From assembly GCA_020355945.1 (NCBI GenBank), contig CP070627.1, positions 4,460,565-4,489,497 on the forward strand: 28,933 bases of DNA, in the 5' to 3' direction. The translations under genes were made by a program, and so were the position numbers. Below, one piece after another: positions 1-28,933 of the stretch (position 1 is the first letter of the stretch; each line of letters begins with the position of its first letter). The stretch comes from Candidatus Aminicenantota bacterium (GTDB taxonomy: Bacteria > Acidobacteriota > Aminicenantia > UBA2199). Below the pieces are notes generated by a model that saw only the letters and a program-made list of their open reading frames with translations, did no database searches and was not told the DNA's origin.

Positions 1-254
1 CATGTACCTCTTCCTGTCCCAGTTTATGGGGTAATAACGATTATCTTGGACCCGCGGCCCTGTTAAAAGCTTATCGTTATATCTTTGACACCAGGGATGA
101 TGGTACGGATGAACGGGTGGCTGTAGTCAATGACAGAAACGGGATTTGGAGATGCCATGTTATCTTTAATTGTATGGAAGCATGTCCCAAAGATATCAAA
201 ATCACTGAATATCTTTCCCGGTTAAAAGTCAAAGTCGCAGAAAATTCGATTTAA
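1..254 (+). CDS. sdhB: Succinate dehydrogenase/fumarate reductase iron-sulfur subunit, C-terminal part (5' end outside window)
   Basis: The reading frame with codons starting at position 3 is open from the window edge to TAA at 252-254. It encodes about 83 residues beginning CTSSCPSLWGNNDYLGPAAL, followed by a CHVIFNCMEACPK segment. The first cysteine group and the CxxxCxxxCP group are the ligands of the 3Fe-4S and 4Fe-4S clusters in the C-terminal half of SdhB/FrdB. The subunit passes electrons between the flavoprotein and quinone at the inner membrane. Family identity is clear. Whether the complex runs as succinate dehydrogenase or fumarate reductase cannot be decided from this fragment. 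The gene ends just before a GC-rich repeat. Confidence 0.9.
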   Translation, partial: CTSSCPSLWGNNDYLGPAALLKAYRYIFDTRDDGTDERVAVVNDRNGIWRCHVIFNCMEACPKDIKITEYLSRLKVKVAENSI

Positions 255-262
255 TAATTCCA

Positions 263-384
263 ATGCCTCCGGCGGCCAGAACCCTTTTTGAAAAAAGGGT
301 TCGGCGGTCACGGACTCCCAAAAACTTTTCATTAAGGGCCCGCCAGGGCCTTTTTGGGCTGCGGGCGCCGCCCGCCTTTGTGGC
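263..384 (-). repeat. GC-rich composite intergenic repeat, copy 1
   Basis: The interval between sdhB and the next gene is filled by palindromic DNA. An 11-bp hairpin lies at 279-302 (GAACCCTTTTT / AAAAAGGGTTC) and a 6-bp hairpin at 361-375 (GCGGGC / GCCCGC). Read on the minus strand, both parts recur on the plus strand at 20704-20744 and 20869-20927, and the GCCACAAAG...GCGGGCGGCGC start recurs at 23389-23410. The stem has no T-run after it, so I do not call a classical terminator, although it could stop transcripts or protect 3' ends. Confidence 0.7.
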
Positions 385-397
385 TAAAATTAGGTAA

Positions 398-1093
398 ATG
401 AATTATAAGAATAGGATAATCGCCTTTTTTCATCCCTATTACAGGAAAATAGTATACCTACTAAGAAAATCGCACCTGTTGGCTCACTTGCTTTTCGGTG
501 TGAAAAATTACAGCCGCAAACGGCTGCTTTATTGGGACTGGACAACTCTTTGTCTTAGAAAAGCCTTGAAACAGGATAACTTACAGGATCGTCGTTTCCT
601 GGATATGGGCTGCGGATATGCAGCCGTGCTTTCGATTTTGGCATACAGGCGGAAATGTAGAGTCATCACTGCTGTTGATATCGATCCTGCTGCGATCCGC
701 TCCGCCAGGGAATTTTTGTTGTTCAATGGAGTTAAAACCGCGCTTTTTCAAAGCGACCTGACGGAAAACCTGCCAGCAGAAAAATATGATATTATCAGTT
801 TCAACAGCCCGTACGTCCCGGAAAAATGGGGCAGGCAGCAGCATATCGAATCTCCATGCACCACCTGGTGCGGCGGAGAGGAAGGGTCGGAAATGATCGA
901 TCAATTCCTTCGACAAATCCCGGGTTACATGGCCCCAGGGGGTAAAATCCTTTTGGGCTTTAATACGTTTTACGTCAAAGCAGAGAAAGTCAAGGAAATA
1001 ATCCAGGCCAATCGACTTGTAATAAGCCGGGTGATAAAATTACCTTTCATTACTTCGCTGGTTTTTGAAATATTAAAGGAAGAAAACGAATGA
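398..1093 (+). CDS. Class I SAM-dependent methyltransferase, HemK/PrmC-like
   Basis: This 231-residue protein carries a Rossmann methyltransferase core. Motif I is FLDMGCGYAAVLS (about residues 68-80), the acidic motif II is VTAVDIDPAAIRSA-like, and the motif IV equivalent is FNSPYVP. NSPY in place of NPPY places it near the HemK/PrmC group, which methylates amide or amino nitrogens, but the NPPY change means a different substrate is possible. The last codons overlap the start of the carbamoyltransferase by 4 nt (ATGA), so the two are translationally coupled and probably act on the same molecule. The start codon has only a weak upstream AGGT. Substrate unknown; a small-molecule or glycan modification is inferred from the neighbours. 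Confidence 0.8.
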   Translation: MNYKNRIIAFFHPYYRKIVYLLRKSHLLAHLLFGVKNYSRKRLLYWDWTTLCLRKALKQDNLQDRRFLDMGCGYAAVLSILAYRRKCRVITAVDIDPAAIRSAREFLLFNGVKTALFQSDLTENLPAEKYDIISFNSPYVPEKWGRQQHIESPCTTWCGGEEGSEMIDQFLRQIPGYMAPGGKILLGFNTFYVKAEKVKEIIQANRLVISRVIKLPFITSLVFEILKEENE

Positions 1094-2814
1094 ATATATT
1101 GGGGATCAGTAATCTTGAGAATTCGTCGGCTGCTTTGCTGGTGGACGGCCACCTGGCGGCTGCATGCGAAGAAGAGCGCTTTACCAGGAAAAAACATTTC
1201 CAGGGTTTTCCCCGGCAGTCGATTGTATATTGTTTGGAAAGCGCCGGTCTTACAATAAACGATATCCATCACATCGTTAGCGGTTGGATTCCATATCGGG
1301 GGATTTTACATCGAGTGGCTACCACGCTGAGAGCAGCGTTAAGAGATAGGAGGTTTGGCCACAGGGTCTCGCGGGGCAGCAATTACTTCTCCATCATTAA
1401 AGAACAGTTTTTTTTGCGGGATCTGCTGAAAAAATATTTTAATTTTAATACCAAAAGAAATTTTCGTATTCACTATATCAATCATCATGTGTCACACCTG
1501 GCGTGCGCTTATTTCATGTCCGGCCTGGATAAAGCGGCAGTCCTCTCAGTCGATGGGTGCGGTGAATATCAGACGTGTCTTATGGGTAAATATGAAAATG
1601 GGAAATTGTTTAAATTAAATGAAATAAAATATCCGTACTCCCTGGGGCATATTTACAGTATTTTTACTTCATTCCTGGGATTCAGGACCAACAGCGGTGA
1701 AGGAAAGGTAATGGGGCTGGCTGCATACGGGGAACCTGTTTACTTAAATGATATCAAGTCCTTAATCTTCTTTGATAAGAAGAAGATCGCGCTGCACTAC
1801 GATCCCGCTGATATTGATTATGCCGGTGCGCTGCAGCGGACCTTTCCGCCTTCTTTTACAGCCCTTTTCGGCCCTGCCCGTGAACCGGAAGGCCCAATCA
1901 GTCAAAGGCACAAAGATATTGCCGCCAGTATACAACAATTTACCGAGGAAGTCATGGTGGGGTTGGCCCTTCACCTGGACCAGCGGACAGGCTGCAAATC
2001 TCTTTGTATGTCAGGCGGGGTGGCCCTGAATTGTGTGGCAAATGCAAAGATCAAGGAACAAACACCTTTTGAAGGCATTTACGTCCCTTCAGCCCCATCC
2101 GATGCCGGGGTGTCCCTGGGAGCGGCTCTATATTTGCACCAGCGCTTGACCGGGAAATTTCCCCGGACTGCCGGTGTTGGTCCATTTCTCGGCCCGGGAT
2201 TTTCTTTCCAGGAAAATGTGTCGGCTCTCAAGCGATTTAATATGAAATTTAAGGTGAGTAACAATCCGGGGAGAGATGCGGCCGGGCTGCTTGCCGAGGG
2301 GAAAATTATCGGCTGGTTTCAAGGTCGTATGGAATTCGGCCCGCGGGCATTAGGGGCGCGAAGCATCCTGGCACCGCCCTTTCCGGCTGAGATGAAAGAT
2401 ATTGTCAACCACCGGGTCAAGTTCAGGGAAGATTTTCGCCCCTTTGCTCCCATCATCCTTAAAGAAGAAGTTTCCCACTGGCTTGATGGCTACTGCGAGT
2501 CACCGAATATGAGTTTTGCTTTTCTGGTTAAGCCCGGGCTGCGGGAAAAGGTGCCAGCGATTACCCATGTGAATGGTCGGGCACGTATTCAAACCGTGGA
2601 TGAGAATAGCTATCCGCTTTTATACTGCTTACTTAAAGATTTCCAGCGTTTAACCGGTATTCCTGTCCTGATGAATACTTCCTTCAACCGGCGGGGCGAG
2701 CCGATTGTTTGTACGCCTGCCCATGCTCTAGCCTGCTTTGAGCATACCGATATGGATGTACTGTTCCTGGGCAACTTAATGGTAGAAAAAGTGCCTAACA
2801 ATGGGTTTTGTTAA
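1090..2814 (+). CDS. Carbamoyltransferase, NodU/CmcH/TobZ family
   Basis: At 574 residues this has the normal family length. The N-terminal YrdC-independent, Kae1-like domain shows ISNLENSSAALLVDG, CEEERFTRKKHFQGFP, the metal-binding HHVSHLACA and SVDGCGEYQT. The middle has SGEGKVMGLAAYG and MSGGVALNCVANAKI. The C-terminal domain has GRMEFGPRALGARSIL, FREDFRPFAPIIL and MNTSFNRRGEPIV. Known members make carbamoyl-adenylate from carbamoyl phosphate and ATP, then transfer the carbamoyl group to a hydroxyl of a sugar or antibiotic. Overlap with the upstream methyltransferase suggests paired O-carbamoylation and methylation of one product. Its stop codon shares the TTAA at 2811-2814 with the stop of the convergent amidotransferase. 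Confidence 0.92.
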   Translation: MNILGISNLENSSAALLVDGHLAAACEEERFTRKKHFQGFPRQSIVYCLESAGLTINDIHHIVSGWIPYRGILHRVATTLRAALRDRRFGHRVSRGSNYFSIIKEQFFLRDLLKKYFNFNTKRNFRIHYINHHVSHLACAYFMSGLDKAAVLSVDGCGEYQTCLMGKYENGKLFKLNEIKYPYSLGHIYSIFTSFLGFRTNSGEGKVMGLAAYGEPVYLNDIKSLIFFDKKKIALHYDPADIDYAGALQRTFPPSFTALFGPAREPEGPISQRHKDIAASIQQFTEEVMVGLALHLDQRTGCKSLCMSGGVALNCVANAKIKEQTPFEGIYVPSAPSDAGVSLGAALYLHQRLTGKFPRTAGVGPFLGPGFSFQENVSALKRFNMKFKVSNNPGRDAAGLLAEGKIIGWFQGRMEFGPRALGARSILAPPFPAEMKDIVNHRVKFREDFRPFAPIILKEEVSHWLDGYCESPNMSFAFLVKPGLREKVPAITHVNGRARIQTVDENSYPLLYCLLKDFQRLTGIPVLMNTSFNRRGEPIVCTPAHALACFEHTDMDVLFLGNLMVEKVPNNGFC

Positions 2815-3923
2815 CGATTACTGATCACCGGCGTTTCTATTTTTTCCAGGATGCCCTGGAGTTTTGAAAAATCGACACCTATTTTTTCAACGATCGCACT
2901 TATGGCTTTATCGTCGATATTCCCTTCTATTTGCAGTCTGGCCAGGGCTGTTTCCCTGCTTAGCTGGTTATCCCTGATCAAGCAGCTAAAGCCTTCATCC
3001 AGGTCGTTAAACCCGAGCGTTTTTTTATAGAGGACCATTTTCAAAATTGCCACCTGGCAGTCAATTCTCCAATTGAGTTCAAGTCCGCTGTGTTTCTGCC
3101 AGGCCAGTTTCTCTGTCAGGAGTGCCATCACTTTCTTTTCCTCCCACCTGATATGGGTCATAAAGGGAAATATAACTTGAAAATTCCCGGTTCCGATTAT
3201 GTTTTTTCGGAAATAGAAGAAATATTCTTTAAATTGCATCATCAGGCTGTAGGGCTTCATGATCCACCTGGGATTTTTAATGATTTGAGAGATATAACCG
3301 GCAATAAACGAACCATCGATGGAACTGCTGCTGCCTGCGAAGGGATTCGTTTTCATAAGATTTCTTTTGTAATGTCCTTCGACCTCGTAAGGTGTTTCTC
3401 CCAGGATAACGATGGGAATGTTGTTAGCCTCTGCATAGTCCCTCATTCTTTTGACGATGTTGTATTTACAGCCTGTACATAATACACCGGTCATAGCGGC
3501 GGATGGTTTTTGCATCCATGCTGTCAAATAATGTTTGATGCATTTTTCATACTTGTCGTGTTTTTCAATCACCAGTTTTGCATCCAGTAAACCGGCGATT
3601 CTTTTCATATTTTGTTTGGCCTGTTCAGGGATAAACCCGTTATCTATGCAGAAAGCCAGGACTTTTACATTCAAAATCCGGGCAAAGTAGTATAATAGGA
3701 AAGAGCTGTCTCTACCGCCGCTGAAACCTAACAGGCAGTCATATTCTTTATTCCTCCTGGTATCATTGTTTTTAAGGATCGTATCGATTACTTTTTTTAG
3801 TGCCTCGCCGCCGGCATATTGTCTTTCCCGGTAACCGGTGCAAAATTGACAAATCCCGGCATCATTGAAAATGATGCCCGGGTAATTTTCGGGCAATATA
3901 CATGATTTACATCTTTTTATCAT
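2811..3923 (-). CDS. PP-loop N-acetyl-sugar amidotransferase (WbpG/PseA-like)
   Basis: The 370-residue protein begins with a zinc-type cysteine set (CKSC at 5-8, CQFC at 25-28) and the phrase LPENYPGIIFNDAGIC typical of LPS N-acetyl-sugar amidotransferases. A PP-loop ATP pyrophosphatase motif SGGRDSS lies at 68-74, and a second CTGC pair at 149-152. Family members adenylate a keto or carboxyl group of an amino sugar and add ammonia to make an acetamidino or amide group in surface polysaccharides. The usual HisH/HisF-like ammonia-supplying partners are not adjacent, so ammonia may come from elsewhere. It converges on the carbamoyltransferase, which suggests a shared surface-glycan modification locus. 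The exact sugar is unknown. Confidence 0.85.
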   Translation of the reverse strand: MIKRCKSCILPENYPGIIFNDAGICQFCTGYRERQYAGGEALKKVIDTILKNNDTRRNKEYDCLLGFSGGRDSSFLLYYFARILNVKVLAFCIDNGFIPEQAKQNMKRIAGLLDAKLVIEKHDKYEKCIKHYLTAWMQKPSAAMTGVLCTGCKYNIVKRMRDYAEANNIPIVILGETPYEVEGHYKRNLMKTNPFAGSSSSIDGSFIAGYISQIIKNPRWIMKPYSLMMQFKEYFFYFRKNIIGTGNFQVIFPFMTHIRWEEKKVMALLTEKLAWQKHSGLELNWRIDCQVAILKMVLYKKTLGFNDLDEGFSCLIRDNQLSRETALARLQIEGNIDDKAISAIVEKIGVDFSKLQGILEKIETPVISNR

Positions 3924-4027
3924 GGTTCATATCCTTTTTGAGATTCATAGGCAAACGTGGATGAGTGGGGTCGATTTCCCGGGGATGAATATAGAAACTA
4001 CATAATACCACAGCAGGAAAAATCATT

Positions 4028-4396
4028 TTAATCATAAAGGTATTTTTTTATCCTCTCTTTATCTTCATTTTCTTTGTCGCCTTTATAATAAATTTCAATA
4101 AATTCAATGATGTCCTCTTGCTCAAAATAGGCGTAAATAATTCTGATTCCTGATTTTGCTCCTTTGCCTTTCAAACTTTTGCAGGCAAATTTCTTTGCCT
4201 TAAAGATTACGGGGTATTCTTTTTTTAATCCCGGAATTTGTTTGATGCCGTCATTATCTTTTTTTATCTTATGAAATAATTTCAACTGGGTATTGATAAA
4301 TACCTTCAAATCCTCTTCCAGGGAACGAAACCGCTTTAGTAGTGTTTTAAGATCTTTCTTGAAATGAGACGTGTTTTTAATTTCATTAAAGGTCAT
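4028..4396 (-). CDS. RelE/ParE-superfamily toxin-like protein
   Basis: The 122-residue protein has the compact RelE fold pattern: an N-terminal helical hairpin (FKKDLKTLLKRFRSLEEDLKVF), a lysine-rich middle (FKAKKFACKSLKGKGAKSGIRIIYAYF) and a terminal strand-turn block (IIEFIEIYYKGDKENEDKERIKKYL). The SGIRIIYAYF...FIEIYYKGDKE pattern is characteristic of RelE-like mRNA interferases. It starts 1 nt after the stop of the upstream Panacea-domain gene and has no separate promoter, so antitoxin and toxin are co-transcribed with the antitoxin first. Toxicity and target are inferred from family and arrangement. Confidence 0.8.
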   Translation of the reverse strand: MTFNEIKNTSHFKKDLKTLLKRFRSLEEDLKVFINTQLKLFHKIKKDNDGIKQIPGLKKEYPVIFKAKKFACKSLKGKGAKSGIRIIYAYFEQEDIIEFIEIYYKGDKENEDKERIKKYLYD

Positions 4397-4397
4397 T

Positions 4398-5174
4398 TTA
4401 ATCTGTTCTTACCGAATAGGGTGCGGTTCGATAGAATACCGATTCATATTCGATGACAGCTTGCTCATCGGCGGTAAGCCAGGGTACGTCATCGTGGGAA
4501 TAGTGACTGATTTGAGCAGCGTTCATGTGAGAGAGCCTGTTTAACACATCATTAATGGTTTCAATTTCATTCGCTTTTAATTTGCTTAAATCCGATTCCC
4601 GCAGGGGCAGGTATTTGGTCTGGGGGTATTCAAAGTATTTGTTTTCCACCTTAATTATCTGTTGGGTGCGAATCATCTCCTCGACTATTGTCTTGAATTC
4701 CAGGGGAGTCGGCCCGTAGTAATTTTTTATATAAGTAGCCCCTATCAGTTGTTCTTCATACTTTTCATAAAAATCAAAATCAATAAAATATAAAAGTTTA
4801 TACAGTACGGTCTCACCGATATTGGGTTTTGAACCCACTTTATTTAAAATATAGAGCAGCACTTCTTTGAATTTTTCCATGTTTTTCCGGGGAACATTGA
4901 CCCGGATTTCTTCCCTGGGTTTTTGCATTGTCTCATCCCTGGTTACAATTATTTCGGGTTCTTTTTTTAAATCCAGTAATTGATCCACCGAGCAATTAAA
5001 AGTTTTGGAAATTTCCACCAATTCATGGCTTTTGAGTTCCCGTTTCCCGTTTTCTATTTGAGACAAAGAGGTCCTGGGAATTTTTAGAATTTGAGCCAAT
5101 TTTTCCTGGCTTATATTCATTTTTTCTCTTATTTTTTTTATTTTTGTTCCCAACTGGCGATTAAAATCATCCAT
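4398..5174 (-). CDS. XRE-HTH plus Panacea (DUF4065) antitoxin
   Basis: I start the gene at the ATG at 5174-5172 (258 residues) because it has GAAGGAG just upstream and a consensus promoter 22 nt further. The longer open frame reaches back into the group II intron. Residues about 8-62 form a Cro/C1-type helix-turn-helix (KKIREKMNISQEKLAQIL, RTSLSQIENGKRE). A linker follows, then a Panacea/SocA-like DUF4065 domain at about 100-225 (VLYKLLYFIDFDFYEKY, YYGPTPLEFKTIVEEMI, SHDDVPW). Panacea domains are known neutralising domains found with many unrelated toxins. The HTH probably represses the operon. The partner here is the RelE-like protein 1 nt downstream. Confidence 0.85.
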   Translation of the reverse strand: MDDFNRQLGTKIKKIREKMNISQEKLAQILKIPRTSLSQIENGKRELKSHELVEISKTFNCSVDQLLDLKKEPEIIVTRDETMQKPREEIRVNVPRKNMEKFKEVLLYILNKVGSKPNIGETVLYKLLYFIDFDFYEKYEEQLIGATYIKNYYGPTPLEFKTIVEEMIRTQQIIKVENKYFEYPQTKYLPLRESDLSKLKANEIETINDVLNRLSHMNAAQISHYSHDDVPWLTADEQAVIEYESVFYRTAPYSVRTD

Positions 5175-5195
5175 TTTTTTTTCTCCTTCAGCACC

Positions 5196-5224
5196 ATTAT
5201 AATATTTGTTTGAAAATATGTCAA
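5196..5224 (-). promoter_or_regulatory. Consensus sigma-70 promoter of the Panacea/RelE operon
   Basis: On the minus strand TTGACA (5224-5219) is followed by a 17-nt spacer and TATAAT (5201-5196), an exact consensus match at both boxes. Transcription should start near 5189, about 15 nt before the antitoxin ATG, with GAAGGAG in the short leader. So strong a promoter fits autorepression by the HTH antitoxin. Confidence 0.85.
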
Positions 5225-5296
5225 TAGTTTGTCGGCAAATAAAACATTTTTTCGCAGCCTGGAATTGATAATTTACTTTGCCATTTACTTGTCGCG

Positions 5297-5990
5297 GTAG
5301 GGATAGCCGGTTACCCGGCACCCGTGAAACATCCGCACAGATCCGTCCATAATCTTAATAGACTTTTTCTTGAGGTTTTCCCTCATCCGGCTCCCCGCTG
5401 ATGCTCACAAGAAGGACTCACCAACACTTCTTGATAGGAGGCTTAATCCTGTTTCCATTGCTACCCAGTTCTGAGACTGGAGTAATGTCTCCTTAAGCCT
5501 CTACACACCAGCGCATGCCGCCACTATCTTCGCTCCACGTAACAACGGCATTACCCTGCTTCATCACTACTATAAGCATGTCCGACTCCCTGCCGGGCAT
5601 TTCTACCTCCTTGCCTTTTCGGCTTGTTAGCAGATACTCCTTTCAGGAGACCTGGCAGTGTCTCCCAATAGTGGCGTTCCGACGCACTCCATTCGATGCG
5701 CCACTATGTGCCACTGTCTGAGACCGCCACTATCGGACAGAGCCCGATGACCCTTGCCACTAGCGGGTCACCGCGTTCTGCCTTCCAGCTAAATTAGGCT
5801 GTCGGCCTCCGCGATGACGACAATTTCGGGGCTTACAACATTCACTTGCGTTGCGGCCCAGCACCTCCTATCCACCGGCTCCATCAGCTTTGTTACCTCC
5901 ACCGATGCTGCTTCAGTAGCAGGCTGCTGGCTAAGCTTTACCTGCGTGGGACTCGAGCCCACTGGAATGCGCCAGCTTAGCCTGGCACAC
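5297..5990 (-). ncRNA. ORF-less group II intron (domain V interrupted)
   Basis: Read on the minus strand, the element begins GTGTG at 5990, matching the group II 5' consensus GUGYG. It then runs through about 600 nt of highly paired sequence, including complementary ATAGTGGCG/CGCCACTAT arms, and the phrase ACGCAAGTGAATGTTGTAAG. Domain V starts at 5393 with GAGCCGGATGAGGG and a GAAAA loop. Domain VI follows as a GCCGG-GTAA-CCGGC hairpin with an unpaired A at 5304, and the intron ends CTAC at 5297, so the A is 7 nt from the 3' end, the normal branch-point position. No reverse transcriptase is encoded. Domain V spans 54 nt (5393-5340) instead of about 34; the extra 20 nt at 5368-5349 and mismatches in its lower stem suggest a damaged or inactive copy. 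Confidence 0.75.
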
Positions 5991-6189
5991 AATTCACCTG
6001 TCCCACCAGGAAAATACCACAAGAATTAACCACAAAAGCCACAAAAAAAAGATGCAAAATTGCTATTCTGAATCACAAACGGTTAAAAAACTTTTATTCC
6101 CGCTGCTTTGGGATATCATGGTAATCCTGTAATCCTGTAAATCCCGGTTCAGACCCTTGCTGGAAATACTGGAAAAAAGTGAAAAGGTA
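5991..6189. other. Intergenic DNA upstream of the intron and of the DUF4160 operon
   Basis: This is AT-rich DNA with short CCACAA-type reiterations (about 6008-6045) and AATCCTGTAAATCC-like repeats (about 6122-6145). I see no protein-like frame or RNA gene in it. On the minus strand its start is the 5' exon of the group II intron. The rest of the gap up to 6339 holds the promoter and operator listed separately. Confidence 0.5.
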
Positions 6190-6218
6190 TTGAATAATAA
6201 TTAATTTTCCAATATAAT
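6190..6218 (+). promoter_or_regulatory. Sigma-70 promoter of the DUF4160/DUF2442 operon
   Basis: TTGAAT (6190-6195), a 17-nt spacer and a perfect TATAAT (6213-6218). The predicted start near 6225 falls in the palindrome at 6224-6246, leaving a leader of about 115 nt before the DUF4160 start. Confidence 0.7.
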
Positions 6219-6223
6219 ATCCG

Positions 6224-6246
6224 TGGTTATATTGTTAACGTAACCA
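6224..6246. promoter_or_regulatory. Palindromic operator candidate at the DUF4160 promoter start site
   Basis: TGGTTA (6224-6229) and TAACCA (6241-6246) are exact inverted arms separated by 11 nt that include GTTAAC. Their place on the predicted transcription start suits a repressor site. That the binding protein is one of the two downstream products is inference. Confidence 0.45.
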
Positions 6247-6339
6247 TTGGTGTTAGATGTGGCGTGATAAGATTGAAAATAACCGAATGTTGGCAGGATT
6301 TGCAAAAAGAACAAATGTAGGAGCCTAATATGGAGTAAA

Positions 6340-6612
6340 ATGCCGCCGGTTTCACATCCATTCAAAAAAGGTGCTCTTGTTGTACTGATGAATTATAATG
6401 ATCATGCCCCACCTCACGTTCATGTCAAATACCAGGATGATGTAAGAAATTACCGGTATGAGATCAGGGCCAAAAAATGGATGAAACCTGGCAAAAAGCT
6501 TCCACCCAGGTTAAGAAAAATGGTGGAAGCATGGGTGGATGCACATGAAGAAGAATTGTTGGAACAATGGGAAAATGCATTTAATAACAGACCTGTCAAA
6601 ATTGTAGGATAG
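6340..6612 (+). CDS. DUF4160 protein, probable toxin partner of a TA-like pair
   Basis: This 90-residue protein matches the DUF4160 pattern: an N-terminal strand (ALVVLMNYNDHAPPHVHVKYQDD) with the conserved H-PPH-H run, then a basic helix and a C-terminal acidic helix ending HEEELLEQWENAFNN. DUF4160 genes are commonly found directly upstream of DUF2442 genes as a toxin-antitoxin-like unit, as here (6-nt gap). GGAG sits 4 nt before the ATG and AGGAG further upstream at 6319. The biochemical activity of DUF4160 is not established; assignment as the toxin half rests on the pairing. Confidence 0.8.
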   Translation: MPPVSHPFKKGALVVLMNYNDHAPPHVHVKYQDDVRNYRYEIRAKKWMKPGKKLPPRLRKMVEAWVDAHEEELLEQWENAFNNRPVKIVG

Positions 6613-6618
6613 AGAACA

Positions 6619-6993
6619 ATGAAATGGGAGAAATGGACAACATACGCAAATAACGAATCCATTTGGCAGAACAGTCAAGAAAAAGGTTTATTGAAAGCTG
6701 AATACGTAAAAGATTATGTTTTACGACTTTGGTTTGAAGAAGAACTGGATGTTTCAATTTATGAATTAGACTTTTATTCGCTTATTGTAGAAGAAAATCC
6801 CGGTGAAGTTTTGCTGCCGTTGAGGAATAAAAATCTGTTTCAAATGGTTAAAGGTGATTATGCATTGATATGGTTAAACCCGGAAACCGGGGCATATGAC
6901 GAAAAAGCTATTGATATTGCGCCGGAGTGTGTTCGTTATTTTTGTGAAAACTATGGCAAACAAATAAAAGCACATAAGAAAAAAGCAGCCTAA
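6619..6993 (+). CDS. DUF2442 protein, probable antitoxin partner
   Basis: The 124-residue protein contains a DUF2442-type domain. LKAEYVKDYVLRLWFEEELDVSIYELD is the usual opening, where members read a strand with V.L.F..G, and PLRNKNLFQMVKGDYALIWLNPETGAYDEKAIDIAPECVRY is the typical L-F..V..D...I.W..G.D..PE ending. A lysine-rich tail (KAHKKKAA) could contact nucleic acid. It begins 6 nt after the DUF4160 stop, with AGAGAACA before the ATG, so the two are co-translated. Function as antitoxin is inferred from the known DUF4160-DUF2442 pairing. Confidence 0.8.
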   Translation: MKWEKWTTYANNESIWQNSQEKGLLKAEYVKDYVLRLWFEEELDVSIYELDFYSLIVEENPGEVLLPLRNKNLFQMVKGDYALIWLNPETGAYDEKAIDIAPECVRYFCENYGKQIKAHKKKAA

Positions 6994-7046
6994 AAGAAAT
7001 GTTAACCCATTCAAAAAACTGGTACCTCAAGGAAGGAGGGTGACAT

Positions 7047-9284
7047 ATGCCTAAATCATCTCTGCTGTTAAAGATTGGTATTTGGGTATGGATATTGATT
7101 CTAACCGGTTATCTGTCATTATTACAAGCAGTCCGGTTAGAGGAAAAAGACAACATTATCATCCCGAATAACCTTTCGCCTCCTCATTCTATAAAGATTG
7201 ACGGCGAACTGGAGGAAGAGGTCTGGAAGCTGCCGCCTATAAATAAAGAATTCAAAACCATTGCTCCCAATTACGGTGACCCCATGACCCAGGAAACAAA
7301 GGTCTGGGCAGCTTATGACCGGAGAAACATTTATTTTGCTTTTAAATGTTTCGATACGGAGCCGCACAAGATAAAGACCTCAATTACCCAGAGGGACAAC
7401 ATTTCCCGGGACGACCATGTGGGGATACTGCTGGATGCCTCGGGTACCAAACAGACCAATTATGAATTTTATATCAATCCCAATGGTATCCAGGCAGATG
7501 CCATCAATTCCGCTGTCAGTGTGAGCGGGTCAGACCTGGCACCGGACTTTGTCTGGGACAGCGCAGGTAAAATTACCCCGGATGGCTACCGGGTGGAAGT
7601 GCGTATCCCCCTGGAAAGCATCCGCTATCAAGCGGGTAAAGAGGTAAACATGGGAGTTATTTTTCTTCGACAAATCAGCCGCCTGGGCGTACGGGGCACA
7701 TGGCCTGAAATCCAACGAGGCCAAACTATTTTTAACTATATGGCAGAACTGAGTTACAAAGGGCTCAAAGGAACATTGAAACTGGAAATACTTCCCAATT
7801 TTACTTACAGCAGGAATGATGAACGACTGGACCCGGATAAATGGAGCGGAGAAACAGATACCAATATCGGGGCAGCCTTAAAATACGGTATCACATCCTC
7901 TATTACAGCAGAAGCTACGTTGAACCCGGATTTTAGCCAGGTGGAGAGCGATGCCTTCCAGGTGGAAGTGAATCAACGGTACCCGATATTTTACAGTGAA
8001 AAACGACCGTTTTTCATGGAAAGCAAGGAAATTTTAGACTTTAGCCTGGTCAAATGGGGAATGATGACTGCGCCGCTTCATACCCGGTCTATCGTGGACC
8101 CGGGTTGGGCGGTGAAATTGAGTGGTTCTTCGGGCCGGATGAATTTTGCCGTTCTTGCCGCCAATGACCGGTCACCCGGCAGCACCTGGCCAGAAGGAAT
8201 TAATCCCCATGAAGGTAAATCCGCCCTCTTTGGTATTTTCAGGGCTAAATACAACATGGGCAGTGATAATTCTTTTGGCATCCTTTACAGCGGCCGCCAT
8301 TTTGCCGGTCAGCGCAATGATGTGGCAGGAGCGGACCTGCAGTACCGACTGGCTAAAAACCTCAGGGCAACACTCTCTTATCTCTACAGTGCCACACGCG
8401 AAACCAAAGAGGGCCCCCTGAAAAAAGGAAATGGCTGGAATGCCATGCTCCAATATAATACGAACTCTTTCTTTTCTATGCTGGCCTATGAGCGGTATGA
8501 TACGGATTTTTTTATGGCTACCGCCCACCTGAACCGAACCGCCATTAACAGGTGGATCATTGGTTCCGGGGGACTGCTTAATATGAAAATAAAAAAACTT
8601 CCATGGCTGAAGCAAATCAAACCCTATGTCTACTATATCGACCTGCAGGACCTGGCAACAAAAATGAATGATTCTGCCTGGATTTTTGGCTTAGAAATGG
8701 AATTTGCACCCATGGGTGGGATATATTTCGAATACACCATTGAAAATGAAGCATGGGCCGGCCAGCTTTTCCATAAAAATTATTTCCTGGGTAACGGGAA
8801 TATCCAGTTGTTCAAATGGCTCCATTTAAACGGTTATTTTATTGTTGGCGATTCCATCTATTATGACCTGCAAAATCCCTTTTTGGGCAGCGGCCGCATC
8901 TTCAACATCGGCGTCACTGTGCAGCCCGGTATCAAACTGAGCCTGGGCCTTGATCTTACACACACGGACTTGCGTCAAAAGCAAAGCAGCCAGACCATTT
9001 ATTCCGGAAGCATTTACAATTTTCGCACCACCTATCAATTTAACAAATACTTTTTCATTCGCGGTATTCTTCGCGGCGATAGTTTCCAGGAAAAGTTGTT
9101 GACCGATCTTCTCGCCTCTTTCACCTTAATCCCGGGCACAGTGGTTCACCTGGGTTATGGTTCTATATACTTGAGAAACCAGTGGAGTAATAACACCAAC
9201 CAATGGATTCCCGGGCAGGGAGACCTTTTAGCAATGAAGCGCGGGCTATTTTTTAAAGCCAGTTACCTGTGGCGCATCGATTGA
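7047..9284 (+). CDS. DUF5916 outer-membrane protein with N-terminal CBM9-like domain
   Basis: Start chosen for AAGGAGGG 8 nt upstream. A signal peptide (WVWILILTGYLSLLQA) is followed at about 35-220 by a carbohydrate-binding family 9-like beta-sandwich (IKIDGELEEEVWKLPPI, VWAAYDRRNIYFAFKCFD, DHVGILLD, EVRIPLESIRY). From about 240 to the end comes the DUF5916 region of alternating aromatic strands (NPDFSQVESDAFQVEVNQRY, YSEKRPFFMES), ending in W-R-I-D as outer-membrane barrels often do. These proteins are frequent in Bacteroidota, Acidobacteriota and Aminicenantes. Ligand and transport role are unknown. It converges on the creatininase-family gene with a 2-nt gap. Confidence 0.85.
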   Translation: MPKSSLLLKIGIWVWILILTGYLSLLQAVRLEEKDNIIIPNNLSPPHSIKIDGELEEEVWKLPPINKEFKTIAPNYGDPMTQETKVWAAYDRRNIYFAFKCFDTEPHKIKTSITQRDNISRDDHVGILLDASGTKQTNYEFYINPNGIQADAINSAVSVSGSDLAPDFVWDSAGKITPDGYRVEVRIPLESIRYQAGKEVNMGVIFLRQISRLGVRGTWPEIQRGQTIFNYMAELSYKGLKGTLKLEILPNFTYSRNDERLDPDKWSGETDTNIGAALKYGITSSITAEATLNPDFSQVESDAFQVEVNQRYPIFYSEKRPFFMESKEILDFSLVKWGMMTAPLHTRSIVDPGWAVKLSGSSGRMNFAVLAANDRSPGSTWPEGINPHEGKSALFGIFRAKYNMGSDNSFGILYSGRHFAGQRNDVAGADLQYRLAKNLRATLSYLYSATRETKEGPLKKGNGWNAMLQYNTNSFFSMLAYERYDTDFFMATAHLNRTAINRWIIGSGGLLNMKIKKLPWLKQIKPYVYYIDLQDLATKMNDSAWIFGLEMEFAPMGGIYFEYTIENEAWAGQLFHKNYFLGNGNIQLFKWLHLNGYFIVGDSIYYDLQNPFLGSGRIFNIGVTVQPGIKLSLGLDLTHTDLRQKQSSQTIYSGSIYNFRTTYQFNKYFFIRGILRGDSFQEKLLTDLLASFTLIPGTVVHLGYGSIYLRNQWSNNTNQWIPGQGDLLAMKRGLFFKASYLWRID

Positions 9285-9286
9285 AA

Positions 9287-10144
9287 TTACTTTTTCCAGG
9301 CCTCCATCATTTCCCAGCGTTTAACGGCTTCAAGAAATACGTTAGCAATATAATCCGCTTTTTTCCTGGTATAGTCTTTGGCCTTTTTTACATCGAAATT
9401 GAGATAGCCCTCGCCCTCATCCGGGTACCGGGTGGTGGCCCAGGAAGGCAGTAAATAAACCCCTTCGTCAACGCCTGCTTTTCCCACATTATCTTTACCC
9501 AGTTTTTCATACATTTCCTTATCTACCAGCTCGGGATTATATGACATCACCAGGGCTGCTTCCTCCATGTCACCATGCCCGGACTGGGTGGCTTTTCGTC
9601 CATAAACTTCAGTGGCAATATTAAAGGCGATCTTCCACCAATCAACAATCATAAAATGAGCCCCGGTTTCAGTATGAAGGCGTTCCATAGCTCGTTTGCT
9701 GGGTTCGGTATTTCCTCCATGTCCGTTAATGACCAGGATATTTTTAAAACCGGTTCTCACTAAATCTTTTAAAACATCATACACATATTCCTCGAAAATG
9801 TTTTCTCTTACTGTGATAGCCCCTGGGAATTGAGATATGCTGCGGCCGGTGAAGCCATGATTGATGGAGGGGGCGATCAGGGCATTGCACTGAGCCCATA
9901 TCATCTCCGCCAGGTTAGTGGGGATGATATTATCGGCACCAATCGCCACCGCACCATGAGCCTCCACTGTTCCCATAGGTAAAATAACCCGATCAGTAAC
10001 TTCGGGCACAATCCTGGCCAGCCTCATCCAACAATAATCCTGCATGTGGTGAAACTTTAAATCCTTGACCTTAGCCTGTGAAAAACAAGACACCACAAAA
10101 AACACAATTAACAAAAAAAACAATGCTCCTTTGAATCTATTCAT
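9287..10144 (-). CDS. Creatininase-family amidohydrolase, predicted lipoprotein
   Basis: The 285-residue protein begins with a lipoprotein signal peptide: hydrophobic FFLLIVFFVV then lipobox VVSC, with Cys20 the acylation site. The enzyme domain carries the creatininase/MftE metal motifs PMGTVEAHG (Glu61, His63), GADNIIP (Asp71), VINGHGGN (His142) and SGHGDMEEAA (Glu194/195). Characterised members hydrolyse cyclic or formyl amides such as creatinine or formamidopyrimidines, or trim the mycofactocin peptide, in the cytoplasm. Export here implies a periplasmic amide or peptide substrate. TGGAGG precedes the ATG. Substrate unknown; family call is firm. Confidence 0.88.
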   Translation of the reverse strand: MNRFKGALFFLLIVFFVVSCFSQAKVKDLKFHHMQDYCWMRLARIVPEVTDRVILPMGTVEAHGAVAIGADNIIPTNLAEMIWAQCNALIAPSINHGFTGRSISQFPGAITVRENIFEEYVYDVLKDLVRTGFKNILVINGHGGNTEPSKRAMERLHTETGAHFMIVDWWKIAFNIATEVYGRKATQSGHGDMEEAALVMSYNPELVDKEMYEKLGKDNVGKAGVDEGVYLLPSWATTRYPDEGEGYLNFDVKKAKDYTRKKADYIANVFLEAVKRWEMMEAWKK

Positions 10145-10181
10145 AAATTACCTCCATTTAACCTGGGATTTTTAAATTACA

Positions 10182-10211
10182 AGTATACAACTTTATTTAT
10201 TCTTTTTTCAA
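10182..10211 (-). promoter_or_regulatory. Promoter of the creatininase-family gene
   Basis: Minus-strand TTGAAA (10211-10206), 18-nt spacer, TATACT (10187-10182), about 38 nt before the start codon. It lies back to back with the amrB promoter. Confidence 0.5.
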
Positions 10212-10215
10212 GTCG

Positions 10216-10224
10216 TGATATAAT
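10216..10224 (+). promoter_or_regulatory. Extended -10 promoter element of amrB copy 1
   Basis: TGATATAAT is an extended -10 (TGn plus TATAAT) with no good -35 box, about 90 nt before the amrB start, giving a moderately long leader. Confidence 0.5.
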
Positions 10225-10312
10225 TTATTGATGACCAATATTCGCAAGCAAACACAACTAATTATAAGCAAAAAAGATTTGAGGTGAGGTGTAACATATA
10301 AGGAGGTTTAGA

Positions 10313-11116
10313 ATGGTACGAAAACCCATTGCTTCCGGGAACTTTTACCCGGGAAGCAAATCTATCCTGGAAGAAGAACTGGGAAAGTATATTGAATTCT
10401 CCGAAACCAAAAAAAAGGTAATTGGGCTGGTCTCTCCCCATGCCGGTTATGTCTTTTCCGGCAGTTGTGCAGGGAAAGGATTCGGCATTATAGAAGTCCC
10501 GGGAATCGTGATTATACTGGGGGTCAATCATTATGGTTTTGGGCACCCCTTTGCAGTGGACGGCCATGATTCCTGGAAAACACCGCTGGGGGAAGCTGAA
10601 ATCCATACGGAACTCAGGGAAAAACTGGTAAAAGATTCAAAGATATTTGGAATTGATAGTAATGCTTCCATCAAAGAGCATTCCCTGGAAGTCCAGGTGC
10701 CATTTGTGCAATTTATAAACCCGGAAGCTAAAATCTTGCCGATTACTGTCGCCGGGGGAGATGTGCAGCGGTTGAAAGCGGCAGGTAAAGAAATCGCAGC
10801 CCTGATCAAAGACAATCCCGGTGACATTTTAATGGTTGCCTCAACGGATATGAGCCATTTCATCAGTGCAGACCGCGCCAGGGAAAAAGACAAAATGGCG
10901 ATTGATAAAATCCTGGCGTTGGACCCGGAAGGTCTGTTTAATACCGTGGCAATGGAACGGATATCCATGTGCGGTGCAAGTCCTACCACCATCATGCTTG
11001 CCGCTGCCCTGGAATTGGGAGCCCAAAAGGCTGAAGTCATTGATTATACCAATTCCGGCAGGGTAATGGCAGACTACAGCCGGGTAGTGGCTTACCTGAG
11101 CATGATTGTTTACTAA
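10313..11116 (+). CDS. amrB: AmmeMemoRadiSam system protein B (MEMO1 family), copy 1
   Basis: This 267-residue protein is full length for the MEMO1 family. It begins RKPIASGNFYPG and carries SPHAGYVFSG (His43), GVNHYGFG (His73), HSLEVQVPF, DMSHF and SMCGASPTT (Cys220). His43, His73 and Cys220 correspond to the metal-binding triad described for human MEMO1. In prokaryotes AmrB is usually encoded with AMMECR1 and a radical-SAM protein; neither is in the window. AAGGAGG is 7 nt before the ATG. A close paralog lies at 15846-16646 on the other strand. Biochemical role in bacteria is unsettled. Confidence 0.92.
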   Translation: MVRKPIASGNFYPGSKSILEEELGKYIEFSETKKKVIGLVSPHAGYVFSGSCAGKGFGIIEVPGIVIILGVNHYGFGHPFAVDGHDSWKTPLGEAEIHTELREKLVKDSKIFGIDSNASIKEHSLEVQVPFVQFINPEAKILPITVAGGDVQRLKAAGKEIAALIKDNPGDILMVASTDMSHFISADRAREKDKMAIDKILALDPEGLFNTVAMERISMCGASPTTIMLAAALELGAQKAEVIDYTNSGRVMADYSRVVAYLSMIVY

Positions 11117-11126
11117 CCGGCGGAAA

Positions 11127-11900
11127 CTATACAGGAAATAAGCCCTCATACAACCGGCAGGTATTCCGGAAGACAGCCTCCAATACCTCTTGTCTATCCA
11201 GATTTTTTAATCCTGCCACAGCCGTCACCACCTCCGGGGCATTGGCGGGTTCGTTGCGTTCACCTGGAACAGGTCCCAACACCGGGCTGTCTGTTTCAAC
11301 CAGTAAACATGATAGGGGTAATTGTCTAACCAGTTTCTGTTTTTGTCGTGAACGCACGATTGAGGGAGGAACCGAGAAAAAGAAGTTGGCTTCGACAGCC
11401 GGCATGGCAGCGGATGCTTTTCCATCAAAGGCGTGAAGTTGAACCCGGCGGGCGCCGCGTTCCAGCAGCATGGAAACCACATGACGGCCAGCGGAGCGTG
11501 AATGGACATTCAATGGCAAATCCAGTTCCAAAGACAGGTCAATAAACCGGGCAAAAATTTCTCGTTGAAGTTCTTTTTGGGATTCCTCTTTCACCACCCA
11601 ATAATCGAGACCAACTTCTCCGACAGCCACCAATTTTTCTCGTTGTTTGCGAATAAAAGAAATCATGGTATCGGCGGCCTCCAGGTCCAGGTGAGTGGGA
11701 TAAAGTCCTGCTGCCGCCCTTAATTGGGGATATTTCCCTGCCAGTTCCAGGTTTCGTTTCGCATCCGCAAGATCCTCTGCCACAGTAATAACAATGCAAA
11801 TCCCTGCTGCTTCTGCGCGTAAAAGCACTTCTTCTCGATCCGCATCGAACATGGAATCACAAAGATGCGTATGGGTGTCTATAATACAGTATCCGGTCAT
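11127..11900 (-). CDS. TatD-family metal-dependent deoxyribonuclease/hydrolase
   Basis: I prefer the ATG at 11900 (257 residues), which has GAGGTG 7 nt upstream, over a GTG nine codons earlier. The TIM-barrel metal ligands are all present: IDTHTHLCD (His10, His12), VGEVGLDYW, PLNVHSRSAG, VQLHAFDGK and VETDSPVLGP. TatD proteins are metal-dependent 3'-5' nucleases or hydrolases linked to DNA repair and DNA turnover in several bacteria. The gene converges on amrB copy 1 with a 10-nt gap. Function is inferred from the family. Confidence 0.9.
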   Translation of the reverse strand: MTGYCIIDTHTHLCDSMFDADREEVLLRAEAAGICIVITVAEDLADAKRNLELAGKYPQLRAAAGLYPTHLDLEAADTMISFIRKQREKLVAVGEVGLDYWVVKEESQKELQREIFARFIDLSLELDLPLNVHSRSAGRHVVSMLLERGARRVQLHAFDGKASAAMPAVEANFFFSVPPSIVRSRQKQKLVRQLPLSCLLVETDSPVLGPVPGERNEPANAPEVVTAVAGLKNLDRQEVLEAVFRNTCRLYEGLFPV

Positions 11901-12008
11901 GTTCACCACCTCGCTTTTCATAATCACGGGTCATATGGACCAGGGTCCTTGCATGTTTACAAGAAGAAATTATAACAGCAAAAATGGTAACCAGGAGGGA
12001 TGGAGATT

Positions 12009-13022
12009 TTAGATATTTAGTGGCGGAAGGGGCGGAAGTGCCCGCTTTTCCAGGTATTCTTCAATCAATGTGTAGAAATTTTCCTCGTAGTAGGGAATTG
12101 ACATATTCATCACCTTTTCAAAAGCTTCCTCAAATCTATCTCCATCCTTCTTCAACTGGAATAAGGTCCTGATATGGCCAATGGTGGCCCCATGACCATA
12201 TTCCTGGTCCACCAGGTATTCGTATGCCAGGCAGAACATGGGACAATACTCTGAGAATAGGTCTTGATCCGGGAAATCGGACCAGCGCCTAATGGAAATC
12301 GGGTTGCCATGATCCGGGTCGGAAATCCATTGATTGTACTCGGCCAGGGTGTTCACCCGTGCTCTATCCCTGGGATCGCTCATACCTATGGCCTGGCCTT
12401 CGTAAAACCACATATGCAGCCAATATGTACATCCATTGTTGGTGGGACAGTCGGTGAGGGTAAACTGGAAGACGTGGATCATCTCGTGCTTGGTAGTAAT
12501 GCGGTACCCCCAGGGATTGTTGGTATAGATACCCGGAAGGGTGACACAATCGATGGCAGGAATAAAAAACCCGTTGCGATACGCCATGGACTTTATATTA
12601 TCCAGGTGTTTCTGTGCGTAAATATAATAGGTGTAGCCATTGGTAAATTGAAGTTCCTCCGTGATGTCCTGGATTTGAAATATCTGCACCAGTTCGCTAA
12701 ATATTTCTTCCGCCATCTGGGCCTGCTGTTGTTTGGCCTCGGGGCTGCTTCCGTCGCTGTATATGGTGAAATGATTGCTATAAAACGGTTTACAGTCATG
12801 CCCATACGTATACCGGTATTGGGTGTCGAACGCCCATTGTTCAGCATCGCAAGCATAAAAACCGTTAACCGGGGTCTCCTCTTGCGATTTCGGTGTACAT
12901 GAGGTTAAAAAGAAAAAAACAATAAAAAAAATCCCCACCAGTCCAATCCGTCTACCAATGAATCCCGGGGATTTTCGCCCCGGGATGAAAGAAGGTTGAT
13001 GAGTCATTACTTTTTTATTCAT
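12009..13022 (-). CDS. Predicted lipoprotein with a gluzincin-type HExxH metallopeptidase motif
   Basis: The 337-residue protein has an unusually long basic N-region (about 26 residues), a hydrophobic core IGLVGIFFIVFFFL, and lipobox LTSC with Cys42 as the anchor. A zinc motif HEMIH lies at 179-183, and WFYEGQA supplies a candidate third ligand Glu208, 25 residues later, as in gluzincin (peptidase MA-like) domains. Several cysteines (58, 77, 159, 192, 198) suggest disulphides outside the cell, in keeping with the DsbD gene in this window. AAGGAA precedes the ATG. No specific family name recognised; substrate unknown. Confidence 0.7.
   Translation of the reverse strand: MNKKVMTHQPSFIPGRKSPGFIGRRIGLVGIFFIVFFFLTSCTPKSQEETPVNGFYACDAEQWAFDTQYRYTYGHDCKPFYSNHFTIYSDGSSPEAKQQQAQMAEEIFSELVQIFQIQDITEELQFTNGYTYYIYAQKHLDNIKSMAYRNGFFIPAIDCVTLPGIYTNNPWGYRITTKHEMIHVFQFTLTDCPTNNGCTYWLHMWFYEGQAIGMSDPRDRARVNTLAEYNQWISDPDHGNPISIRRWSDFPDQDLFSEYCPMFCLAYEYLVDQEYGHGATIGHIRTLFQLKKDGDRFEEAFEKVMNMSIPYYEENFYTLIEEYLEKRALPPLPPLNI
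12963..12985. other. GC-rich hairpin in the 5' coding region of the HExxH lipoprotein gene
   Basis: TCCCGGGG and CCCCGGGA form an exact 8-bp stem with a 7-nt loop, 38-60 nt inside the transcript from the start codon. It may slow early translation, or may only reflect the PGRKSPG coding choice. Confidence 0.5.
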
Positions 13023-13048
13023 GGCAAGTTCCTTTTTCTTAAGGAAAT

Positions 13049-13077
13049 ATATTACATCAAATAATGAAGAAAATCAA
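13049..13077 (-). promoter_or_regulatory. Promoter of the HExxH lipoprotein gene
   Basis: Minus-strand TTGATT (13077-13072), 17-nt spacer, TAATAT (13054-13049), with a predicted 5' leader of about 20 nt carrying AAGGAA. Confidence 0.6.
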
Positions 13078-13225
13078 TAGAATAGATTAAATACCTGACC
13101 CTATATTTCTGATCCTAAATTTTTATTGGTTCAAAATCATGATTTCGCTCGAAATTTTTCTTCCACTGGAGTATAATTATGTATTAGTAAACAGTAAACG
13201 TAAACAGGAAACAGGAGTTAAAAAA

Positions 13226-14251
13226 ATGAAAAAAATAGTGTTCCTGGTTTTATTGGTTCTTGTAATTTTTGCTTCTCATGGTTTTCCCGGGAAATTATCC
13301 GTCCTGGCGGAATTATCCAACCCGGGAGTAATAGAAATCGATGGCGATGAACTTTTTGTACTGGATGATGTGCAGGTCTATGTATATTCATTGCAGGATT
13401 ATCGCTTTTTACGAAAATTCGGCAAAAAAGGCGAAGGGCCGGGGGAACTTCTACCGGCACCTGATCTGCCAATCACCATGCAGGTCGGCAAAGAATATGT
13501 TTTATTGAACTCCTTTAACAAAATGATCTACTTCACAAAAACCGGGAAAATGATAAAAGAAAAACGAATTCCTTTTATCGTCTTCCAGGTTATCCCGTTT
13601 GGGAAAAATTACGCCGTAACAAAGTTTATAAGAACCAATGAAGGTGGAAGTCAGGTCAGTCTCTTGATTTTTAGTGCTGAATTTAAAGAATTAAAAAATC
13701 TCTATGAAACAACGCTGCTTAACGATCAGGGGAAAGGAAGAATAGCGTTTCCCCTTACCAGTGTATATATTCAATGTTTAGATAACCAATTATTCCTGGT
13801 AGATCAACAAAAGGAATTTGAAATCCAGCGTTTTGATCTGGAAGGCAACCGGCTGACACCGATAAAAAAGTCATACCAAAAGATTAAAGTTACCGAAGCG
13901 TATAAAAAAGAGAGTTGGGAATGGATTAAATTACAACCTGCTTATAAAAACGCGCCTGACATCGTTAAAAAGATGTTATACTTCCTGGAATATTTACCGG
14001 TTACAAAAAATTTCCTGGCAAAAAACAACAAAATCTATCTGCAAACCTATAAAACTAAAGATAGTCTTTACGAATTTTTTATACTGGATATCAACGGAAA
14101 CGTCCTGAAAACAGTATTTTTACCAGGTGCGAAAAAAGAAAGCATCCGCCCCAATCCGGCTGTGACCTATGCGTTTCAAGATAATAAATACTATTACCTG
14201 GAAGAGAATTTGGATGAAGAAGAATGGGAATTGCATGGCATCACCTACTAA
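13226..14251 (+). CDS. Exported six-bladed beta-propeller protein
   Basis: I start at the ATG at 13226 (341 residues), which has ACAGGAG upstream and begins a signal peptide KKIVFLVLLVLVIFASHGFPG; the open frame extends 29 codons further upstream without a likely start. The mature part begins with a strand pair (VIEIDGDELFVLDDVQVYVYSLQDYRFLRKFG) and the blade signature FGKKGEGPGEL. Repeats of I..Y....KIYL.....D.IYVFD..G type follow, as in the 6-bladed beta-propeller proteins abundant in Bacteroidota and Aminicenantes. These have NHL-like folds and probably bind ligands at the surface. Specific role unknown. TATAAT at 13172-13177 may serve as its -10 box. Confidence 0.75.
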   Translation: MKKIVFLVLLVLVIFASHGFPGKLSVLAELSNPGVIEIDGDELFVLDDVQVYVYSLQDYRFLRKFGKKGEGPGELLPAPDLPITMQVGKEYVLLNSFNKMIYFTKTGKMIKEKRIPFIVFQVIPFGKNYAVTKFIRTNEGGSQVSLLIFSAEFKELKNLYETTLLNDQGKGRIAFPLTSVYIQCLDNQLFLVDQQKEFEIQRFDLEGNRLTPIKKSYQKIKVTEAYKKESWEWIKLQPAYKNAPDIVKKMLYFLEYLPVTKNFLAKNNKIYLQTYKTKDSLYEFFILDINGNVLKTVFLPGAKKESIRPNPAVTYAFQDNKYYYLEENLDEEEWELHGITY

Positions 14252-14338
14252 GTAAAAGGATGGCATTCCTGGAAGCAGAGTTAAGGAGGACCGCTATAAA
14301 AGCAATAAAGAGATTAGATGACATCATAGAGGTAAGCC

Positions 14339-15448
14339 ATGAAGATAAACGATTTTAAACTGGAACGCTTCTTCGCAAAATATGAATTTAGCGCACCTTA
14401 CATTCTATGCGCTTCCGATTGCGAATCCCTTAAAGTGGAAGACTTATTCAAGCTGGATAAAAATGCTGAAAAGGACTTTAAAAAACTCTGGCTGGGTTAC
14501 ACGGAAAGCCTGGGCCATCCCCTCCTGCGTGAAGAAATCTCAAAACTGTACCAACACTCAAAACCGGATCACATTATTGTCTTCTCAGGCGCTGAAGAAG
14601 GTATATTTGCCTTTATGAATGCTTTGCTTGATCCGAACGATCATATAATCGTTCAATCCCCTTGCTATCAATCATTGACCGAAGTAGCCCATGCCATCGG
14701 CTCCAGGGTTACGCCATGGCCCATGAACCCTGAAAATAATTGGGAATTGGATATCCATTTCCTCGAAAAAAATATCACTGCCAACACAAAAACCATTGTA
14801 GTCAATTTCCCAAATAATCCCACCGGTTATCTCCCCTCAAAAGCTTTTTTTAATCGTATTATTGAAATTGCCAGGCAAAATGATATTTTCGTTTTTTCGG
14901 ATGAAGTCTATCGATTTTTGGAATATAATGAGAAAAACAGGCTGCCGGCGATTTGTGATGTCTATGAGAAAGGGGTTTCTCTTGGAGTTATGTCAAAATC
15001 TTTTGGTTTGCCTGGTTTGAGGATCGGGTGGATGGTAACCGGGAATCAATCATTATTTGATAAGATTGCTTCCTATAAAGACTTTACCACTATTTGCAAT
15101 AGTGGACCCAGTGAGTTCCTGGCAATTCTTGCCTTAAAGAACAAAGCGTTGATATTAAACCGGAACCTGGAAATCATCACGGCCAATCTCCAGCACCTGG
15201 AATCTTTTTTTTCCAGGAATTCTCATTTTTTTGATTGGGTAAAACCTAATGCCGGCTCATTGATATTTCCACGGTTAATTTTTACTGGAGATGCGGAAGC
15301 CTTTTGCCTGGATTTATTAGATAAAAAGGGTGTCTTATTGGCATCCGGTAATCAATTCAATTACAGCAATCAATATGTACGGTTTGGATTCGGACGGAAA
15401 AACATGCCGGAAGCGCTCCAGAAATTGGAGGAGTATCTCACCCAATAA
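14339..15448 (+). CDS. PLP-dependent class I/II aminotransferase
   Basis: The 369-residue protein has the fold-type I signature set: NFPNNPTG (155-162), SDEVYR (187-192; Asp188 for the pyridine nitrogen, Tyr191), MSKSFGLPGLRIGW with Schiff-base Lys220 and Arg228, and a C-terminal YVRFGFG substrate-carboxylate segment. It is slightly shorter at the N-terminus than typical aspartate aminotransferases and resembles the capreomycidine-synthase/MalY-like subgroup of uncertain substrate. GAGGTAA is 5 nt before the ATG. It may be co-transcribed with the propeller gene 87 nt upstream. Amino acid substrate not determinable. Confidence 0.88.
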   Translation: MKINDFKLERFFAKYEFSAPYILCASDCESLKVEDLFKLDKNAEKDFKKLWLGYTESLGHPLLREEISKLYQHSKPDHIIVFSGAEEGIFAFMNALLDPNDHIIVQSPCYQSLTEVAHAIGSRVTPWPMNPENNWELDIHFLEKNITANTKTIVVNFPNNPTGYLPSKAFFNRIIEIARQNDIFVFSDEVYRFLEYNEKNRLPAICDVYEKGVSLGVMSKSFGLPGLRIGWMVTGNQSLFDKIASYKDFTTICNSGPSEFLAILALKNKALILNRNLEIITANLQHLESFFSRNSHFFDWVKPNAGSLIFPRLIFTGDAEAFCLDLLDKKGVLLASGNQFNYSNQYVRFGFGRKNMPEALQKLEEYLTQ

Positions 15449-15471
15449 AAAGCTTTTAATCATTTGTAGCT

Positions 15472-15500
15472 TTGACAGTTTTTAATGACTTTGGTATGAT
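15472..15500 (+). promoter_or_regulatory. Promoter of the cupin gene
   Basis: TTGACA (15472-15477), 17-nt spacer, TATGAT (15495-15500); start expected near 15507, 12 nt before the ATG, with the leader holding CAGGAGG. Confidence 0.75.
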
Positions 15501-15518
15501 TATAGACCAGGAGGAAAT

Positions 15519-15839
15519 ATGGCGTTTATCAATTTGGCTGATATAGAAGAGAAAGAATTGATACCCGGTTTTCATGTTCGTTTTGTGCACTCCGAGAACA
15601 TGACCTTTGCTTACTGGAACATTGATGCAGGGTCGGCTTTGCCGGAACATTCCCATCCCCATGAACAGGTATTCAATATTACTGAAGGCGAACTGGAGTT
15701 GATTATAGATGGTGAAGCACAAATTATGAAACCCGGCCAGGCAGCAGTGATCCCGGGAAATGTACCTCATTCGGGCAAAGCGATTACCGATTGCAAGGTC
15801 ATTGATGTGTTTTATCCGGTCCGGGAAGATTATAAGTAA
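15519..15839 (+). CDS. Small cupin-domain protein
   Basis: This 106-residue single-domain cupin shows motif 1 as PEHSHPHEQVFNITEGELEL (metal ligands His-His and Gln or Glu) and motif 2 as PGQAAVIPGNVPHSGKAI (His). It is the length of stand-alone cupins that bind a metal and act as isomerases, dioxygenases or small-molecule sensors. A consensus promoter and AGGAGG drive it. It converges on amrB copy 2 with a 6-nt gap. Specific reaction unknown. Confidence 0.88.
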   Translation: MAFINLADIEEKELIPGFHVRFVHSENMTFAYWNIDAGSALPEHSHPHEQVFNITEGELELIIDGEAQIMKPGQAAVIPGNVPHSGKAITDCKVIDVFYPVREDYK

Positions 15840-15845
15840 GTATTA

Positions 15846-16646
15846 TCAGTAAACCATCATGCTGAGGTAAGCCACCACTTGATAGTAATCACCGCTTACT
15901 TTCCCTGAGTTGGTGTATTCGATAATCTCGGCTTTTTGGGCTCCCAACTCCAATGCGGCAGACAACATCATGGTGGTGGGGCATACCCCACACATGGAAA
16001 TTCGCTCGGAAGCCACAACATTGAATAGCCCCTCAGGGTCTAAAGCCAAAATCTTATCAATGGCTTTTTGGTCCTTTTCTTTTGCGGTTTCAACATCGAC
16101 GTAATGGCTCATGTCTGAGGAAGCCACGATTAGTGTATCAGGATTGTCTTTAATGAGTCGGGCAATTTCTTTGCCCCCTGCGATTAGTTGGTCAGCGTCG
16201 TGTGATGATATGGTAATGGGAAGGATTTTGGCGTCCGGGTTGATGTACTGGATAAAAGGAACCTGCACTTCCAATGAATGTTCCATGCTGCTGGCTTTAT
16301 TGTCTACAGCAAATATTTTTGAATCGGTTACTAATTTTTTCCTCAGTTCATCATCGATTTCAACATCCCCTAAAGGGGTAAACCAGCGATCATGACCGTC
16401 CACTGCATAAGAATGCCCGAATCCTTGATGATTGACACCCAGTATAATGACAGTTCCCGGGACTTCTACCTGGCCGAACCCTTTTCCTGCACAGCCGGCA
16501 GAGTAAACATAACCGGCGTGAGGAGATATTAATCCTATTACCTTCTTTTTGGTGTCTGCAAACCGGATGTATTCCTCCAGTTCATTTTTTAGAGCTTGAC
16601 TCTCTCCCGGGTAAAACGACCCGGCAACAACAGGTTTTCGTATCAT
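15846..16646 (-). CDS. amrB: AmmeMemoRadiSam system protein B (MEMO1 family), copy 2
   Basis: The start at 16646 (ATG, CAGGAGG 8 nt upstream) gives 266 residues beginning RKPVVAGSFYPG, collinear with copy 1. The metal triad is kept: SPHAGYVYS, GVNHQGFG and SMCGVCPTT. By eye the two copies are about two thirds identical over the whole length with a single one-residue gap, so they are paralogs from a fairly recent duplication. Neither sits with AMMECR1 or the radical-SAM partner here. The longer open frame adds 20 residues that copy 1 lacks. Confidence 0.92.
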   Translation of the reverse strand: MIRKPVVAGSFYPGESQALKNELEEYIRFADTKKKVIGLISPHAGYVYSAGCAGKGFGQVEVPGTVIILGVNHQGFGHSYAVDGHDRWFTPLGDVEIDDELRKKLVTDSKIFAVDNKASSMEHSLEVQVPFIQYINPDAKILPITISSHDADQLIAGGKEIARLIKDNPDTLIVASSDMSHYVDVETAKEKDQKAIDKILALDPEGLFNVVASERISMCGVCPTTMMLSAALELGAQKAEIIEYTNSGKVSGDYYQVVAYLSMMVY

Positions 16647-16710
16647 ACCATACCTCCTGTCGTAGAAATGATTTGACCGCCTGTATTCATGCGGGCAAAA
16701 TCTCACTAAA

Positions 16711-16739
16711 TATATAGCATAAATTGACCCAAATTACAA
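16711..16739 (-). promoter_or_regulatory. Promoter of amrB copy 2
   Basis: Minus-strand TTGTAA (16739-16734), 17-nt spacer, TATATA (16716-16711), about 65 nt before the ATG. Confidence 0.5.
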
Positions 16740-16781
16740 ACAAAAAAAATAGCTCCGGCCAGGAATCACGAAAATAGGCCC

Positions 16782-16810
16782 TTTACACCAACCTTAAAAT
16801 ATTATATGAT
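16782..16810 (+). promoter_or_regulatory. Promoter of the DNA methyltransferase gene, near-leaderless
   Basis: TTTACA (16782-16787), 17-nt spacer, TATGAT (16805-16810). The expected start near 16817 is only about 3 nt before the ATG at 16820, and no Shine-Dalgarno sequence is visible. Confidence 0.65.
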
Positions 16811-16819
16811 ATAAAACCA

Positions 16820-18100
16820 ATGAAGACAAAACATACGATTATTAACGGTGATTCCCGGGGAATGGCGGAACTCCAGGACTGTTCCGTTGACCTGGTGGTA
16901 ACCTCTCCACCCTATTGGCAGCTCAAAGATTACGGTACCAGGGGAGAGGTGGGTTTCAATGATAGTTATGAAGACTATATCAATAACCTTAACCTGGTAT
17001 GGAAAGAGGTCTACCGGGTCCTGGATTATGGGTGCCGATTGTGTGTGAATATTGGTGACCAGTATGCCCGGTCGGTTTACTACGGCCGGTATAAAGTCAT
17101 TCCTATTCGCACGGAGATCATTAAATTTTGTGAAACCATCGGGTTTGATTATATGGGAGCGATTATCTGGCAAAAAGTGGCAACCACTAACACCACTGGC
17201 GGCGCAACCATTATGGGTTCATTTCCCTATCCCAGGAACGGTATCCTGAAACTGGATTACGAATTTATTTTGTTGTTTAAAAAAATCGGTCAGTCACCAA
17301 AGGAGATCAGCAAAGAGACTAAAGAACTATCCCAATTAACAAAAGAGGAATGGAATACGTTTTTTTCCGGGCACTGGAATTTTGCCGGTATGAAGCAAGA
17401 TAAACACCTGGCCATGTTTCCCCTGGAATTACCCTGGCGGTTGATTAAAATGTTTTCTTTTGTAGGAGATACGGTGTTGGACCCGTTTTTAGGCAGCGGC
17501 ACCACCTCCTTAGCTGCATTGGAGTTAAATCGAAACTCAGTGGGATATGAAATCAACCCTGACTTTATTCCTATTATTAAAGATAAATTGGGTGTCAGCG
17601 AAACCCGTCTATTCAAGCAACCGGAATATCGATTTGTAAAACAGGAATTACCCGTTATCGACTTTAACCGGCAAATTGAAAAACTCCCCTATATTTTCAA
17701 GGACCCGGTAAAACTGGATAAAAAAATCAATCCCAAAAACATGCAATTTGGTTCTAAAATCAATAAAAACAGCGGTGCGAGAGAAAAATATTATACGATC
17801 AAACGCATTATTTCCCCTGGAATTTTGATATTGAATGATGGTTTAAAAATCAGGCTTATCGGAATAAAAGAAGATGAGGAAAAAAGAGAACAGGCAGTGG
17901 AGTTCCTGGAAAATAAATTAAAAGGCCAGAAGGTATTTATGAAATTCGACCAGGTCAAATCCGATGCTGAAAATAATTTATGGTGTTATCTTTATCTTAA
18001 GAATAAAACCTTTATTAATGCACATCTATTAAAGAAGAAGCTGGCTCAAGTGGATGAGAGTTATGATTTTAAACACAAACAAAAATTTTTAAAATATTAA
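16820..18100 (+). CDS. Beta-class DNA methyltransferase fused to an SNase-like domain
   Basis: Residues 1 to about 260 form a site-specific DNA methyltransferase with motif order IV then I: TSPPYW at 28-33 and DPFLGSGTTSLAALELNR at 221-238. SPPYW points to N4-cytosine or beta-class N6-adenine methylation. Residues about 323-415 match the staphylococcal nuclease fold: LNDGLKIRLIGIKEDEE, EFLENKLKGQKVFMKFD, LWCYLYLKNKTFINAHLLKKKLA. Aligned with SNase, Arg35 and Glu43 are kept (Arg345, Glu353), but Asp40 is Lys350 and Arg87 is Asn386, so nuclease activity is doubtful and DNA binding more likely. No restriction enzyme is adjacent. The recognition site is unknown. Confidence 0.85.
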   Translation: MKTKHTIINGDSRGMAELQDCSVDLVVTSPPYWQLKDYGTRGEVGFNDSYEDYINNLNLVWKEVYRVLDYGCRLCVNIGDQYARSVYYGRYKVIPIRTEIIKFCETIGFDYMGAIIWQKVATTNTTGGATIMGSFPYPRNGILKLDYEFILLFKKIGQSPKEISKETKELSQLTKEEWNTFFSGHWNFAGMKQDKHLAMFPLELPWRLIKMFSFVGDTVLDPFLGSGTTSLAALELNRNSVGYEINPDFIPIIKDKLGVSETRLFKQPEYRFVKQELPVIDFNRQIEKLPYIFKDPVKLDKKINPKNMQFGSKINKNSGAREKYYTIKRIISPGILILNDGLKIRLIGIKEDEEKREQAVEFLENKLKGQKVFMKFDQVKSDAENNLWCYLYLKNKTFINAHLLKKKLAQVDESYDFKHKQKFLKY

Positions 18101-18159
18101 AATAAAGAAAATCTGCGTAATCTGTGTAATCTGTGGACATCTTTTTTTTAATTAAATCA

Positions 18160-18188
18160 TTGCAATATTCGTTAATTTCAGATACAAT
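18160..18188 (+). promoter_or_regulatory. Promoter of the FakA-FakB/plsY operon
   Basis: TTGCAA (18160-18165), 17-nt spacer, TACAAT (18183-18188), giving a leader of roughly 20 nt to the ATG at 18217. Confidence 0.6.
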
Positions 18189-18216
18189 ATAGGACTACCG
18201 GAAATAAGAGTTGCAA

Positions 18217-20046
18217 ATGAATAAGGCAGAAGGATTTCAGGTGAATAAAATCAGGTACCTGGACGGTATCCGGTTGAGAAATGCTATAATCGCCAGTATC
18301 AGCCACCTGGAAAAACACCAGGATTACTTGAACCGGATAAATGTTTTCCCGGTGCCTGACGGCGATACTGGCACTAACATGTTCCTGACCATGCTTCATA
18401 TATCCTCTGAGCTGGTCAAACTTCCTGACAGGGCCATAGCTAAAGTGAGTTCACAAGTGGCCGAATCTGCGTTGATGGGAGCCCAGGGGAATTCGGGCGC
18501 TATCCTGGCCCAATTTTTCCACGGTTTTGCCCAGGGTGCCAGGGGAAAATGGCGGCTTACTACCAGCGCTTTTGCCACTGCTGTGCAAAATGCCAAAAAA
18601 GCAGCTTACTCCGCACTCACCGACCCTAAAGAGGGAACCATCTTGAGCGTTATCAGCGATTGGGCCAATTATATCCATAAAACCTCCCAGAAAACAGAAG
18701 ATTTCGTGGTTCTCCTGAAAAACAGCTTACAAAAAGCTAAAAAATCTTTAGCTGAGACCCAGCAAAAATTAGAAGTCTTAAAGAAAGCCGGGGTCGTGGA
18801 TGCCGGTGCCCTGGGATTCGTTCACTTACTGGAAGGAATCGTAAATTTTATCGATAAAGGCAAAATCAAACGGATCATAAACCTGATTTCTCACCAGGAA
18901 TCCGCCGCGCCATCCGTACCGCTAAAAAAAGTCAACCCGGGAATTGAGTTTCGTTACTGTACGGAATGTATCATAACCGGAAAGTCAATCCATCATCTCC
19001 AATTAAAAACCCAACTGAAGGATTTAGGTGACTCCTTGATCGTTGCCGGGGGTGAGGAGCGGGTTAGGGTGCACATTCATACCAACACCCCGGAGACCGT
19101 ATTCGATATTTTGGCTCCTCATGGAGAGATTTCATCCAAAAAGATCGATGATATGGTGCAGCAGCATCAAGAAGCTTTTCTTGCATCCGGGACGGAAAGA
19201 ATCGGTATTGTTACTGATTCTTCTTGCGATCTTCCCCAGGATTTTATCACCCACCACCATATCCATATTATCCCGGTAAAATTAACGTTTGGGAGGCAAA
19301 CCTTTTTAGATAAAGTCCAGATAACACCCGCTGAATTTTACGATAAACTTGCTTCCTCGAAAGAGCATCCCACCACGTCGCAGCCATCCGCCGCAGATGC
19401 CAGGCAAATATACCGTGATGTGATTAACCGGTATGAAAGGATTTTATCCATTCACCTCCCGCGCGTGAGCAGCGGGACCTTACAGTCTGTGGAAAATGCA
19501 GCCCGGCAGTTTGAGAAAGACAAAATTATTTGTATCGATGGGAAAGGTATATCCGTCGCATTGGGTTTGGTGGTCATGGAAGCTGTTGCAGCTATAAAAG
19601 AAGGACTTTCTTTGGATAAGGTTATTCATCGTACCCACCAGGCCATCGAAAATATCAGGATTTTCATCACCCTGCCAACCTTAAAATACCTGGTCAGAGG
19701 GGGAAGGCTAAGTAAATCCAAAGGTTTGATCGGTAAAATACTTCACCTCAATCCGATCGTATCTTTTGACCGGGAAGGGCACGTTGTTTTAGCAGCCAAG
19801 GCTTTTGGCGAAAAAAGCGCCATGAAGAAAGCATTGAAAATGGCTGCCAAAGAGGCGCGTCAATACAAAGAAATCAAATTGATCATTGCCCATGCCAATG
19901 CCTATTCCAAAGCTGAAACGCTGGCGGCTGAATTAGCCAGGCGATTTAATATAAGCGGAGAAATTCCAATTCTAGAGGCTGCGCCCGCGCTTGGGGTTCA
20001 TGCCGGTCCCGGTACAGTGGGCTTTGCATTTATCGGGTACAATTAA
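18217..20046 (+). CDS. Fatty acid kinase FakA (DAK2/YloV) fused to a DegV-type FakB
   Basis: The protein has 609 residues from the ATG at 18217. A GTG at 18241 with AGAAGGA upstream is an alternative start. Residues about 10-215 are the DhaL/DAK2 kinase domain with NVFPVPDGDTGTN (Mg-ATP) and GAQGNSGAILAQ. About 240-320 is the FakA middle domain, keeping the Cys (FRYCTE) and HxH (VHIH) zinc pattern. From about 329 to the end the FakA C-domain is replaced by a full DegV/FakB domain (IGIVTDSSCDLP, RVSSGTLQS, LVRGGRLSK, LGVHAGPGTVGF), which binds the fatty acid. The fused enzyme should phosphorylate a bound fatty acid to acyl phosphate. plsY lies 35 nt downstream and uses acyl phosphate. Confidence 0.88.
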   Translation: MNKAEGFQVNKIRYLDGIRLRNAIIASISHLEKHQDYLNRINVFPVPDGDTGTNMFLTMLHISSELVKLPDRAIAKVSSQVAESALMGAQGNSGAILAQFFHGFAQGARGKWRLTTSAFATAVQNAKKAAYSALTDPKEGTILSVISDWANYIHKTSQKTEDFVVLLKNSLQKAKKSLAETQQKLEVLKKAGVVDAGALGFVHLLEGIVNFIDKGKIKRIINLISHQESAAPSVPLKKVNPGIEFRYCTECIITGKSIHHLQLKTQLKDLGDSLIVAGGEERVRVHIHTNTPETVFDILAPHGEISSKKIDDMVQQHQEAFLASGTERIGIVTDSSCDLPQDFITHHHIHIIPVKLTFGRQTFLDKVQITPAEFYDKLASSKEHPTTSQPSAADARQIYRDVINRYERILSIHLPRVSSGTLQSVENAARQFEKDKIICIDGKGISVALGLVVMEAVAAIKEGLSLDKVIHRTHQAIENIRIFITLPTLKYLVRGGRLSKSKGLIGKILHLNPIVSFDREGHVVLAAKAFGEKSAMKKALKMAAKEARQYKEIKLIIAHANAYSKAETLAAELARRFNISGEIPILEAAPALGVHAGPGTVGFAFIGYN

Positions 20047-20081
20047 AAAAAACAGGCAAAAGGGAACCCAATAGGACTTAT

Positions 20082-20738
20082 ATGCTGTCACTTATTTCGA
20101 TTATTATTTTAAGCTACCTGGCGGGTTCTATTCCCACCAGTATTATCTTATCAAAACTGCTTCGAGGTATTGACATCCGTGACTACGGCAGCGGCAATGC
20201 CGGGGGAGCCAATGCCATTCGTGTACTGGGTTGGAAGATTGGCTCAGTCGTTATATTGGTGGATGTGGGTAAAGGTGTGCTGGCTACCCTCCTGGTTTCC
20301 CGGCTGCGGTTCGATCCGGTGCCTCTAACCCCGGATACGGTGCAAATTATTGCTGGCACCTGTGCGATCATCGGCCATATATGGACCGTATTCGCCCAAT
20401 TCAGAGGAGGAAAGGGGGTGGGGACCGGGGCAGGCATGTTATTCTCCCTGTATCCTATGGCCGGGCTTATTTGCCTGGCCATCTTTGTCAGTGTTTTATT
20501 GACAGTAAGGATTGTATCGGTCAGTTCAATGACGGCAGCCATTGCTTTACCTATTGTTATCCTCATCATGAGAAGATTAATGAATTACTCTATTTCCGAT
20601 GAACTCTTGTATTTTTCTATTTTTGCTGCTGTATTGGTTGTCTTTACGCACCGCAGTAATATCAGACGCTTGTTAAAAGGAGAGGAAAAACGTTTCAAAC
20701 GAATTGCGGGCGGCGCCCGCAGCCCAAGAAGGCCCTAA
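20082..20738 (+). CDS. plsY: Glycerol-3-phosphate acyltransferase PlsY
   Basis: The 218-residue integral membrane protein has hydrophobic segments throughout and the PlsY signatures: SYLAGSIPTSIILSKLLRGIDIRDYGSGNAGGANAIR-type motif 1 (GSGNAGGAN in place of the usual GSGNPGATN), GHIWTVFAQFRGGKGVGTGAG motif 2 and the THRSNIRRLLKGEE end. PlsY transfers acyl from acyl phosphate to glycerol-3-phosphate in the inner membrane. It follows the FakA-FakB gene. The family normally ends soon after RRLLKGEE; here a basic tail follows, whose last nine codons (GGARSPRRP) and stop lie in an intergenic repeat. Confidence 0.93.
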   Translation: MLSLISIIILSYLAGSIPTSIILSKLLRGIDIRDYGSGNAGGANAIRVLGWKIGSVVILVDVGKGVLATLLVSRLRFDPVPLTPDTVQIIAGTCAIIGHIWTVFAQFRGGKGVGTGAGMLFSLYPMAGLICLAIFVSVLLTVRIVSVSSMTAAIALPIVILIMRRLMNYSISDELLYFSIFAAVLVVFTHRSNIRRLLKGEEKRFKRIAGGARSPRRP

Positions 20739-20930
20739 GGGGCCATCTTTCGGCGCACTGATTTGTGTGCCGGGAATTACCGCTGCAAAAATGCTTGCCA
20801 AAAAAACAAGCAGTGGACAGTGGACAGATAGTAATACAAAGGTACACGAAGGTAAACATAGGAAAAGTTTTTGTGGGGGGTCCAGGGGGGCAGTTTTTTC
20901 AAAAAGCGCCCCCCTGGTCGCCGAAGGCGT
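20704..20930 (+). repeat. GC-rich composite intergenic repeat, copy 2
   Basis: The left part (20704-20744) has the GCGGGC-GCC-like palindrome and GCAGCCCAA.AAGGCCCT seen inverted at 330-378. The right part (20869-20927) matches the inverse of 263-335 and contains a 10-bp hairpin CCAGGGGGGC/GCCCCCCTGG (20882-20917) with an inner T5/A5 stem. About 125 nt of unlike sequence, including AGTGGAC twice (about 20812-20825), separates them here, whereas the parts adjoin in copy 1. The left part overlaps the end of plsY. Confidence 0.7.
20752..20782 (+). repeat. 31-nt hairpin repeat, copy A
   Basis: GGCGCA / TGTGCC arms enclose TGATT and are followed by GGGAATTACCG. It matches 23406-23436 at 28 of 31 positions; the third stem pair difference is G-U versus G-C, so the hairpin is preserved. 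Confidence 0.65.
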
Positions 20931-20958
20931 AGAGCTTAATACTTTTCAAGATTAGATG

Positions 20959-21112
20959 AAGTACTAAAATAATGCGAATGGGCAATTGTAAATATTCTAC
21001 AAAGTCCTTTTTATTATTGCCCATTCGTGATACGCGTACAGCCTTCATTAAGATTGACCAGGCGAAATACTTTAGAGTACTCCGCCTGGCACAAAGTACT
21101 AAAACAATGCGA
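20959..21112. repeat. Block bounded by 19-nt direct repeats with two internal hairpins
   Basis: AAGTACTAAAATAATGCGA at 20959-20977 recurs at 21094-21112 with one change (T to C). Between them lie a 12-bp inverted repeat, CGAATGGGCAAT with ATTGCCCATTCG (about 20974-21027), and a hairpin CCAGGCG/CGCCTGG at 21058-21089. It is small enough for a non-autonomous element, or could be a structured transcript; no coding potential. Confidence 0.55.
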
Positions 21113-21132
21113 TTTTCCGGATGATTTTTTAA

Positions 21133-21180
21133 ATTTGATAGTAATAGACTAAGATTTTCTTTATAAAATTATTATCAAAT
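21133..21180. promoter_or_regulatory. Inverted repeat, operator candidate for hsp20
   Basis: Thirteen-nt arms, ATTTGATAGTAAT (21133-21145) and ATTATTATCAAAT (21168-21180), match at 12 of 13 positions when inverted, with a 22-nt AT-rich spacer. The right arm ends 2 nt before the -35 box of the hsp20 promoter. It does not resemble CIRCE. Confidence 0.45.
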
Positions 21181-21182
21181 TG

Positions 21183-21211
21183 TTGACAAATGGGAAAAAT
21201 TATACTATACT
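21183..21211 (+). promoter_or_regulatory. Sigma-70 promoter of hsp20
   Basis: TTGACA (21183-21188), 17-nt spacer, TATACT (21206-21211), leader of about 35 nt ending in AGGAGG. No sigma-32-type boxes are seen. Confidence 0.75.
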
Positions 21212-21251
21212 ATTACCGAAAACAATAAAAAAAGAAAACAGGAGGTATAAA

Positions 21252-21692
21252 ATGATGATATTAAGATGGTCACCGATAAAAAGAGTAAGCTGCTTTAATC
21301 CTTTCTATACAGCTCCTTTATCTAAGGATGTCAAAGAGGATAAAGATAACGGTTCTGACATTTCCTGGCTTCCGGCCGCGGACATTTATGACACCAAAGA
21401 TGATTACGTACTCAAAGTGGAAATTCCCGGTCTTTCAAAAAAGGACGTGAAGATTGAAGTGGAAAACGATACCCTCTCGGTTTCCGGTGAGCGAAAGGAA
21501 GAAAAAGACATAAAGGAAGATGACTATCGCTGGAGCGAACGGCGCAGTGGCAAATTCCATCGGGCCTTCAGGCTTCCCAAGAACACCGATGCCAAAAAAA
21601 TCAATGCATCCATGAAAGATGGTATTCTTGAATTGAAGGTTCCCAAACCCGAAGTAAAGAAACCCAAAAACATCCCGATTACGGTTCATTAA
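21252..21692 (+). CDS. Small heat shock protein, Hsp20/alpha-crystallin family
   Basis: The ATG at 21252 (146 residues) is chosen for AGGAGG at 21240-21245; a second ATG follows directly. A short N-terminal arm (RWSPIKRVSCFNPFY) leads to the alpha-crystallin domain at about 40-135: DIYDTKDDYVLKVEIPGLSKKDVKIEVENDTLSVSGE, RSGKFHRAFRLPKNTD, ASMKDGILELKVPK. The domain ends in the conserved A-x-x-x-GxLxL motif, and NIPITVH supplies the I-x-I/V tail that docks oligomers. It is an ATP-independent holdase. It is followed by a hairpin and then htrA, so both may belong to one stress programme. Confidence 0.95.
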   Translation: MMILRWSPIKRVSCFNPFYTAPLSKDVKEDKDNGSDISWLPAADIYDTKDDYVLKVEIPGLSKKDVKIEVENDTLSVSGERKEEKDIKEDDYRWSERRSGKFHRAFRLPKNTDAKKINASMKDGILELKVPKPEVKKPKNIPITVH

Positions 21693-21712
21693 TGCCGGGA
21701 AAAAGTCAAAAA

Positions 21713-21758
21713 GCCACGGATAGACACGGATAAACAAAAATCCGTGTAAATCCGTGGC
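21713..21758 (+). terminator. Long hairpin after hsp20, possible terminator or repeat
   Basis: GCCACGGAT and ATCCGTGGC form a 9-bp stem that continues, after a 2-nt internal loop, into ACACGGAT/ATCCGTGT with an A-rich loop. No T-run follows, so termination is uncertain. The CACGGATNNACACGG motif is a common intergenic filler and may be a mobile repeat. Confidence 0.5.
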
Positions 21759-21800
21759 CGGGGTGTCTCTTAAAGGGTGGATTTAGGAGGCAAAAACCAG

Positions 21801-21829
21801 TTGAAATTAATTATCAGTGAGTGTATAAT
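21801..21829 (+). promoter_or_regulatory. Sigma-70 promoter of htrA
   Basis: TTGAAA (21801-21806), 17-nt spacer, TATAAT (21824-21829), about 41 nt before the ATG, with GAGGAGG in the leader. Confidence 0.75.
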
Positions 21830-21870
21830 AATTTAATGAAAAGTAAAAGTTGGTTATGAGGAGGTAGACA

Positions 21871-23364
21871 ATGAAGAAGATAGGTATAATTGCTGCAATA
21901 AGTTTTTTGGCAGGGGCGATCTTTTTCGCGTTAACCTTTGGCTATTTTCAACGGGCCAATGCCCCGGATGTTCCCAATATGGTTGAGGAACAGGAACAAG
22001 AAACTGTTACCACACTGGCCCCGCCAACTGTAAAAGCAGACACAATAGCCAGTGGAAACGGAGACGTTTTCAATTTCGCTCCATTGGTTAAAAAGGTAAG
22101 GTCTGCCGTAGTAAAAGTCACATCCGAATCCCTGGTACAAAGGCGACGGTCTTTTTTTAATGATGATTTCTTTGACCGGTTCTTCAATGCCCCGGGCCGG
22201 GGAGAAAGACAACGGGTATCCGGGACAGGTTCGGGTTTCTTTATCTCGGCGGACGGGTATATTTTAACCAACAACCATGTGGTGAAAAATGCCATTAAAA
22301 TAAAAATTACCGATATTAATGGAAAAGAATACATTGCTAAAAAAATCGGGACGGATCCCAAATCCGACCTGGCCCTATTAAAAATTAAAGGAAAAAACCA
22401 TCCCTTTATCCGGTTGGGTGATTCCGATAAGCTGGAAGTGGGAGAATGGGTGTTAGCCATTGGCAACCCGTTGGAACAGGACTTGACCGTCACTTCCGGC
22501 ATCGTATCTGCCAAAGGAAGAGAGTTGAGGGGTTTGGAAGTGGATTACCAGAACTTTATCCAGACCGATGCTGCCATTAACCAGGGCAATTCCGGCGGAC
22601 CGCTGATCAACATGCAAGGTAAGGCTATTGGTGTTAATTCTGTCATTCTTTCTACCAGCGGCGGTAACATCGGCATTGGATTTGCCATCCCTTCCAACAT
22701 GGCCAGGAAAGTGATCCGGGACTTAAAAAAAGAAGGCCGGGTGGTGCGGGGATATATGGGCGTTTCCATCACTGAAATCACAGATGATGAAGCAAAAGAT
22801 TTTGAATACCCCCACGGTGGCGTCCTGATCGTGAAAGTGGATGAAGATACACCTGCTAAGGAAGCCGGATTAAAAAAATACGATTTAATCTTTGAAGTTA
22901 ATGGAAAGAAAATTAAATCTGCCACGGAATTGCGAACCATTATTGCCAACCACAGCCCCGGAGATGTGGTGCGATTAACCATTTACAGGAAAGATACAAA
23001 GAAAACCGTTGAAGTGAAGGTAACCGAAGCGCCGGACAGTGTAAAGATACGAAGTGATGATGAGGATGGTACAGTCATTGACCTGGGCATGACCTTGAGA
23101 AATAACAGCCGCTCCCTGGCGCGGCAATACGAGCTGGGAACTTCGGAAGGAGTCGTGGTCATGGAAGTTGAGCGGGGTGGTGTCGCCTATGAAAACGGGC
23201 TGCGGGCCGGCGATGTCATTATTGGAGTTAACAGGGACCAGGTTGAAAGTGTGCGGCAGTTCCGGGAAATTATGTCCGGGAAGAGAAGTGGTTCCCGGGT
23301 CCTGATGACCATTGTCCGCCGCGACGGCAGTGAAAATCTCCTCCGCTTCAGGATTCCCGATTAG
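21871..23364 (+). CDS. htrA: HtrA/DegP-family periplasmic serine protease with two PDZ domains
   Basis: The 497-residue protein begins with a signal peptide or anchor (KKIGIIAAISFLAGAIFFALTFGYF). The trypsin-like domain has the triad His136 (TNNHVV), Asp166 (KSDLALL) and Ser241 (QGNSGGPL). PDZ1 covers about 285-375 (RGYMGVSITEI, GGVLIVKVDEDTPAKEAGLKKYDLI) and PDZ2 about 400-490 (LGMTLRNN, EGVVVMEVERGGVAYENGLRAGDVI). A Q-linker and a FFNDDFFDRFF loop typical of DegP precede the catalytic core. It degrades or chaperones misfolded envelope proteins. It has its own promoter and GAGGAGG. Confidence 0.95.
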   Translation: MKKIGIIAAISFLAGAIFFALTFGYFQRANAPDVPNMVEEQEQETVTTLAPPTVKADTIASGNGDVFNFAPLVKKVRSAVVKVTSESLVQRRRSFFNDDFFDRFFNAPGRGERQRVSGTGSGFFISADGYILTNNHVVKNAIKIKITDINGKEYIAKKIGTDPKSDLALLKIKGKNHPFIRLGDSDKLEVGEWVLAIGNPLEQDLTVTSGIVSAKGRELRGLEVDYQNFIQTDAAINQGNSGGPLINMQGKAIGVNSVILSTSGGNIGIGFAIPSNMARKVIRDLKKEGRVVRGYMGVSITEITDDEAKDFEYPHGGVLIVKVDEDTPAKEAGLKKYDLIFEVNGKKIKSATELRTIIANHSPGDVVRLTIYRKDTKKTVEVKVTEAPDSVKIRSDDEDGTVIDLGMTLRNNSRSLARQYELGTSEGVVVMEVERGGVAYENGLRAGDVIIGVNRDQVESVRQFREIMSGKRSGSRVLMTIVRRDGSENLLRFRIPD

Positions 23365-23388
23365 CCCTTTTACTTACAATTGCCACAA

Positions 23389-23436
23389 AGATACACGAAG
23401 CGGGCGGCGCAGTGATTGGTGCGCCGGGAATTACCG
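23389..23436 (+). repeat. Intergenic repeat, truncated copy 3, with 31-nt hairpin repeat copy B
   Basis: GCCACAAAG (23389 on) and GCGGGCGGCGC repeat the start of copy 1 read on its minus strand. Positions 23406-23436 are the second copy of the 31-nt hairpin repeat (arms GGCGCA and TGCGCC). It lies between the convergent htrA and dsbD genes, where a bidirectional transcript end would be useful. Confidence 0.6.
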
Positions 23437-23439
23437 TAA

Positions 23440-25275
23440 TTACAGGGAATCGATAATCTTGAGGAACTCATCCTTTTTTTTGAAACCGTAAAAGCGATGG
23501 ATTTCTGTCCCGTCAGGTTTGAAAAAAATCACCGTGGGCATGCCAATGACCTTTAAAGATTTTCTCAATTCTTCATTGGCTTCATTCCTTTTGGTAAAAT
23601 CCAGCTTCACCAGGACAAAATCCTTTAACCTCCCTGAAACTTCAGGGGTTTTAAAGGTATATTTTTCGAGTTCTTTACAAGCCACACACCAATCGGCATA
23701 GGTATCGATCATCATCAGTTTGTTTTCTGCTCTGGCCAGTGATTTTCCTTCTTCAAGACTGGAGATCCAGGGCAAATGTATTCTTTCCGTTGATTCCCCG
23801 GCATACTTTGCCGGGAAATATTTCATTTCCACTGCTTTGACAAAGAGTAAAGCACCAATTAAGAAGATCAATACCACAATCACCTTAAAGGTTTTACTTT
23901 TGACTTCATCCTCTTCCAGGGGTTTGAAGAGTCCCATAAAGATACCGGCAGACACCAGGAAAATACCCCACAGCAGCAAGCTGACCCAGGGAGCGGCAAT
24001 GGTGCCTAGAAAATAAATACCGCCTCCCAATAAAACCAGGGCAAAGAAATATTTAATATAATTCATCCACTTGCCACCTTTAGGCAAGGTAGAAACAAGC
24101 CCGGAAAAGGTTCCCACCACCAGGAAAATAATTCCCATTCCCATGGAGAAGGTGAAGGTCAACCAGAACCCCAGGAGAATATTGCCGGTCTGGCTGATCC
24201 AGGAAAGAAGCGCAATAAGAACAGGACCCACACAAGGAGCAGCAATGATCCCGGAAATACCACCCACCAATAAAGAACCAAAGATTTCGCTCTTGTAACC
24301 GGATTGGACTTTAGAGGAAAGAGAACTGGGTACCTTTATCTCGAAAAAACCGGCAAGACTCAAACCCATGACGATAAAAATTGCAGATATGACAATGACA
24401 ACAACAGGGTTCTGGAAAGATACCCCCATCATGGTGCCGGTGGCAGCAGCAATTACACCCAACACCGAATACACAAACGCCAGACCCAACACAAAAAATA
24501 TAGAAAGATAAAACCCCTTTAATTTCTTTTTGCCGCTCCGGGTGCCAATATACCCCATCACAATGGGAATAACCGGGTAGACACAGGGTGTCAGACTGGT
24601 TAACAAACCGGCCAGAAATACCACCAGGAATAAAAAAAATGATTTTTTTTCCAATTCCTGTTTTATCATCCGCTCGATCCATTGGGAATACGATTCCCCT
24701 TCTTTTTTCCCGCGGTCTTCTTTACCTTCCTCTTCCTTCCCTTTACCAATCATTTTTACTTCTTTAAAGGTTTGTTTAATGGTAACCTCAAGTTCTTTTC
24801 CCTCGGGCCGGAAACACACCTCCTGGGGTTTCTCCTGGCAAATTTGATACGACACCTTGAATTTTAACTTCACAGGGTCGGTAATATCCTTTAACGACCT
24901 GACATAAACCTTCACGGCGAATTGACCTTTAAAAACCATCTCATCGGCATAAGCAACACCCCTGGGAAATACCGCATCTATCATTTCCAGGTAGTCATTT
25001 TTTTCCAATTCAATCTTAAAAAAGTTATTCTTCAAATCCGTGATGTGGTGACTTTCATCCAGGTCAAATTTGAACAGGATAAGCCCTTCATCGTATTTGA
25101 CTTCGGTGTCAATATCCGGTTCTGCTTTGCCAAAGGGCTGCTCACCAACAAACTGGCTGTAACCGTAAACAGCAAACATGAACACGCATACCAACAAAAA
25201 CACCAACCTCAACCCAAAGGCAAGACCATCAATGGTATTATTCTTCACTCTTTTTTTCATCATTTTGTCACCCAT
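23440..25275 (-). CDS. dsbD: Thiol:disulfide interchange protein DsbD
   Basis: The 611-residue protein has all three DsbD parts. After a signal segment (LAFGLRLVFLLVCVFMFAVYGYS) comes the periplasmic alpha domain with its reactive pair (YQICQEKPQEVCF). The membrane beta domain, about 200-470, has LTPCVYPVIPIVMG and AAPCVGPVLIALL cysteines in eight hydrophobic helices. A C-terminal thioredoxin domain has YADWCVACKEL (Cys530, Cys533) and GMPTVIFF. It passes reducing power from cytoplasmic thioredoxin to periplasmic thiols. The start is uncertain: the ATG at 25275 would be nearly leaderless, while the ATG at 25263 would have a short leader with GGGTG. Confidence 0.95.
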   Translation of the reverse strand: MGDKMMKKRVKNNTIDGLAFGLRLVFLLVCVFMFAVYGYSQFVGEQPFGKAEPDIDTEVKYDEGLILFKFDLDESHHITDLKNNFFKIELEKNDYLEMIDAVFPRGVAYADEMVFKGQFAVKVYVRSLKDITDPVKLKFKVSYQICQEKPQEVCFRPEGKELEVTIKQTFKEVKMIGKGKEEEGKEDRGKKEGESYSQWIERMIKQELEKKSFFLFLVVFLAGLLTSLTPCVYPVIPIVMGYIGTRSGKKKLKGFYLSIFFVLGLAFVYSVLGVIAAATGTMMGVSFQNPVVVIVISAIFIVMGLSLAGFFEIKVPSSLSSKVQSGYKSEIFGSLLVGGISGIIAAPCVGPVLIALLSWISQTGNILLGFWLTFTFSMGMGIIFLVVGTFSGLVSTLPKGGKWMNYIKYFFALVLLGGGIYFLGTIAAPWVSLLLWGIFLVSAGIFMGLFKPLEEDEVKSKTFKVIVVLIFLIGALLFVKAVEMKYFPAKYAGESTERIHLPWISSLEEGKSLARAENKLMMIDTYADWCVACKELEKYTFKTPEVSGRLKDFVLVKLDFTKRNEANEELRKSLKVIGMPTVIFFKPDGTEIHRFYGFKKKDEFLKIIDSL

Positions 25276-25284
25276 AAAGGTTGC

Positions 25285-25313
25285 ATTTTAACAGCACAAC
25301 AGCCGATTGTCAA
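25285..25313 (-). promoter_or_regulatory. Promoter of dsbD
   Basis: Minus-strand TTGACA (25313-25308), 17-nt spacer, TAAAAT (25290-25285). The expected start near 25278 is about 3 nt before the first ATG. Confidence 0.65.
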
Positions 25314-25561
25314 TAGCGACAGTTTTTTGACATGGGACTAAAGAATTTTTTGACTTTTAAAGATATATATGGAGAATTTTTACGAAACTTGCCCGGGTTA
25401 CACTGCCGGGTATCCTGGAAACTTACGGCAAAGAAATCAAGCATGACAGAACCAATAAGAGGAAAAGATTAATATCAATTCTCTAAATAAAGAAATCCCG
25501 GTTGACGTTTTTCAATAGTTGGTATCAAAATTGCTTAATCCAGGTGGAGTAGAACCGTCAC

Positions 25562-27490
25562 ATGAAGACTAAAATAAAACATAACGTTTTGTCTATTTAC
25601 TGTGTTTTATGCGTTGTGCTTTTTTCTGCTTTTGCTTTGCACTCGCAGGGTATTTCTCCAACATTAAAGGAAATCGAAGAATTATACACCAAAGCCAGGT
25701 ATTCCCTGGTGTTGGAGAAATCGCTGGATATCCTTAACACAAAGGAAGACCGACTCACCCCTCTTGAAGCAGCCTTTTTGCACTATTACATCGCCATGGC
25801 CTATAAAAAAAATCACAACCATGAAATAGCCAGCGATTATTTTAAGAAAATTACTCTAAAGTATCCTGGTTCGGATTATGCGAAATCAGCTTACCTGGAG
25901 TTAGCGGATATTTTTAAGGATGACTACTTTCAACAAGAAGCTTACCTGGAAAAGTTATTTGCAGGCTTTCCCGACACCCCTGAAGCCGTCCGGGCGGGAA
26001 TTGAATTGAGCAAGGGTTACCTGCAGCTTAAAAATTTCCGGAAAGCTTTAACAATAATGGAAACCATTGTGAACCTGTGGAAAAAAGGGGAAGAGAACCC
26101 GGAATTGTATATATTAATGGCAGTGGGATATTCCGGGATAAAAGATTATCTCGAAGCCATTGATTACCTGAGGAAAGCGGAAAAAACAATCAAACCTGCC
26201 ATCGAAAGCAATCCCTATTATTTATTCGAAGCAGGGAAAATATTACACAATAATCTCAATTTCCGCAGAGCGATTGATTATCTTGAACGATTATTTAATG
26301 TATATCCCAAATACAAAGGTATTCCCGGGGCGGCGAATCTATTGGCGCTGTGTTATGAACGAGAGGATAAGCTCTTTTTAAGTGCGGTGTTTTTAATCAA
26401 AGCCATTGAGAAAAACCCGCCTAAAAACCATCTTTACACCCTATTTTTGAATCTTGGCCGCATTTTAGGGAAACTGGAAGAAGAAGAATTTAAAAAAATA
26501 AAACGAAGTTATCCCCTTTATTCCGATGCCCAAAAGTTACTGACCTATGTTAAAAATAATTCCCTGGATTCCCAGCAGCAGCGAACCGCTGCTCTATTAT
26601 TGAGTGATGAATTCAAAAAAAGTGATAATATGGAGATGGTGGTGGATAATTTTTATAAATTTTTGAAAGAAAAACGAGACCCCCTGGTGGAAAAATTATT
26701 CAGGCAAAACCTGGATAATTACCTGTATGACCTGGATAAAGAAGAAAACGATCAACAGGTATTCAAAGTTTGGGTTAAAGTGAAAAGCAGGAAAAGTTAC
26801 CTTTCGGCTGAGAATTTACTCCGGTTTGGAGAGATTTTGTCGCGGATGAAACTATTTGCCAATGCAGAAGAAATTTACCGGCACCTGCTCAAATATAGAA
26901 TGTTTGCGCAGCATTGGCCGCCAGCCAGGAAACGATTGATAAGAATCCTTTTCCAATTGGGGCGGTATGAGGAGTGCATTCGACATACCAGGCAGTTGAC
27001 CCCGGGCAGCCAGGCGGAAAAAAATGAATTCAACTATTATAAAATCTTTTCCCTTGGGCAGCTTAAAAAGGGCAATGAAGTAAAAAACCTCCTGGATTCG
27101 GGCGCTGCTGATTTCGACGAAATAACCGATATCTTTCAATATCGAATTTCCTTATTCAAAGCTGAGCACCTGGAAAAAGAAAAAAAATATCATGAGGCAT
27201 TGGATATATACCAGCAGATGATCCGTTTTAAACAAGTGCCCCGGGAGGATGAAGGCTGCTTGCTGGTTTCCATTGCCGATTTATACTATGAATTAAACGA
27301 CCTGGAGTCGTCATTGAGTTATTATCGCCTGGCAGAGAAAGCCAATATCAACATGGAGTGGGTCTTATTCCGAATGATTAAGATATTAAGAGAGTTGAAC
27401 AAAAGGTCAGAGGCTGAAAAGGAACTGGAAAAACTAAAGAAGATCAATCCTGGTTCGTTTTGGGTCAGACAGTTGAATAAAGATGTCTGA
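25562..27490 (+). CDS. Exported tetratricopeptide-repeat protein
   Basis: This 642-residue protein has a signal peptide (LSIYCVLCVVLFSAFALHSQG). The rest is almost wholly helical TPR or TPR-like pairs, for example AAFLHYYIAMAYKKNHNHEIASDYFKKITLKYP, NPYYLFEAGKILHNNLNFRRAIDYLERLFNVYP-type and CLLVSIADLYYELNDLESSLSYYRLAEKA-type units given here only in part. The even spacing and P-S/G-S turns suggest a solenoid for protein contacts in the periplasm, resembling BamD/YbgF-like repeats. A GGTGGAG about 11 nt before the ATG is a modest ribosome site. Partners unknown. Confidence 0.8.
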   Translation: MKTKIKHNVLSIYCVLCVVLFSAFALHSQGISPTLKEIEELYTKARYSLVLEKSLDILNTKEDRLTPLEAAFLHYYIAMAYKKNHNHEIASDYFKKITLKYPGSDYAKSAYLELADIFKDDYFQQEAYLEKLFAGFPDTPEAVRAGIELSKGYLQLKNFRKALTIMETIVNLWKKGEENPELYILMAVGYSGIKDYLEAIDYLRKAEKTIKPAIESNPYYLFEAGKILHNNLNFRRAIDYLERLFNVYPKYKGIPGAANLLALCYEREDKLFLSAVFLIKAIEKNPPKNHLYTLFLNLGRILGKLEEEEFKKIKRSYPLYSDAQKLLTYVKNNSLDSQQQRTAALLLSDEFKKSDNMEMVVDNFYKFLKEKRDPLVEKLFRQNLDNYLYDLDKEENDQQVFKVWVKVKSRKSYLSAENLLRFGEILSRMKLFANAEEIYRHLLKYRMFAQHWPPARKRLIRILFQLGRYEECIRHTRQLTPGSQAEKNEFNYYKIFSLGQLKKGNEVKNLLDSGAADFDEITDIFQYRISLFKAEHLEKEKKYHEALDIYQQMIRFKQVPREDEGCLLVSIADLYYELNDLESSLSYYRLAEKANINMEWVLFRMIKILRELNKRSEAEKELEKLKKINPGSFWVRQLNKDV

Positions 27491-27525
27491 AAAAAAAGAA
27501 AAAAAGGAAAAAGGCAAAAAGGTGC

Positions 27526-27553
27526 CAGGCAAGTTATTCCAGGCAAGTTATTC
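27526..27553. repeat. 14-nt perfect tandem duplication
   Basis: CAGGCAAGTTATTC occurs twice in direct succession (27526-27539 and 27540-27553), right at the 3' end of the M20 remnant. It lies between the TPR gene and the minus-strand cphA. Confidence 0.85.
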
Positions 27554-27667
27554 CGCTGACATCGGGTCAATTGCAGGCACCCGGATAATGTCTGCCATGA
27601 ATTGAATCATGTTTCTCCTTGAATCTTCAATGTGCTTAAAGATAAACGAAGATTGCTTATTGCTCAT
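27548..27667 (-). pseudogene. N-terminal remnant of an M20-family peptidase
   Basis: A 39-codon frame starts at the ATG at 27667, 20 nt downstream of the cphA stop on the same strand, and ends at TAA in the 14-nt tandem repeat. Its product, with FKHIEDSRRNMIQFMADIIRVPAIDP, matches the opening of M20/ArgE/DapE-like deacylases and dipeptidases, where a helix precedes the L-I-R-I-P-s-v-x-P turn. All metal ligands and the rest of the protein (about 370 residues) are absent. I infer a deletion remnant. A free-standing micropeptide is less likely, as there is no clear ribosome site. Confidence 0.5.
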
Positions 27668-27686
27668 GATGCCGGCTGCGTTTTTT

Positions 27687-28933
27687 TTAAGCTGTTTTCG
27701 CTTTTTTCTTTATCTTATCAAGCAGGATCCGGTTAGTTAATATCGCTTTATAATCCAGTACATCTTGAATCACTTGTTGTATGTCATCTGCCTGGAGCAC
27801 TACGATATCGCCAGCAGATGCCATCTCCAGGGCTTTCCGGGTAGCTTCTCTTCCATCGAGGATAATGGCTATATTCTCTTTTTCATAACCTGCTTTGATA
27901 AGGCCTTCTTGTACCAACTCACAGGTCTCCCCGGGCTCTCTATTGCGGGGATCCGTATCGGTAATCACAACATAATCATAAAATTCGGCAAGGCTTTCTC
28001 CAAAATCAATGATATCCCGGGTCCTGCGATTTCCGGTGCCAACTGCCATCCTGATCTTTTTTCCCGGGGCAATAAAAGGAAGCATCTGCCCAGTAGCTTT
28101 AACGGCTCCGATATTGTGGCTGTAGTCAACCATTACCTTAAAATTACCCATATCAATAATGTTCATTCTGCCGGGAGATTGGCCAATGGATGGACTGAAA
28201 CTGACCACGCCAGCTCTTATTTGTTTCTCGTTTAATCCCAGTGCATAGGTTGCAGCAACTGCAGCCAGGGTATTTGACACATTGAAGAGGGCATAGCCGC
28301 CGAAGGTGAGTGGTATTTCATTTACTTTGGCAACCGTGGATACCAAAGGTCCTTTTTGAATGATAAGTGATCCATCGATAAGGGTTACAATAATATTTCC
28401 ATCGGCATGGTGTTTTAGCAATTCAGGGTTATCGTGCTTGAGAGAAAACAGGATTACCTGTGCTTTTGTTTGCTCTTTCAGGGTCAATACCAATTCATCA
28501 TCGGCATTCAATACCGCGTAACCGGTTGGTTTGACAGTCTCAACCAGGGTGCCTTTTAACCTGGTCAGGTCTTCGAGAGTATTGATTCCTCCTTCACCGA
28601 GGTGATCCGGGGTGATATTTGTTATCACGGCAACATCGCTTTCCTCAAATCCCAGTCCTCTTCGAATAATTCCTCCTCTTGCCACTTCTAATACAGCATG
28701 ATCTACGGAAGCATCCATCAGCACAATCTTTGCCCCTTCAGGTCCGCTGTAGTCCCCTTCGATAATAGAGTTATTGCCAATGACAATGCCGTCAGTTGAG
28801 GTCATACCGACACTCTTTCCATTCAGCCCAAGGATATGTGAAATGAGCCTGACGGTTGTTGTTTTGCCGTTTGTACCGGTAACGGCTGCAATGGGGATGT
28901 CATATTTAGATCCCGGGGGAAAAAGCATGTCTA
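27687..28933 (-). CDS. cphA: Cyanophycin synthetase, C-terminal Mur-ligase part (5' end outside window)
   Basis: The frame is open to the window edge and the Met at 28928 lies inside the conserved DMLFPPG that precedes the Mur-ligase domain, so the gene starts outside. Visible features are the P-loop AVTGTNGKTTTVRLI, GMTSTDGIVIGN, LEVARGGIIRRGLGF, NITPDHLGEGGI, the SPSIGQSPGRMNI block and the C-terminal VMVDYSHNIGAVKATG. These match CphA, which builds multi-L-arginyl-poly-L-aspartate; this half adds arginine to the aspartate side chain. The ATP-grasp half is not visible, so a related Mur-ligase-only protein cannot be excluded. Confidence 0.88.
   Translation of the reverse strand, partial: DMLFPPGSKYDIPIAAVTGTNGKTTTVRLISHILGLNGKSVGMTSTDGIVIGNNSIIEGDYSGPEGAKIVLMDASVDHAVLEVARGGIIRRGLGFEESDVAVITNITPDHLGEGGINTLEDLTRLKGTLVETVKPTGYAVLNADDELVLTLKEQTKAQVILFSLKHDNPELLKHHADGNIIVTLIDGSLIIQKGPLVSTVAKVNEIPLTFGGYALFNVSNTLAAVAATYALGLNEKQIRAGVVSFSPSIGQSPGRMNIIDMGNFKVMVDYSHNIGAVKATGQMLPFIAPGKKIRMAVGTGNRRTRDIIDFGESLAEFYDYVVITDTDPRNREPGETCELVQEGLIKAGYEKENIAIILDGREATRKALEMASAGDIVVLQADDIQQVIQDVLDYKAILTNRILLDKIKKKAKTA

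Follow-up and report, generated by a model that had tools for sequence, protein, structure and literature searches.

The element that lies between a toxin–antitoxin operon and its divergent neighbour in this Candidatus Aminicenantota genome raises the question of whether a group II intron with a split domain V, and no reverse transcriptase (RT) of its own, still splices or survives as a relic. The window, which is the whole stretch of 28,933 nucleotides analysed here, had been described from its letters as holding a group II intron that has no ORF and whose domain V is interrupted. That description stands: domains I–IV match a covariance model, no RT is present and the two halves of domain V are 25 nt apart. 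The intron and its domain I–IV core are:

5291–5990, minus strand: whole RT-less group II intron, GTGTG ... CCGCGAC, 700 nt, identified by its RF02005 match, with the 3′ end taken from tandem copies and relatives
5726–5955, minus strand: domain I–IV core, the RF02005 match

RF02005 (group-II-D1D4-6, domains I–IV) matched the proposed minus-strand intron with 78.6 bits (E = 1.3e-20, cmscan), above the gathering score of 49. The covariance check was fruitful for domains I–IV but not for domain V, as RF00029 gave no match in the window even at E ≤ 10. This is a weak test that misses most of the intact relatives tested too: at the gathering score, 14 sources yielded one RF00029 match versus 12 for RF02005. 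We therefore dropped the missing RF00029 match as proof of a broken domain V. Both intron ends fit group II, with the anticipated GTGYG present as GTGTG at 5990 (GUGYG) and GAC at 5291 (AY). The paired interior noted previously was also borne out, since the 700-nt RNA (5990–5291) folds at −275.6 kcal/mol (z −5.3) and none of 20 shuffles was equally stable. An inverted repeat based on ATAGTGGC lies within the intron (5665–5736; 15-nt arms, 87% complementary). The element is a genuine group II intron on the minus strand. A chance resemblance might be argued from the silence of RF00029 and from our family model R1, built from 15 intact members (alignment A1), whose best of eight window matches covers domain VI only (14.5 bits, E 0.15); it is nevertheless hardly credible given the RF02005 E-value and the presence, in the correct order, of group II ends, an EBS1–IBS1 pairing and a domain VI motif.

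The limits of the intron needed correction at one end. The preliminary description had placed the 3′ end at a CTAC at 5297, with a bulged A 7 nt before it (5304) and a length near 694 nt. The true end is 5291 (...CCGCGAC), six bases further, which makes the intron 700 nt long, because CCCTACCGCGAC is common to the window and its relatives. The position is fixed by head-to-tail copies of the relative L044, where exact tandem copies with a period of 1909 bases (L044:6088-11814) read CCGCGAC followed directly by GTGCGCC. Copies of the L044 type at different sites differ in the bases after CGCGAC, and L002, L011, L016 and L017, found without the 3′ end in the query (by pattern, via the RT and, for the last two, by BLAST), all read CGCGAC before their sequences diverge; L153 ends in CGCGAT instead. 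The 72 viral-contig stretches (74 matches), whose search pattern joined the domain V 3′ strand to the domain VI end, including CCCTACCGCGAC, and 12 genome places had the 3′ end built into their patterns and so provide no independent test of it. Homologues, then, run past 5297 to CGCGAC or CGCGAT, so that this boundary moves while the one at 5990 holds and the intron stays. The branch A is probably 5298, in an unpaired UA ahead of CCGC in the family alignment, whereas the A at 5304 aligns with a paired column of the relatives (C-G in 10, U-A in five). This column pairing and the tandem L044 copies speak against both a 3′ end at 5297 and a branch A at 5304, which we rejected.

At the other end, the exon can be paired with the ribozyme:

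5991–5996, minus strand: IBS1, the last six 5′ exon bases, TGAATT; by reading, pairs at 6/6 positions (one G-U) with EBS1 AAUUUA
5786–5801, minus strand: EBS1 hairpin CAGC-CTAATTTA-GCTG, with EBS1 at 5795–5790, in the position of a loop of the RF02005 structure

The hairpin has a predicted pair probability of 0.78–0.83. The corresponding loop of L044, ACUGUU, pairs with that intron's own exon end, AACAGT, which supports the assignment in the window. The intron would have inserted by pairing of EBS1 with the exon, presumably through reverse splicing, and the pairing is still present.

The insertion sites of the wider family have a feature of their own. Of 50 upstream flanks, many of them near-copies, 44 show the CGCGAC-type intron of the viral contigs (L026-L097), which is also found on E. 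coli plasmids, directly behind CTG-N10-CAG and one further base. We take this motif to resemble the LexA (SOS) box. Our search for literature joining a group II intron with both the SOS box and LexA found none, and 28 papers mention a group II intron together with LexA; the accessible part of PMC3522654, which treats E. coli introns, mentions neither 'LexA' nor 'SOS'.

A tblastn search with the RTs of L021 and L019 detected none in the intron, in agreement with the initial claim, and its two weak matches (E 0.43 and 0.92) fall in the window outside the intron. Two segments mark the region concerned:

5547–5590, minus strand: segment just upstream of the RT-start position in L021, 44 bases, 89% identical to L021 and 86% to L022
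5438–5501, minus strand: domain IV segment at the position of the relatives' RT, with a possible 9-bp stem GAGGCTTAA/TTAAGCCTC

The stem has a pair probability of 0.52–0.63, and region 5394–5560 folded alone is no better than shuffles (z −0.23, 85/200). The RT gene of domain IV would have been lost here with a short segment left in place. The RT-less CGCGAC-type copies L023 (G098), L104, L101 and L002 (G001) have the same 3′ end and, by reading, the RT body is gone between its start and its last codons. Domain V is intact in L023, L104 and L101, unlike in the window, and L101 has also lost much of domain I. L002 resembles the window intron in that a hairpin interrupts its domain V at the bulge, but it is truncated by the contig end and its insert is a different one, a 19-nt palindrome.

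The active core of the window intron comprises the following elements:

5371–5393, minus strand: domain V 5′ half, with lower strand GAGCCGGA and upper stem TGAGG-GAAAA-CCTCA
5346–5370, minus strand: extra segment within domain V, 25 nt compared with four in 15 intact relatives
5340–5345, minus strand: domain V 3′ lower strand CGGATC; GGATC in 15/15 relatives of A1, mostly forced by the search pattern
5291–5336, minus strand: domain VI, with an extra ATGTTTCAC at 5332–5324 and the putative bulged A at 5298

The domain V halves, GAGCCGGATGAGGGAAAACCTCA and CGGATC, are separated by the 25 nt AGAAAAAGTCTATTAAGATTATGGA, so the interruption is as first described, with 21 rather than 20 extra nucleotides (25 versus 4). 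The unbroken domain V of some 34 nt that group II introns conserve is therefore missing here. A 6-bp hairpin, GTCTAT-loop-ATGGAC, occupies 5363–5345 (z −3.1, 3/200 shuffles; pair probability 0.81–0.87). The upper stem of domain V is predicted with a probability of 0.8–1.0, and the lower stem with 0.36–0.43, falling to 0.18 for the last pair. Between the upper stem and CGGATC the relatives have CG and two pairing bases; the window junction has neither this CG bulge nor the two pairing bases after it. The insert is single copy within the window. A pattern for the split domain V, whose letters were picked with the element already in view, has a single match in the window and none in 100 shuffles. 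Group II introns have a domain VI hairpin whose bulged A lies some 7–8 nt from the 3′ end. In the domain VI of the window intron, the basal stem GCGG/CCGC has a probability of 0.0 in the whole-intron fold and forms when 5345–5291 is folded alone; the apical hairpin (0.97–0.99) is well predicted and CCGCGAC follows A5298.

These structures were judged against A1, in which 15 of 17 distinct sequences were aligned, with the near-duplicates L034 and L101 left out, along with L076, which has no domain V 5′ strand. Covariation is seen in its domain V and VI helices, whose cells are 98.2% paired, compared with 83.0% in shuffles and 36–48% when slid, and 11 pairs changed on both sides (shuffles average 8.0; 11/500 reach 11). 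R1 scores 97.2, 90.8 and 90.7 bits on L023, L024 and L019, all three being training rows, and 51.1 on L002. The third domain V pair (A1 columns 3 and 32) is G-A, not G-U, in 15/15 sequences, which is largely forced, as A stands in most search patterns.

We consider it most likely, with a probability of roughly 60%, that this RT-less copy splices very poorly or no longer at all, because the catalytic bulge has been shifted from its place beside the lower stem; the window intron is probably dead or crippled. At some stage, some 21 bases that form a hairpin of their own would have been added to domain V at the bulge, and about nine to domain VI. Displacement of the bulge would then have abolished splicing or left it very poor, and the copy would persist as a relic between the divergent genes. 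This reading is favoured by irregularities in two parts of the active core, in domain V as well as in domain VI, and by the low predicted probability of the lower domain V stem. In its support, domain V has its normal length in 73 of the 74 family matches in viral contigs, many of which are identical copies, the sole exception being L076, and of the 12 CGCGAC-type domain Vs that a pattern search detected in 100 genomes of the phylum of G001, 11 are intact. Several observations point the other way. The insert is a tidy hairpin at the bulge, and the pieces of domain V can still be read around it, an outcome not required of random decay. Domains I–IV continue to give a good score, and none of the 20 shuffles matches the RNA in stability. 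Furthermore, genome G087 has two intron copies that share one domain V insert, and one of these has an open RT frame; an interrupted domain V is thus not necessarily fatal.

The last point leads to the alternative that the window intron is still active, its insert stacking out as a three-way junction so that the catalytic pieces pair, with an RT supplied in trans by another copy. The strongly predicted upper stem and insert hairpin would suit such a junction, and hairpins in domain V are seen in other introns (L002, L022 with its second copy L127, and probably L130), the L022 type being present in two copies of which one has the open RT frame. We nonetheless think activity unlikely, given the missing CG bulge and pairing bases, the low probability of the lower stem and the irregular domain VI. 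No second copy with the window's insert is known, and the inserts of L022 and L130 are near the domain V loop rather than at the bulge.

Over its 463-nt 5′ part the window intron is 49–51% identical to two L021-type introns and 45–47% identical to five CGCGAC-type introns (the L049 row in this comparison is an overlong cut). It looks like a separate lineage, since this part is about equally far from both types. Searches of plasmids, phages and viral contigs gave no match to a closer relative. Its likeness to L044, a CGCGAC-ended intron, lies in domains I–IV (RF02005 183–187 bits in L044), an EBS1 in the same loop and the same domain VI end CCCTACCGCGAC, although L044 has an RT and an uninterrupted domain V and is 1909 nt long. 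The L044-type intron is found in 240 records of an E. coli collection, mostly plasmids, and the eight rows listed are all annotated ltrA. L021-type and L022-type introns share with the window intron the 86–89% identical pre-RT segment, and L021 starts GTGCGCCAGGTTAAG; they differ in having a long domain VI, another 3′ end and open RT frames, and the L022 insert is at the domain V loop. L021 scores 56.1 bits with RF02005, and L128 42.0 bits with RF02003, below the cut-off. One could imagine a hybrid joined inside domain V, L021-like from the 5′ end to the domain V loop and CGCGAC-type thereafter, with filler between. This would account for the 44-base segment 89% like L021, the domain V loop GGGAAAAC common to the window and L021, and the domain VI end 97% identical to L023 and L025 over 33–34 bases, and its junction would coincide with the extra segment. 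We regard a hybrid as very unlikely, however, with the 5′ part about equally distant from both lineages and with L039 showing that the CGCGAC type can also have a GGGAAA loop. L025/L018 (G100:C144:1105-1146) is a stand-alone hairpin resembling the intron's domain VI, except that the complement of its 3′ end has taken the place of the 5′ side; it was found at one place in 100 genomes.

The surroundings of the intron are intergenic, upstream of a toxin–antitoxin operon as originally reported, and the antitoxin gene could be identified by its Panacea domain (PF13274):

4398–5174, minus strand: HTH and Panacea antitoxin gene (PF13274 E 8.5e-18, PF01381 E 3.3e-15)
4028–4396, minus strand: small gene following the antitoxin gene, presumed solely from its position to encode the toxin
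6340–6612, plus strand: DUF4160 gene (PF13711 E 1.1e-14), divergently oriented and separated from the operon by the intron
5196–5224, minus strand: perfect sigma-70 type promoter TTGACA-17-TATAAT (12/12 matches), between the intron and the antitoxin gene

The antitoxin start was taken as the ATG at 5174; the mechanical ORF begins at 5321, inside the intron. The small gene had no Pfam match. The perfect promoter is the one such site in the window, and 3/100 shuffles contain any. Because this match lies between the intron and the antitoxin start, the operon, with a predicted promoter downstream of the intron, need not depend on splicing. A weaker promoter-like site on the minus strand (6238–6211), one of six in 1301 bases compared with 2.0 in shuffles, could transcribe the intron.

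We also looked for split domain Vs elsewhere. Among the genome contigs the scan yielded one other case, L002 (genome G001). By reading, this copy has lost its RT and is truncated where its contig ends; CCTGCCTGCAGCAGGCAGG separates its bulge from its lower stem, an insert that six other pattern-found copies in G001 do not have. Speaking against a wider recurrence, the loop-insert pattern was absent from the viral contigs and the bulge pattern matched coding DNA only. The viral match L001 and the bulge-pattern matches L156-L159 are coding DNA and were judged chance, L152 is by reading not an intron, and L124, flagged as domain V-like by the script, was rejected on reading. CCTGCCTGCNGCAGGCAGG, a 19-nt palindrome dispersed over 39 places in nine of 100 genomes, lies in or beside domain V at:

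L002:188-206
L128 and L127 (G087:C212 and C102)
L130 (G087:C261)
L131 (G099:C32)

In 17 distinct contexts examined, the palindrome is clearly inside domain V in two (L002, and L022, whose context is shared by L127), probably inside in one (L130, by reading a third intron) and ahead of the 3′ domain V half in one (L118/L131). L111, L113 and L121 have it within a larger inverted repeat. L130, L127 and L131, which gave no Rfam match at E ≤ 0.01, are read as domain V from their sequence. The L022 copy of G087 contains an open RT frame of 474 aa, and L127 has the same insert with 96% identity over the last 194 bases and 86.5% over 415; no similarity was seen upstream of these 415 bases. A split domain V thus recurs, and one split form was probably copied after insertion. 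The genomes with L002, L022 and L130 probably belong to the Bipolaricaulota, because two of the 120 listed homologues of the L021-like RT, out of 7999 in all, carry the name Candidatus Bipolaricaulota (90% and 94% identity); one is from Deltaproteobacteria (68%).

A broader idea, which we hold to be distinctly unlikely, is that the bacterial domain V is a recurrent landing place for short hairpin inserts and that some introns with a three-way domain V still work. The window element would be one case, joined by L002, both copies of the L022 type and probably L130, these with the dispersed 19-nt palindrome. The preference might perhaps come from domain V forming a strong hairpin in single-stranded DNA. 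If this were true, such introns would escape searches that demand a standard domain V.

Large insertions in catalytic regions, a feature shared by the window intron, are known from degenerate organelle group II introns, according to the available portion of PMC4424553; those introns lie in needed genes with host splicing factors, whereas the window's is bacterial and intergenic. The same portion describes bacterial RT-less introns as rare and as nearly always found in genomes that also contain related introns, from which an RT may be supplied in trans; RT-less introns whose domain V is odd, it adds, could have been missed. A domain V survey with RF00029, as far as the accessible text of PMC8919778 describes it, used a bit score >24; it cannot be said to miss this family because that threshold is below the gathering score used here. 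Literature searches found nothing on group II introns in Aminicenantes and, for Bipolaricaulota and introns, nothing on group II introns judging by titles. No part of the group II ribozyme is more conserved than domain V, and it is through domain V that surveys find RT-less introns. The window element and L002 are RT-less introns with an odd domain V. Whether any intron of this kind still splices would indicate how far the active site can be altered.
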